52,680 bases of DNA, from positions 1 through 52,680 of the forward strand of contig DXBP01000044.1 in the NCBI GenBank assembly GCA_019116445.1, given 5' to 3'. Each line of letters opens with the position of its first letter. Within the stretch, counting starts at the first letter, position 1. Shown here piece after piece: positions 1 to 52,680 of the stretch. The notes beneath the pieces are model-generated. The model was given only the letters and a program-made list of their open reading frames with translations. It had not been told where the DNA came from and did not search any database. The stretch is from Candidatus Gemmiger excrementigallinarum (GTDB lineage: Bacteria; Bacillota; Clostridia; Oscillospirales; Ruminococcaceae). Position numbers and translations under genes: made by a program.

Positions 1-216
1 AAAGTCGCCGGGGGTGATACCGTAAGCTTCTATCACCTCATCCGCCACCTGCTCAAAGCTCAGGCAGTGGTTGACCTCGGCGGCGTCCAGCAGGCGGGCG
101 ATACCGTCGTGCCCGATGCGCGCCGCCACCGTACCGCGATGGTTTTTGGTTTGGCGGGCGATGAATTCGATAAGGCTGCAAACGTAGTAGACGTCGTCTT
201 TTCGCTTAGCGGTCAT
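1..216 (-). CDS. DUF3791 family protein (3' end cut by window edge)
   Basis: A reading frame opens at ATG 216 (MTAKRKDDVYYVCSLIEF...) and stays open for 72 codons to the window edge. Short helical proteins of about 70 residues beginning with a conserved hydrophobic helix and containing a YGI-type motif near the end belong to DUF3791, and DUF3791 genes commonly sit beside DUF3990 genes. The start overlaps the end of the DUF3990 gene by 11 bp, so the two are probably co-translated. Function is unknown; an antitoxin or partner role for the DUF3990 protein is only inference from the pairing. The family call rests on memory of the family pattern and the neighbour. Confidence 0.6.
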   Translation of the reverse strand, partial: MTAKRKDDVYYVCSLIEFIARQTKNHRGTVAARIGHDGIARLLDAAEVNHCLSFEQVADEVIEAYGITPGDF

Positions 217-670
217 GCAGAGGCTCACTCCTTTCAAATTCCAGGCAGGCCAACGCCCGAATGGTGTGGAAGCTGATTTGATGGGTGGGGTGTTTGAAGC
301 GGGCCAGCTCCCAAAACGCCTGGCGGCTGATGTTGCCCGCCAAAAAGTCGTTGACATAGTTCCAGATGGTATCGTCCGCCATCGGGCCTTCGACGATGTC
401 GTAATCATGGACAAACCCGGCGCGGCAGCGGCCGATAAAGTCCAGCCATTCATCGCTCATGCCGTCGAATTTCAGCACGCGCAGGGCGGGGTCCGGCGTG
501 TAGGTGTAGAAATTGACGACGCCGTGCGGATTGCGGTTGGCCCACTTGCGGGCCTGGTCATAGTTGTTGGTGCAGTAGAAGCCCCAGGAAAAATCCTTGG
601 TGTACCGGGTCCGGCGCACTTCGGGAAATTCAACGGTGGTGTTGCTGCCGTGGTAGAGGGGGATGGACAT
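206..670 (-). CDS. DUF3990 family protein, possible ADP-ribosyltransferase fold
   Basis: 154 residues from ATG 670 (MSIPLYHGSN...), chosen because YHGS at the N-terminus is the family hallmark and a GAGG lies 9 bp upstream; an in-frame start at 739 would add an unlikely leader overlapping the HEPN gene. YHGS followed by SWGFYCT resembles the first two motifs (H and Y of H-Y-E) of ADP-ribosyltransferase-like folds, and the long helical middle with many aromatic residues fits DUF3990. It lies 20 bp downstream of the HEPN gene and overlaps the DUF3791 gene, so it is the fifth gene of the leftward cargo operon. A toxin-like NAD-using activity is inferred from the fold; no target can be read from the sequence. 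Confidence 0.65.
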   Translation of the reverse strand: MSIPLYHGSNTTVEFPEVRRTRYTKDFSWGFYCTNNYDQARKWANRNPHGVVNFYTYTPDPALRVLKFDGMSDEWLDFIGRCRAGFVHDYDIVEGPMADDTIWNYVNDFLAGNISRQAFWELARFKHPTHQISFHTIRALACLEFERSEPLHDR

Positions 671-690
671 AGTAGTTAACCTCGCAACAG

Positions 691-1908
691 TTATACAAGC
701 AATAAAAGGTTGTAGTATAAGTAGAAGAGCTTGACGCAATCCCTTTTTCTTACATTTCGTTTGCTCATTCCATGTGCCACATAGTTCCGATTCACGATTT
801 TAGGAGTACCTTTGAAATCCTCGTCAACTTTGTACATTTCGTTTAGGCAAGAAAACACATTAAAAAAGTTAAAATACATAAAAAATGTGTGCTCAAAATT
901 TGGCCTTTTGCGTACCTTTATATGAAAGAATTGAATTGCTCCGTTGCCAACTTGCTTTTTCTGTTTGGCGTTAGTTTGAAAGCGGATAAGCACCCCGTCA
1001 ATCAAAGAGAATAAAAGCAAGGAACAGGCTGTATATTGCTTTTCTTTAAAGAGAATAATTGCAGAGTTATAGTCACTTTTTTTGCATTTGAATTCTTTCT
1101 TTGTTTCTGCCCATAGGGTTTCCATTACTGCTGTTTTGCCGTAGGGTAACATTTGTTTGTCCGCAGCATCCAATGTGCCAGGGGGATTGTCAAAGAAGTT
1201 TAAACTTTCCCACGGCGGAAAGGTCCAACCAAACGTTCCCCATTTGCAGACGGCACGCTTTCTAAGTTCACGTTCTTCCTCAGATAGCTGCGGTATCTTT
1301 ATCTTTGGTAATTGGGCAAAGAGCCGACTATAATAATCTTTTAAGGAAGCCAGTGATTGGAGAAATGCCTGTTGCTTTTCAAGAAGGGAATTTACTGTTT
1401 CCGTTATGATTCCTTTCATCTGCTGGGATTGTTCAAGCACTGGACGCAATATCTCGGTGAGCCGTTCAGATAAGTGCGCCATGCGCTGGTTCCAAGATTT
1501 ATGATAAGAAATGCAAAACCGTTTACAAATATCTGGTTCTTCCTGCTGCTGATTATACAGGCTCTTTAATTCTTCATCTTCTTCAAGAAAAAGCGCAATG
1601 AACTCGGCAAAGAATTCATCCGTTTGGCTGGATATTATTTGTGACGCGGGTCGTTCAGCCTCACTACATTGCAGTTTCTCTCGTATAATATCAGCCAGGA
1701 GAATTCTACACTCTTGCGGGGATGATGCAGCATCTATTTTACATATTCTTGCCAAATCTTGTTCGGATACGTAAATATCCGCTATGTATTGGCGTCCCGC
1801 AATTGTGATGGGATGCTTTTTCGACGTCGCTACAACAATCACTTTATCAGCAGAGCTTTTCTCGGCACTTGCATCGCTGGTACTGGAATTATTGGGATTG
1901 GTACACAT
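691..1908 (-). CDS. HEPN-domain protein, putative ribonuclease of the restriction cargo
   Basis: 405 residues from the ATG at 1908, five bases after GAGGAG; the ATG at 1911 is too close to that site and the one at 1923 lies upstream of it. Near the C-terminus is R374-N-Y-V-A-H379-G, an Rx4H motif typical of HEPN ribonucleases, inside a helical region that ends in an aromatic/leucine-rich helix. The middle is rich in charged and glutamine residues and may form long helices. HEPN proteins are frequent effectors in abortive-infection systems, and some restriction loci carry them. It sits directly downstream of hsdS, so a role as a back-up killer linked to restriction is plausible but inferred. 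No named subfamily was recognised; the N-terminal half is unassigned. Confidence 0.6.
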   Translation of the reverse strand: MCTNPNNSSTSDASAEKSSADKVIVVATSKKHPITIAGRQYIADIYVSEQDLARICKIDAASSPQECRILLADIIREKLQCSEAERPASQIISSQTDEFFAEFIALFLEEDEELKSLYNQQQEEPDICKRFCISYHKSWNQRMAHLSERLTEILRPVLEQSQQMKGIITETVNSLLEKQQAFLQSLASLKDYYSRLFAQLPKIKIPQLSEEERELRKRAVCKWGTFGWTFPPWESLNFFDNPPGTLDAADKQMLPYGKTAVMETLWAETKKEFKCKKSDYNSAIILFKEKQYTACSLLLFSLIDGVLIRFQTNAKQKKQVGNGAIQFFHIKVRKRPNFEHTFFMYFNFFNVFSCLNEMYKVDEDFKGTPKIVNRNYVAHGMSKRNVRKRDCVKLFYLYYNLLLLV

Positions 1909-1951
1909 CATATCTCCTCGCATATAAAATTCTAAACATCAAAAATCAAAT

Positions 1952-2001
1952 CTTGACAGCAAAAGATTTAAAAGTGTCAAGAATTTTCCTGTCATGACAC
2001 A
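1952..2001. promoter_or_regulatory. Cluster of TGTCA/TGACA inverted repeats between hsdS and HEPN genes
   Basis: The roughly 100-bp gap between hsdS and the HEPN gene holds an 8-bp perfect inverted repeat (TCTTGACA at 1951-1958, TGTCAAGA at 1975-1982) and a 10-bp perfect palindrome TGTCATGACA at 1992-2001. Another CTGTCAACAG follows near 2010. The arrangement could be an operator or a structured RNA between two cistrons. No protein is known to bind it, and no clear -10/-35 pair was found for the leftward strand. Confidence 0.35.
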
Positions 2002-2009
2002 CCTTTCTG

Positions 2010-3314
2010 TCAACAGACTCTCCGTTTGCCGGTCACAACTTCATAGATAAGAGATTTTTTGTAGGATTCGAGGTCGCCGATTAGGTATAGCTTTTCCTTG
2101 ATAAGATTATCAATAGACCGTGTTAATTGATTTAGTTTGCGGACAATACTTTTTTGCTCTGGCAGAGGGGGAATTGGCAAAAGTAAGCGCTTAATGATAT
2201 CTTGGCTAATATTGGGTTGCGTGCCGCCCCTTGCAGAAATAAGCAATTCGTTTTTTGCTGACAGAATTGCATAGAAAACATATTCTAAATCAAAATCCTT
2301 TTTAGGGGTCGACAATACACAGCATGCTTGATTCGTGCAAGAATCCAACTCTATAATGCTGGCATTTGCAATGGAAGCGCCATACATAGCTATGGCAATA
2401 TATGGTGCTTTATATATACGCAGTGCGGAATATTGATTCAGGGCTGCCTGAGTGAGCGTTTTTGCTGTTTCTGATACAATTCCCCCGTTAAGGTCTCCTG
2501 ATTGTAGCCAAGAGATATTCCCCCCATAATATGCCGCATCAGAGGATTGCGGAGTAGTTCCGCTGCCTATAACAGTGAAACAATTGGAAATTTTTGTTCG
2601 TTCCCAATGTCCAGGCATTTCCCTAATCCATTTCACGCCGCTGTCTTTCATTTCGGCGGTAGGGTCAAGGCCCTTGGTGACGGCTTCGTAGATGATGCTG
2701 GCTTTCCAGGCTGTGTACTCCTCAATGCCGGCTTTAACCTCGTCAATAAGGGTATCGATTTTTGCACTTACTTGACTTAGAGATTTAGCGATTGCTCTTT
2801 GCTCATTAAGAGGTGGTAGTATAATCAGAGAGTTTGAAAAATCGGAGTATTTGATATTTTTCCCATCTCGGATTCCTACAGTTAGTGAGTTTATATGGTC
2901 AATAAAGCGCTCATCTTTGAACAAAAAACGAAGGTATTTGACATCATACGCATCATCTGCGCGAAACACTTGGTATGCAGGAGAACACACGCCTTCAAAG
3001 GGCGATAATTCGAAACCACCTTGAAAGCTTCTTAGGCTAATAATGAAGTCATTGCGGTGTACAGTTTTAAATTGTTGCAGGTCTGTACCCGCAGAAACTT
3101 TTACAACACCCTCTAATTGGTCTTGCGGGCAAACTCCAAATTTTTGAGACGCAGCTAATAAAATGGGCGTTTGATTTCCGCGCTCGTTTGTTTGCCTAAA
3201 ATGGGCCCTGGCGCGAACAATTTCCCAGTGGCTCGGCACCATCCCAATCCATTCCACCCCGCTGTCCCGCATTTTCTCGTAGCGGCGCGGGGCCTTTTGT
3301 GTTTCGTTTGTCAT
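2010..3314 (-). CDS. hsdS: Type I restriction-modification specificity subunit HsdS
   Basis: 434 residues. HsdS recognises the bipartite DNA target and brings the HsdM (and HsdR) subunits to it. The protein shows the internal duplication of the family: each half begins with a near-identical linker, MRDSGVEWIGMVPSHWE near residue 15 and MKDSGVKWIREMPGHWE near residue 220, and each half ends in the conserved helical spacer (PPLNEQRAIAKSLSQ, then PPLPEQKSIVRKLNQ). The two variable stretches between are the target recognition domains. ATG 3314 is preceded by GAGG at 7 bp. It follows hsdM by 79 bp, a gap that contains a 16-bp-arm hairpin. No invertase or extra half-genes were seen, so phase variation is not indicated. 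The target sequence cannot be read from the protein. Confidence 0.93.
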   Translation of the reverse strand: MTNETQKAPRRYEKMRDSGVEWIGMVPSHWEIVRARAHFRQTNERGNQTPILLAASQKFGVCPQDQLEGVVKVSAGTDLQQFKTVHRNDFIISLRSFQGGFELSPFEGVCSPAYQVFRADDAYDVKYLRFLFKDERFIDHINSLTVGIRDGKNIKYSDFSNSLIILPPLNEQRAIAKSLSQVSAKIDTLIDEVKAGIEEYTAWKASIIYEAVTKGLDPTAEMKDSGVKWIREMPGHWERTKISNCFTVIGSGTTPQSSDAAYYGGNISWLQSGDLNGGIVSETAKTLTQAALNQYSALRIYKAPYIAIAMYGASIANASIIELDSCTNQACCVLSTPKKDFDLEYVFYAILSAKNELLISARGGTQPNISQDIIKRLLLPIPPLPEQKSIVRKLNQLTRSIDNLIKEKLYLIGDLESYKKSLIYEVVTGKRRVC

Positions 3315-3353
3315 TCTTAAACCTCGTTCTCGTTTTTCTCAAAGCGGCCTTGC

Positions 3354-3388
3354 CGCAGATTTTCCACACGATGTGTGGAAAATCTGCG
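3354..3388. repeat. Perfect 16-bp-arm inverted repeat between hsdM and hsdS
   Basis: CGCAGATTTTCCACAC (3354-3369) is followed by a 3-base loop GAT and its exact complement (3373-3388). It lies in the 79-bp gap between the hsdM stop and the hsdS start. There is no run of T after it on the leftward strand, so it is not a standard terminator. It may set the HsdM:HsdS ratio by RNA folding or processing, or be a small REP/MITE-like element. Its other copies, if any, lie outside this window. Confidence 0.7.
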
Positions 3389-3393
3389 CCCAG

Positions 3394-5190
3394 TCACTCA
3401 TCCTCCTCAAACAGGTCCCGCAGCTTCTGCGTCAGGCTGTGTTCACGGGCCACAATGCGGCGGGCAATATCATCGGCCGGCTCAATAGGCTTGTACTCAT
3501 AAAATACACGAGTAAAAGGAATTTCATAGCCCACCTTGGTCTTGCCGCTGTCCACCCAGGCATCCGGGTTGTAGGGCAGAACTTCCTCACGCATATACTC
3601 GTCGATGTCTTTTTCCAGCGGGATGTTTTCTGTATCACGCTTGGCGGTGTCGGCCACCGGCTTGCCGCGCTTGAGCACCTTGCTGCCATCGCTGTTGTAC
3701 AGCGGGCTCTCGACCACGACCTTGTTATAGCCAAAGGTCACGCTGTCCAGCACCTTGCTTTTGCAGATAAGACGCTGGCCTTCCGGCGTCTGTACCGTAT
3801 ACGTTTCGCTGCGGTACTCGCCATACGCGCGCACAATCAGTTCGCGGCAGGCGTCGGTAATGTCCGCGCGCTTGTTGCCGATGGGCTTGCGGCGGGGTTC
3901 GTAGCACCCGCTGGCGTCAATCAGCTGCACTTTGCCAATGTGCTCCTGCGGCTTGTTTTTGGTGATAATCCAAACATAGGTCGCAATGCCGGTGTTGTAA
4001 AAACTGTTGTTGGGCAGTTGGACGATGGCGTCCAGCCAGTCGTTCTCAATCAAATACTGGCGGATTTTGCTCTGGCCGGAGCCGGCGTCGCCGGTGAACA
4101 GGCTGGAGCCATTCTGGATGATGGCCATACGGCCGGTGTCCTTCAGCTTTTTCACGCCGTTGAGCAGGAACAGCATCTGGCCGTCGCTCTTGCTGGGCAG
4201 GCCGGGGCCAAAGCGGCCCGCATCACCGCGCTTGTTTTCGGCTTCCACGGCGGGGGCTTCCCGCTTCCAGTCGATGCCGAACGGCGGGTTGGAGATGACG
4301 AAGTCGAACTGATAACCGGGGAACTTATCATCAGACAGGGTATCGCCAAACTGCATATTGTCCGGGTCGCCGCCGTGAATCAGCATATCCGCCTTGGCGA
4401 TACCGTAGGTAAAGGGGTTGATTTCCTGCCCAAAGGTGCTGACGTCGGCGTTTTCGTCCAGCATTTTCAGCCGTTCTTCCATGCAGGTCAGCATCTGGCT
4501 GGTGCCCATTGCCATATCGTACACGGTGCGGCGGATGCCGTTGCGCTGCTCTTCGGGCGTCAGCGTCTCGCCGGTTGTCAGCAGGTCGCACATCAGGTAG
4601 ATGATGTCGCGGCTGGTAAAGTGGGCGCCGGCTTCCTCGTCATACGATTCCGAGAACCGCTGCACAAGGTTTTCAAAAATATAGCCCATATCTACTGTGG
4701 AGACTTTGTCGGGGCTCATGTCGGCTTTGTCGGAGCCAAAATCCACGATGACCTGGTACAGCGCCCCCGCCTCGACCATGCGGCTCACGGCGGCGTCAAA
4801 GTTCATGCGGCTCAGGATGTCCTGCACGTTTTCCGAAAAGCCGTTGAGGTAATCGCGGAAGTTATCCGCGATGTTTTCGGGGTCAGACTGGAGGTTGGCA
4901 AACGTGTAGTGGCTGGTGTTGTAAAATTCATAGCCGGAAGCGCGCTTCAAAAAGCCCGCCTTCAACTCGGCCGGCATGGTCTTCAGCTTTTCATCCTGCT
5001 CCCACACAGCGTCCAGCGTGGGCAGCAGGCAGTCGTGAAAACGCTTGATGATGGCCATCGGCAGAATGACCAGGCCGTATTCGTGCGGCTTGAAAGCGCC
5101 ATACAGGCTGTTGGCGATGTTCCAAATCAGGGATTCTTTTTCGCGGGCGTTTTTGCCGACTTCGGCGATTTTTGCATTGCTCTGGGTCAC
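3394..5190 (-). CDS. hsdM: Type I restriction-modification methyltransferase subunit HsdM
   Basis: 598 residues. It transfers methyl from S-adenosylmethionine to adenine (N6) at the site chosen by HsdS. The N-terminal helical domain (about 1-170) precedes AHFTSRDIIYLM (about 190), the usual lead into the methyltransferase domain. Catalytic motif IV NPPFG is intact in FDFVISNPPFG. The cofactor motif I is VYDMAMGTSQML in place of the usual DPxCGTGGxL, keeping D and GT but not the second glycine; I believe this variant defines a subfamily rather than a defect. The start is GTG 5190, overlapping the stop of the upstream ISL3-like gene in GTGA, with AGGAAAGGA upstream. No hsdR is in the window; it may lie to the left. 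Confidence 0.92.
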   Translation of the reverse strand: MTQSNAKIAEVGKNAREKESLIWNIANSLYGAFKPHEYGLVILPMAIIKRFHDCLLPTLDAVWEQDEKLKTMPAELKAGFLKRASGYEFYNTSHYTFANLQSDPENIADNFRDYLNGFSENVQDILSRMNFDAAVSRMVEAGALYQVIVDFGSDKADMSPDKVSTVDMGYIFENLVQRFSESYDEEAGAHFTSRDIIYLMCDLLTTGETLTPEEQRNGIRRTVYDMAMGTSQMLTCMEERLKMLDENADVSTFGQEINPFTYGIAKADMLIHGGDPDNMQFGDTLSDDKFPGYQFDFVISNPPFGIDWKREAPAVEAENKRGDAGRFGPGLPSKSDGQMLFLLNGVKKLKDTGRMAIIQNGSSLFTGDAGSGQSKIRQYLIENDWLDAIVQLPNNSFYNTGIATYVWIITKNKPQEHIGKVQLIDASGCYEPRRKPIGNKRADITDACRELIVRAYGEYRSETYTVQTPEGQRLICKSKVLDSVTFGYNKVVVESPLYNSDGSKVLKRGKPVADTAKRDTENIPLEKDIDEYMREEVLPYNPDAWVDSGKTKVGYEIPFTRVFYEYKPIEPADDIARRIVAREHSLTQKLRDLFEEDE

Positions 5191-6491
5191 GGTTCAAAAA
5201 TCCTTTCCTGTTCTTGTTTTAGTCCTCTCAGCGTTATAAAAACTTTCTCGATGGGTACGCCAAGGCGGCGTGCGGGCCGGCCTTCGACCTGTATCGTATC
5301 CGGCGTGTTCAAATAGAGCAGCCGCGCTTTTTCCAGTGTGAACGAGCACGGCCGCAGCGAGGCGGCAAGGGAGGCCATCTGCTCGCCAATGCTGCTGAAC
5401 TTCATGGCCGGGAACCCGGCTTTCTCATACAGGCAGATGTTCGGCATACTATCCAGCATCCGCCGGGCGATGGGCGCCACCTCGGCCGGGCCGCTTGTGC
5501 AGATGGTGTCGGCCCAGTCTCGCAAGCGTTGTTCTGACCAGTTGGTCGTCAGTATCTCATACAGGCTGTCCATCGCGTCATACAGGTTGACCAGTTCTCT
5601 GCGGCGGGCCAGGGCTTTTTGCAGCGTATATTGCTGGCTCGCCAGGATTTTTTTGCGCGGTGTCAAGATGACCTCCATCTTGTCCGGCATGGGTAGCCAA
5701 CGCATCTTTTCCCCGGCCGTGGCGCGGAGCTGTTCCCGTACCAGTGTGTAAAAGAATCCAGGGTCCACCAAAAATGCCGCGCGCGGCAGCGTTTCTGAGA
5801 CAGTTTCCCACACGGTTTCCGTCATGTCGAGGAGCACCTGATGGATAGCCGGCAGTTCGCACCGGCGTAAGTACGTGCGGATGGCATCTGTGCCGGCGTC
5901 CGGCAGAACATCGGTCAAGTAGACCTGGCCGCCTTCGACCGCCAGTACCAGCAAAGCAAGCGCCTGTGGGCGCTCATACGAAAGCAGACATAGTGTTTGC
6001 GGCGTATACAGTGGTGGCTGCGTGGATTCCTTGTCCTGCACCCAGCGGTCTGTCATAAGCTTGATGGCGGGTGCCGAAAGCGCCTGCCTTGCTATATCGC
6101 TGACTTTTTCCAGCGAACGGTTTATGGATTCGCGGACCAGGAAATCCTCGAAGCGGCGGGTCACGCGAGATTTCGGCGCGGCGAATTGATAGGCCGGGGT
6201 GAACACCGTTTGGCAATCGGGACAAAGATAGCTCTTGTACTGGAAGTGAAGTTCGACAAAACGCGCCGCCCCTTGCGCTTGTGGTAGGATGTCTTGCAGC
6301 ACGCGGGTCCGACTTGTGTGGATTTTCACGGCAAGACTTCCGCAGTTTGGGCATTGGATAATGGCGCCCGGATTCGGGAAAACGTAATAGCTGGAATCAT
6401 CGCCAAGACCTGCCTGCACCATCAATTCCGGCAACCCCAGCCGCCTGGTGCGGGCCTCGTCTGCCACGGGTTCTTTTGCCCTGCGAGACAT
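5187..6491 (-). CDS. ISL3-transposase-like zinc-finger protein, probably catalytically degenerate
   Basis: 434 residues from ATG 6491, nine bases after AGGGAG; an upstream TTG at 6527 lacks a ribosome site. The layout follows ISL3 transposases: a four-cysteine zinc finger (C47-x2-C50 ... C90-x2-C93), a helix-turn-helix-like region to about 150, then an RNase H-like region. The first acidic position expected after the opening hydrophobic strand is not visible (ALALLVLAVEGGQVYL), while D222 (LLDMTETV) and D243 (FLVDPGFF) remain and the usual FH after the latter is missing. It is therefore probably a DNA-binding protein rather than an active transposase. No IS inverted repeats flank it. It is the first gene of the cargo operon, overlaps hsdM by 4 bp and is divergent from tniQ. 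A transposon targeting or regulatory role is inference. Confidence 0.6.
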   Translation of the reverse strand: MSRRAKEPVADEARTRRLGLPELMVQAGLGDDSSYYVFPNPGAIIQCPNCGSLAVKIHTSRTRVLQDILPQAQGAARFVELHFQYKSYLCPDCQTVFTPAYQFAAPKSRVTRRFEDFLVRESINRSLEKVSDIARQALSAPAIKLMTDRWVQDKESTQPPLYTPQTLCLLSYERPQALALLVLAVEGGQVYLTDVLPDAGTDAIRTYLRRCELPAIHQVLLDMTETVWETVSETLPRAAFLVDPGFFYTLVREQLRATAGEKMRWLPMPDKMEVILTPRKKILASQQYTLQKALARRRELVNLYDAMDSLYEILTTNWSEQRLRDWADTICTSGPAEVAPIARRMLDSMPNICLYEKAGFPAMKFSSIGEQMASLAASLRPCSFTLEKARLLYLNTPDTIQVEGRPARRLGVPIEKVFITLRGLKQEQERIFEP

Positions 6492-6548
6492 TTTGCTCAG
6501 CTCCCTATATCCATATAGAACGTCCAACGGTCATTTTCTTCTGACAAC

Positions 6549-6577
6549 AGTATAACACAAAACAAGGAGCTTGTCAT
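6549..6577 (-). promoter_or_regulatory. Promoter of the ISL3-like/hsdMS cargo operon
   Basis: On the minus strand ATGACA (6577-6572) and TATACT (6554-6549) are separated by exactly 17 bp, about 60 bp before the ATG at 6491. Both boxes match the sigma-A consensus at five of six positions. Confidence 0.6.
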
Positions 6578-6651
6578 CTATAACCATTATTTATTTAATA
6601 GTATATTTATCTTTATTTTTTATATTAGAATATAACCATCTTATTTTTAAT
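6578..6651. repeat. Two direct repeats in the divergent tniQ/cargo promoter region
   Basis: Two 22-bp copies start at 6578 and 6630, sharing TATAACCAT and a T-rich tail ending in TTAAT; 17 of 22 positions agree. The start-to-start distance is 52 bp, about five helical turns, and the first copy overlaps the -35 box of the leftward promoter. They look like operators shared by both transcription units. The binding protein is not known; the ISL3-like protein is one candidate. Confidence 0.4.
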
Positions 6652-6682
6652 GCCTGCCGTTTTTATTGAAACCGATAAATGA

Positions 6683-6715
6683 TATAATTAAGGCATGAAA
6701 ACAACCCGCGGTTGT
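6683..6715 (+). promoter_or_regulatory. Promoter -10 and leader palindrome upstream of tniQ
   Basis: TATAAT occupies 6683-6688; no good -35 box is visible 17 bp upstream, which suggests an activated or weak promoter. Just downstream, ACAACC-CGC-GGTTGT (6701-6715) is a perfect 6-bp inverted repeat that could be an operator near the transcription start. Confidence 0.45.
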
Positions 6716-6747
6716 CGTGGCCGACTTGCTTGAGGAGGTGCTTGGGC

Positions 6748-8259
6748 ATGTTGGGGATTTTACTGCACCCATATAAAAATGAATTATTGGCTTCCTGGTT
6801 CGTGCGCCTTGCCGCACAGAACGGGATTGATTCGCCGACCCGCTTTTTGAAAGCCTATGTGTGCCCACAAAAGGCAGAAAAGGCCATTCAAAACACTTTG
6901 AGTTGTACAAATCAGTATTTGCTGTACTTTTGCGAACAGTGTGGGTTTTCACTTTATGATTTGCTCGTGAATCATACGGAGTATCCGGCGATAGCGCCTT
7001 TTTTGACGGCCTACCAGCAGAGCAAAATTATGCTGTCCGTATCCGGCGTACCGATGGGGAGTTCCATCAATCGCTTTATCAAAACGGCGAACGTTTGCCC
7101 GGAATGCCAGCAGGAGCAGCCATATATTCGGGTGGCTCATAATCTGCCCGGTGTGCGGGCCTGCTGGAAGCACGGATGCTCCTTGGACGGAATGCCGGTA
7201 ACCCCGGAAGATGTTGCCTACGCGCGCTATGCACATGATTTTTGGCAAGCGCATATCGATTGTGATATTAAGCAGCTCATGCGTTTTGCCAACCGTCGCG
7301 GGGCAAATCTAAGCAGGTACATTGGATTCGAAAACGGGATTCTGGAATTGATGAAGGTCGTTAGCGTAGAAGAATTGAAAGACGGCGTCGGCTCAAATGA
7401 AACCGCGAAGCCTGTGGCCGGATATACGATTTTACAGGGAGCCGGGAACATAACAGAATTCCGGCACGTTTGCGGGACACATTTTTGTATGAACGCAAAC
7501 GGGTTCAATCTCGGTTTTCAGTGCCCTCACTGTCAAGCAAAGATGACGGAGGCGGAGCGATTCGAGAACTATGTGGAGCATGTGGGCGGGTACGAGCTTC
7601 TTTCTCCTTATGAGGGAATGGCGAGAAACGTTCGGCTGCGGCATACTTGCGGCAAAGTGTTGGAGATACGAGCTTTCGACTTTCTGGGCGGAAGCCGGTG
7701 CCGTTGTAATTACTATCACACGCCGCAAGAAATCCAAAACACCATCCGTCAATTTGGGAATTTTAAATTGGTAAAGTACCAAAAAGAGCGGGTGACGATT
7801 TTGCATGAGGATTGCGGTCAAACCTTTACGATTGGATACAAGAAATTTTTGCTGCGGCCCTGGTGCAAAAAGTGCAAGCCCAGATTCCTCCGCTCGGAAG
7901 AAACGCTGCGGGCGGAAATCAAGGAGATAGCACCTGATTTTGAGTATATAGGCGGTTTTGCCGGCAGCGGCTCCAGTTTTACCATCCGCCACAAGTGCGG
8001 GTACGAGTTTCAGCGGGAAATTTACGAATTTCGCAAGAATCCCACTTGCCCCCGCTGCTCAAAGTTTACTTCCGGGGAAAAGCGTCAGATGTTCATTCGC
8101 TATATGAAACAAAAAACGGCTCCCGTCACGATACGGGAAATGCAGGAATACAGTGGCGGGTCGTATGATGCCGCCAAGCGGATACTGCAAAAAATGGCAG
8201 AATTGCAAATTGCTGAGAGGACCGGTCGCGGGCAATACCGACTAAAAGAGCGAGGATAA
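6748..8259 (+). CDS. tniQ: TniQ/TnsD-like target-selection protein with a zinc-ribbon array
   Basis: 503 residues from ATG 6748, nine bases after GAGGAGG. TniQ/TnsD proteins bind the attachment site and recruit TnsC. The N-terminus (LLHPYKNELLASWFVRLA) is the TniQ signature, followed by the family zinc finger C117-x2-C120 ... C139-x2-H142. After residue 205 come four modules of about 54-62 residues, each ending in HxCG or HxxCG, about 16-18 residues, then a Cys pair: H240...C259/C262, H299...C318/C320, H353...C373/C376 and H415...C434/C437. Residues 455-503 look like a winged helix. This extended C-terminus probably reads DNA sequence; the insertion beside nrdD suggests that gene's 3' end as the target. 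It is the first gene of the tns operon, whereas Tn7 has tnsD fourth. Confidence 0.9.
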   Translation: MLGILLHPYKNELLASWFVRLAAQNGIDSPTRFLKAYVCPQKAEKAIQNTLSCTNQYLLYFCEQCGFSLYDLLVNHTEYPAIAPFLTAYQQSKIMLSVSGVPMGSSINRFIKTANVCPECQQEQPYIRVAHNLPGVRACWKHGCSLDGMPVTPEDVAYARYAHDFWQAHIDCDIKQLMRFANRRGANLSRYIGFENGILELMKVVSVEELKDGVGSNETAKPVAGYTILQGAGNITEFRHVCGTHFCMNANGFNLGFQCPHCQAKMTEAERFENYVEHVGGYELLSPYEGMARNVRLRHTCGKVLEIRAFDFLGGSRCRCNYYHTPQEIQNTIRQFGNFKLVKYQKERVTILHEDCGQTFTIGYKKFLLRPWCKKCKPRFLRSEETLRAEIKEIAPDFEYIGGFAGSGSSFTIRHKCGYEFQREIYEFRKNPTCPRCSKFTSGEKRQMFIRYMKQKTAPVTIREMQEYSGGSYDAAKRILQKMAELQIAERTGRGQYRLKERG

Positions 8260-8262
8260 CAC

Positions 8263-8934
8263 ATGCGCAGAAAATCGCAAAAAGGAAAATTCAAGGAGCA
8301 CCGGGGCACCGGAACCGGGGCAGATTATAAGCCTTGGATACAAACGGGAGAGTTTGGCTCCAGGGGGACGGCAGCAAACCCGATTGACTGGAAAACCGGC
8401 CGCCAGATACACCTGCTCTCGCAAGGAGAGGTAATCGCCTGGTATCTGCTCCGGTGGGATGACAAAACGCTGGACGTCCGGGAGCAGTTTCCGCTCGACC
8501 TTGCGCAAACGATGCAAATCGCGGAAAACTATGGCATCAAGCATCCGGCGGACCGTCAAGGGAACCCGATTGTGATGACGACAGATTTCCTTGTGACACG
8601 AACCAATGGAGAAATCGCGATTTCCGTGAAAAGCAGTTTGGAAGGGTTCAAATCTCAAAATCGACTTATTGAGAAAGCGTATATCGAAAAAATGTATTGG
8701 GAAAAGCAAGGCGTACCGTTTCGTCTGTTCACAAAAGACGAAATGAACCGCGCGATGGCTGACAACATCCGCAATGTCGTTGCCTTTTATAACGCGGAAT
8801 TTTTCCCGGATGAAATTTCCCTGCTGAAAAAGCTTATCGCCAGAAAACTGATAGTCGTAGATATGACAAAGCCGCTAAATTTTCGGGACTTGCTTCATGA
8901 ACACAAAGGAGAATTGAAAAAATGGCTGAAATAG
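8263..8934 (+). CDS. tnsA: TnsA-like transposon endonuclease
   Basis: 223 residues. TnsA cuts the 5' strand at the transposon ends and, with TnsB, allows cut-and-paste movement. The N-terminal restriction-enzyme-like domain has the expected catalytic set: E56 (LLSQGEVIAWYLLRW), D108 (MTTDFLV) and K123 (IAISVKSSL), with the supporting Q75 in REQFPL. The C-terminal part (after about 160) resembles the helical DNA- and TnsC-contacting domain. The start ATG lies 3 bp after the tniQ stop, and the end overlaps tnsB by 13 bp. An intact active site argues for excision rather than replicative cointegrates. Confidence 0.93.
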   Translation: MRRKSQKGKFKEHRGTGTGADYKPWIQTGEFGSRGTAANPIDWKTGRQIHLLSQGEVIAWYLLRWDDKTLDVREQFPLDLAQTMQIAENYGIKHPADRQGNPIVMTTDFLVTRTNGEIAISVKSSLEGFKSQNRLIEKAYIEKMYWEKQGVPFRLFTKDEMNRAMADNIRNVVAFYNAEFFPDEISLLKKLIARKLIVVDMTKPLNFRDLLHEHKGELKKWLK

Positions 8935-11027
8935 AAATCCGTGTTACGGATATTATCACGATTGAGCAGACTCAATACAGAGTCATCGGTTACAGGGCCG
9001 GTTTGTTTTCGCTTTGCGAAATGAACACAAAAAAACTGACCATTTTTTTGTTGCCTTCAAAGGATTTAGTTAAATGGGCTACTGAAGGAGCCGCACGTGT
9101 AGAAAAAAGCAATTCATCCAATATTCTGCTGCCCGATTTAAAAGATGAAAATTATTTAAAGAAACAAGCGCTGATGCAGTTTATTATGCAAGAGTATGGT
9201 CCGCTATATGAAAAATTGTATGGAAAAACAACCAAAACCAACTTGAAGAAGACAATGGAGGATTTGGGAATTCAGCGGGATGCTGCATGGAGAGCCATTC
9301 GCAGATTCCTCCAAAGCGGTCTTGATATGGCTGCCATTGTGGACGGACGTTCACTTCGTTCCGGGAAAAGAAACCCCTATAAGTACTCCAAGAAAACAGG
9401 GCACCCTACAATGAACGCTTTGGGAACAGGCGTTCCCCTGACAGATGAAATCAGAACCTATTTTGATGAAGCAATCAAAGATTTTTTAATCGGAAGGGCA
9501 AAGACTAAAAAAGATGCTTACATGACCATGATTGAAAAGCATTTCATCAACGAAGAAGAGACACCTACAGGAATACGTGTTAGCGTTTTACCGGATAATC
9601 TGCGCCCTACCCTCAAACAATTTTTGAACTATACGAGAGTCCGCGTTCCACAGGAGGAAATCGATAAAGCAAAAACGTCCGCTCGTGAGCAACGGAACAA
9701 CAAACGGCTTTTACTCTCTGACAATTTGCAGGGCGTCATGGGGCCGGGCGACCTGTGGGAAGTAGACGAGTGTGAAATCGACCTTTCGCTGGTATCGGTT
9801 GAAAACCCGTCTGTGACGGTCGGCCGCCCCATCGTATATGTCATGATAGACGTATATACCCGTATGATTGTTGCCTACTCCGTTGCGTTTGACAACAACA
9901 GCGTACTGGGAATCACCAACTGCTTTTTGAATCTTCTGGATGACAAGCAAGAATTGTGCAACCGCTTCGGCATTCAAATTGGGGCAAATGAATGGCCGTC
10001 CAAAATCTTGCCGCTTCGTCTTCGCAGTGACTATGGCGCCGAATATATTTCTCACGCGATGGATACGATTTGCTGCAAATTGGGTGTTGCAAAAGAATTG
10101 GTTTCCCCGGCGACGGGTTCCTTAAAGGGGCAGGTCGAGCAGCTTTTTCACCAAATCCATGCTGCACAGAATTCACTGTTGGAAGGGAAAGGGTTGATTG
10201 AAAAACGATATGACTCTAACCACCACCAGGAGGCCATCCTCAACATCCAGGAGTTTGAGGCGGTTTTACTCACCTACATTGTCGGGCATAACCGCAAATA
10301 TATGGAAAAGTATCCGTTGACAAAGGATATGCGCCAGCAGAATGTAGAGCCCTGCCCGATTGACCTTTGGAAGTATGGCGTATCATTGAACGGTAGCCCT
10401 CGCCCCATTACAAATGAAGTCATGTTCCGTCACTCGCTTCTGTTGCCGGTCAAAGCCTCTGTCGGCCGCGCAGGAATCACCTTCAAAGGATTGTTTTATA
10501 TCAATTTGCAAGACGAAGCGTTGCTGCGTGATATGTACTTGGCGTCTACTCATGGCAAGAAGAAATTAGAAAGCGCCTGCATCGACCCGCGCAACATCGG
10601 CCATTTATACTATATCCGAGAAGGAAAGCTGATGACGGCATCTTTGAATTATAAAAAAACCGGCATGAAAGAATATGAGGGAATGACATTGTCGGAATAC
10701 AATGCACTGCACAACAAGAAAAAGGATGATGACGCCATAGGACGTGAAACAAATTTGCAGATGGATATCGCCATTCGTGACCGGCAAGCCAAAATTGTTT
10801 CCGAAGCACAAAAGCGGCATCTTAGTCCTTCCACAGAAAATTTGCGGGCGAATCGTGCAGCCGAGAAAAAGGCTCGCGCACAGCAAATGCCCATAATCCC
10901 TAAAGAGGAAACGGTTATAGAAACAACTGCTGTACAATCGCTTCCGAAAAAAGGGAATGGGCCGATTCTTCCTGTTAGCGCCAGCGACGCACTTAGGGAG
11001 TTCAATGAGGAGGAGTTTGATGAATGA
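8922..11027 (+). CDS. tnsB: TnsB-like DDE transposase
   Basis: 701 residues, close to Tn7 TnsB (702). TnsB binds the end repeats, cleaves the 3' ends and joins them to the target. Helix-turn-helix modules fill the first 260 residues. The rve-type catalytic core carries D282 (LWEVDECEID), D370 (LRSDYGAEY) and E406 (LKGQVEQLF). A Mu-type beta-barrel region follows (about 480-600), then a charged tail that probably contacts TnsC. It overlaps tnsA by 13 bp and tnsC by 4 bp, indicating coupled translation. The catalytic triad is complete. Confidence 0.95.
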   Translation: MAEIEIRVTDIITIEQTQYRVIGYRAGLFSLCEMNTKKLTIFLLPSKDLVKWATEGAARVEKSNSSNILLPDLKDENYLKKQALMQFIMQEYGPLYEKLYGKTTKTNLKKTMEDLGIQRDAAWRAIRRFLQSGLDMAAIVDGRSLRSGKRNPYKYSKKTGHPTMNALGTGVPLTDEIRTYFDEAIKDFLIGRAKTKKDAYMTMIEKHFINEEETPTGIRVSVLPDNLRPTLKQFLNYTRVRVPQEEIDKAKTSAREQRNNKRLLLSDNLQGVMGPGDLWEVDECEIDLSLVSVENPSVTVGRPIVYVMIDVYTRMIVAYSVAFDNNSVLGITNCFLNLLDDKQELCNRFGIQIGANEWPSKILPLRLRSDYGAEYISHAMDTICCKLGVAKELVSPATGSLKGQVEQLFHQIHAAQNSLLEGKGLIEKRYDSNHHQEAILNIQEFEAVLLTYIVGHNRKYMEKYPLTKDMRQQNVEPCPIDLWKYGVSLNGSPRPITNEVMFRHSLLLPVKASVGRAGITFKGLFYINLQDEALLRDMYLASTHGKKKLESACIDPRNIGHLYYIREGKLMTASLNYKKTGMKEYEGMTLSEYNALHNKKKDDDAIGRETNLQMDIAIRDRQAKIVSEAQKRHLSPSTENLRANRAAEKKARAQQMPIIPKEETVIETTAVQSLPKKGNGPILPVSASDALREFNEEEFDE

Positions 11028-12559
11028 GTAAAGGGTACGAATACAGCGACCAAGAATATGCTGCGGGCGGAAACGGGTCAGTGGTAGATGCAATTTACCA
11101 TAAAGCAAAAGCGCCCATGGATGTTGGCAACCCTTATATCGAAGCCCTGCCGTATCCGCTTACCGACATCGGTGAAGTCGCACGATATTATACATATGGC
11201 CTAAATCAATACGATGTGGCCGAAAAGCAACTTTCTCGTTTGGACCGTCGCTTTTTGGTCAATCAGATTCGCACCGTTCGCGTAGCGCTTCCGTTTGAGC
11301 AGGAATTGGAAATGGAGTTTTACCGCACCCTTTGCGATTCTTATCGTCTTAGAAAGCCGCGCGAAGTGTATGAGGACGGTGTAAAAAGAATCAAATTGGT
11401 GGGTGACGTTTCTGAAGCAGCAAACACCGGATTCAATATGCTGGGATTCTCCGGTTGTGGAAAATCAAGCGCCATCAAAATCCTTGTCAGCCGCTACCCG
11501 CAGGTCATCCGGCATCATATTGATGGAGAGGTCTATTCACAAATCGTCTATTTGACGATTTCCTGTCAGCCCAATTCCAACTTCTCAGCCTTGTATTCTG
11601 GCATCGGAAAAGCCATTGACTTTGCGCTGAATACCGATATCTATCAAAAGCAAATCGATAGGATAAAGACGCTGGCCGGCAAAATGAACAAGGTCATCGA
11701 GCTGATTGAGCTGTTCGCCATTGGAACTATTATTTTAGACGAAATTCAGCTCATTGATTTTAAAACCACTAAGGAATCCAGCTTTGAAGCACTGATGGTC
11801 ATCACAAACGAAACGAAGATGGCTTTCTGTGCGGTCGGCACGACGGAAGCCTACGTCAAAATGTTCAAAGAGCAGCGGACTGCGCGCCGGCTCGGTCGAG
11901 AAATCAATGCTTCGGGTTATTGCGGGAATGAAAAATTCTTTTCCCACGTCATGAGCCAGCTTTTTTGTTACCAGTGGTTCGATGAGCATATTGACCTTAC
12001 GGAAGAATTGGTCGAAGCGTTTTATGAAGAATCCAAAGGGATTATCGACCAGGCGGTGTCTTTGTACATTGCAGTACAGGACGAATATCTCAAATCCAAT
12101 CGAAAATCAATCAGTCCCGAATTTATTGCTGCGGTTTCGAAGCGGCGTTATCCAAACCTGAAATTGCTGCTTGAGCGTGCAAGCGAACCTGGCGTGCAGG
12201 AGCAAATCGAAAAAATCATGCGCGGCAGCAAGGAACAGTACGAGCACGAATTGAGTGAGGCCAAGCAGCAGGAAGTTATGCAGCATCTCGTGCAGAATGC
12301 AGCAGAAATCGATATATCCTCCTTGATTCGCCGCACGATTGCTAGCATCCAGCAGGTCGTGGGTTCTATGTACGATGAAAAGCAGATTGAGAAAGCATGT
12401 AAGCAAATTGCCGCCGGGATAGAAGTATCGTCAATTGCTGATAGTGATTTTATCCAGCGGGTCTTTGCGCGGCTCCAATCTCAGAAGCAAAAGAAATCAC
12501 CCAGAAGGAAAGCTCCCTCTCATGAAGATTTATTGAATGCTGTTCTCGGGAACACATAG
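11024..12559 (+). CDS. tnsC: TnsC-like AAA+ ATPase
   Basis: 511 residues. TnsC links the target-bound TniQ to the TnsA/TnsB transposase and provides target immunity. Walker A is G141-FSGCGKSS-149, Walker B is TIILDE at 235-240, and a sensor-like AVGTTEAY follows near 270. This is the AAA_22/TniB-like core. The C-terminal 130 residues are mostly charged helices and could hold the TnsA/TnsB contact region. The start overlaps tnsB in ATGA. It is the last gene of the operon and is followed by a terminator at 12700-12734. Confidence 0.93.
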   Translation: MSKGYEYSDQEYAAGGNGSVVDAIYHKAKAPMDVGNPYIEALPYPLTDIGEVARYYTYGLNQYDVAEKQLSRLDRRFLVNQIRTVRVALPFEQELEMEFYRTLCDSYRLRKPREVYEDGVKRIKLVGDVSEAANTGFNMLGFSGCGKSSAIKILVSRYPQVIRHHIDGEVYSQIVYLTISCQPNSNFSALYSGIGKAIDFALNTDIYQKQIDRIKTLAGKMNKVIELIELFAIGTIILDEIQLIDFKTTKESSFEALMVITNETKMAFCAVGTTEAYVKMFKEQRTARRLGREINASGYCGNEKFFSHVMSQLFCYQWFDEHIDLTEELVEAFYEESKGIIDQAVSLYIAVQDEYLKSNRKSISPEFIAAVSKRRYPNLKLLLERASEPGVQEQIEKIMRGSKEQYEHELSEAKQQEVMQHLVQNAAEIDISSLIRRTIASIQQVVGSMYDEKQIEKACKQIAAGIEVSSIADSDFIQRVFARLQSQKQKKSPRRKAPSHEDLLNAVLGNT

Positions 12560-12613
12560 CCATGCACTTGCAAAAATCAAAAGGCATCATTCTCTTGCGC
12601 TGGAGATTTTCGT

Positions 12614-12650
12614 TCGCATATAGTCCGTTTTGATTTCTGCGAATATAATC
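12614..12650 (+). repeat. Possible distal TnsB sites
   Basis: TCGCATATAGTCCG (from 12614) and TGCGAATATAAT (from 12638) resemble the first part of the three stronger terminal repeats (CGCA-A/T-rich-TATAGTTGG) but lack the GTTGG half. They may be weak or degraded TnsB sites between tnsC and its terminator. Confidence 0.25.
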
Positions 12651-12699
12651 AAACGAACTCAGTTGGAAAAATATTACGATGTCCAGCATCAACAAAATT

Positions 12700-12734
12700 G
12701 CCACCACCCGAAAACTCGGATGGTGGCGATTTTT
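12700..12734 (+). terminator. Terminator of the tns operon
   Basis: GCCACCACCCGA (12700-12711), loop AAAC, and TCGGATGGTGGC (12716-12727) form a 12-position stem with one mismatch, followed by TTTTT at 12730-12734. Confidence 0.8.
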
Positions 12735-12742
12735 AATTGTTG

Positions 12743-12826
12743 TCGCAAATATAGTTGGCCCTTATGCGTTTCTAAAAATGCCTTTATCGCATTTATAGTT
12801 GGCTTAACGCATATATAGTTGGACTT
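12743..12826 (+). repeat. Three terminal direct repeats (putative TnsB binding sites, right end)
   Basis: Three copies of (T/A)CGCA-(A/T)2-TATAGTTGG-(C/A)-C/T begin at 12743, 12787 and 12807: TCGCAAATATAGTTGGCC, TCGCATTTATAGTTGGCT and ACGCATATATAGTTGGAC. The last is closest to the terminus. Clusters of about 20-bp TnsB sites in one orientation inside the end are the rule for Tn7 relatives. Spacing is 44 and 20 bp. Confidence 0.8.
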
Positions 12827-12828
12827 TC

Positions 12829-12836
12829 ACACGGTT
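12829..12836. other. Predicted right terminus of transposon and 5-bp target duplication
   Basis: The terminal ACA is at 12829-12831; read inward from the end the sequence is TGTGAAAGTCCAACTATA. The next five bases, CGGTT (12832-12836), would be the target site duplication expected for Tn7-type insertion. The nrdD stop codon begins 16 bp beyond the terminus. The other copy of CGGTT should flank the left end outside the window, so the exact boundary is a prediction. Confidence 0.6.
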
Positions 12837-12847
12837 TATTTTTCCTA

Positions 12848-15070
12848 TTACAGATGGAGCACACGGTCCTTGATTTCGGCGGTGCGGCCCTGGTTCCAGA
12901 ACTGGGTGCCGATGTAACCGCAGGTACGGCGGGCTACGTTGAGCTTGTTCTGGTCACGGTTGTGGCACTTGGGGCACTCCCAGACCAGCTTGCCGTCTTC
13001 CTCCACGATGCTGATTTCGCCGTCGTACCCGCAGACCTGGCAGTAGTCGCTCTTGGTGTTCAACTCGGCGTACATGATGTTGTCGTAGATGAACTGCATG
13101 ACCTTGATGACGGCTTCCAGGTTATCCTGCATATTGGGCACTTCCACATAGCTGATGGCGCCGCCGGGGCTGAGTTTCTGGAAATCACTCTCGAATTTCA
13201 ATTTGGTAAAGGCGTCGATCTGTTCCGCCACGTGGACGTGGTAGGAGTTGGTGATATAGTTGCGGTCAGTGATGCCGGGCACAATGCCGAAGCGCTTCTG
13301 CAGGCACTTGGCAAACTTGTAGGTGGTGGACTCCAGCGGGGTGCCGTAGAGACTGAAGTCAATGTCGTGCTGCTTCTTCCAGGTCTGGCAGGCGTCATTC
13401 ATGTGCTGCATGACGTTCAGCGCAAAAGGCTTGGCAGCGGGATCGGTGTGGCTCTTACCGGTCATATACTTGCAGCACTCATACAGGCCCGCGTAGCCCA
13501 GGCTGATGGTGGAGTACCCACCGTAGAGCAGTTTGTCGATGGGCTCGCCCTTCTTCAGGCGGGCCAGGGCACCGTACTGCCAGAGGATGGGCGCGGCGTC
13601 ACTCAGCGTGCCTTTCAGGCGGTTGTGACGGCACATCAGGGCCTTGTGGCAGAGTTCCAGACGCTCGTCGAAGATCTTCCAGAACTTGTCGAAGTCGCCA
13701 CCGCTGGACAGCGCCACGTCCACCAGGTTGATGGTGACCACGCCCTGGTTGAAACGGCCGTAGTACTTGGGCTTGCCGTCATAATTCTGTGCGTTGGCTA
13801 CGTTGTCCCAGCCGTTGCCGGAGCGGTCGGGGGTCAGGAAGCTGCGGCAGCCCATGCAGGTGTACACGTCGCCGTTGCCCTCGGTTTCGCCCTTGGACAG
13901 CTTGTATTCCTTCATCTTCTTCTCGCTGATGTAGTCAGGCACCATGCGCTTGGCGGTGCACTTGGCAGCGAGCTTGGTCAGGTAGAAGTAGGGGGTGCCC
14001 TCGCGGATGTTGTCCTCCTCCAGCACGTAAATTAGCTTGGGGAAGGCAGGGGTGATCCAGACACCGGCCTCGTTCTTGACGCCCTGGTAGCGCTGACGCA
14101 GCATTTCTTCAATGACGATGGCCAGATCGGATTTCAGGCGCTGATTTTCGCCGGCCTCACCCAGGTACATGAACACCGTGATAAAGGGGGCCTGGCCGTT
14201 GGTGGTCATCAGGGTGACGACCTGATACTGGATGGTCTGCACGCCGCGCTTGATTTCTTCCCGCAGGCGGGCTTCCACGATCTCGGAAATCTTCTGTTCA
14301 CCGGGATCAATGCCCAGTTCCTTCATTTCAGCTTCCACATCGCGGCGGATCTTCTTGCGGCTCACATCCACGAAGGGGGCCAGGTGGGTCAGGCTGATGC
14401 TCTGGCCGCCGTACTGGCTGGACGCCACCTGGGCGATGATCTGGGTGGCAATGTTGCAGGCGGTGGAGAAGGAATGAGGCTTCTCGATCAGGGTGCCGCT
14501 GATGACGGTGCCGTTCTGCAGCATATCGTCCAGGTTGACCAGGTCGCAGTTGTGCATGTGCTGGGCGTAGTAGTCGGCATCGTGGAAGTGGATGATGCCT
14601 TCCTCGTGGGCCTTGACGACCTCCGGAGGCAGCAGCATACGCATAGTCAGGTCCTTGCTGACCTCACCGGCCATATAGTCGCGCTGGACGCTGTTGACGG
14701 TGGGGTTTTTGTTGGAGTTCTCCTGCTTGACTTCCTCGTTGTTGCACTCGATCAGCGACAGGATGCGGTCGTCGGTGGTGTTGTGGGTGCGCTTGAGGCT
14801 CTGCACATAACGGTAGGTGATGTATTTGCGGGCGACTTCGTAAGCGCCGGTGGCCATGATGGCGTCCTCGACGATGTCCTGGATCTCCTCCACGTTCATG
14901 GCGTGGCCGCGGCTCAGGCAGGTGGTCTGGACCTTATCGGAAATTTCGATGATCTGGTGATTCGTCAGGCGCTGGCTCTCGGCCACAACGTTGTTGGCCT
15001 TGGTGATCGCCGCAATGATTTTTGTGATGTCGAAAACGGCTTCACTGCCGTTGCGCTTGATGATCTTCAT
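12848..15070 (-). CDS. nrdD: Anaerobic (class III) ribonucleoside-triphosphate reductase
   Basis: 740 residues from ATG 15070, seven bases after GAGGAG (an upstream in-frame ATG at 15085 lacks this). The enzyme reduces NTPs to dNTPs in the absence of oxygen with a glycyl radical made by NrdG. An ATP-cone regulatory domain fills about residues 1-95 (MKIIKRNGSEAVFDITKI). The C-terminus has two cysteine pairs for zinc (YCQVCG and CPKC) and the radical loop RRTCGYIG with the radical glycine at about 718. The gene is divergent from nrdG rather than in the common nrdD-nrdG order. Its 3' end abuts the Tn7-like transposon; the coding sequence is intact, as expected if the end of the gene is a recognition site that insertion preserves. 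Confidence 0.97.
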   Translation of the reverse strand: MKIIKRNGSEAVFDITKIIAAITKANNVVAESQRLTNHQIIEISDKVQTTCLSRGHAMNVEEIQDIVEDAIMATGAYEVARKYITYRYVQSLKRTHNTTDDRILSLIECNNEEVKQENSNKNPTVNSVQRDYMAGEVSKDLTMRMLLPPEVVKAHEEGIIHFHDADYYAQHMHNCDLVNLDDMLQNGTVISGTLIEKPHSFSTACNIATQIIAQVASSQYGGQSISLTHLAPFVDVSRKKIRRDVEAEMKELGIDPGEQKISEIVEARLREEIKRGVQTIQYQVVTLMTTNGQAPFITVFMYLGEAGENQRLKSDLAIVIEEMLRQRYQGVKNEAGVWITPAFPKLIYVLEEDNIREGTPYFYLTKLAAKCTAKRMVPDYISEKKMKEYKLSKGETEGNGDVYTCMGCRSFLTPDRSGNGWDNVANAQNYDGKPKYYGRFNQGVVTINLVDVALSSGGDFDKFWKIFDERLELCHKALMCRHNRLKGTLSDAAPILWQYGALARLKKGEPIDKLLYGGYSTISLGYAGLYECCKYMTGKSHTDPAAKPFALNVMQHMNDACQTWKKQHDIDFSLYGTPLESTTYKFAKCLQKRFGIVPGITDRNYITNSYHVHVAEQIDAFTKLKFESDFQKLSPGGAISYVEVPNMQDNLEAVIKVMQFIYDNIMYAELNTKSDYCQVCGYDGEISIVEEDGKLVWECPKCHNRDQNKLNVARRTCGYIGTQFWNQGRTAEIKDRVLHL

Positions 15071-15119
15071 GCTGGTTCTCCTCAATGTATGATGCTGTGT
15101 GGTTTATAACAGAACGTAT

Positions 15120-15135
15120 AATCTATATATTGTAT
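15120..15135 (-). promoter_or_regulatory. NrdR-like box upstream of nrdD
   Basis: AATCTATATATTGTAT matches 13 of 16 positions of the NrdR consensus ACACWATATATWGTGT, with the central TATATATTGT intact. It lies about 50 bp before the nrdD start, where repression of the promoter would be effective. Confidence 0.5.
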
Positions 15136-15207
15136 TCCGCAATGTATAAGGCTCATTGGCGAGCACAATTATCTTATCGCAGAGGGCGCAAAAAGTCAAG
15201 AGTAAAA

Positions 15208-15225
15208 ACCACAAGATATAGTGGT
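15208..15225. promoter_or_regulatory. NrdR-like palindrome in the nrdD-nrdG intergenic region
   Basis: ACCACAAGATATAGTGGT is flanked by AAAA/TTTT that extends the inverted repeat. Its inner 16 bases match 13 positions of the NrdR consensus. A near copy lies at 15442-15459. Two related boxes between two ribonucleotide reductase genes point to the repressor NrdR, whose gene is not in the window. Confidence 0.6.
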
Positions 15226-15381
15226 TTTGGAACAAGATTAAACAAAATATTCCGTTTTTATCGTGGTATCGTTCAAAAAATTAGTGACGAAAATACCCCG
15301 CTTTTTTTGGTAAATTTGAGCGGATGTATACAAAATGACGATTTTACGATAAAAAATAGAGTGTCCCCGGTTATGCGGGGC

Positions 15382-15424
15382 TTGCGGGCGGGCCCTGAAG
15401 CTGGTATACTATGGGTGCCCATAG
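15382..15424 (+). promoter_or_regulatory. nrdG promoter with adjoining palindrome
   Basis: TTGCGG (15382-15387) and TATACT (15405-15410) are 17 bp apart. CTATGGG-TG-CCCATAG (15409-15424), a perfect 7-bp inverted repeat, begins in the -10 box and spans the expected start point. It may be an operator distinct from the NrdR boxes. Confidence 0.6.
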
Positions 15425-15441
15425 GGCGAGAATTGCCAGAC

Positions 15442-15459
15442 ACCACAAGATATAGGGGT
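15442..15459 (+). promoter_or_regulatory. Second NrdR-like box, just upstream of nrdG
   Basis: ACCACAAGATATAGGGGT differs from the box at 15208 only at one central position of the right arm (GTGG to GGGG). It lies downstream of the nrdG -10 box and about 30 bp before the start codon, a position fitting a roadblock repressor. Confidence 0.5.
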
Positions 15460-15488
15460 GCTGTGAATCATAGAAGGAGAATGCCAGC

Positions 15489-16037
15489 ATGAATTATGCA
15501 ACCATCAAATACTGCGACATCGCCAACGGTGAGGGGGTGCGCACAAGCCTGTTTGTATCGGGCTGCCGCCGGCATTGCCCCAACTGTTTCAATGCGGTGG
15601 CGTGGGATTTCCAGTACGGCGCACCGTTCACCAAGGAGGTGCGCAACAAGATTCTGGAAAGCCTGGAACCGGAGTACATCAACGGCTTGTCGCTGCTGGG
15701 GGGCGAGCCCTTCGAGCCGGAAAACCAGCGGGAATTGCTGCCCTTTATAAAAAATGTAAAGGTATTGTTCCCGAACAAGACAATATGGTGCTACACCGGC
15801 AACCATTATGAGAGCGAGATTTTGCAGCCGGGTCCCGGACGCTGCGAAGTGACCGACGAATTCTTGCAGTACCTGGATGTGCTGGTGGACGGGGATTTCG
15901 TGCAGGACAAGTACGACATCAGCCTGCGGTTCCGCGGTTCCAGCAATCAGCGCATCATTGACCTGAACAAGACCCGCGCCGAGGGCAAGGTCATCCTGTG
16001 GCAGGATGACCCCCTTTTTGCCGATCACACCATGTGA
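15489..16037 (+). CDS. nrdG: Anaerobic ribonucleotide reductase activating protein
   Basis: 182 residues. It is a radical-SAM enzyme that abstracts hydrogen from the NrdD glycine to form the glycyl radical. The 4Fe-4S cysteines are C26-RRH-C30-PN-C33 near the N-terminus (SGCRRHCPNC), and LLGGEPF is the usual SAM-binding GGE motif. The start ATG follows AGAAGGAGA. It is divergent from nrdD, with an intergenic region of 418 bp that holds promoters and NrdR-like boxes. A strong terminator follows. Confidence 0.96.
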   Translation: MNYATIKYCDIANGEGVRTSLFVSGCRRHCPNCFNAVAWDFQYGAPFTKEVRNKILESLEPEYINGLSLLGGEPFEPENQRELLPFIKNVKVLFPNKTIWCYTGNHYESEILQPGPGRCEVTDEFLQYLDVLVDGDFVQDKYDISLRFRGSSNQRIIDLNKTRAEGKVILWQDDPLFADHTM

Positions 16038-16055
16038 ATTTTTGCAAAGGAAAAA

Positions 16056-16080
16056 GGCCGCCGAAAGGCGGCCTTTTTTT
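16056..16080 (+). terminator. Terminator after nrdG
   Basis: GGCCGCC (16056-16062), tetraloop GAAA, GGCGGCC (16067-16073) and T7. A run of A precedes the stem, so it may also act on the opposite strand for uxaC. Confidence 0.9.
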
Positions 16081-16120
16081 GTGGCGGGCGGTTTGTACCG
16101 CACCGATTTTGCTGTGAAAA

Positions 16121-17563
16121 TTACAGGCTGAAGTAACGCTTGGCGTTGTAGTAGCTGATGCCTTCCACGATCTTCTTCAGCGCCTTTTCGTCGTTGGGGT
16201 ACTGGCCGTTCTCCACCCAGTTGCCGATGAGGTTGCACATCAGGCGGCGGAACAGCTCGTGGCGGGTGTAGCTCAGGAAGCTGCGGCTGTCGGTGAGCAT
16301 GCCGATGAAGTTGCCCAGCAGGCCCAGACGAGCCAGCGTCTTCATCTGCTGGTACATTCCGTCGTCGGTATCGCAGAACCACCAGGCGGAGCCAAGTTGG
16401 ATCTTGCCGGGGATCTCGTCATCCTGGAACGCGCCCATCAGGGTGCCCAGCATATCGAAGTCGGCGGGATTCAGGCTGTACAGAATAACCTTCGGGCATT
16501 CGCCGGCGGCGGTCAGGCTGCTCAGCAGGCTGCTGATGGAAGCGCTGCCGTCGGTCACGGCGATCATGTCAAAACCGGTGTCGGGACCGAGCTTTTTGTA
16601 CATCTTATCGTTGACATTGCGCAGGCAGCTGTAGTGAATCTGCATGACAACGTTGTATTTTTTGTACAGACGGCCCAGGGCCAACAGCACATAGGTGGTG
16701 TAGGCATCGCCCTCTTCCTTGGTAAGGGCCTCGCCGGCCATCGCCTTTTTAAAGGCTGCAGTAGCCTTGTCGGCGTCGGTTTCCACAAAGGGCACATAGT
16801 CCAGGCCCTGGTCGGCGGCGCGGCAGCCCATCTCCACAAAGAACTTCAGTCGCTCTTCCAGCGCGCTGATCACGCAGCCCACGCACTTGAACTCGCGGCC
16901 CACGACCTTCTCCAGCTGGTGGATGTAGTCGGCAAAACCGGGCTTGAGGATGTTGGTGGCTTTGTCGGGGCGGAAGGAAGGCGCCACCACTACATTGATG
17001 CTGGGATCTTCCTTGATCTTCTTGTGCCATTCCAGAGAATCGATGGGATCGTCGGTGGTGCCGACCATGGCGACGTTGCTCTGCTCAATGAGGCCGCGGA
17101 CCGTCAGCTTGGGATCGTTCTGCAGCTTCTCGTTGCACAGGTTCCACACTTCTTCAGCGGTGTCGCCGTTGAGAACCCCTTCGTAGCCGAAGTACTTTTT
17201 CAGCTCCAGATGGCACCAGGTGTACATGGGGTTGCCGATGGCCATTTCCAGCGATTCAGCGAACTTCTGGAAGCGCTCGCGGTCGGGCTTGTCGCCGGTG
17301 ATGTACTCTTCGGGCACACCGTTGGAGCGCATCACGCGCCACTTGTAATGGTCACCGAAGTAGTAGTCAGAACCGTCGGCCAGTACCTGGTGGCCGCCCA
17401 GCCAGACCTGGGCAATATTTTCAAAACGGCGGTTCTCGTAGATTTCCTGCGGGGGAATGTGGCAGTGATAGTCGATGATGGGCAGATTGGCGGAATAATC
17501 GTGGTACAGATGCCGGGCGGTAGGGGTTTCCAGCAAAAAGTCTTTGTCCATAAATGCTTTCAT
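16121..17563 (-). CDS. uxaC: Glucuronate isomerase
   Basis: 480 residues from ATG 17563, nine bases after AAGGAG. UxaC converts D-glucuronate to D-fructuronate and D-galacturonate to D-tagaturonate, the first step of hexuronate use. The metal-binding IDYHCHIPP near residue 30 and the later AVTDGSAS and WWFCDTDDGM stretches are typical of this amidohydrolase-superfamily isomerase, and the length fits. It is divergent from uxaB, which takes the tagaturonate product, so the two are probably induced together. A promoter is visible at 17687-17715. Confidence 0.96.
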   Translation of the reverse strand: MKAFMDKDFLLETPTARHLYHDYSANLPIIDYHCHIPPQEIYENRRFENIAQVWLGGHQVLADGSDYYFGDHYKWRVMRSNGVPEEYITGDKPDRERFQKFAESLEMAIGNPMYTWCHLELKKYFGYEGVLNGDTAEEVWNLCNEKLQNDPKLTVRGLIEQSNVAMVGTTDDPIDSLEWHKKIKEDPSINVVVAPSFRPDKATNILKPGFADYIHQLEKVVGREFKCVGCVISALEERLKFFVEMGCRAADQGLDYVPFVETDADKATAAFKKAMAGEALTKEEGDAYTTYVLLALGRLYKKYNVVMQIHYSCLRNVNDKMYKKLGPDTGFDMIAVTDGSASISSLLSSLTAAGECPKVILYSLNPADFDMLGTLMGAFQDDEIPGKIQLGSAWWFCDTDDGMYQQMKTLARLGLLGNFIGMLTDSRSFLSYTRHELFRRLMCNLIGNWVENGQYPNDEKALKKIVEGISYYNAKRYFSL

Positions 17564-17686
17564 GTACAGACGCTCCTTAAATAAATGTAGATAAGTGGTA
17601 CCGGTGCGGGACGGGGCTGCGTCCGGCAGGTGCACAGCACATGGTTTGCACTGCTGCAGCGGTCGAAAAACGCATACTCTGGTACT

Positions 17687-17715
17687 ATTATACATAATCG
17701 GAACAGGCGCAACAA
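17687..17715 (-). promoter_or_regulatory. uxaC promoter
   Basis: On the minus strand TTGTTG (17715-17710) and TATAAT (17692-17687) are 17 bp apart, about 125 bp before the start codon. Confidence 0.6.
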
Positions 17716-17767
17716 GTTGTAAAAATTGCTGGATAATAGAAAAAAATCAACAAAAAAACCGTACCCG

Positions 17768-17779
17768 TCTTGTACAAGA
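17768..17779. promoter_or_regulatory. Palindromic operator candidate between uxaC and uxaB
   Basis: TCTTGTACAAGA is a perfect 12-bp palindrome lying between the two divergent promoters, 53 bp upstream of the uxaC -35 box and 64 bp upstream of the uxaB -35 box. Such sites fit GntR- or LacI-type uronate regulators, but no regulator gene is next to it. The rest of this 387-bp intergenic region holds the two promoters and no further gene. Confidence 0.5.
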
Positions 17780-17842
17780 TGTGAAAACATTAAAATTCCC
17801 AAGAATGTGCGCAAAATATGTGCGTTTGGTCGGGATGCTGCC

Positions 17843-17872
17843 TTGACGAAAAAAGACTGAAAGAATTACAAT
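17843..17872 (+). promoter_or_regulatory. uxaB promoter
   Basis: TTGACG (17843-17848) and TACAAT (17867-17872) are 18 bp apart, about 80 bp before the uxaB start. Confidence 0.6.
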
Positions 17873-17950
17873 GTTCAGGTAAAGAGCGCTCACACAAACA
17901 GAACCTCTGTGGCTTGGCCACCATGGAGGGGTAAGGGAGAAGGAACCTGT

Positions 17951-19450
17951 ATGGAAACGCTGAAATATGAAGTTTTGGAAAAATCCGGTTATAAAGGTTA
18001 CATTTTGAAGGATGCGCCGGAAAAGGTCCTGCAATTTGGCGAGGGCAACTTTTTGCGCGCTTTTGTGGATTACTGGTTCGACCTGGCCAACGAAAAGGCA
18101 GGCTGGAACGGCAAGTGCGTGCTGGTGCAGCCCATTGCCCCGGGCCTGGCCAAGATGATCAACGAGCAGGAGGGCCTGTATACGCTGTACCTGCGCGGCA
18201 GCGAGAATGGCCAAAAAGTGGATGACAGACGGGTGATCTCCAGTGTGTCCCGCTGCCTGAACCCTTATGAAAAAGAAGATTACGAAAAGATGATGGCCGT
18301 GGCAGCCAGCGATGATCTGGAAATCATCGTTTCCAACACCACCGAGGCCGGTATCGTCTACGACCCGGCCTGCCAGCAGACGGACTGCCCGCCGGCCAGC
18401 TTCCCGGCCAAACTGACGCAGGTGCTCTATCACCGCTACCAGGCGGGCAAGAAGGGAATCCTGATGCTGGCCTGTGAACTGATCGACAACAACGGCAAGG
18501 AACTGCTCAAGTGTGTCAATCAGTACATTGATCAGTGGGGTCTGGAGGACGGCTTCAGAAAGTACGTCAATGAGGACTGCACCTTCTGCGGCTCTCTGGT
18601 AGATCGCATCGTACCGGGCCGCATCCGCGACCCCCAGGAGGTAGCCGAACTGGAACAGAAGCACGGCTACGCCGACCCGCTGCTGGACGTGGGCGAAGTG
18701 TTCGGCTTCTGGGTCATCGAGGGCGCTCCCGAACTCAACGATGTGCTGCCCTTCCGCAAGGCCGGCCTGGAGGACAAAGTCTTTGTCACGCCTGACATGA
18801 GCCCCTACAAAAAGCGTAAGGTGCGCATCCTCAACGGTGCCCATACCGGCTTTGTGCTGGGCGCCTACCTGGCGGGATTTGACATCGTGCGGGACTGCAT
18901 GCACGATGATACCATCCTCCGATTCATGAACAAGATGCTGCTGGAGGAAGTGGTGCCCATTCTGCCCCTGGACCAGGAGGACTGCAAGCAGTTCGCCGCC
19001 GCCGTGCAGGACCGCTTCAACAATCCTTTTGTCAACCACGAGCTCATGAGCATCAGCCTGAACTCTACTTCCAAGTGGCGTGCCCGCAATATGCCCTCTC
19101 TGCTGGAATATGTGCAGAAGAAGGGCACCCTGCCCACCTGCCTGGCTATGGGTCTGGCAGCCTATATCGCTTTCTACAGCAGCGACGTGCAGGAACTGAC
19201 CGATGCGGGGCTGGTCTGCAAGCGGCCCAAGGGCAATACCTACACCGTCAGCGATGACCGCTGGGTGCTGGAGTTCTATTACGCCCATAAGGACGACGAC
19301 ATCCCCACCCTGGTCCATGCGGTCATGACCAACGAGCAGATGTGGGGGCAGGACCTGACCCAGGTGCCCGGCTTTGAGGAAACCACCGTCAACAACCTGA
19401 CGATGATCCGGGAGCAGGGGGCACTGGCTGCCTACGCCGCCTGCCTGTAA
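17951..19450 (+). CDS. uxaB: Tagaturonate reductase (altronate oxidoreductase)
   Basis: 499 residues from ATG 17951, after AGAAGGAAC; the upstream in-frame ATG at 17909 has no ribosome site. UxaB reduces D-tagaturonate to D-altronate with NADH. The N-terminal nucleotide-binding region begins LQFGEGNFLRAF, followed by the polyol dehydrogenase family signatures CTFCGSLVDRIVPGR and KVRILNGAHT. It is followed by uxaA after a 75-bp gap containing a terminator-like hairpin, so partial read-through is likely. Fructuronate reductase (uxuB) is absent here, so this locus is aimed mainly at galacturonate. Confidence 0.95.
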   Translation: METLKYEVLEKSGYKGYILKDAPEKVLQFGEGNFLRAFVDYWFDLANEKAGWNGKCVLVQPIAPGLAKMINEQEGLYTLYLRGSENGQKVDDRRVISSVSRCLNPYEKEDYEKMMAVAASDDLEIIVSNTTEAGIVYDPACQQTDCPPASFPAKLTQVLYHRYQAGKKGILMLACELIDNNGKELLKCVNQYIDQWGLEDGFRKYVNEDCTFCGSLVDRIVPGRIRDPQEVAELEQKHGYADPLLDVGEVFGFWVIEGAPELNDVLPFRKAGLEDKVFVTPDMSPYKKRKVRILNGAHTGFVLGAYLAGFDIVRDCMHDDTILRFMNKMLLEEVVPILPLDQEDCKQFAAAVQDRFNNPFVNHELMSISLNSTSKWRARNMPSLLEYVQKKGTLPTCLAMGLAAYIAFYSSDVQELTDAGLVCKRPKGNTYTVSDDRWVLEFYYAHKDDDIPTLVHAVMTNEQMWGQDLTQVPGFEETTVNNLTMIREQGALAAYAACL

Positions 19451-19466
19451 AACAAAACCCTTTCCG

Positions 19467-19497
19467 GGGACCGGAGCCAGTCCTCCGGTCCCGTTTT
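19467..19497 (+). terminator. Intercistronic hairpin between uxaB and uxaA
   Basis: GGGACCGGAG (19467-19476), 6-base loop and CTCCGGTCCC (19483-19492) are followed by GTTTT. The short T run suggests a leaky terminator or a processing stem that tunes uxaA output. Confidence 0.6.
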
Positions 19498-19525
19498 CAT
19501 TTTACCCAGCAAAGGAGAAGATTCC

Positions 19526-21010
19526 ATGCCCCTTGCCATCAAGATTCATCCCGGTGATAACGTGGTGGTTGCCCTGCATCCCATTGCCAAAGGTACCGCC
19601 GTTCCGGTGGGGGATGCCACCATCACCGCCGTGGAGGACATTCCCCAGGGCCACAAAATGGCGATTGTGCCCATCCGGACAGGGGAAAACATCATCAAAT
19701 ATGGTTTCCCCATCGGTCATGCCACCGCCGACGCCGTACCCGGCACCTGGATGCACACCCACAACGTGCGCACCAACCTTTCCGGCGAGATGGAGTACAG
19801 CTACCATCCCAATGTACATCCCCTGACCCCGGCGGAACCGGAAACCTTTATGGGGTATCGCCGCCGGGACGGCCGGGCGGCCATCCGCAACGAGATCTGG
19901 ATCATCCCCACGGTGGGCTGCGTCAACGACTGTGCCAAGGCCCTGGTGCGGGAAAATCAGGACCTGGTCACCGGCTCCATTGACGGGCTGTACACCTTCA
20001 CCCATCCCTTCGGCTGCTCCCAGACCGGCCATGACCACGCCCAGACCCGCAAACTGCTGGCGGCGCTGGTGCGTCATCCCAATGCGGGGGCGGTGCTGGT
20101 ATTGTCCCTGGGATGCGAGAACCTGACCCACGACCAGTTTGTGGCCGAACTGGGGGACTATGACCCGGACCGGGTGAAATTCCTCACCTGCCAGGAGGTG
20201 GAGGATGAGCTGGCTGCCGGCCGCGACCTCCTGAAAGAACTGGCTGCCTACGCCGGACAGTTCCGGCGGGAACCCATTCCCGTCAGTGAACTGGTCGTGG
20301 GCATGAAGTGCGGCGGCTCCGATGGGCTTTCCGGCATCACAGCCAACCCCACCATCGGCCGGTTCAGCGACAGACTCTGTGCCCGGGGCGGTTCCACGGT
20401 GCTCACCGAAGTGCCCGAGATGTTCGGCGCCGAAGGCTTCCTGATGGACCGCTGCCGGAATGAGGAAGTGTTTGACAAAGCCGTCCGGATGATCAACGGC
20501 TTCAAGGAATATTTCATCAGCCATAACGAGGTGGTCTACGATAACCCCAGCCCCGGCAACAAGCAGGGCGGCATCACCACTTTGGAAGACAAGTCCTGCG
20601 GTTGCGTGCAGAAAGGCGGCAGTGCCCCCATTGCGGATGTCATCGGTTACGGTGACCCGGTGGTGACGAAGGGGCTGAATATGCTCTACGGCCCCGGCAA
20701 TGACCTGGTTTCGGCCACGGCCCTGACCGCCGCCGGTGCCCATCTGGTGCTGTTCTCCACCGGCCGCGGTACGCCCTTCGGTGCGCCGGCCCCTACCCTG
20801 AAGATCGCCACCAACAGCCAGCTGGCCGCCAGAAAAAAGAACTGGATCGACTTCAACGCCGGTGTGGTGGCCGATGGCGAGCGCACCCTGGACCAGGCAG
20901 GGGAGGACCTGTACCGTCTGGTGCTGGAGGTGGCCAGCGGCAAAAAGACCTGTGCTGAGGAAAAAGGCTTCCGGGAAATTTCCATCTTCAAAGACGGGGT
21001 CGTCTTGTGA
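19526..21010 (+). CDS. uxaA: Altronate dehydratase
   Basis: 494 residues. It dehydrates D-altronate to 2-keto-3-deoxygluconate, the step after UxaB. The N-terminal SAF domain covers about residues 1-75 (IHPGDNVVVAL...GTWMHTHNV). The main domain holds HPFGCSQTGHDHAQT, GCENLTHDQF, MKCGGSDGLSGITANP and EDKSCGCVQKGG, the last three carrying cysteines expected to hold metal. The start ATG follows AAAGGAGAAG. KDG kinase and aldolase genes are not in the window. Confidence 0.95.
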   Translation: MPLAIKIHPGDNVVVALHPIAKGTAVPVGDATITAVEDIPQGHKMAIVPIRTGENIIKYGFPIGHATADAVPGTWMHTHNVRTNLSGEMEYSYHPNVHPLTPAEPETFMGYRRRDGRAAIRNEIWIIPTVGCVNDCAKALVRENQDLVTGSIDGLYTFTHPFGCSQTGHDHAQTRKLLAALVRHPNAGAVLVLSLGCENLTHDQFVAELGDYDPDRVKFLTCQEVEDELAAGRDLLKELAAYAGQFRREPIPVSELVVGMKCGGSDGLSGITANPTIGRFSDRLCARGGSTVLTEVPEMFGAEGFLMDRCRNEEVFDKAVRMINGFKEYFISHNEVVYDNPSPGNKQGGITTLEDKSCGCVQKGGSAPIADVIGYGDPVVTKGLNMLYGPGNDLVSATALTAAGAHLVLFSTGRGTPFGAPAPTLKIATNSQLAARKKNWIDFNAGVVADGERTLDQAGEDLYRLVLEVASGKKTCAEEKGFREISIFKDGVVL

Positions 21011-21016
21011 TATACT
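20987..21016 (+). promoter_or_regulatory. Possible promoter of the epimerase gene
   Basis: TTCAAA (20987-20992), inside the end of uxaA, and TATACT (21011-21016) are 18 bp apart. It could give the epimerase gene its own transcript. Confidence 0.4.
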
Positions 21017-21065
21017 GAAAGAGTAGGGGATTTATGTTCCCTGATTTTCAAAACGAGGTGTTTGC

Positions 21066-21938
21066 ATGTCTACCATTCAGAACGGAACCTACGAAAAATA
21101 CGGTGTGCGTTACGCCACCCTTACGCTGACCGACGGCGACTATGCCCTGACCGTTACCCCCGAAAAGGGCGGTATGGCCACTTCCTTTACCAAAAACGGC
21201 GAAGAATATCTCTGGCTGCGGGACAAGAATTTCGAGTCCACCGACCGTCCCCGCTGCGGTATTCCCATTCTGTTCCCCAGCTGCAGCAAGCCGGATAACG
21301 GCGTGCATATCTTTGACGGTGCGGCTTACCCCATGGAGGTCCACGGTTTTGCCGATCTGCTGCCCTGGCAGGTCAAGACGGCGGCGGATGATGCCATCGA
21401 ACTGACCCTGGCGCCCAACGGCCTGACCAAGTTTGTCTATCCCTTTGATTTCCTGCTGACCATGCGCTACACTTTGGCCGGCCCCACCGCCACCCTGGCG
21501 TTGACGGTAGCCAACACCGGCAGCAAGGACCTGCCCTTCAGCGTGGGCTTCCATCCCTATTTTGCGGCCAGCGCGCTGGAAAATGTCCATTTTGACATTC
21601 AGGCAGCGACTTATTCCGAAGACCCCAAGGGGGAGCAGCCCGCCGCGCCGGAAACCATCACGCTGCCCCGCAAGCCGGGCAGTGCCGATTCCTGCCGCCT
21701 GCTCACCGGCGTCAAGAGCCCCATGGTGCTCACCGATGCGGGCAACGGTCACAAGGTCACCGTAGCTTTCGACGAAGCGAATTTCGGCAAGGGAGTACTG
21801 TGGCAGCAGGATGCCGAGAACTTTGTTTGCATGGAGCCCTGGAACGGCTGGGCCAACTCGGTCAACGAGGAGGGCAAGCACGAGGTTCTGGTGCCCGGTG
21901 CCGAAAAGACCTTTACCTGGTCGGTCACCATCGGCTGA
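21066..21938 (+). CDS. Aldose 1-epimerase family protein
   Basis: 290 residues. The fold is that of galactose mutarotases, which interconvert the alpha and beta anomers of sugars. Conserved positions include GIPILFPSCS, PMEVHGFADLLPW with the catalytic-type His, PFSVGFHPYF with the second His, and a late acidic residue in NFVCMEPWNGW. The short length and the GIPILFP signature are closer to the YeaD/glucose-6-phosphate 1-epimerase-like branch than to GalM. It lies downstream of uxaA on the same strand, so it may serve uronate anomers, but this is inference. Confidence 0.8.
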   Translation: MSTIQNGTYEKYGVRYATLTLTDGDYALTVTPEKGGMATSFTKNGEEYLWLRDKNFESTDRPRCGIPILFPSCSKPDNGVHIFDGAAYPMEVHGFADLLPWQVKTAADDAIELTLAPNGLTKFVYPFDFLLTMRYTLAGPTATLALTVANTGSKDLPFSVGFHPYFAASALENVHFDIQAATYSEDPKGEQPAAPETITLPRKPGSADSCRLLTGVKSPMVLTDAGNGHKVTVAFDEANFGKGVLWQQDAENFVCMEPWNGWANSVNEEGKHEVLVPGAEKTFTWSVTIG

Positions 21939-21963
21939 TCGAACCTTTCCCCAACAATACAAA

Positions 21964-21999
21964 ACGGACGCTCCGCCCACTGCGGAACGTCCGTTTTTT
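21964..21999 (+). terminator. Terminator after the epimerase gene (possibly bidirectional)
   Basis: ACGGACGCTCCGC (21964-21976) and GCGGAACGTCCGT pair around a short loop, followed by T6. A run of A on the other side would also serve the converging wecG/tagA gene. Confidence 0.85.
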
Positions 22000-22009
22000 G
22001 TTTGCAATT

Positions 22010-22759
22010 TCAATGGCGCAGGGTCCACCACAGAAACTTGGTGTTGGTCACAAAATAGCGCTTGAACAGCCGTTTGGGGTCCTGCAGCAGGCGATAAAGC
22101 CATTCCAGGCTGCAGCGCTGCATCCACTGGGGTGCCCGGCGGATGTTGCCGGCCTCGTAGTCGAAGGCGGCGCCCACGCCCAGCATCAGCGCCTGCACAC
22201 GGCCCTGATGGGCGGCCATCCAGCGTTCCTGTTTGGGAGCGCCCAGGCCCACCCAGACAAAATCCGGCCGGGCCGCGTTGATGCGTGCTACCGCTTCGGC
22301 GTCCTCCTCGGGGGTGAGGGCGCGGAAAGGCGGGGACTCCATCCCGGCGATGACGGCGCCGGGATAGGATTCCTCCAGCTTTTGGCGCAGCAAGGCCAGG
22401 GTTTCCGGGGTTGAACCGTAGAAGTAGTGGCGATAGTGCTTTTCGGCACTTTCCCGCAGCAGCCGTTTCATCAGGTCGGGACCGGTCACCCGGGCTGCTT
22501 CTGCAAACCCCTTGCGGCGGCTGTACTGGGAAAGGGGGCCGCCGTCGGGCAGAGACAGCACGGCACCGTTCTGCACGGCGCGGTAAGCCGGGTCTTCATA
22601 GGCGGTCACCGTGGTGTGCACGTTGGCCACGCAGATATACTCCCCGCGCCAGGCATCCAGGTGCTCCTCAAGGCAGCGGACGGTTTTTTCCATATCGGTG
22701 ACGGCGATCTGAACGCCCATGATCTCACAGACGGGCATCGGCCGTTTTTCCTTTTCCAT
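22010..22759 (-). CDS. WecG/TagA/CpsF family glycosyltransferase (GT26)
   Basis: 249 residues from ATG 22759 with GGGAGG 7 bp upstream. The family transfers N-acetylmannosamine(uronate)-type sugars onto a lipid-linked acceptor in wall teichoic acid or polysaccharide synthesis. Family motifs seen are NVHTTVTAYEDPAYR, LPDGGPLSQYSR, RVTGPDLM, FVWVGLGAPKQERWM and GVGAAFDYEAGNIRRAPQWMQ. The C-terminus is basic and aromatic (KRLFKRYFVTNTKFLWWTLRH), fitting membrane attachment. No other wall-polysaccharide genes adjoin it, so the product cannot be named. It has its own promoter. Confidence 0.92.
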   Translation of the reverse strand: MEKEKRPMPVCEIMGVQIAVTDMEKTVRCLEEHLDAWRGEYICVANVHTTVTAYEDPAYRAVQNGAVLSLPDGGPLSQYSRRKGFAEAARVTGPDLMKRLLRESAEKHYRHYFYGSTPETLALLRQKLEESYPGAVIAGMESPPFRALTPEEDAEAVARINAARPDFVWVGLGAPKQERWMAAHQGRVQALMLGVGAAFDYEAGNIRRAPQWMQRCSLEWLYRLLQDPKRLFKRYFVTNTKFLWWTLRH

Positions 22760-22797
22760 GCTGGGACCCTCCCGGTTCCAAAAAGTCGTACCGCTCT

Positions 22798-22826
22798 ATC
22801 ATACCATTCCCGGGGCCGGGATTCAA
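22798..22826 (-). promoter_or_regulatory. Promoter of the WecG/TagA-like gene
   Basis: On the minus strand TTGAAT (22826-22821) and TATGAT (22803-22798) are 17 bp apart. The spacer contains the inverted repeat TCCCGG-GG-CCGGGA. Confidence 0.55.
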
Positions 22827-22840
22827 CACCGGGGGCAAAA

Positions 22841-23206
22841 TCAGCGGGCTGCCACCGCCTTGGTGGCGATCACATCCACGCTGGTGCCTGCAGCGTCGGC
22901 CAGGATGACCTGACCAAGGGAAACCGGGGCATCCACAGTCACCGTTTTCAGTGCCCGCACACAGTCAAAAATTTTGTCCTTGGGGATTTCCCCGGCGGTT
23001 TTTACACTGACGGCGGCCAGCACGCCGCCGCGCACCGGCACCGTCGTGGTGACCACACGGCTGGGAGCGGTAACTTCCTTGCGGGCGTAAGCGTCACCCC
23101 GGGGGCAGGTGTTGCCGGTGACCGAAACCACGGCACCGTTCTCCATCGTTACCACCAGCGGACAGCCCAGGGGACAGCCGATGCAGGTCAGTTCACGTTT
23201 TTCCAT
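22841..23206 (-). CDS. DUF1667 domain protein of the glycerol operon
   Basis: 121 residues. The N-terminus carries CIGCPLGC and a later NTCPRGD, four closely spaced cysteines that probably hold an iron-sulfur cluster. DUF1667 proteins are typically encoded next to, or fused to, the two flavoprotein genes that precede it here. It starts 4 bp after the stop of the upstream oxidoreductase. Electron transfer between glycerol-3-phosphate oxidation and a membrane or soluble acceptor is the likely role, by context. Confidence 0.85.
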   Translation of the reverse strand: MEKRELTCIGCPLGCPLVVTMENGAVVSVTGNTCPRGDAYARKEVTAPSRVVTTTVPVRGGVLAAVSVKTAGEIPKDKIFDCVRALKTVTVDAPVSLGQVILADAAGTSVDVIATKAVAAR

Positions 23207-23210
23207 GGCG

Positions 23211-24473
23211 TCACACCTCCTCCAGCGTCACAGTCAGACCGCTGCAGCCGGGCAGTTTGTCCAGCGCGGCGCCTTTGATGACGATGGTTTCCATCTCGCC
23301 GGGGGCCAGTACCGGCCGTTTGCGCCGCCAGAGGCAGTCCTGCCCGGCATAGACCGCCAGGGTCTTGTTCCGGTAAACGTTGTCCACCCGCAGCCGCAGT
23401 GTCAGGCTGCCGTCCAGCCGGGCGGGGTGTACGGTGGCAGGTACTGTGTAGCGCACGCCGTGGCGGGCGGTCACCGGCAGGGCTTCGTCCTCGCCCTGGG
23501 CGGTTCCGCCCAGAATACAGGCAGCGGCGTGCCGCCCGGCGGCAGCGGCTTCCTCCGAAACATAGTCCACCAGATCGTGCACGTGCAGCACGTTGCCAGC
23601 GGCAAACACCCCGGGCAGACTGGTCTGCAGACTTTCGTCCACCAGGGGACCGCCCGTCACGGGACTTAAGGCAATCCCGGCGCTGCGGCTCAGTTCGTTT
23701 TCCGGCAAAAGCCCGCAGGAGAGCAGCAGCGTGTCGCAGTCGAAATGCTCCTCGGTGCCGGGGACCGGTTTTCCGTTTTCCACCCGGGCAATGGTTACGC
23801 CGGTCACCCGTTCCTTGCCCTCGATGTCAACCACCGTGTGGCTGAGTTTCAGCGGGATGCCGAAGTCATCCAGGCACTGCACGATGTTGCGTTTGAGTCC
23901 GCCGGAGTAGGGCATCAGTTCCGCCACGCAGAGTACCTTGGCCCCTTCCAGTGTCATGCGGCGGGCCATGATGAGGCCGATGTCCCCGGACCCCAGGATG
24001 ACCACCCGACGCCCGGGCAAAAAGCCTTCCATATTCACCAGCCGCTGAGCGGTACCGGCGGTGTAGATGCCGGCGGGCCGGGTGCCGGGAATGTTCAGCG
24101 CGCCCCGGGGGCGCTCCCGGCAGCCCATAGCCAGTACCACGGCCTTGGCTTGAAGCTGGAACAGCCCGTCGGTGCGGTTGACCGCGGTGACCACCCGGTC
24201 GGCCGAAAGGTCCAGCACCATCGTGTTGAGTTTGTAGGGAATTCCCAGCGCCAGTGCTTCGTCGGCAAAGCGGGCCGCGTACTCCGGGCCGGTGAGCTCT
24301 TCTTTGAATGTATGCAGGCCGAACCCGCTGTGGATGCACTGGTTCAGGATGCCGCCCAGTTCCCGGTCGCGCTCCAGAATGATCAGGTCCTGTATGCCGG
24401 CCTTGCGGGCGGCGATGGCAGCGGCCAGACCCGCCGGCCCGCCGCCCAGAATCACAAGATCCATGGATTTCAT
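23211..24473 (-). CDS. FAD/NAD(P)-dependent oxidoreductase of the glycerol operon
   Basis: 420 residues. A pyridine nucleotide-disulfide-reductase-like flavoprotein with the N-terminal FAD motif ILGGGPAGLAAAIAARKAG, the second nucleotide-binding motif VVILGSGDIGLIMARRM near residue 160 and the late FAD contact GVFAAGNVLHVHD. It follows the glycerol-3-phosphate dehydrogenase gene by 12 bp and precedes the DUF1667 gene. By this arrangement it probably passes electrons from glycerol-3-phosphate oxidation, acting as a functional counterpart of GlpB. The acceptor cannot be read from the sequence. Confidence 0.85.
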   Translation of the reverse strand: MKSMDLVILGGGPAGLAAAIAARKAGIQDLIILERDRELGGILNQCIHSGFGLHTFKEELTGPEYAARFADEALALGIPYKLNTMVLDLSADRVVTAVNRTDGLFQLQAKAVVLAMGCRERPRGALNIPGTRPAGIYTAGTAQRLVNMEGFLPGRRVVILGSGDIGLIMARRMTLEGAKVLCVAELMPYSGGLKRNIVQCLDDFGIPLKLSHTVVDIEGKERVTGVTIARVENGKPVPGTEEHFDCDTLLLSCGLLPENELSRSAGIALSPVTGGPLVDESLQTSLPGVFAAGNVLHVHDLVDYVSEEAAAAGRHAAACILGGTAQGEDEALPVTARHGVRYTVPATVHPARLDGSLTLRLRVDNVYRNKTLAVYAGQDCLWRRKRPVLAPGEMETIVIKGAALDKLPGCSGLTVTLEEV

Positions 24474-24485
24474 CTCTCCACCCCC

Positions 24486-25916
24486 TTACAGACTGTCCTT
24501 GTTGGTGCCCACAATGAGCCGGGACTGGCCGCCGCATTTGGTGATTTCCTCCTGGGGCACGCCCAGTTCCCGGGCCAGGATTTCCAGCACGCGGGGACTG
24601 CAGAAGCCCGCCTGGCAGCGGCCCATGCCTGCCCGGGTGCGGCGCTTGACGCCGTCCAGGCTGCGGGCGCCGGGCACCCGGTGGATGGCATCCACGATTT
24701 CGCCCTCGGTCACCGTTTCGCAGCGGCAGATAATCTGCCCGTAGGCGGGATTTTCTTGAATCAGGGCGGCCCGTTCCGCAAAGGGGAGTGCCTTGGGGTC
24801 CAGAATCCCCTGGCGGCGGGGGTCAAAATCGGGATTTTCCTCAAGATGCAGAATGTTCTGTACCAGTCGGGCCACTTCCACGCCGATGGCGGGGCTGGCC
24901 GAAAGTCCCGGTGATTCGATGCCCGCGCAGTCCACAAACCCGGGGGCGGCTTCCTCGATGAAAAATTCGTGCCGCAGTTCGTGGGCCCGCAGTCCCGCAA
25001 AGCTGGTAATGGTCTGCCGCAGGGGCAGGTCCTTTACTGCCAATCCGGCCTTGGCGCGCACCTCGTCCAGCTCGGCGGCGGTGGTGGCGGTATCTTCTTT
25101 GTTGTCAATGTCGGTGGCCGTGGGGCCGATGAGCAGATTGCCGTGCACGGTGGGGGTCACCAGCACGCCCTTGCCGTACTTGCCCGGCAGCTGAAAGATC
25201 GTGTGATGTACGTGTTCGCCCGCTGCATGGTCCAGCAAAAAGTAGTCGCCCCGCCGCGGCACAATGGTCATGGTGTCGGCGCTGACCTGGTTGTGCAGTT
25301 CGTCGGCATGCACCCCTGCCGCGTTGACGACACAGCGCGCTTCCAGCGGACCGCGGTTGGTCCAAAGGCGCCAGCCGCCGTCCATGCGCTCGATGCGCTG
25401 TACCTCGGTGTCAAACTGGAATTGCACACCGTTTTTGGCGGCGTTTTCGGCAAAGGCGTAGGTCAGGCCGAAGGGGCAGACGATGCCGCCGGTGGGCGCC
25501 CACAGCGCCGCCACCGCTTCGTCGGCGATGTTCGGCTCCAGAGCGCGCAGTTCCTCCCGCCCGATGATGCGCAGTCCCTCCACACCGTTGGCGCGGCCGT
25601 TTTCCAGCAGTTTTTCCAGCGCCGGGCGGTCCTCCTCGCTCAGGCAGACCACCAGGCTGCCGCACTGCCGGTAGGCAAAATCCAACTCTTTGGCAAGGTC
25701 CGGCATCATCCTGCTGCCCGTCACGTTGAGGGCGGCCATCCGGCTGCCGGCGGGGGCGTCAAACCCTGCATGGACAATGGCGCTGTTGGCCTTGGTGGTG
25801 CCGCAGCAGACGTCCTCCTCCTTATCGATCACCAGAATGTTGCCCTTGTATCGGCTCAGTTCCCGGGCCGCTGCGCAGCCCGACACCCCACCGCCGATGA
25901 TGATGACATCCATCAT
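24486..25916 (-). CDS. glpA: Anaerobic-type glycerol-3-phosphate dehydrogenase (FAD)
   Basis: 476 residues. It oxidises glycerol-3-phosphate to dihydroxyacetone phosphate. The DAO-type FAD domain starts [19 protein letters not shown] and includes [14 protein letters not shown] and the active-site region up to [13 protein letters not shown]. The C-terminal segment (from about 395) is a BFD-like 2Fe-2S domain with [11 protein letters not shown] and GRCQAGFC. Its start overlaps the glpK stop by 4 bp, so the two are coupled. An L-2-hydroxyglutarate dehydrogenase-type enzyme is the main alternative from sequence alone; the operon makes glycerol-3-phosphate the better substrate. Confidence 0.82.
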
Positions 25917-27421
25917 ACGTCTTCCTCCTCATCCCGGGCCCAGCCGTAGGCGCAGCGTACAGCCTTGTTCCAGCCGCGAATACGCCGGGCGCGGTCCTCC
26001 GTACTAATCTGGGCCGTAAAGACCCGGTCCACGGCCCGGTTCTGCAGTACTTCCGCAGGACTGTTCCAGTATCCCACAGCCAGCCCGGCCAGATACGCCG
26101 CGCCCAGGGCCGTGGTTTCCACACAGCAGGGGCGTTCCACCGGCGCGCCGCTGATGTCGGCCTGAGCCTGCAGCAGATAGTTGTTGGCCGAAGCGCCGCC
26201 GTCCACTTTCAGCATGGCCAGCTGGATGCCCGCGTCCGCTTCCATGGCTTTCAGCACGTCGTTGACCTGGTAGCACAGGCTGTCCAGCGTGGCGCGGATG
26301 ATGTGATTTTTGTTGCAGCCACGGGTCAGGCCCACAATGGCACCCCGGGCGTACTGGTCCCAGTGGGGGGCACCCAGCCCCGTAAAGGCCGGTACCACAT
26401 AACAGCCGTTGGTATCGGGCACTTTCAGGGCCATATATTCGGAATCCCGGGACTCCTCCAGGATTTTCAGTTCGTCCCGCAGCCACTGGATGGCCGCCCC
26501 GGCTACGAAGATGGAACCTTCCAGCGCGTAGGTCACCTTGCCGTCCAGGCCCCAGGCGATGGTGGTCACCAGTCCGTTGCGGCTCAATACCGGCCGCTCG
26601 CCGGTGTTCATCAGCAAAAAGCCGCCGGTGCCGTAGGTGTTTTTGGCATCCCCCGCCGTAAAACAGGTCTGGCCGAAGAGCGCCGCCTGCTGGTCGCCCG
26701 CCGCCCCGGCAATCTTGATCTCGCCGCCAAAGTGCATGGGGTCGGCGTACTCGTAGAAGGCGCTGTTGGGCACCGGTTTGGGCAGCATACACCGGGGAAT
26801 GTTCAGAATCTCCAGGATTTCATCGTCCCAGTCCAGCGTGTGGATGTTGAACAGCATCGTCCGGCTGGCGTTGGAGTAGTCGGTCACGTGGATCTTGCCG
26901 CAGGTCAGCTTCCAGATCAGCCAGGTTTCCACGGTGCCGAACAACAGCTCCCCGGCTTCGGCTTTTTGGCGGGCACCCTCCACGTTATCCAGAATCCACT
27001 GCAGCTTGGTGGCGGAAAAATAGGCGTCGATCACAAGGCCGGTTTTCTCCCGGAACAGGTCGGTCAGGCCCCGGGCTTTCAGTTTGTCGCAGATCTCGCT
27101 GGTGCGGCGGCACTGCCACACAATGGCACGGTAGACCGGCTCGCCGGTGTTGCGGTCCCAGACAATGGTGGTTTCCCGCTGGTTGGTGATGCCGATGGCT
27201 GCAATATCGGCGGCCGAGGCCCCGATGCGGTTCATGGCCGACAGCGCCACACCCAGCTGGGTGGTCCAGATCTCATTGGCATCATGCTCCACCCAGCCCG
27301 GTTTGGGAAAGTACTGGGTAAACTCTTTTTGTGCCACACTGCACATGTGGCCCTGCTTGTCGAACAGGATGCAGCGGTTGGAGGTGGTCCCGGCATCCAG
27401 CGCCATAATGTATTGTCCCAT
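25913..27421 (-). CDS. glpK: Glycerol kinase
   Basis: 502 residues from ATG 27421, seven bases after AAGGAG. It phosphorylates glycerol with ATP. FGGY-kinase motifs are present: [13 protein letters not shown] at the N-terminus, [13 protein letters not shown], the glycerol-contacting [22 protein letters not shown] and [14 protein letters not shown]. It heads the operon glpK, dehydrogenase, oxidoreductase, DUF1667. No glycerol facilitator gene is nearby. Promoter boxes are visible at 27477-27504. Confidence 0.96.
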
Positions 27422-27476
27422 AGCGGTGCTCCTTTTCCTCGGGATTTTTGCAAAGCCGCGCAATTTGTATAAAAAT

Positions 27477-27504
27477 ATTGTAGCATACCACCCCGAAACT
27501 GCAA
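27477..27504 (-). promoter_or_regulatory. glpK operon promoter
   Basis: On the minus strand TTGCAG (27504-27499) and TACAAT (27482-27477) are 16 bp apart, about 55 bp before the start codon. Confidence 0.5.
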
Positions 27505-27583
27505 CAAAATGCCCGGCACACCCTGGCAAAATCTACGAATCCCACAAAGGGGAACGGCGGTTTTTGGATATTCTGCGGAAAAC

Positions 27584-27613
27584 AAAAAGGCCGCACCCGA
27601 TGAAAGGTGCGGC
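27584..27613 (-). terminator. Terminator of the trk/kdp block
   Basis: GCCGCACC and GGTGCGGC (27590-27597 and 27606-27613) form a stem followed on the minus strand by T5. It lies 8 bp after the kdpE stop. Confidence 0.8.
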
Positions 27614-27620
27614 GGAAAAA

Positions 27621-28313
27621 TCATTCGATTTTCATCATGCGGTAGCCCACGCCAATGTGGGTCTGGATGTACTGGGGGGACCCGGGGGCGGATTCCAGCT
27701 TTTTGCGCAGCGTTGCCATGAACACCCGCAGGGAAGCTACGTCGTTCTCCCAGGAAGTACCCCACACCTTTTGGGTGATGTAGGTGTGGGTCAGCACCTT
27801 GCCGCAGTTGCGGGCCATCAGGCAGAGCAGCTTGTACTCGATGGGGGTCAGGTGCAGTTCCTGCCCGGCCAGGTAGGCGCACCCGGCGGCAAAGTCGATG
27901 GTCAGCTGCCCGTTGGTGAATACCGGGCTGCCGCTGGTGTGCATGGCGGCCAGCCGCCGCTGGGTCACCCGCAGGCGGGCCAGCAGTTCCTCCACCGAAA
28001 AAGGCTTCGTCAGGTAGTCATCGGCACCGGAATCCAATGCCTCGATCTTGTCGGCGTCCTCGCTGCGGGCGCTGATAACGATGATGGGCATATCCGACCA
28101 GCTGCGCACCCGGCGGATGACTTCCACGCCGTCCAGATCAGGCAGCCCCAGGTCCAGCAGCATGATGTCGGGGGCGCTGGTGGCGGCTTCCCGCAAAGCA
28201 GCTTCGCCACAGTCCGCCACGGTGTAGCGGTAATCATGGGTCTTTAAGGTGGTGGTGATCAGGTTGCGGATGGGTGCATCGTCCTCCACCACCAGAATCA
28301 GCGGTTTATTCAT
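27621..28313 (-). CDS. kdpE: KdpE-like response regulator
   Basis: 230 residues, OmpR/PhoB class. Receiver: D11/D12 pocket, phospho-acceptor D54 (MLLDLGLPDLDG), K in DYLTKPF. Output: winged helix from about 130 with YKLLCLMARNCGKVLTHTYITQKVWG, close to KdpE. The start overlaps the kinase gene by 8 bp. No kdpABC genes are in the window; the block encodes a Trk/Ktr system instead, so its likely target is trkH. Tandem 11-bp repeats in the trkH promoter region fit an OmpR-class dimer. Confidence 0.88.
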   Translation of the reverse strand: MNKPLILVVEDDAPIRNLITTTLKTHDYRYTVADCGEAALREAATSAPDIMLLDLGLPDLDGVEVIRRVRSWSDMPIIVISARSEDADKIEALDSGADDYLTKPFSVEELLARLRVTQRRLAAMHTSGSPVFTNGQLTIDFAAGCAYLAGQELHLTPIEYKLLCLMARNCGKVLTHTYITQKVWGTSWENDVASLRVFMATLRKKLESAPGSPQYIQTHIGVGYRMMKIE

Positions 28314-29409
28314 GCAGCGTTACCTCCCCCAGCGGTACCGTAAAGGTGAAATTGCACCCGTGCGGCGGATTGTCCGTGAGTGTGATGGTGCCCCCGTGGG
28401 CATCCACGACGGTCTTGCACAGCGCCAGCCCCAGCCCCAGGCTGCGGCGGCTGTCGGCGACTTTGTGCTCGCCGGTGTAGAACATTTCAAAAATATGGGG
28501 CCGGATATCCGGTGCAATGCCCGGCCCGTCGTCCAGTACCGAGATGGCGGCAAAACCATCCTGTGCCCGGGCTGTCACCGTGATGGTGGACCCGGCAGAG
28601 GTGTATTTTACGGCGTTGTCCACCAGATTGATGAGCACCTGTACGATGAGCCGCGCGTCCATGCGGGCCAGCAGCAGTTCATCGGGCAGGTCCATCCGGA
28701 TGGTGTGTTCACTGCCCTTGCGGTGGGTGTGGCGCAGGGCCTCTTCAATGACCTCGCTGACCAGCTCGGTGGAAAGGCGCAGGTTCATCCGTCCGTCCTC
28801 AATGCGGGTGATGGACAGAAGATTCTCTACCAGGTTGATCAACCACATCGAATCATCGTAAATGTCCAGAAAAATCTGGTGCCGGGCATCCTCGTCCAGT
28901 TTGGCATCGTTGGCCAGCAGATTGGCGGCATTGCCGGAAATGGAGGTCAGCGGTGTGCGCAGATCGTGGGAGATGGCCCGCAGCAGGTCGGCCCGGAGCT
29001 GCTCGTTTTTCGCCCGCAGGGCGGCGCGCTCCTTTTCCTCGATGTTGCGGATGTTCTGGATGGCCAGCGTCACCGTGATGATGGACACGATGAGCATGAT
29101 GGCGATGGTGAAGGGATAGCCCTTCTCGTAAGCGTGCAGGGTCAGGCGCGGTTCGGTGAAAAAGAAGTTGAAGAGCAGCACACTGGCCACCGAGCTGAGC
29201 ACCCCGCAGAAATAGCTTTTGGTGAACAGGGAAGTGAGCAGTGCGCCCAATACGTAGATGGAGATGATGTTTGCCTTGGTGAAGGCAAATTGCCAGAAAA
29301 TATTGCCGATCACGGTGCCCGCCGTCAGAATCAGCAGGGTCACCAGCAGATCCTGCCACCGGGGCACCATCTGTGCCCGCAGGTCATGGGGCTGTTCTTG
29401 CCGCGTCAT
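28306..29409 (-). CDS. kdpD: KdpD-type sensor histidine kinase lacking the N-terminal sensor domains
   Basis: 367 residues against about 900 for full KdpD. It begins with a DUF4118-type membrane domain (four hydrophobic segments between about 20 and 118), then a short linker helix, the phospho-acceptor box AISHDLRTPLTS with H148, and ATPase motifs NLVDNAVKYT, DDGPGIA and GLGLALCK. The N-terminal KdpD and universal-stress domains of the classical protein are missing, and there is no sign of a broken gene upstream, so the short form appears natural. It should phosphorylate KdpE in response to potassium or turgor; the signal is inferred from the neighbours. Confidence 0.87.
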   Translation of the reverse strand: MTRQEQPHDLRAQMVPRWQDLLVTLLILTAGTVIGNIFWQFAFTKANIISIYVLGALLTSLFTKSYFCGVLSSVASVLLFNFFFTEPRLTLHAYEKGYPFTIAIMLIVSIITVTLAIQNIRNIEEKERAALRAKNEQLRADLLRAISHDLRTPLTSISGNAANLLANDAKLDEDARHQIFLDIYDDSMWLINLVENLLSITRIEDGRMNLRLSTELVSEVIEEALRHTHRKGSEHTIRMDLPDELLLARMDARLIVQVLINLVDNAVKYTSAGSTITVTARAQDGFAAISVLDDGPGIAPDIRPHIFEMFYTGEHKVADSRRSLGLGLALCKTVVDAHGGTITLTDNPPHGCNFTFTVPLGEVTLHE

Positions 29410-29469
29410 AGTGCTACCGCCTCCTGTCTGGTATCATACCACAGAAGGCCGGTCGGCGCCAGAGCCGGT

Positions 29470-29616
29470 TCACACATCGTGGCCCGGCTGGTTGTCCTCC
29501 CGGTGCTTTTTCCGCGCTTTGCGGTATTTGTCCATGAAACCATCCAGATTCCGGCAGAGAAACCAGCCGAACAGGCCCGCCGCCAGCACCACGGCGGCCA
29601 GCAGCAATTCTTTCAC
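29470..29616 (-). CDS. 48-residue single-pass membrane peptide in the potassium operon
   Basis: Start GTG 29616 with AGAGGG 8 bp upstream; stop at 29470. The peptide begins with KELLLAAVVLAAGLFGWFL, a transmembrane helix, and ends in a charged tail (KYRKARKKHREDNQPGHDV). It starts 20 bp after the trkA stop and ends 60 bp before the kdpD start, on the same strand and in the same apparent transcript. It recalls small regulatory subunits of potassium transport systems, such as KdpF, without clear sequence similarity. No family was recognised; existence rests on start signal, hydrophobicity and position. Confidence 0.6.
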   Translation of the reverse strand: MKELLLAAVVLAAGLFGWFLCRNLDGFMDKYRKARKKHREDNQPGHDV

Positions 29617-29636
29617 AAAAACCGCCCTCTTTCCGT

Positions 29637-30284
29637 TTACAGGTGGAAGCAGCGCTTGATGGAACGGTATTCGCCCAGCACCAGCAGATGCCCGTCGGCA
29701 GGCAGCACGGTGTCCGAGGAGATGTTCACATCGATGGTACCGTTGCGCTTGATGCCCAGCAGGTTGATGCCGTACTTTTTGCGGATGTCAATGTCACCCA
29801 CAGTCTGCCCCGCCCAGGATTCTAGCGCGGGCACTTCCATGATGGCGTTGTTGGCGTCCAGCTCCACGTAGTCCACCAGATGGCTGGACCCGTAGCGCAC
29901 GGCAGCCCACTTGGCCAGCTGTTTTTCGGGGTAGAGGATTTCGTCGGCGCCGTTGCGCAGCAGGAACTTGGCCTGCACGTCCCGCTCCGCGCGGGAAACC
30001 ACCAGCTGGGCGCCCAGTTCTTTCAACAGGGAAGTGGTTTCCAGCGAACTCTGGAAATCGCCGCTGATGGCCACAATGCAGACGTCAAAGTTGCGCACGC
30101 CCAGGGCTTTCAGGAACTCCGCGTTGGTGCTGTCGCCGATCTGGGCGTTGGTCACAATGTCCAGCACGTCGTTGACCCGGTCCTCGTTTTCGTCCACGGC
30201 CATGATCTGGTGGCCCTGTTCGTTGAGCTGCATGGCAATGTGCCGGCCAAAACGGCCCAGGCCGATGAGCAAGAATGATTTCAT
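29637..30284 (-). CDS. trkA: Trk/Ktr potassium uptake regulatory protein (TrkA/KtrA)
   Basis: 215 residues, the single-repeat KtrA size. It is a cytoplasmic gating ring that binds nucleotide and controls the TrkH/KtrB channel. The RCK_N Rossmann motif is LIGLGRFGRHIAMQL, followed by the acidic end of the second strand in VDENEDRV; an RCK_C domain covers about 140-215. It lies 18 bp downstream of trkH in the same operon. Confidence 0.94.
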   Translation of the reverse strand: MKSFLLIGLGRFGRHIAMQLNEQGHQIMAVDENEDRVNDVLDIVTNAQIGDSTNAEFLKALGVRNFDVCIVAISGDFQSSLETTSLLKELGAQLVVSRAERDVQAKFLLRNGADEILYPEKQLAKWAAVRYGSSHLVDYVELDANNAIMEVPALESWAGQTVGDIDIRKKYGINLLGIKRNGTIDVNISSDTVLPADGHLLVLGEYRSIKRCFHL

Positions 30285-30302
30285 GGTGTACTTCCTTTCC
30301 CG

Positions 30303-31634
30303 TCAGCCGACGGTGATACGTTCCTGCGGCAAACGGCTGCCGGCCTTGGAAAAACCGGACAGTGCCGCATAGATCAGGGTAAGGCCGCCTACACGGCCGA
30401 TAAACATCAAAGCGATCAGAATGGCCTGGGAAAGCAGCCCCAGTGTGGGGGTCAGGCCCAGGGACAGGCCCACGGTGCCCACGGCGGAGGCCGTTTCAAA
30501 CAGGCAGTCGGACAAAGGCAGCCCTTCCACCGCGCTGATAATAAACCCGCCGCCCAGGAAGAGCGTCAGGTACAGCATACCGATGGTGGCGGCGCTGTTG
30601 ACCACCTTGTTGTCGATGCGCCGCCCAAAGAAGTGCGGTTCCGACTGGCGGCGGAACACCGCCAGGGCGTTGGCAAACAGCACGGCAAAGGTGGTGGTTT
30701 TCATACCGCCGGCGGTAGAACCCGGCGAACCGCCGATAAGCATGAGCAGGATCGTCAGGCCCTGGCCCACATCGGTGAGGGCGGTGAGGTCGGCGGTGTT
30801 GAAGCCCGCGGTGCGGGGGGTCACCGACTGGAACAGCGAAGCCAGTACCCGTTCCCCGGCGGGCAGGGTGGAAAATTCCCCGAAGAAGAACCACACGGCG
30901 GGCAGCAGGATGAGCAGTGCCGTGGTGGACAAAATGACTTTGCTCTGCATCCGGTACCGGTGGAACCGCAGTTTGTTGGTGCGGATGTCGTCCCAGGTCA
31001 GGAAGCCGATGCCGCCCACCACGATAAGCGCCATGATCGTCAGGTTGACGGTGGGATCGGCGCGGTAAGAAGTCAGGGAAGCGTACTTGGCATCCGGGGT
31101 GCCCAGCAGGTCAAAACCGGCGTTGCAGAAGGCCGATACCGAGTGGAACACGGCCATCCAGATTCCGCGCAAACCATAGTCCCGGACGAACACCGGCAGC
31201 ATACAGACGGCCCCCAGCGCTTCGATGCACAGCGACGCTTTGATAATGAAGCCGGTCAGCCGCACGATGCCGCCTACTTTGGGGGCGGCGATGGCTTCCT
31301 GCATGGTACCGCGCTGCATCAGGGAGATTTTGCGCCCCGACAGCAGCGAGAAAAATGCCGCCACCGTGATAACGCCCATGCCGCCGATCTGAATCAGGGA
31401 GAGGATCACGGCCTGGCCGAACCAGGACCAGTGGGTGGCGGTATCCTGCACCACAAGCCCCGTCACACACACCGCGGAGGTGGCGGTGAACAGCGCCTGG
31501 TTGAAGGGGGTCACGGTGCCGCTCCGGGCAGAGAACGGCAGCATCAACAGCAGACTGCCGCCGAGAATAACGGCGGCGAACAACAGAATGATGGTTTGAA
31601 AGGTTGTCAAACGCGGCGGGCGGAACCCAGCCAT
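30303..31634 (-). CDS. trkH: TrkH/KtrB family potassium channel subunit
   Basis: 443 residues from ATG 31634, seven bases after GGGAGG. It is the membrane pore of a potassium (or sodium-coupled potassium) uptake system gated by TrkA. Four pore-loop repeats show the selectivity-filter pattern: ATSAVCVTGL, SAFCNAGFD, VTPRTAGFNT and ASAVGTVGLSLG. Hydrophobic helices run throughout. Promoter and regulator repeats are seen just upstream. Confidence 0.94.
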   Translation of the reverse strand: MAGFRPPRLTTFQTIILLFAAVILGGSLLLMLPFSARSGTVTPFNQALFTATSAVCVTGLVVQDTATHWSWFGQAVILSLIQIGGMGVITVAAFFSLLSGRKISLMQRGTMQEAIAAPKVGGIVRLTGFIIKASLCIEALGAVCMLPVFVRDYGLRGIWMAVFHSVSAFCNAGFDLLGTPDAKYASLTSYRADPTVNLTIMALIVVGGIGFLTWDDIRTNKLRFHRYRMQSKVILSTTALLILLPAVWFFFGEFSTLPAGERVLASLFQSVTPRTAGFNTADLTALTDVGQGLTILLMLIGGSPGSTAGGMKTTTFAVLFANALAVFRRQSEPHFFGRRIDNKVVNSAATIGMLYLTLFLGGGFIISAVEGLPLSDCLFETASAVGTVGLSLGLTPTLGLLSQAILIALMFIGRVGGLTLIYAALSGFSKAGSRLPQERITVG

Positions 31635-31671
31635 GAAAACGCCTCCCATTTTATACAAATTTCATCCTCTC

Positions 31672-31738
31672 ATTATAGGTCGGCCCTGGTTAAGAAGGCA
31701 TAAATATCCGGCGTATGGTATTAAGACGGCATTAAGAT
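31672..31738 (-). promoter_or_regulatory. trkH promoter with tandem 11-bp repeats (putative KdpE site)
   Basis: TATAAT lies at 31677-31672 on the minus strand with a poor -35 (TGCCTT) 17 bp upstream. Further upstream, GGTATTAAGAC (31717-31727) and GGCATTAAGAT (31728-31738) are adjacent 11-bp direct repeats sharing ATTAAGA; weaker half-sites (GGTTAAGAA at 31688) overlap the -35. Adjacent 11-bp repeats upstream of a weak -35 are the usual layout for OmpR/PhoB-class activators, and a KdpE-like member is in this operon. Confidence 0.55.
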
Positions 31739-31744
31739 GCCAAA

Positions 31745-31775
31745 CGGCAGGGCACCGTCTGACGGTGCCCTGCCG
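31745..31775 (-). terminator. Terminator-like hairpin after the symporter gene
   Basis: CGGCAGGGCACCGT and its exact complement (31745-31758 and 31762-31775) form a 14-bp perfect stem with loop CTG. On the minus strand only TTTGG follows, so termination may be moderate. Confidence 0.65.
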
Positions 31776-31793
31776 GGCAAAGGTACGCAGACA

Positions 31794-33176
31794 TCAGCGG
31801 TCCACCACCGGAACGGGTTCGTCGCTGCGTTTCTCCAGATCGTTGATATACAGGTTGGTTTCCCGCGCTACCACGCCGGACAACAGCAGCACGGCGATGA
31901 GGTTGGGAATGGCCATCAGGGCGTTGAGGGTATCGGCTACGGTCCATACCAGGTTCAGGGCCACCACGGGGGAGATGGCCGCCACTGCCACATAGACGAT
32001 GCGGTAGAACACCTGGCCTTTGCTGCCCACCAGATATTCCAGGCAGCGCTCCCCGTAGTAGGACCAGCCCAGCACGGTGGAAAAGGCAAAGGAGATGATG
32101 CCCACCACCAGGATGACGGGCCCCAGCACGGGGATCTGGTCGAAGGCAAGGGTCGTCAGGATGCCGCCGTCCGAGATGGAGCCCATGTCGATGGCGGGAT
32201 TTTTCATAATGCTGGAAACCAGCACCAGGCCGGTCATCAGACAGACAACGACGGTATCCCAGAAGGTGCCGCTGGCGGAAACCAGGGCCTGGCGCACGGG
32301 GTTGCGGGTCTGGGCAGCGGCTGCCACAATGGGGGCCGAGCCCATGCCGGATTCGTTGGAGAACAGGCCCCGGGCGATGCCGTAGCGCATGGCCAGCATG
32401 ATGCCGCCGCCGGTCAGGCCGCCGGCCGCCGCGCCGGGGGTAAAGGCCAGCCGCAGAATGGTGGTCACGGCGGCCCACAGGTAATCATGGTTGTATGCAA
32501 GGATACCCAGGCAGCCCAGAATGTAGAAGGCTGCCATAAAGGGCACCAGCTTTTCGCAGACGTTGGCGATGGTCCGGATGCCGCCAAAGATGACCAGCGC
32601 CGTCAGTACAGCCACCACGGCGCCCACCAGCCATTCGGGGATTCCCAGGTTGGCCTGGCAGACCGTGGCAATGGCGTTGACCTGGGTGGCACAGCCGATG
32701 CCGAAGGATGCCAGCGTGCCGAACAGGGCAAAAAGGACCCCCAGCCATTTCAGGTGCAGGCCCCGTTCCAGGGCGTACATGGCACCGCCCTGCATCCGGC
32801 CATCCTTGGTCTTGACGCGGTATTTCACGGCGATCAGGGATTCGGCGTACTTGGTGGCAATGCCGAAGATGCCGGTGATCCAGCACCAGAACACCGCACC
32901 GGGTCCACCCAGGGCGATGGAGGTACCCACGCCGATGATATTGCCGGTGCCGATGGTGGAGGCCAGCGCCGTGGTCAAAGTGGCAAACTGGGAAACTTCT
33001 CCCTCGGCGTCAGGGTCCTTGGTGACCGAAAGGCGGATGGCCGTGAGCAGTTTGCGCTGGATGCCCCGGGTACGCAGGGTCATGAACAGGTGGGTGCCCA
33101 GCAACAGCAGCATGGTGGGCCAGGCCCAGACCCACTGGTTGGTCACGTTGATAAAATTGACGATGGCGTCCATCAT
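31794..33176 (-). CDS. Alanine/glycine:cation symporter (AGCS family)
   Basis: 460 residues from the first of two adjacent ATGs at 33176; the longer frame to 33290 has no ribosome site. The protein moves alanine or glycine with sodium or protons across the membrane. About ten hydrophobic segments are present, and family motifs include ALASTIGTGNIIGVGTSIALGGPGAVFWCW near residue 70-100 (shown in part: TIGTGNIIGVGTSIALGGPG) and GLFSNESGMGSAPI near 260. It is divergent from the NTPase-ModE gene. Confidence 0.92.
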   Translation of the reverse strand: MMDAIVNFINVTNQWVWAWPTMLLLLGTHLFMTLRTRGIQRKLLTAIRLSVTKDPDAEGEVSQFATLTTALASTIGTGNIIGVGTSIALGGPGAVFWCWITGIFGIATKYAESLIAVKYRVKTKDGRMQGGAMYALERGLHLKWLGVLFALFGTLASFGIGCATQVNAIATVCQANLGIPEWLVGAVVAVLTALVIFGGIRTIANVCEKLVPFMAAFYILGCLGILAYNHDYLWAAVTTILRLAFTPGAAAGGLTGGGIMLAMRYGIARGLFSNESGMGSAPIVAAAAQTRNPVRQALVSASGTFWDTVVVCLMTGLVLVSSIMKNPAIDMGSISDGGILTTLAFDQIPVLGPVILVVGIISFAFSTVLGWSYYGERCLEYLVGSKGQVFYRIVYVAVAAISPVVALNLVWTVADTLNALMAIPNLIAVLLLSGVVARETNLYINDLEKRSDEPVPVVDR

Positions 33177-33281
33177 AAGCGGTATCTCTCTTCCTTGGCG
33201 GTGGCGGGCGGACAAAAAACAGCGGCGTGCCCGCGCAGTACATCCTGTGCGAACACGCCCTTGTGCCTTGCTACTATCTGT

Positions 33282-33311
33282 ATGATACAACCTTTGACGT
33301 TAGTCCGTCAA
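33282..33311 (-). promoter_or_regulatory. Symporter promoter with inverted repeat
   Basis: On the minus strand TTGACG (33311-33306) and TATCAT (33287-33282) are 18 bp apart. TTGACG-TTAGTC-CGTCAA (33294-33311) is a perfect inverted repeat that includes the -35 box and may be an operator. Confidence 0.55.
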
Positions 33312-33322
33312 GTATGGGCCTT

Positions 33323-33351
33323 TTGCACAGGGGGCTGCTTTGTGGTACAAT
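33323..33351 (+). promoter_or_regulatory. Promoter of the NTPase-ModE gene
   Basis: TTGCAC (33323-33328) and TACAAT (33346-33351) are 17 bp apart, 37 bp before the start codon. Confidence 0.6.
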
Positions 33352-33388
33352 GGCGGCGGAAGATCTGCAAAAAAAGGAGATACCCACC

Positions 33389-34231
33389 ATGACCCGCAAC
33401 GCTGTGTTTGTCATCACCGGCGCACCCTGCACCGGCAAATCCACGCTGGCTGCCTGGCTCTGCCGCCGCCTGCCCCAGCCGGTGGCGGGGCTTCGCACCC
33501 TGTGCACCGGCCGGTGTGAAGCCGGGGCGCTGTTTTCGCTGCAGAATCTTGCGGACGGCACCGTCACACCGGTCACACAGCGGGAAGCGGGGCAGGTCAC
33601 TACCTTATATACTGTATGGAACAGCAACGGGGCCGGCGTACTGCAGGCGGCCCTGCGGGGGGAATCCGGGACGATCCTGGTGGACGAAGCCCTGCCGCCG
33701 GACCCCCACTGCCCGGCCTGGAACGAGGCTTTGGCGGCGGTGCTGGCGGGGGAGCGCCCCGTGGTGCTGACAACCGCCAAAGAAACCCTGCCGGCCCTGC
33801 TGGCCCTGTGCGGTGACCGGGCGGCGCAATGCCTGGACTTGGACGAAACCGGCCCCGAGAATCTGCGTGCTGCCCTGGCCGATATCCTGCCGGTGCCGCT
33901 GCACGCGGGGGTCAGTGTGCGGCTGTTCCGGGAAGAAAAGTGTTTCGGCACCGGTCCCATGCAGCTGCTGGAACTGGTGGGCCGTACCGGTTCGCTGCAC
34001 AAAGCGGCAGCGGCCATGGGCATGGCCTACTCCAAGGCCTGGAAGATGCTGGGGGAACTGGAGCGCCAGTGGGGCTTTGCCATGCTGGAACGCCGCCCCG
34101 GCGGCACCGGCGGGGGCGGTTCGCTGCTGACGCCCCGGGCCTGGGAACTGCTGCGCCGCTACCGAGCCTTGCAGTGGGAAACCGAGCACGCTGCCCGGCA
34201 GGCTTTCACCCGATGGTTCGGGGATTTCTGA
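33389..34231 (+). CDS. Nucleoside-triphosphatase/ModE-type DNA-binding fusion regulator
   Basis: 280 residues from ATG 33389 after AAGGAG. Residues 1-170 form a P-loop NTPase of THEP1-like type: Walker A VITGAPCTGKST near residue 8 and a Walker B-like GTILVDEA near 93. Residues 175-280 match the ModE N-terminal winged helix: GTGPMQLLELVGRTGSLHKA, then the recognition helix AYSKAWKMLGELE and the glycine-rich LERRPGGTGGGGSLLTP. ModE regulators sense molybdate, but here the molybdate-binding domain is replaced by an NTPase. It lies upstream of a purine permease and a molybdenum hydroxylase operon, so control of that cluster is likely. The ligand is unknown. Confidence 0.8.
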   Translation: MTRNAVFVITGAPCTGKSTLAAWLCRRLPQPVAGLRTLCTGRCEAGALFSLQNLADGTVTPVTQREAGQVTTLYTVWNSNGAGVLQAALRGESGTILVDEALPPDPHCPAWNEALAAVLAGERPVVLTTAKETLPALLALCGDRAAQCLDLDETGPENLRAALADILPVPLHAGVSVRLFREEKCFGTGPMQLLELVGRTGSLHKAAAAMGMAYSKAWKMLGELERQWGFAMLERRPGGTGGGGSLLTPRAWELLRRYRALQWETEHAARQAFTRWFGDF

Positions 34232-34408
34232 CGGGGAACCCCCGGTCTAAAAGTATAACAAATCGTATTATTTTACAAAATACTACAAAACAAGACAAGA
34301 TAAGTATGACTTTTATCTGGCGGCGTGGTACAGAAGGCGCAAAAGCCGCCCTGTTCAGCGGGGATTTTGTCGGTTTTGCCGTATTTTGCCGCCCCACTCC
34401 GGCTGATA

Positions 34409-34460
34409 TTGACAGTGCGCATCCTTTTATTGCTATAATAAAGGGATGTTTTTTGTTTTT
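34409..34460 (+). promoter_or_regulatory. Overlapping promoter and terminator-like hairpin upstream of the purine permease
   Basis: TTGACA (34409-34414) and TATAAT (34434-34439), 19 bp apart, are both perfect boxes. The hairpin CATCCTTTTATT / AATAAAGGGATG (34420-34431 and 34437-34448, one G-U pair, loop GCTAT) surrounds the -10 box and is followed by T6GT5. It could terminate the upstream regulator gene, act as an operator, or both. The remainder of the 297-bp gap (34232-34528) is AT-rich at first and shows no gene and no purine-riboswitch core. Confidence 0.55.
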
Positions 34461-34528
34461 GCGGCGTATTTTTTGGGGAAACCATGCCCGGAAACGGAAC
34501 AAAGTGTCGGAAGAAAGGCGGCAAGGAA

Positions 34529-35971
34529 ATGAAAGAGGAAATCCAACAGAAAGAAGCGCAGGGTTATGTGACCCCTTACGAGTTTAAGGGCAAACTGCCG
34601 CTGCGCCAGGCGATCCCCCTGGGCCTGCAGCACGTGCTGGCCATGTTCGTGGGCAACCTGACTCCTATTTTGATCATCACCAGCGCTTGTGCAGCAGGCG
34701 GCGGGGCGGAGGAATTCGCCCAGATCCAGGTGGCGCTGCTCCAGAACGCCATGCTGGTGGCTGGTATCGTTACGCTGGTGCAGCTGTTCTCGATAGGCCC
34801 CATCGGCGGCCAGGTGCCCATCATCATGGGTACCAGCTCCGGTTTTATCGGCGTATTCCAGAGCGTCAACCAGATCATGGGCGGCGGTATTCTCAGCTAT
34901 GGTGCCATTATGGGCGCCTCCATCGTGGGCGGCCTGTTTGAAACGGTGCTGGGCGCCTTCCTCAAACCCCTGCGCCGCTTCTTCCCGGCGGTGGTCACCG
35001 GTACCGTGGTTATGTCCATCGGCCTGTCCCTGATCAGTGTCGGCGTGGGGTCCTTCGGCGGCGGTACCTCTGCCAAGGACTACGGCTCCCTGGAAAACCT
35101 GCTCATCGCTCTCGTCGTTATGGTCATTATCCTGATCTGCAAGCACGGTGCCAAGGGTATGGCCAGCTCCTCCTGCATTCTCATCGGTATTGTCTGCGGC
35201 TACATCATCTGCGCCATCCTGCCGCTGTTCCTCTCCACCACCGGCGTCACCGCCGACGGTGTGGAGTACACCAAGGCCTGGGTGCTCAACTGGAACAAGG
35301 TGGCTGAGGCTCCCTGGTTCGCAGTGCCCCAGCTCATGCCCGTCAAGCCGGTGTTTGACCTGCGCGCCATCCTGCCGGTGGCGGTTATGTTCATCGTCAC
35401 CGCGGTGGAAACCGTGGGCGATATCTCCGGCGTGACCGAGGGCGGCATGGACCGTGAAGCCACCGACAAGGAACTGTCCGGCGGCATCATCTGTGACGGT
35501 CTGGGCTCCACCTTTGCGGCCTTCTTCGGCGTGCTGCCCAACACCAGCTTCAGCCAGAACGTGGGCCTTGTTACCATGACCAAGATCGTCAACCGCACCG
35601 CACTGGCCTTCGGCGCCGTGTTCCTGGTGCTCTGCGGCCTGCTGCCCAAGCTGGCGGCCCTGGTTTCCATCATGCCCCAGAGCGTGCTGGGCGGCGCTGC
35701 GGTCATCATGTTCTCCTCCATCGTTATGAGCGGTATCCAGCTCATCACCAGCGATAAGCTCACCTCCCGCAACATGACCATCGTGTCGGTGGCGCTGGGC
35801 CTGGGCTACGGCATGGGCTCCAACACCGCCGTTCTGGCCGGTCTGCCCCAGCTGGTGCAGCTGATCTTCGGCGGCTCCGGCATCGTGCCCGCTGCCTTCG
35901 TGGCCATCCTGCTCAATGTGCTTCTGCCCAAAGATAAGCCGGTGGAAGCCGTGCAAACTGCCGAAAAATAA
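34529..35971 (+). CDS. NCS2 family uracil/xanthine permease
   Basis: 480 residues from ATG 34529. It imports a nucleobase, probably xanthine or uric acid given the neighbours, with protons or sodium. About 14 hydrophobic segments are seen; LGLQHVLAMFVGNLTPILII at the N-terminus, TAVETVGDISGVTEG (the substrate-contacting acidic motif) and FGVLPNTSFSQNVGLVTMTK (the NCS2 signature) are typical. A terminator follows, and then the hydroxylase operon that would oxidise the imported purine. Confidence 0.92.
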   Translation: MKEEIQQKEAQGYVTPYEFKGKLPLRQAIPLGLQHVLAMFVGNLTPILIITSACAAGGGAEEFAQIQVALLQNAMLVAGIVTLVQLFSIGPIGGQVPIIMGTSSGFIGVFQSVNQIMGGGILSYGAIMGASIVGGLFETVLGAFLKPLRRFFPAVVTGTVVMSIGLSLISVGVGSFGGGTSAKDYGSLENLLIALVVMVIILICKHGAKGMASSSCILIGIVCGYIICAILPLFLSTTGVTADGVEYTKAWVLNWNKVAEAPWFAVPQLMPVKPVFDLRAILPVAVMFIVTAVETVGDISGVTEGGMDREATDKELSGGIICDGLGSTFAAFFGVLPNTSFSQNVGLVTMTKIVNRTALAFGAVFLVLCGLLPKLAALVSIMPQSVLGGAAVIMFSSIVMSGIQLITSDKLTSRNMTIVSVALGLGYGMGSNTAVLAGLPQLVQLIFGGSGIVPAAFVAILLNVLLPKDKPVEAVQTAEK

Positions 35972-35990
35972 AAAAACGGCGTAATTTGTC

Positions 35991-36016
35991 GCCCCGCCGC
36001 CCCGGCGGGGCTTTTT
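35991..36016 (+). terminator. Terminator after the permease gene
   Basis: GCCCCGCCG (35991-35999), loop CCC, CGGCGGGGC (36003-36011) and T5. Confidence 0.88.
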
Positions 36017-36034
36017 CTTTGCCCGTTTCCATGG

Positions 36035-36040
36035 TATACT
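36035..36040 (+). promoter_or_regulatory. -10 box of the molybdenum hydroxylase operon
   Basis: TATACT lies 36 bp before the TTG start of the FAD subunit gene. The -35 position (36012-36017) is only the T run of the preceding terminator, so the promoter may need an activator. Confidence 0.4.
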
Positions 36041-36075
36041 GAATCTGAGCGAACTTTTGTGAGGAGGTACCCACC

Positions 36076-36867
36076 TTGCTGACGATCAAGCGATATGTCC
36101 GCGCCCAAAGCCTGGACGAAGCCTATACCCTGTGCCAGAAGCGCTCCAACGTGGTGCTGGGCGGTATGCTGTGGCTCAAGACCCAGAACCGCACCGTGGA
36201 CACCGCCATTGACCTGAGCGATCTGATACTGGATACGATAGAAGAAACCCCCGAAGCCTTCCGCATCGGGGCAATGGTGCCGCTGCGTGCCCTGGAACAG
36301 CACCCGGGCCTGGACGCCCTGACCCGGGGCGCCATGGCTGAAAGTGTGCGCCATATTGTAGGCGTGCAGTTCCGCAATCTGGCCACCGTAGGGGGCAGCA
36401 TTTACGGCCGGTTCGGATTTTCCGATGTGCTGACGCTGTTCCTGACCCTGGATGCCGTGGTGGAACTGCACCATGGCGGCGCCGTGCCCCTGGCGGACTA
36501 TGCCGCCCGCCCCTATGAACGGGACATCCTGACCCATGTGGTCATCCCCAAACAGCCGGGGAACGTGGCGTACCTGGCCCAGCGCAACATCTCCACCGAC
36601 TTCCCGGTGCTCACCTGCGCCGTGGCGGTGCGGGGGGACGGCGTGCGCTGCGCCATCGGTGCCCGCCCCATGAAAGCCCAACTGTATACCGGTGACCCCG
36701 CGCTGCTGGCAGGGGGCATCACACCGGAAAGCGCTGCCGCTTTTGGCGAGAGCATTGCGGCGGAGGTGGCTTTCAGCAGCAACCTGCGTGCCGGGGCGGA
36801 CTACCGCCGTGCCGTCTGCCCGGTGCTGGTACGCCGGGCCCTGCTGGCCTGTAAGGAGGAAGCATAA
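36076..36867 (+). CDS. xdhB: Molybdenum hydroxylase FAD-binding subunit (XdhB/CoxM type)
   Basis: 263 residues from TTG 36076, eight bases after GAGGAGG. It passes electrons from the iron-sulfur subunit to NAD or another acceptor. The FAD contacts are NVVLGGMLWLKTQNR, a variant of the usual AGGTDL motif, and VQFRNLATVGGSIYGRFGFSD, the RNxATxGG motif. The C-terminal part matches the CO dehydrogenase flavoprotein C-domain. The last base overlaps the next start. The variant first motif suggests altered flavin contact, but the second is intact. Confidence 0.88.
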   Translation: MLTIKRYVRAQSLDEAYTLCQKRSNVVLGGMLWLKTQNRTVDTAIDLSDLILDTIEETPEAFRIGAMVPLRALEQHPGLDALTRGAMAESVRHIVGVQFRNLATVGGSIYGRFGFSDVLTLFLTLDAVVELHHGGAVPLADYAARPYERDILTHVVIPKQPGNVAYLAQRNISTDFPVLTCAVAVRGDGVRCAIGARPMKAQLYTGDPALLAGGITPESAAAFGESIAAEVAFSSNLRAGADYRRAVCPVLVRRALLACKEEA

Positions 36868-37343
36868 TGGAGATCCAACTCAAACTCAACGGCCGTCCGG
36901 TGCGGGACAGCATCGACGCCGACACGCTGCTTATCGACTTTGTGCGGGCCCATGGCTGCGCCAGCGTCAAGCGCGGGTGCGAAACCTCCAACTGCGGGCT
37001 GTGCACTGTGCTGCTGGACGGCAAACCGGTGCTTTCCTGCTCAGTGCTGGCAGCCCGGGCCGATGGCCATGAGGTCCAGACCCTGGAAGGTCTGCAGGCC
37101 GAAGCGGAGGAATTTGTCAGCTTCATTGCCGACCAGGGCGCCGAGCAGTGCGGTTTCTGCAACCCGGGGTATGTGATGAACACCATCGCCCTGCTGCGGG
37201 AAAACCCCGACCCCACCGACGATGAGATCCGCGCCTATCTGGCAGGCAATCTCTGCCGCTGTTCCGGGTACGAGGGTCAGCTGCGGGGCATCCGGGCCTT
37301 TTTGAACGCCCGCAACGCAAAGGGGGGAACGGACCGTGGCTGA
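36867..37343 (+). CDS. xdhC: Molybdenum hydroxylase 2Fe-2S subunit (XdhC/CoxS type)
   Basis: 158 residues. Two 2Fe-2S clusters link the molybdenum site to FAD. The plant-ferredoxin-type site is C38, C43, C46, C58, and the second helical-domain site is C95, C98, C130, C132 (QCGFCNPG and NLCRCSGY). All eight ligands are present. The gene overlaps both neighbours and is therefore coupled to them. Confidence 0.95.
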   Translation: MEIQLKLNGRPVRDSIDADTLLIDFVRAHGCASVKRGCETSNCGLCTVLLDGKPVLSCSVLAARADGHEVQTLEGLQAEAEEFVSFIADQGAEQCGFCNPGYVMNTIALLRENPDPTDDEIRAYLAGNLCRCSGYEGQLRGIRAFLNARNAKGGTDRG

Positions 37344-39630
37344 ACTGAAAACCGTCGGTAAGCCCATGCGCAAAAAGGACGCCATGAACCTGCTGCTGGG
37401 CAAACCTGCCTTTGTGGAGGACGTGACCCCCCGGGACTGCCTGGTGGTCAAGGTCCTGCGCAGCCCCCATGCCCATGCGCTGATCCGCGCCATCAACACC
37501 GATATTGCCATGAAAGTCCCCGGCATGGTAGCGATCTATACCTATAAGGATGTGCCCAAAAAGCGGTTCACCACTGCGGGCCAGACCTACCCCGAACCCT
37601 CCCCCCATGACCGGCTGATCCTGGACCAGCGGGTGCGTTTTGTGGGGGATGCCGTGGCGATCCTGGCCGGCGAAAACGAAAAAGCCGTGGAAAAGGCCAT
37701 GAAGCTCATCAAGGTGGACTATGAGGTGCTGCCTGCGGTGCTGGACCCCCATACCGCCAAGGATAACCCCATTCTCGTCCATCCCGAGGAGAACTGGGAA
37801 GCCCTCTGCCCGGTGGGTGCCGACAATAAGCGCAACCTCTGCGCCACCGAAACCTGCGGGGAAGGGGACGTGGACCAGGTGCTGGCGGACTGCGATGTGG
37901 TCATCGACCATGTATGGCACACCAAACCCTGCCAGCAGGCCATGATGGAAACCTTCCGCACCTACACCGAGATCGACCCCTACGGGCGGCTCCACGTCAT
38001 CAGCTCCACCCAGATCGTCTTCCATGTGCGGCGCATCCTGGCCCTGGCGCTGGACATCCCCAAATCCAAGATCCATGTGGAAAAACCGCGCATCGGCGGC
38101 GGGTTCGGCGCCAAGCAGAGCGTGGTGGCCGAAATTTACCCGGCTTTCGTCACCTGGAAGACCGGCCGCGCCGCGCGCCTGATCTACACCCGGCAGGAAT
38201 GCCAGACCGCCGGCAGCCCCCGGCATGAGATGGAAGTGCACGTCCGCCTGGGTGCCGACAACAACGGCAAGATCCGGGCCATGGATGTGTATACCCTGTC
38301 CAACACCGGCGCTTACAGTGAGCACGGTCCCACCACCGTGGGCCTGTCGGGCCACAAGTCCATCCCGCTGTACACCGGCAGTCTGGAAGCCTTCCGCTTT
38401 GCCTACGATGTGGTCTATACCAACGTGCAGGCCGCCGGTGCCTACCGGGGCTACGGTGCCACCCAGGGCATCTTTGCGGTGGAAAGCGCCGTCAACGAAC
38501 TGGCCGACCGGCTGGGCATCGACCCCGTCAAGCTGCGGGAGCAGAACATGGTGAGGGAAGGCATGACCATGCCCGCCTACTACAACGAACCCGCCAACGC
38601 CTGCGCCCTGGACCGCTGCCTGGCCCGCTGCAAGGAAATCTTCCACTGGGACGAAAAATTCCCCGTGCGGGATATGGGCAACGGCAAGGTCCGTGCCGCC
38701 GGTGTGGCCATGGCCATGCAGGGGTCCGGCATCTCCGGCGTGGACGTAGGCTCCGCCACCGTCAAACTCAGTGATGATGGCTTCTATAACCTGACCATCG
38801 GTGCTGCCGATATGGGCACCGGCTGTGATACCATCCTGGCCCAGATGGTGGCCGAGTGCATGGACTGCGATCTGGATAACGTGGCAGTGTTCGGTGCCGA
38901 TTCCGACGCTTCCCCCTACGATTCCGGTTCCTACGCTTCCTCCACCACCTACGTCACCGGCAAAGCCGTGGAAAAGGCCTGCGAACAGCTGAAAGAGCAG
39001 CTGTGCAAACTGGCCGCCGAAACCCTGGGCTGTCAGCCCGGGGATGTGGAATTCACCGGCAAATCGGTGCGCCGCTGCGACGGCACTGCCGAAATGACCC
39101 TGGCCGAACTGGCCACCCGGTCCCAGTGCTCCAACACCACAGCGGTGCAGGCCACTGCCACCCATTCCTCGCCGGTTTCGCCGCCGCCCTTCATGGTGGG
39201 CATGGCCGAAATCGAACTGGACAAGGAAACCGGCAGCGTCACGGTGCTGGACTACAAGGCTGTGGTGGACTGCGGCACGCCCATCAACCCCAACCTGGCC
39301 CGCGTTCAGACCGAGGGCGGCATTGTCCAGGGCATTGGTATGGCGCTGTTTGAGGATGTGACCTACAGCGATAAGGGCCGTATTCTGGAAGATTCCCTCA
39401 TGCAGTACAAGATCCCCACCCGCCTGGATATGGGGCATCTGCAGGTGGAATTTGAGTCCAGCTATGAGCCTACCGGCCCCTTCGGCGCCAAGTCTATCGG
39501 CGAAATCGTCATCAATACGCCATCGCCAGCCATTGCCCAGGCAGTTTACCGTGCCACCGGCCTGTGGTTCCGGGAACTGCCCATCACCCCCGAAAAAATC
39601 CTCATGGGGATGCGGTCCAAGCAGGCATGA
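37336..39630 (+). CDS. xdhA: Molybdenum hydroxylase large subunit (xanthine dehydrogenase-like)
   Basis: 764 residues from GTG 37336, overlapping the iron-sulfur subunit gene by 8 bp. It holds the molybdopterin-cytosine dinucleotide cofactor and hydroxylates the substrate. Motifs include RVRFVGDAVAILAGEN near residue 95, the cofactor loop IGGGFGAKQ near 255, AAGAYRGYGATQ near 365, and GPFGAKSIGEI with the catalytic Glu at about 723. A purine substrate is inferred from the adjacent xanthine/uracil permease; the sequence alone allows other heteroaromatic substrates. The stop overlaps the mocA-like start. Confidence 0.92.
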   Translation: MAELKTVGKPMRKKDAMNLLLGKPAFVEDVTPRDCLVVKVLRSPHAHALIRAINTDIAMKVPGMVAIYTYKDVPKKRFTTAGQTYPEPSPHDRLILDQRVRFVGDAVAILAGENEKAVEKAMKLIKVDYEVLPAVLDPHTAKDNPILVHPEENWEALCPVGADNKRNLCATETCGEGDVDQVLADCDVVIDHVWHTKPCQQAMMETFRTYTEIDPYGRLHVISSTQIVFHVRRILALALDIPKSKIHVEKPRIGGGFGAKQSVVAEIYPAFVTWKTGRAARLIYTRQECQTAGSPRHEMEVHVRLGADNNGKIRAMDVYTLSNTGAYSEHGPTTVGLSGHKSIPLYTGSLEAFRFAYDVVYTNVQAAGAYRGYGATQGIFAVESAVNELADRLGIDPVKLREQNMVREGMTMPAYYNEPANACALDRCLARCKEIFHWDEKFPVRDMGNGKVRAAGVAMAMQGSGISGVDVGSATVKLSDDGFYNLTIGAADMGTGCDTILAQMVAECMDCDLDNVAVFGADSDASPYDSGSYASSTTYVTGKAVEKACEQLKEQLCKLAAETLGCQPGDVEFTGKSVRRCDGTAEMTLAELATRSQCSNTTAVQATATHSSPVSPPPFMVGMAEIELDKETGSVTVLDYKAVVDCGTPINPNLARVQTEGGIVQGIGMALFEDVTYSDKGRILEDSLMQYKIPTRLDMGHLQVEFESSYEPTGPFGAKSIGEIVINTPSPAIAQAVYRATGLWFRELPITPEKILMGMRSKQA

Positions 39631-40199
39631 CCCACCTGATTTACCTGGCGGCGGGAGCTTCCCGCCGCTTTGGTGCCGACAAACTGCTGGCAGACTATAA
39701 CGGCAAACCGTTGTTTCTGCACGGCTTGCAGACCTTGGCCGCGGTTTGTGGCGGGCGTTCGGATGCCGACCTGACGGTGGTAACCAACACCCCGGCGGTG
39801 GCCGAAGCGGCCCGTGCCCTGGGGGCCCGGGCCGTACCCAGCCCCCACAGTTTGCAGGGGCAGAGTTACAGTATCCGTGCCGGGTTGGATGCCGTCGGGC
39901 CCTTGGAAGCAGAAGATTTTCTGCTCTTTGCGGTGGCGGACCAGCCCCGGCTGCGCGCCGGAACCGTAAGGCGCTTTCTGGACCTGGCACGGCCCGGCAC
40001 CTGGGCAGCCACCGCCGCCTGCGGGGACCGGGTAGGCAACCCGGGGCTGTTCTGCGCCGCGCTGGTGCCTGCCCTGCAGGACCTGCAGGGGGACAGAGGA
40101 GGGCGTGCCGTGCTGAATCGCCACCCCGAACGGCTGCTGCGGGTGGAATGTGAACCCGAGGAGCTGCGGGACATCGACACCCCCGCCGACTTGCCGTAA
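39627..40199 (+). CDS. mocA: MocA-like molybdenum cofactor nucleotidyltransferase
   Basis: 190 residues from ATG 39627, which overlaps the stop of the large subunit gene in ATGA. It probably adds CMP to molybdopterin to make the MCD form needed by this hydroxylase. The N-terminal YLAAGASRRFGADKLLADYNG matches the NTP-transferase signature (AAGxSxRxGxxK), here read in two parts, and FAVADQPRL is the metal-binding DxP motif. The position at the end of the hydroxylase operon supports a dedicated cofactor role. Confidence 0.87.
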   Translation: MTHLIYLAAGASRRFGADKLLADYNGKPLFLHGLQTLAAVCGGRSDADLTVVTNTPAVAEAARALGARAVPSPHSLQGQSYSIRAGLDAVGPLEAEDFLLFAVADQPRLRAGTVRRFLDLARPGTWAATAACGDRVGNPGLFCAALVPALQDLQGDRGGRAVLNRHPERLLRVECEPEELRDIDTPADLP

Positions 40200-40212
40200 C
40201 AGACAAACAAAA

Positions 40213-40254
40213 CCGCCCCGCGCCGTAATCTCACGGTGCGGGGCGGTGTTTTTT
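40213..40254. terminator. Bidirectional terminator between mocA and the DegV gene
   Basis: CCGCCCCGCGCCGT and ACGGTGCGGGGCGG (40213-40226 and 40233-40246) pair with one G-U, followed by T6; a run of A on the left also suits the converging DegV gene. Confidence 0.85.
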
Positions 40255-40271
40255 ATGCGGTCAAATACAGT

Positions 40272-41144
40272 TTAGCGGGGGCCGCCCAGGAAGAAGAGGG
40301 CTACGGTGCCGGGGCCGCTGTGAGCGCCGATGACGGGGCCGATGTCCCCGATGCAGACGCGCTTGACGCCGTATTCTTTGATCTTGTCCACCACGTACTG
40401 GCAGTCTTCCAGGCAGTCGCCATGGCTCACAAAAACCGTCATCTCGCTGTAGTTTTTGTCGGCGCTGTTGGCAAAATGCTTCACCAGGGCATCCAGGCTG
40501 GCCCGGCGGCCGCGGACTTTTTCCATGGCGATCAGGTGGCCTTCGGGGTCCACGTGCAGCACCGGTTTGATGCCCAGCAGCGTGCCCGCCACGGCAGCGG
40601 CACCGCTCAGGCGGCCGCCGCGCTTGAGGAACATCAGGTCGTTGACGGTGAACCAGGCGCAGAAGCGCTGGACGTTTTCGCTGGCAAAGGCCGCTGCCTC
40701 GTCCAGGGTGGCGCCGTTTTTCCGCAGTTCCGCCACGGTGTAAACGAACAGACCTTCGCCCATGCTGGCCTGCAGGCTGTCAATGCTGATGATCTTGCGG
40801 CCGGGGAACTTCTCCAGCAACTCTTCAATGGCAACTTTGCTGGCCTGGTAGGTGCCGGAAAGGCCGCTGGAAAAAGCCAGGTACAAAATGTCCATGCCCT
40901 GTTCCAGATAGGGGGTGAAGGCTGCCTCATAGTCCGAGATGGATACCTGGCTGGTGGTGGACATACTGCCGCTGCGCAGCTTGTCGTAGAAGGTCTTGGG
41001 GCTCATTTCGCGGTTGTCAGGGAAGTTGCGGTAGCTCTGGCCGTCAACGGTGAAGGTCATGGGCAGTACCTGTATATCCATTTCCTGCACGAGTTCGGGG
41101 GTCAGGTCGCAGGTCGATTCGGTGAACAGAACGTAGTTTTCCAT
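40272..41144 (-). CDS. DegV family fatty-acid-binding protein
   Basis: 290 residues from ATG 41144, seven bases after AAGGAG. DegV (FakB-like) proteins bind fatty acids and present them to the kinase FakA. Family motifs: FTESTCDLTPEL at the N-terminus, SISDYEAAF, FSSGLSGTYQ contacting the head group, and LKRGGRLSG followed by IKPVL. No fakA is next to it. It forms a single-gene unit here. Confidence 0.93.
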   Translation of the reverse strand: MENYVLFTESTCDLTPELVQEMDIQVLPMTFTVDGQSYRNFPDNREMSPKTFYDKLRSGSMSTTSQVSISDYEAAFTPYLEQGMDILYLAFSSGLSGTYQASKVAIEELLEKFPGRKIISIDSLQASMGEGLFVYTVAELRKNGATLDEAAAFASENVQRFCAWFTVNDLMFLKRGGRLSGAAAVAGTLLGIKPVLHVDPEGHLIAMEKVRGRRASLDALVKHFANSADKNYSEMTVFVSHGDCLEDCQYVVDKIKEYGVKRVCIGDIGPVIGAHSGPGTVALFFLGGPR

Positions 41145-41256
41145 CACAAAACTCCTTCTTCTGGGCTGGCGGGGTGGAACCCGCCGCATTCCCTATTATA
41201 ATACCGTGTTTTTGCGGCAAAATCAATACAGCGCCGGCTGCCAATTCTGCCAAACA

Positions 41257-41291
41257 GAAAAAACGCACGCCTTATGCAAGGTCGTGCGTTT
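41257..41291 (-). terminator. Terminator of the marR operon
   Basis: AAACGCACG (41261-41269) and CGTGCGTTT (41283-41291) enclose a smaller CCTT/AAGG pairing; on the minus strand a run of T follows. Confidence 0.85.
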
Positions 41292-41299
41292 GGCAAAAC

Positions 41300-41962
41300 T
41301 CAGTTCAGGCAGGTCTTTTCAAAGGCGGCCATGGGTTTGGTCAGCTGCTTGGTCAGCTGGCCCACCAGCACAGCGGCGGCTACGGTGCCTTCCCGCACGC
41401 CGTCCAGATGCCCCAGGAAGGTAAAGGACAGGATGATGGACAGCGCCACCAGCGTCAGGTCAAAGGTCATCTTCATGTTGCCGAATTTGACGGGGGCTAC
41501 CTGGCAGATGGCCAGTACGATGCCCTCGCCCGCTGTGGTGATGAGCCGGGCTGTCACTTCCACGCTGACACCCAGCGCCACCAGGAAGATGCCCACCAGG
41601 CAGACCAGCCATTTTTGCCAGTATGCGGTGGGGGTCAGGCCGTCGATCATCCAACCGGCCACGTCAATGGCCATGCCGAACAGTACGGCGGCAGGCAGCT
41701 GCAGCAGCTGTACCCACTGGTACTGGCGGCGCAGGATCAGGATCTGGATAAGGACGAACAGCGTGTTCATGATGATGGTGGTGGTACCCACGCTCAGGCC
41801 GGAAATGGCGCCGGTAACGTAGGGCACGCTGGAGATGGGGGAGGTGCCCAGGGCGGCTTTGATGGAAAAGGCCACGCCGAAAGCCATGATGATCAGGCCC
41901 AGGCAGAGAAAAACAGCGCGCTTGATGAGGGACGGGATGGAAAAGGAAACGGTTTCAGTCAT
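41300..41962 (-). CDS. YczE/YitT-type integral membrane protein
   Basis: 220 residues with about five transmembrane segments. GVAFSIKAALGTSPISSVPYV and the short VGTTTIIMNTLFVLIQILILRR segment are typical of the YczE (DUF6198) membrane family, quoted here in separate parts. It starts 2 bp after the marR stop and is therefore co-expressed. Such proteins next to MarR regulators are often export or stress proteins, but the substrate is unknown. Confidence 0.8.
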   Translation of the reverse strand: MTETVSFSIPSLIKRAVFLCLGLIIMAFGVAFSIKAALGTSPISSVPYVTGAISGLSVGTTTIIMNTLFVLIQILILRRQYQWVQLLQLPAAVLFGMAIDVAGWMIDGLTPTAYWQKWLVCLVGIFLVALGVSVEVTARLITTAGEGIVLAICQVAPVKFGNMKMTFDLTLVALSIILSFTFLGHLDGVREGTVAAAVLVGQLTKQLTKPMAAFEKTCLN

Positions 41963-41964
41963 GA

Positions 41965-42393
41965 TTACTCCTTCTTTGTATCAGATTGCAGGGCGTCACA
42001 CAGTTTGCTCAAAAGGCTTTGCAGCAGCTCGGTCTCCTGGGCCGAAAGCCCCCGTGTGGCGTCGGCCTCAAAACCATGGAAGATGCGTTCCACCCGGGCT
42101 GCGGCCTCCAGCCCTTTGTCGGTAAGGGAAACGTACAGCGAACGCCGGTTGCCTGCCTTCTGCCGCCGCAAAATCAGCCCGTTCTCCTCCATCCGCAGCA
42201 GGATACTGCCCACGGTGGCCGGTTCGATCTCACAGTGGGCGGCAATGGTTTTCTGGTCAGCCTCCCCGGCCTCCAGCAAAAACTCCAGCACCTTGGGCTG
42301 ACCGGGAGTCAGGCCGTTTTTGGCGGCTTCCCCCAGCACCCGCTTGGAAAACAGGGAATGGGATTTCATCAGCAGATAATGCAGACTTTCCAT
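41965..42393 (-). CDS. MarR family transcriptional regulator
   Basis: 142 residues from ATG 42393 with AGAGGT 8 bp upstream. The winged helix covers LTPGQPKVLEFLLEAGEADQ, the recognition helix EIEPATVGSILLRMEENGL and the wing RRQKAGNRRSLYVSLT. A perfect operator-like palindrome sits 16 bp upstream of the start codon, so it probably represses itself and the membrane protein gene that follows. The inducer is unknown. Confidence 0.93.
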   Translation of the reverse strand: MESLHYLLMKSHSLFSKRVLGEAAKNGLTPGQPKVLEFLLEAGEADQKTIAAHCEIEPATVGSILLRMEENGLILRRQKAGNRRSLYVSLTDKGLEAAARVERIFHGFEADATRGLSAQETELLQSLLSKLCDALQSDTKKE

Positions 42394-42408
42394 GGTAAGA
42401 CCTCTTAT

Positions 42409-42424
42409 AATAAGAATACTTATT
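42409..42424. promoter_or_regulatory. MarR operator candidate
   Basis: AATAAG-AATA-CTTATT is a perfect inverted repeat just upstream of marR, with a size and AT-rich nature usual for MarR sites. Confidence 0.55.
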
Positions 42425-42493
42425 GTTTCTTTCCTTATTTTACGCAAAAGGCAAAAAGTGTCAAGAAATCTGCCCGCAAATCTACGCAAGATA

Positions 42494-42518
42494 CAAAAAG
42501 AGCTGCCTTTCGGCAGCT
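42494..42518 (-). terminator. Terminator after the DUF2798 gene
   Basis: AGCTGCC (42501-42507), loop TTTC, GGCAGCT (42512-42518); on the minus strand the stem is followed by CTTTTTG. Confidence 0.85.
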
Positions 42519-42525
42519 TCTTTTG

Positions 42526-43017
42526 TTATTCGTGGTCGGTGTTTCCGGCAGTGGCTGCGGCAGCCGTCAGCTGTTTGCGGAACAGGTTGCGGAAGATCAG
42601 GCGGGTCAGCGGACCGGCAAACAGCAGCTGCCAGATCAGCGCCATGGGCATATTGCAGCCCCAGGTCTGCACCCAGGTGCCAAAGCTGGGCTCTTTGAAC
42701 AGCAGGGTGGCGATCAGGCTCATGGTGGGGCACATCAGGCAGACGATCATTGTCGAGATGGCATAGGTGATGAACTGGGGCCGGTCGGTGGGCCGCATGA
42801 CGGTGAAGGCCAACTTGGTGGCCAGCTTTTCCACAATAAAGAACTCCAGAATGATGGCGATGGGCACCATGATGGGCATTTCGTGCAGGGCCATGGCGAA
42901 GGTGGCGTTGGTCACGCCGCCGGTGTTCAGCGCCACGTTGTAGACGATCATGCCGTAGACCATGATGATGGCCATGATGATGGTGTAGATGATGTTCTGG
43001 AATTTGGTTTGGGGCAT
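42526..43017 (-). CDS. DUF2798 membrane protein
   Basis: 163 residues with four transmembrane segments (about 8-28, 48-66, 83-105, 122-140). MPQTKFQNIIYTIIMAIIMV and the later PMSLIATLLFK match DUF2798-type proteins, whose function is unknown. ATG 43017 has AAAGGAG 11 bp upstream. It is a monocistronic unit with a strong promoter and a hairpin leader (see the next two entries), which implies conditional expression. Confidence 0.75.
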   Translation of the reverse strand: MPQTKFQNIIYTIIMAIIMVYGMIVYNVALNTGGVTNATFAMALHEMPIMVPIAIILEFFIVEKLATKLAFTVMRPTDRPQFITYAISTMIVCLMCPTMSLIATLLFKEPSFGTWVQTWGCNMPMALIWQLLFAGPLTRLIFRNLFRKQLTAAAATAGNTDHE

Positions 43018-43063
43018 ACGATTCTCTTCTCCTTTATAATAAAAACAACTTTCTTACCGGCAC

Positions 43064-43110
43064 ACAAAAAAAGAGAAGCAGCGGACAACCTTTTGTCCGC
43101 TGCTTCTCTT
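43064..43110 (-). terminator. Attenuator-like terminator in the DUF2798 leader
   Basis: A 17-bp perfect stem (43071-43087 with 43094-43110, loop 43088-43093) is followed on the minus strand by T7, within about 70 nt of the predicted transcription start and 47 bp before the DUF2798 start codon. As a full terminator ahead of its own gene it should block expression unless read-through is induced. No upstream gene on this strand needs it. Confidence 0.8.
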
Positions 43111-43135
43111 CAGGCGACTACCAGTAATTAGTAAT

Positions 43136-43165
43136 ACTATAGCACAGGTCGGGCCCAAATGTCAA
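43136..43165 (-). promoter_or_regulatory. Promoter of the DUF2798 transcript
   Basis: On the minus strand TTGACA (43165-43160) and TATAGT (43141-43136) are 18 bp apart. An imperfect palindrome AGTATTACTAATTACT overlaps the -10 and start point. From here the transcript would enter the attenuator stem after about 20 nt. Confidence 0.65.
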
Positions 43166-43292
43166 GAAAATCCCCGGCTTGCGCCCGACCATACCCGGGG
43201 GACAGGGCGGGGAAGGTACACACAATTTTCATCATATCCCGTTGTTTTGGCGAAAAGATATGCCCGGACGAGCTGAAAAAATGTACAACATC

Positions 43293-43325
43293 GCAATTCG
43301 CGCTGTAAAAAGGCAATTCGCGCTG
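43293..43325 (+). repeat. 13-bp direct repeats with 20-bp period upstream of the GH3 operon
   Basis: GCAATTCGCGCTG occurs at 43293-43305 and again at 43313-43325, a start-to-start distance of 20 bp or two helical turns. LytTR regulators bind direct repeats with about this period, and one is encoded downstream of the GH3 gene. The repeats are 133 bp before the small membrane protein start. The remainder of 43166-43457 shows no gene. Confidence 0.5.
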
Positions 43326-43457
43326 AAACGGCCAACAAACCGCCGCGGTGGAGTATCTTTACAGGTATGGAACGGCCGTCCGGTATATCCGGCGGGGAAG
43401 GGAGGGGCAAGCAAGCCGCCGCCGTGCAACGGTCGAAATAAACAAAGGAGAAGGAGC

Positions 43458-43853
43458 ATGAAAAACTTTTTGGCAAACAAACCCCTGGGGTTCCGGGTAA
43501 CCCTGGTCGCCACGGCCCTGTCTTTGGTGACGGCTCTGGCTTACCTGGCCATCTACTCCAGCAGCCGGTATATGTCCTGGCAGGCCTTCGGCATCATGAT
43601 CGCCGGTGTGGTACTTACCGTGGCGCTCATCGCACTCAAGCAGGAGCGTTTTGCACCCTCGGCCCTGTTGGTGGGGAACTTCCTTTCGCTGCTGTTCTAT
43701 GGGTACTACATTTATTTCTACGTTTCTTCGGTGGTCACCGGCATTCAGTTTTCCGGTTTCCCCCTGGAATTCTTTGTAAACATTGTGCTGTACGCGGCAA
43801 GCCTTGTGCTGAGCATCGCCTGCGTGTTCATGCGTCAGACTGTGGAGGAATGA
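43458..43853 (+). CDS. Small four-helix membrane protein upstream of the GH3 enzyme
   Basis: 131 residues from ATG 43458 directly after AAGGAGAAGGAGC. Four hydrophobic segments (about 12-32, 42-60, 67-92, 105-124). It is separated from the GH3 gene by 12 bp and shares its transcript. The N-terminal LGFRVTLVATALSLVTALAY is recurrent in small membrane proteins that precede such GH3 genes in gut Clostridia, as far as I recall. Function unknown; it may help to insert or anchor the GH3 protein. Confidence 0.8.
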   Translation: MKNFLANKPLGFRVTLVATALSLVTALAYLAIYSSSRYMSWQAFGIMIAGVVLTVALIALKQERFAPSALLVGNFLSLLFYGYYIYFYVSSVVTGIQFSGFPLEFFVNIVLYAASLVLSIACVFMRQTVEE

Positions 43854-43865
43854 AAGGAGGACACC

Positions 43866-46800
43866 ATGAAATACAAACTGCAGCGTAAACTCCTCACCGT
43901 CATCAGCATGCTGCTGGCGGGCGTCCTGGTGCTGGCGACCCTGATCACCGGCGAAAACGCGGACGCCATCAACGGCACGCTGGGTACCAAGACCTTTGAA
44001 GTCATCGAAACGGGCGAGGCCAACGAAGATACCGAGTATTACAAATCCGATTTCTCCAGCGTGGGCGAACTGCGCGCCGCCGGTAAGGCGACGGCCGCCG
44101 AGGTCCTCGGCGAAGGCATGGTCCTGCTGAAAAACGATAACAATGCCCTGCCCCTGACGACGGGCAGCAACCTGAGCCTGGTAGGTGTTACCGCCTATGA
44201 CCCCGTTTACGGCGGTACCGGTTCCGGCACCATCAGCGTCAATGATGCAGTGGGCTTTGTGGACTCCCTGACCAAGGCCGGTTTCAACGTCAACCCCACC
44301 CTGCAGGCGGCGTATACCTCCGAAGATTGGGCCCAGTACAAGCGTGGCAGCGAAGGCAAGTTCGGCACTACCACGCTGATGATCCACGAGGCCCCCTGGA
44401 CGGTGGTGGATGAAGCCGCGGGCAGCAGCTTTGCCCAGTACGGTGACGCCGCCATCTTTGTGGTGGGCCGTGTGGGCGGCGAAGGCTACGACCTCATCGG
44501 CGTGGGCGGCGACGGCATCGACAATGGCGATGGCCTCGGCCCCGACTACCTGGGTCTGAACGAAAACGAACTTTCGGTCCTGGAAGGCCTGAAAGCCAAG
44601 AAGGCTGCCGGTGAGATCAAGAAGATCATCGTGGTCATCAACTATGCCGGTATGATCGAAGGTGATTTCCTGGCCGATCCCGACATCGACGCTGCTCTGT
44701 GGGTCGGTGCCATGGGTGTAGGCGGCGACGCCGTGGGCCAGGTGCTGTCCGGTACGGTTTCTCCCTCCGGCCGCCTGCCCGACACCATGTGGGTGGACAA
44801 CGCCAAGAACCCTGTCAACGTCAACTTCGGCCGCTGGATCTACGAAAATGCCGATGAACTGGGCGTGCCCAACGAACTGGGCACCGGCCAGTACCCCGCT
44901 ACCACCCTGGCCGGCTACGTGGTCTACCAGGAAGGTATGTACCTGGGCTATCGCTATACCGAAACCCGCTACGAGGACCTGGTGCTGGGCACCGCCAACG
45001 TGGGCGACTACGACTACGCCTCTGTGGTGGCCCGTCCCTTCGGCTATGGCCTCTCCTACGCCGAGTTCGCTCTGTCTGACATGAGCGTGCAGAAGAACGG
45101 CGACCGCGAGTACAACGTTACCGTCACCGTTACCAATACTTCCGATACCTATTCCGGCAAGTGCTCTGTGCCGGTGTACATCTCCAAGCCTTACGGCGAG
45201 TACGCCAAAACCAACAGCATCCAGGTTCCCTCGGTGGAACTGGTGGACTTCGGCAAGACCCAGATCCTGGCCCCCGGTGAGAGCGAAACCCTGACCATCC
45301 CGGTGGATGAAAAGTACTTTGCTTCCTACGATTCCTACGGCGCCAAGGGTTACGTGCTGATGGACGGCGACTACTATCTGGCCGTGGGCGGCGATGCCCA
45401 CGAGGCCGTCAACAACGTGCTGGCGGCCAAGAAGGCCAACGGCGTTGCGGTGGACGAAAGCAAGATGGTAGGCGGCACCGGCGATGCTTCTCTGGTGCAG
45501 AAGTTCACCCTGAGCTTCAATAAGGACAAGTACGCTTTCTCTGACGCGGTTTCCAGCCTGGACGGCGTCACCAATGTGCAGGTCACCAACCTGTTTGACT
45601 TTGCGGACATCAACCTCTACGAAGGCCGCGGCGACAACAGCGTGGAATACTACAGCCGCGACAACTGGAACGCCGTTTCCTTCGATATAGTCAACGGCCA
45701 TGCGACCCTGACCATGACCGAGCAGATGGCGAAGGACATCTACGCCCAGCTGCCCGAGCAGACCGGTAAGTACAACAACGCCGCCGGTGTACCGGCACAG
45801 TACCAGCAGCCCATCCCCCAGGACGACGGCGAATATCCCGCTTACGGTGTGGACGCTGGTCTGAAGCTTATTGATATGCGCTACGATGACCAGGGCAATG
45901 AGATCAGTTTCAACGATCCCATCTGGGATACCTTTATGGACCAGCTCACCTGGGAAGATACCGTGGCCCTGGTTTCCAGCGGCTTCCACATGACCGAGCC
46001 TGTGGAGAGCGTGGCCAAACCCCAGACCAAGGATGAAAACGGCCCCAACGGCTTCGGCGGCTGGGCCTTCAAGGCCGGTTACTATACCGGTCAGAACGGC
46101 CTTGCCTACCGCAACGCTGCGGCGGAAGGCTTTGTGGATTCCGAGGGCAATGTGACCCAGCAGGCCGATCCCGAAGGCTTCAACATGATGACCGGTTTCC
46201 CGGCCAACGGTATTCTGGCTGCCACCTTCAACCGGGAACTGGCCGCCAAGGCAGGCAACATCATCGGCAATGACGGCATCTGGGCCGGTGCCAGCGGCCT
46301 GTACGGCATCGGTCTGAACATCCATCGCTCTCCCTACGCTGGCCGTACCTGCGAGTACTTCAGCGAGTGCGGCACCCTTACCGGCATGATGGGCGCAGCC
46401 GAGTGCGCGGCCATCGAGGAAAAGGGCGTCCATGTCTACAACAAGCACTGCGCGCTGAACGACCAGGAAACCAACCGCCACGGTGTGTGCACCTGGGTCA
46501 ACGAGCAGACCATCCGCGAAATCTACCTGCGCGCCTTTGAGCTTCCCATCGTGGAAGGCGGCGCCTTCAACACCATGGCCTCCTTCTCCCGCTTCGGCGT
46601 GCAGGCTGGTGCAGCCTGCTCTGCCCTGGGTACCGACTTCCTGCGCGGCGAATGCGGCATGAAGGGTATCATCGTCACCGACGCTTACGGCGATATGGAC
46701 GGCAGCCAGGACTGCGACCCCTACTTCGAGCAGGTGTACGGTGTTCTGGTGGGTGGCAGCGACCTGCCCGACGGCAGCACGCCCAAGACCGATGGCCACT

Positions 46801-47066
46801 TCAACCGTTTCGAAACCGGTTACAGCCAGATGGCCTGGGCCATGCGTCAGTCGGCCAAGCGCATCTGCTATCAGACTGCCTGGTCCAACGCCATGAACGG
46901 CATCTCCTCCACCACCCAGATCGTCAGTGTCACCCCCTGGTGGCAGAGCGCTCTGTACACGGCGGACGGGGTGTTCCTCGCACTCTTTGCAATCGGCCTT
47001 GTCTGGACGGGCGCGGCACTCTATCAGGAGGGCAAAAAGCGTTCTAAAGATAAGACGATGAAATAA
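43866..47066 (+). CDS. Membrane-anchored, circularly permuted glycoside hydrolase family 3 enzyme
   Basis: 1066 residues. Unlike standard GH3 beta-glucosidases, the C-terminal-type domain comes first (about 75-335, including LLKNDNNALPL and GDAVGQVLSGTVSPSGRLPDT in two parts), followed by the fibronectin-III-like domain (about 405-520), with the TIM-barrel domain last (about 690-1000). The nucleophile Asp is in GIIVTDAYGDM at D939, and KHCALNDQETNRHG holds the usual substrate-binding KH motif. A transmembrane helix at about 9-29 and another near 1030-1050 anchor both ends. Expected location is the outer face of the membrane. It probably trims beta-linked oligosaccharides; the substrate is not deducible. 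Confidence 0.9.
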   Translation: MKYKLQRKLLTVISMLLAGVLVLATLITGENADAINGTLGTKTFEVIETGEANEDTEYYKSDFSSVGELRAAGKATAAEVLGEGMVLLKNDNNALPLTTGSNLSLVGVTAYDPVYGGTGSGTISVNDAVGFVDSLTKAGFNVNPTLQAAYTSEDWAQYKRGSEGKFGTTTLMIHEAPWTVVDEAAGSSFAQYGDAAIFVVGRVGGEGYDLIGVGGDGIDNGDGLGPDYLGLNENELSVLEGLKAKKAAGEIKKIIVVINYAGMIEGDFLADPDIDAALWVGAMGVGGDAVGQVLSGTVSPSGRLPDTMWVDNAKNPVNVNFGRWIYENADELGVPNELGTGQYPATTLAGYVVYQEGMYLGYRYTETRYEDLVLGTANVGDYDYASVVARPFGYGLSYAEFALSDMSVQKNGDREYNVTVTVTNTSDTYSGKCSVPVYISKPYGEYAKTNSIQVPSVELVDFGKTQILAPGESETLTIPVDEKYFASYDSYGAKGYVLMDGDYYLAVGGDAHEAVNNVLAAKKANGVAVDESKMVGGTGDASLVQKFTLSFNKDKYAFSDAVSSLDGVTNVQVTNLFDFADINLYEGRGDNSVEYYSRDNWNAVSFDIVNGHATLTMTEQMAKDIYAQLPEQTGKYNNAAGVPAQYQQPIPQDDGEYPAYGVDAGLKLIDMRYDDQGNEISFNDPIWDTFMDQLTWEDTVALVSSGFHMTEPVESVAKPQTKDENGPNGFGGWAFKAGYYTGQNGLAYRNAAAEGFVDSEGNVTQQADPEGFNMMTGFPANGILAATFNRELAAKAGNIIGNDGIWAGASGLYGIGLNIHRSPYAGRTCEYFSECGTLTGMMGAAECAAIEEKGVHVYNKHCALNDQETNRHGVCTWVNEQTIREIYLRAFELPIVEGGAFNTMASFSRFGVQAGAACSALGTDFLRGECGMKGIIVTDAYGDMDGSQDCDPYFEQVYGVLVGGSDLPDGSTPKTDGHFNRFETGYSQMAWAMRQSAKRICYQTAWSNAMNGISSTTQIVSVTPWWQSALYTADGVFLALFAIGLVWTGAALYQEGKKRSKDKTMK

Positions 47067-47080
47067 TTCCTCTTTTCCGA

Positions 47081-47110
47081 AATACGCCGGGCGGTCATGC
47101 CCGGCGTATT
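47081..47110 (+). terminator. Hairpin terminator after the GH3 gene
   Basis: AATACGCCGGGC (47081-47092) and its exact complement (47099-47110) form a 12-bp stem; only scattered T follow, so read-through into the regulator genes is possible. Confidence 0.6.
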
Positions 47111-47148
47111 CTGTGTATGCAAAGGGAAAATCTTGTCAGAATGCCGGG

Positions 47149-47166
47149 GGGTATGGTACCATACCC
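47149..47166. promoter_or_regulatory. 18-bp perfect palindrome upstream of the LytTR regulator
   Basis: GGGTATGGTACCATACCC, 65 bp before the regulator start. TTGTCA at 47133-47138 could be a -35, which would place the palindrome over the -10 and start region and make it an operator. Confidence 0.5.
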
Positions 47167-47231
47167 ATACGGAATCGGATTGGCGGACAGGCCCGGCGGG
47201 GCCTGAAGATACAGGAAAGGAGGAGGGCGTC

Positions 47232-47954
47232 ATGATGCTCAACGTAGCCATCGTGGACGACGAGGCGGCGGAGCGTCAGCGGCTGCGGGGATACCTGGAA
47301 GAGGTGGCGCGCCGGAAGAACATCCAGTTCTGTGTGGATGAATTCTCCTCGGCGGATGCCTTTCTGGTGCGGTACCAGCAGGGGTATGATCTGGTGTTTC
47401 TGGATATTGAATTCCCCACCGGGCAAAACGGAATGCAGGCGGCCCGTGCGCTGCGGCGGATGGACTCCACCGTGGTGCTCATTTTCGTGACCAACATCGC
47501 CCAGATGGCGGTGGAAGGCTACGAGGTGGATGCGCTGGATTTCATCGTGAAGCCGGTGGACCCCTATGCGTTTTTGCTCAAGATGACCCGGGCGTTGTCC
47601 CGGGTGGCCCGCAGTGCTTCGGACCGGATCACCGTGCGGCAGGAGGGCGAACTGCGCGCGCTGCAGGTGCATCTGATCCGCTACCTGACGGTGGAGGGTC
47701 ACTATGTGGTCTATCATTCCCGGGAGGGTGTTTTCTCGGAATATCTTTCGCTTTCGGCAGCGGAAAAAAAGCTGAACAGTCCGTTGTTTTGCCGGTGCGA
47801 CCGGGGCTGCCTGGTGAATCTTCGCTTTGTGAGTGAGATCAAGAAAGAGGTTTGCGTGGTGGACGGCGAGGAACTGGTCATCGCCCGCACCCAGCGCGCA
47901 CAATTTTTAAAAGCCTATGCCGAGTTTCTGGGCGGGGCAAGGCAGGGAGGCTGA
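47232..47954 (+). CDS. LytTR family response regulator
   Basis: 240 residues from ATG 47232 after AAAGGAGGAGG. Receiver: acidic pair at D9/D10, phospho-acceptor D58 (LVFLDIEFPTG) and K in FIVKPVDPY. LytTR DNA-binding domain from about 140: ALQVHLIRYLTVEGHYVVYH (start of domain), FCRCDRGCLVNLRFV (core) and the terminal helix. It is followed after 1 bp by its sensor kinase gene. The 20-bp-period direct repeats upstream of the GH3 operon are a possible binding site. Confidence 0.93.
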   Translation: MMLNVAIVDDEAAERQRLRGYLEEVARRKNIQFCVDEFSSADAFLVRYQQGYDLVFLDIEFPTGQNGMQAARALRRMDSTVVLIFVTNIAQMAVEGYEVDALDFIVKPVDPYAFLLKMTRALSRVARSASDRITVRQEGELRALQVHLIRYLTVEGHYVVYHSREGVFSEYLSLSAAEKKLNSPLFCRCDRGCLVNLRFVSEIKKEVCVVDGEELVIARTQRAQFLKAYAEFLGGARQGG

Positions 47955-47955
47955 C

Positions 47956-49224
47956 ATGCAACTATTTATCCGAGTGTCCTACACCATCGAAATTCTCATG
48001 GGCGCGTTTTTGTTTTTGCAGCCGTTGCCGCGGCGGCAGCACTTTGCCCTTCGGCTGGCCGCGGCGCTGGCAGCGGCGTTGGCCGGAGGATGGGGCTTTT
48101 CTTACCTGAAACCGCTGGGGGAATTGGGCAATCTTGTCAACCTTCAGCTCACCATCGTCTGCATCATCCTGTGTATGTGGTTTGCGTTTGAAGTGCCCTT
48201 TGTCACGGTGTTGTCCGCCTGTGTGGCAGGGGTGGCAGCCCAGCACATCGGCCATCATATCAGTCGTCTGGCCGCCGAATTGCCCTGGATTCCCCATTGG
48301 AGCAACCCCCTGGAATTCGTCTGTGTCAGTGCGGTGTATCTGGTGCTTTATTTTACCCTGGGGCGCTGGCTGCGCAACAATCGCTATTATGAATATACCG
48401 ACCCTCGCATTACGGCGGTGTCGGTGGTGATCGTGCTGATTTGTACCGGTATCACCCGGCTGCTGCGCCTGGCCGGGGAACTGAACTTCTTTACCGTAGC
48501 CAGCACGGCGCTGTATGCCATTACCTGCTGTGTGCTGGCGCTGTTCTTCGAGTTCTTTCTGTACTACAATCTGCGCAAGGAAAGCGAGCATCTTCTGTTC
48601 CGTCGCATACACGAGGAAGAACGCCGCCAGTATGAAACCAGCAAGGAAAACGCCGAGATGCTCAGCATCCAATGCCATGACCTGAAACACAAACTGGTGG
48701 CACTGGAAGGCAGGCTGCCGCAGCGGGAGATTGACTCCATGCGCAGCATCATCGATACCTACGACGGCATCTATCACACCGGCAGCGAGGTGCTGGATAT
48801 TATCCTCAACGAAAAAAGCCTGCGCTGTCGCGGCAAGGGAATTTCCATCACCTGCATGGGATCGGGCAAGGATCTGGGGTTTCTTGATACCATGGATGTG
48901 TACTCTCTTTTCGGAAACCTGCTGGAAAACGCCATCACTGCCACGGAACAGCTGGCGGAACCCCAAAAGCGGATCATCAGCCTGGTAATGGAGCAAAAGG
49001 GAAATCTTGTTTCCATCGATGTGATGAATTTCTTCCAGGGGCCCGACCCGGTGCTGGAAGACGGCCTGCCCCGTACTACTAAACAGGAGGAACGCGGGTA
49101 CCATGGCTACGGCCTGAAAAGTGTGCGGGCCATTGCCCGCAAATACAAGGGGGATTTGTCCGTCCATTGTAAGGATGGGATCTTTACCACCCAGGTGTAC
49201 CTGATGCAGGGCGAACCGGCCTGA
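47956..49224 (+). CDS. AgrC-like GHKL sensor histidine kinase
   Basis: 422 residues from ATG 47956, five bases after GGGAGG. Five or six transmembrane segments fill residues 1-205. The phospho-acceptor region CHDLKHKL has H241, and the GHKL ATPase has SLFGNLLENAITA and HGYGLKSV. AgrC-type kinases often read secreted peptides; no peptide precursor or processing protease gene was found next to it. It is paired with the LytTR regulator upstream and probably senses an extracellular cue linked to the GH3 locus. Confidence 0.92.
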   Translation: MQLFIRVSYTIEILMGAFLFLQPLPRRQHFALRLAAALAAALAGGWGFSYLKPLGELGNLVNLQLTIVCIILCMWFAFEVPFVTVLSACVAGVAAQHIGHHISRLAAELPWIPHWSNPLEFVCVSAVYLVLYFTLGRWLRNNRYYEYTDPRITAVSVVIVLICTGITRLLRLAGELNFFTVASTALYAITCCVLALFFEFFLYYNLRKESEHLLFRRIHEEERRQYETSKENAEMLSIQCHDLKHKLVALEGRLPQREIDSMRSIIDTYDGIYHTGSEVLDIILNEKSLRCRGKGISITCMGSGKDLGFLDTMDVYSLFGNLLENAITATEQLAEPQKRIISLVMEQKGNLVSIDVMNFFQGPDPVLEDGLPRTTKQEERGYHGYGLKSVRAIARKYKGDLSVHCKDGIFTTQVYLMQGEPA

Positions 49225-49246
49225 AAACGGAATCACGATCAAAAGA

Positions 49247-49281
49247 CAAAAGGCAGCAGGCCATCGGCTTGCTGCCTTTTG
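49247..49281 (+). terminator. Terminator after the kinase gene
   Basis: CAAAAGGCAGCA (49247-49258) and TGCTGCCTTTTG (49270-49281) form a 12-bp stem with an 11-base loop ending in TTTTGC. Confidence 0.8.
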
Positions 49282-49388
49282 CTGTTCCGAATCGAAAGCA
49301 ACGGTGCGGTTTGCCGCCGAAGGGAAGGGGACAAAGCAACGCCGGACCTCCTCCGGGGAAAACCTGTACACAATAAAATAAAAAGAAA

Positions 49389-49417
49389 AAGCGATAGAGC
49401 ATTAAACTCTATCGCTT
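49389..49417 (-). terminator. Terminator of the tRNA-Lys gene
   Basis: AAGCGATAGAG (49389-49399) and CTCTATCGCTT (49407-49417) pair over 11 bp; on the minus strand a T-rich tract follows. It lies 3 bp beyond the tRNA 3' end. Confidence 0.85.
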
Positions 49418-49419
49418 GT

Positions 49420-49476
49420 TGGCTGCCCCAGTCCGACTTGAACGGACGACACCCTGATTAAAAGTCAGGTGCTCTA
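49420..49476 (-). pseudogene. Truncated tRNA-Lys(TTT), 3' portion only; attachment-site remnant
   Basis: On the minus strand the sequence from the D-stem 3' strand (GAGC) onward is perfect: anticodon arm CCTGA-CTTTTAA-TCAGG with anticodon TTT, T arm GTCCG-TTCAAGT-CGGAC, acceptor strand TGGGGCA, discriminator G and encoded CCA. The 5' acceptor strand (expected TGCCCCA) and the first part of the D arm are absent; from 49477 the sequence is unrelated. The break is next to a serine recombinase gene, so it is read as the left junction of an integrated element. The missing 5' part should lie at the far junction, beyond the window. Confidence 0.85.
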
Positions 49477-49610
49477 AAACAGCGGATTTTGTCGAAAAGT
49501 AAAAAATATATCGTTATTATGATGATAAATTGCTTGAAAATGATTTTTCCTGCCAATGATGTGAAGGCAAACTTCAAAAACAAAAAATAACGTAAATGCG
49601 AGGAAAGCGC

Positions 49611-51185
49611 CTACGGCTTGACGCTGCAGACGCTCTTCTTGGTTTTCCCGGTACAGGACAGGAAGAAAGAATAGTTTGATGTGAGGTTAAGGTTTATGGC
49701 GTAGCCTCGCTGGATCTCAACCCGCTGGAAGAGTTCCCGCAAGATTTCGCGCTGTTCCTCTTCTGCGGCAGTGGGTAATATACGTTTCCAGCTCAGGACA
49801 GTGGCGTACAGGAAAGATAGGTTTCGAGAAATGTATTGCAGATGTTGATTTTGGCCGTTCAACCGATCTACCCAGCCGGACAAGCGATTGCAAATTGTGT
49901 TCTGTTCGTGAATCAGAGCGCTCAGTTCTTTGGCAGTATATTTGCTTCTGCCATCCAGAACGCGAATCACTTCATTTTCTCTCTTGGAGAGTTCTGCCTT
50001 TGCCGATTCCAAACGGTCCTTTTCTTCCTGTAATCGCTGCTTTGCTGCCTTGCACTTCTCCTCCAAAGTTTTCCGCAAGGAAGCTTCTGAATGTGCGGTA
50101 AATAGATTCAGTAGGGTAGAGGTCTGCCGCAGAACCATAGCATCTACGGTTTCGGCTGTATAGGTGGATTGCCCGCGCTCAACAAACTGTGCTTTCCGAC
50201 AGATAGGACAAACATACTGAGTTTTGTTTCGCCGGGAGTTTTCTGCCGGACGGCTGGTGGAAAGACGATGGCCACAGGTGCCGCAAAAGAGAATGCCGGA
50301 AAGGAGTGCCGACTTTCCCTTTCTTGGTATCGAGCGCCGCTGAACTGTAGCCACAGAGCGACTGGTAAGAATTTGGTTTGCCTTTTCAAAAGTGGTCTCA
50401 TCAATAATCTGCAAAATCGGAATATGTGGTGAGGCGACGTCCCGCTTTATTATGTATCCAAGGTAAGCGCGGTTTTGCAGAATGCTCTTAATTGTCCGAC
50501 ATTGAAATTTGGCACCTGCCCGTGTACGAAGGCCTCGCTGGTTCAGATCGTTGGCGAGAGTTGTGGTGCTAATTTGTTCGGAAACGGTCCGAGCAAAAAT
50601 TTCTTTGACAATGGCGGCCTCTTCGTCGCAAACCAGAAGATCCTGAACAGGCTTCCCCTTTTTGTTTCGGCGTCCGGTGTAGGTCAGGCGATATCCATAA
50701 GTAACAGGGCCACCGGTATAATAGCCTTCCTGGTGCATCTGACGAAGCCGTGTCTGGATGCGCAGGGAGGTATTTTGGGATTCGCCTTCACCTTGCCAGT
50801 AGCGAATGTAATTGAGTAGCCGGTCTGTGTGGCTGTCCAGAATTTGTTCGCCCTCTTTAACACTGATGACGCGGATGCCGTGCTTGATAAACCATTCGAC
50901 AACGAAAGGCGTTTCGTCGCTCCGGCGCCCGATTCTGTCGAACATAAAGACGAGCAGGATGTCAAAACGCTTCTCGAGCGCGTCCTCGCGCAGCTTCTGC
51001 AGGGCGTCTCGATCTTCAGCTGGAGTTTTAAACGCCGAAATGCCGCGCTCCTGGTATTCTTTGATGATCCACAACCCGTGCTCCCGCGCATATTCCTGAC
51101 ACGCCTCCCGCTGCATGGGGATATCATTATGATCGGCTTGGGCCGTTGTAGAAACCCGGTATAGGCAGCAAACACGAAGTAGCAT
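49611..51185 (-). CDS. Large serine recombinase (site-specific integrase)
   Basis: 524 residues from ATG 51185 with GAGG 10 bp upstream. The N-terminal resolvase domain has the nucleophile Ser12 in LYRVSTTAQ and the catalytic arginines in FDRIGRR. A recombinase domain follows (about 160-270, with GYRLTYTGRRNKKGKPV), then a zinc ribbon (FCGTCGHRLS ... CPIC), then a long coiled coil (about 360-440), which in this family controls direction. It should catalyse integration and excision of the right-hand element, with the tRNA-Lys junction as one attachment site. Confidence 0.94.
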   Translation of the reverse strand: MLLRVCCLYRVSTTAQADHNDIPMQREACQEYAREHGLWIIKEYQERGISAFKTPAEDRDALQKLREDALEKRFDILLVFMFDRIGRRSDETPFVVEWFIKHGIRVISVKEGEQILDSHTDRLLNYIRYWQGEGESQNTSLRIQTRLRQMHQEGYYTGGPVTYGYRLTYTGRRNKKGKPVQDLLVCDEEAAIVKEIFARTVSEQISTTTLANDLNQRGLRTRAGAKFQCRTIKSILQNRAYLGYIIKRDVASPHIPILQIIDETTFEKANQILTSRSVATVQRRSIPRKGKSALLSGILFCGTCGHRLSTSRPAENSRRNKTQYVCPICRKAQFVERGQSTYTAETVDAMVLRQTSTLLNLFTAHSEASLRKTLEEKCKAAKQRLQEEKDRLESAKAELSKRENEVIRVLDGRSKYTAKELSALIHEQNTICNRLSGWVDRLNGQNQHLQYISRNLSFLYATVLSWKRILPTAAEEEQREILRELFQRVEIQRGYAINLNLTSNYSFFLSCTGKTKKSVCSVKP

Positions 51186-51254
51186 AATAGAAGGGCCTCG
51201 GAGTATCTGTGTATATAATGTTGGTTTAGGAAAGAATACGACCTTTATTTAGAT

Positions 51255-51587
51255 TCATACTAATTGTTCGCTTATCATTTGCTCATAAACAGAATCCAAT
51301 TCGCTGTTTAAATTTTTGATGTACTCAGTGCATACCTCTTTAAATAGTGCACGAGTATAACTGGCTTCAATTTTTAACTGAAGAACAACTTTGCTTATTA
51401 AAAGCTTTTGGAGTAAGCAAGAAAAGACAGTAACCAGTTGATTTTGTCCATCTTCAGCATTTAAATCTACATCTATGCCTTGAGGATGTGATTCTGATAC
51501 CAAATCGAAATGCAGAATGTCCTTACCGCCCTTGTCCAAAAGTTCAACATTGATGACTACCGATTTCGTAGATGTGTTCTCGCTCAT
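51255..51587 (-). CDS. Small unknown protein paired with the ATPase
   Basis: 110 residues from ATG 51587. The first 60 residues look beta-rich (VVINVELLDKGGKDILHFDL), the rest helical. No family was recognised. It overlaps the end of the upstream ATPase gene by 44 bp in another frame, which implies tight co-expression and probably a joint function. The two may be a defence pair, by analogy with many ATPase-plus-small-protein systems on mobile elements; this is inference. Confidence 0.65.
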   Translation of the reverse strand: MSENTSTKSVVINVELLDKGGKDILHFDLVSESHPQGIDVDLNAEDGQNQLVTVFSCLLQKLLISKVVLQLKIEASYTRALFKEVCTEYIKNLNSELDSVYEQMISEQLV

Positions 51588-52680
51588 AAAAAGCTTCTTT
51601 CCCTCCTTCTAGTGTATGCATACTCTCATCTTTCCACGAAAGTACATTGTCGGGGTCATTGATATCCACTAGTTTATTTGTGAACGGGTTCCCGGTATAT
51701 GTGTAGTAAACGCCTTTATCATATTTACGAAAAATGGTTTGATATGGTAACGTCCGTACGGCTATATTAGCGTTGTGCGTGGCAACCACTACTATTTTAT
51801 GCTCTTTGGCCAAATCACTAAGTTTTGGTCTAATACACTGATCGATATAGGAGTTACCCATTCCAAGTTCAGGTTCATCAATTAAATAGGCGTCAGCAGG
51901 CGAAGATAGCGATTTTTGTAAAAGTAGAATGCCTTTTTCCCCATTTGAAGGTTCATAGGGGAGATGGTCTTTTCCTCCTTCTTTACCTTCTCCAACAATT
52001 AGTTTTGAAAGCCCAATGAATGGTGCAACGTCTTTAATATTGTGTTCTCGACAAAGGTCATTGAATTGAGATACTACAGAAACTAAGGATGCAGAACAAA
52101 TTTCGTTTTGTAGGTTGTTTAAGCTGGTGTTGACTTCTCTAAGGTTGCGAATCCCGAGGGCAAACTCAGAAGTACGTGATTCGGGGCAAAGCATTCGATA
52201 AGAGGAGCGTATGTAGATCGAACCTTTATCTTCCAGAACACCGAGGTAAGCATCCTCGTTTTTGGGGGCAGCAGAGAGCGCCTTTAATATAGTCCGGACG
52301 TTTTTTAAGAGTCTAAGGCGCCTAATTGCAAAGTCGTAAAATCCGGTTGTAGAAGGGTGAGATTTCGTATCAGTGTTTTTGTCTGCGATAGATTTGATTT
52401 GTTCGATACTGTAATTTGAGAGCACTGTGGCTTCCCATTCTATAAAAGATTTGATTGTTTCATCAGTGGTTCGGTCCGCCAATGTAGCAATTAAATTATT
52501 TAATCTGTTCGCATCTTCGGAGGATAAGTATAAATTTATATCAATGGATCGAAGAAGTTCGGCAATTTTTGTGACATTGTTTTTATCTTTCTTCTTTTTC
52601 GAATAGACGGAATGTGCATTGGTAGTTAGCTTTGTGGCAAGCGTGATTTTCATCCGATTTTTGTTACGGTTATTCTGCTT
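51544..52680 (-). CDS. ABC/SMC-type ATPase, C-terminal part (5' end outside window)
   Basis: The frame is open to the window edge; an internal ATG at 52653 exists, but the visible protein lacks a Walker A motif, so the true start is probably further right. Visible are a helical middle region, the ABC signature-like YEPSNGEKGILLL, Walker B AYLIDEPELGMGNSYID and the switch His in VVVATHNANIAV. The C-terminal SMHTLEGGKEAFYERE resembles TrlF-like or OLD-like defence ATPases. It shares a transcript with the 110-residue protein. Phage defence is a reasonable guess from family type and location; the N-terminal effector or sensor domain is unseen. Confidence 0.75.
   Translation of the reverse strand, partial: KQNNRNKNRMKITLATKLTTNAHSVYSKKKKDKNNVTKIAELLRSIDINLYLSSEDANRLNNLIATLADRTTDETIKSFIEWEATVLSNYSIEQIKSIADKNTDTKSHPSTTGFYDFAIRRLRLLKNVRTILKALSAAPKNEDAYLGVLEDKGSIYIRSSYRMLCPESRTSEFALGIRNLREVNTSLNNLQNEICSASLVSVVSQFNDLCREHNIKDVAPFIGLSKLIVGEGKEGGKDHLPYEPSNGEKGILLLQKSLSSPADAYLIDEPELGMGNSYIDQCIRPKLSDLAKEHKIVVVATHNANIAVRTLPYQTIFRKYDKGVYYTYTGNPFTNKLVDINDPDNVLSWKDESMHTLEGGKEAFYEREHIYEIGSHQC

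Follow-up and report, generated by a model that had tools for sequence, protein, structure and literature searches.

A Tn7-like transposon sits directly behind the intact nrdD gene of Candidatus Gemmiger excrementigallinarum, and a close copy of it occupies the same position in Gemmiger formicilis An723, a member of the same genus. We conclude that nrdD very probably serves as a genuine attachment gene, and we have high confidence in one overall explanation of the locus, a cut-and-paste Tn7-like transposon whose TniQ protein recognizes the 3' end of nrdD and inserts 16–17 bp behind the stop codon. Our analysis established the gene set of the element, its ends, its offset from nrdD, a target duplication in An723, an element-free site in a relative and repeated use of the site; from the sequences we infer that the element is active. 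In the mechanism that we propose, the TniQ/TnsD-type protein would recognize the conserved nrdD 3' end and then recruit TnsC and TnsAB, and insertion 16–17 bp past the stop, with the right end toward nrdD, would leave the gene intact.

The element and its junction with nrdD

The window, meaning the whole stretch of DNA that we analyzed, is the entire contig C29 (52,680 bases) of a draft genome of 2.38 Mb in 67 contigs that is 83% complete. Because the window is one complete contig, the left end of the element lies outside it, and searching the genome of the window for an end pattern of 18 bases, with up to three mismatches allowed, returned only the right end. The visible part of the element and the adjoining gene comprise the following features.

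1–679, minus (1–453) and plus (215–679) strands: cargo, two overlapping open reading frames from the ORF list
691–1923, minus strand: cargo gene of 410 amino acids without family assignment (identity to An723, 410/410)
2010–3314, minus strand: cargo hsdS, type I restriction specificity subunit (identity to An723, 434/434)
3394–5190, minus strand: cargo hsdM, type I restriction methyltransferase (identity to An723, 598/598)
5187–6527, minus strand: gene with an ISL3-like transposase domain, in both element copies (442/446 identical)
6712–12831: element core with right end, tniQ-tnsA-tnsB-tnsC and then the terminus ACA at 12831
6712–8259, plus strand: tniQ, TnsD-type target selector; TniQ core at residues 18–158 (PF06527, 1.3e-14)
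8263–8934, plus strand: tnsA endonuclease (PF08722, 8e-16; Tn7 TnsA 1f1z, E=1e-30)
8922–11027, plus strand: tnsB DDE transposase (Tn7 TnsB 7pik, E=1.2e-43, residues 112–654)
9027–9665, plus strand: part of tnsB (residues 36–248) ahead of the DDE domain, divergent from An723 (100/213 amino acids, 356/639 nucleotides)
11024–12559, plus strand: tnsC AAA+ ATPase (Tn7 TnsC 8glu, E=1.5e-12; TniB and AAA_22 matches)
12700–12727: hairpin separating tnsC from the right end, listed as terminator-like for the minus strand, in which nrdD reads; both strands fold
12744–12831, minus strand: right end with three TnsB-type sites CCAACTATANNTGCG and terminus TGTGAAAGT
12832–12836: CGGTT, the 5 bp expected to be duplicated at the target, by analogy with An723, where the duplication is perfect
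12848–12946, minus strand: 3' end of nrdD, presumed recognition sequence (alignment of 28 genus sequences)
12848–15085, minus strand: intact nrdD, anaerobic ribonucleoside-triphosphate reductase (NRDD, E=1.3e-198)

The visible part encodes a TnsB-type DDE transposase, a TnsA endonuclease, a TnsC AAA+ regulator and a TniQ/TnsD selector, the last being its sole target selector of that type. At the right end, the terminus ...GGACTTTCACA (reading ...TTTCACA) closes at 12831, and 16 bases (12832–12847) separate it from the nrdD stop codon, TTA on the minus strand at 12848–12850. The nrdD product, which serves the O2-independent production of DNA building blocks, contains both its ATP-cone and Gly-radical domains. 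The initial annotation, which had described a Tn7-like transposon 16 bp beyond the nrdD stop, with a right terminus ACA at 12829–12831 next to the intact 3' end of nrdD, is borne out on each of these points. The three TnsB-site-like repeats that it placed before the right terminus proved to be exact copies of CCAACTATANNTGCG when read inward; they begin at distances of 10, 30 and 74 bases from the element end. Elsewhere in the 52-kb window, on both strands, this unit occurs nowhere with up to two mismatches and seven times with up to three.

Among the cargo, residues 80–151 of the minus-strand ORF at 1–453 match the candidate defense family PDC-M10B. Both element copies carry the ISL3-like gene, with the restriction operon on one side of it and tniQ on the other, and a search around it (5187–6527) for flanking inverted repeats of at least 18 bases found none; it may be a core or regulatory gene resident in the element rather than an insertion sequence.

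Repeated use of the nrdD site

The closest relative of the window's TniQ, 98% identical and the sole match in a scan of genome contigs, is that of An723 (G204, contig C171), whose assembly comprises about 1110 contigs. There too the element follows nrdD in the same orientation, at a distance of 17 bp past the stop. An end-pattern search of that genome recovered the left end on contig C702, and GCAGG stands beside both ends as a perfect 5-bp target duplication. The two ends are on separate contigs; we assign them to one element because they share this duplication and an end type, and because of the flanking gene. Their TnsB-site arrays are inverted, with units at 8/28/72 (0, 4 and 0 mismatches) and 8/53/107 (1, 2 and 3 mismatches); arrays with TGT...ACA termini are found at the right end in the window and at both ends in An723. 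Beyond the An723 left end follows a gene that, named by eye, appears to encode an iron-type alcohol dehydrogenase (Fe-alcohol-dehydrogenase). In An723 the element entered downstream of the nrdD stop and ahead of a left-flank sequence that resembles a hairpin with T after it (by eye), which would place the element between nrdD and its terminator-like hairpin; in the window, the hairpin inside the element could end nrdD transcripts instead. Insertion at a nearly fixed distance beside an intact conserved gene, 16 and 17 bp behind nrdD, is therefore seen in two genomes, and an nrdD attachment site, as the initial annotation had proposed, gains support from this second insertion with its 98% identical TniQ and 5-bp duplication.

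We found a match to the nrdD 3' end in 32 of 35 genomes of the genus, those of the window and of An723 included. For 20 of the 30 remaining genomes we retrieved more of the sequence downstream of nrdD (0.8–18 kb, with at least about 0.3 kb of nrdD); for the other 10, the analysis covered short flanks. At a threshold of E 1e-4, none of the 20 fetched regions matched any of nine proteins of the window's element. The dehydrogenase gene could be located in two of them, G228 and G220. In G228, a genome of one contig, nrdD and the dehydrogenase gene are adjacent, separated by about 0.25 kb that holds a terminator-like hairpin and no element. The rejoined, element-free site expected in relatives is thus found there, though the junction bases proper do not align between G228 and An723 with its flanks joined; the sequences on either side do. 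G220, also on one contig, has about 1.9 kb of extra DNA between the two genes, including two pieces in common with contig C8 of the window's genome.

On contig C8 a tnsC fragment, 75% identical at the protein level across 83 residues and oriented as expected for insertion at the nrdD site, stands ahead of the dehydrogenase gene. This fragment probably represents a third, older and diverged insertion there. The known material thus amounts to two complete right ends, a single left end and this fragment.

Several further observations concern the DNA behind nrdD in these genomes. Besides the truncated second tnsC just described, contig C8 (L071 1–2620) holds a HipA-like gene matching the candidate defense family PDC-M03A, as well as weak end-like sites near 2076–2219. 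We rejected these sites as the left end of the window's copy, since the neighboring bases are not CGGTT/AACCG, and for the same reason assigned them to the older element. One has two mismatches and the other three, which is suggestive only: at up to three mismatches the 52-kb window holds 7 background sites, and five regions from the genus, 90 kb in all, hold 17 and also include one two-mismatch site. A repeat of about 108 bp lies behind nrdD in G220 (L038 17582–17690) and, by eye, in G218 (L023), and it also borders the cut tnsC fragment (L071 232–339); the L038 and L071 copies are 88% identical. In G199 (L124 368–453), nrdD is followed directly by 86 bp that match the 3' end of a cargo gene from An723 at 94% identity, a possible footprint of a lost island.

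The elements of the window and An723 are best read as separate, horizontally acquired insertions, because they are more alike than the host DNA around them and because the 5-bp sequences beside their right ends and their offsets differ. Identity between the copies is 98.7% over window positions 1–9046 and 99.1% over 9667–12437, compared to 87.1% over 4.9 kb of host flank and 2048/2238 bases in nrdD alone. In 200-bp steps, 57 of 64 show 95–100% identity, with 100% from about 600 to 5200, the stretch of the restriction genes; the seven lower steps are the first (the window's opening 200 bases, at just 84%), four within tnsB and two at the right end. A single ancestral insertion inherited vertically by both genomes, with nrdD no more than a lucky and unrecognized landing place, would account for the shared gene and orientation and the almost equal offset. 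It would leave unexplained why the element blocks, and above all the identical restriction-gene stretch, have so outpaced the flanks in similarity, and why the copies differ in their right-end neighbors (CGGTT in the window, GCAGG in An723), in offset (16 and 17 bp) and in end sequence. With a diverged element's fragment at the same locus, and element proteins unmatched in all 20 other fetched genus regions, we consider shared descent very improbable. Still less credible, in our estimate, is that the intergenic region downstream of nrdD attracts insertions in general, the Tn7-like element having landed there at random like several others. Other DNA has indeed entered this region, as the roughly 1.9 kb in G220 and the 86-bp cargo-gene end in G199 attest, but random landing would not yield two like-oriented insertions with a precision of 16 and 17 bp, and the element carries a TnsD-type selector with a DNA-binding-type extension.

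Target recognition and the end-binding module

This extension occupies the C-terminal half of TniQ, where residues ~235–455 form zinc-finger repeats. The half is homologous to phage homing endonucleases (phrog_559, 3.7e-30; phrog_681, 1.3e-13), and a pairwise comparison with Twort ORF031 gave 3e-17. An AlphaFold model of TniQ built from two sequences has a mean pLDDT of 43, and we used only its repeat pattern, beside the sequence matches; as a guess from that model, the helical tail at ~470–505 could be a winged helix. An alignment of the nrdD 3' end from 28 genus sequences contains an unbroken run of 29 columns, 63 to 35 bases ahead of the stop codon, with identity of 90% or more even at third codon positions; past the stop, no conservation is seen. 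The alignment draws on 28 of 30 loci, L030 and L035 having no 3' end, and the An723 copy (L010) was excluded beforehand. This pattern fits recognition inside the gene with insertion outside it, protein conservation accounting for part of it, and the zinc-finger array of TniQ is the probable reader of nrdD.

Two regions of the window diverge jointly from An723 (L006), 9027–9665 and 12437–12831. Within TnsB, the divergent residues 36–248 are flanked by nearly identical sequence (35/35 amino acids before, 448/453 after) and the frame is unbroken. TnsC is identical at 459/460 positions over residues 1–460, with a divergent tail of the last ~50 codons, while TniQ and TnsA agree at 505/515 and 218/223 positions. 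The right-end sequence differs between the copies and the site spacing is kept, at 10/30/74 versus 8/28/72, the unit starting two bases earlier in An723. Both An723 ends are of one type, unlike the window's right end, whose left counterpart would be expected to be of the window's own type. Since the DDE-domain match of TnsB begins at residue 275, we take the divergent part ahead of it to be the region with which Tn7-family transposases bind their ends.

From these comparisons we infer that an end-recognition module, comprising TnsB 36–248, the terminal TnsB sites and the TnsC tail, was exchanged as a unit by recombination. Recombination between elements sharing the site, combined with selection for matched TnsB and ends, would produce such a joint change. 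Ordinary divergence or a chimeric assembly might mimic an exchange, given that just two copies are known and that both genomes are drafts, one in 67 contigs and 83% complete and the other (G204) in about 1110 contigs. We judge this unlikely to a high degree: the borders within tnsB are too sharp for drift and the frame runs intact across them (35/35, 100/213, 448/453), the two An723 ends share one type distinct from the window's, and the right-end site spacing is equal in both copies. Building on module exchange, we tentatively suggest, as a possibility that we hold to be rather doubtful, that Tn7-like elements sharing a site swap an allele-like cassette (the end-binding part of TnsB, both end arrays and the TnsC tail) and so alter their immunity type, which would leave newcomers unblocked and allow stacking behind nrdD, with the resident and the decayed element in the window's genome as the result.

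Relatives, known systems and significance

Wider searches returned only distant relatives. Matches to TniQ were found in 3 of 197 genomes of a family sample and in 11 of 398 of a phylum sample, the window's own genome included in each, and none of the others was close; An723 (G204) was evidently not drawn in the family samples, as it is absent among their matches. The initial annotation would have taken close relatives of this TniQ next to other genes as evidence against an nrdD site; we found no such case and, apart from An723, no close relative. PF06527 was matched in 11 of 394 genomes of an order sample, again including the window's own, and NRDD occurred in nine of the ten others, on the same contig in none of the nine (several being fragmented drafts). 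For TnsB, 22 of 391 genomes of a class sample matched, own genome included, the best other being G901 at 33%. For TnsC, eight of 396 genomes of a family sample did so, own genome included; the one close extra copy was the C8 fragment and the rest were 24–27% identical. Viral contigs gave no match, TnsB fell below 60% identity in all 3692 matched plasmid records, and TniQ did likewise in all 57 matched phage records.

The window's element resembles Tn7, which inserts at attTn7 behind glmS, in several respects. Its TnsA, TnsB and TnsC match solved Tn7 proteins, it inserts past a conserved gene whose 3' end stays intact, with its right end toward that gene, and it has several TnsB sites per end and a 5-bp duplication (here in An723). 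It differs in its target gene, nrdD, and in its offset of 16–17 bp from the stop codon, compared to about 25 bp in Tn7; in its gene order, tniQ-tnsA-tnsB-tnsC with tnsC closest to the right end; and in the zinc-finger array of its TniQ. No TnsE was found among the scanned proteins of the visible part, the left part of the element being missing. The element of G901 (L116 5509–13421) has the same tniQ-tnsA-tnsB-tnsC order, and its first TniQ aligns to residues 23–449 of the window's TniQ at 25% identity and has similar zinc-finger repeats (motif, by eye). Unlike the window's element, it carries an extra TniQ behind tnsC and adjoins an apparently truncated Mg-chelatase/comM-type gene rather than nrdD, so relatives at this greater distance use other sites. 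The phage homing endonucleases (Twort ORF031, phrog_559 and phrog_681, with DUF4379 in Twort) share the zinc-finger repeats of the C-terminal half of TniQ, whereas TniQ has no recognized nuclease domain and its repeats are fused to a TniQ core. CRISPR-associated transposons (CASTs) have the Tn7-type core genes in common with the window's element; we rejected this identity for the visible 12.8 kb, which has no cas gene among its scanned proteins and no CRISPR-like direct-repeat array.

In the text available to us, earlier work attributes multiple HTH domains to TnsD-like proteins (PMC10293859) and names glmS, comM, parE, guaC, yciA, ffs, rsmJ and tRNA genes as sites of Tn7-like elements (PMC10293859, PMC8649781, PMC11406308). 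The strings 'nrd' and 'ribonucleo' are absent from the main text of PMC10293859 and PMC8649781, and 'nrdD' from the available text of PMC11406308. The initial annotation knew of no mention of nrdD among the attachment genes described for Tn7 relatives, and the main-text literature searched, largely outside subscription journals, agrees. Within this search, then, nrdD had not been described as an attachment gene for elements of this known kind, and we regard it as new.

Tn7-like elements thereby gain an anaerobic-metabolism gene among their known safe landing sites, and in the same element TniQ is linked to zinc fingers in an array like that of homing endonucleases. For gut anaerobes, site-specific insertion tools are few. 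The joint change of TnsB and the element ends offers a natural experiment on matched end recognition and perhaps on the avoidance of target immunity, which, we hypothesize, module exchange helps these elements to achieve.
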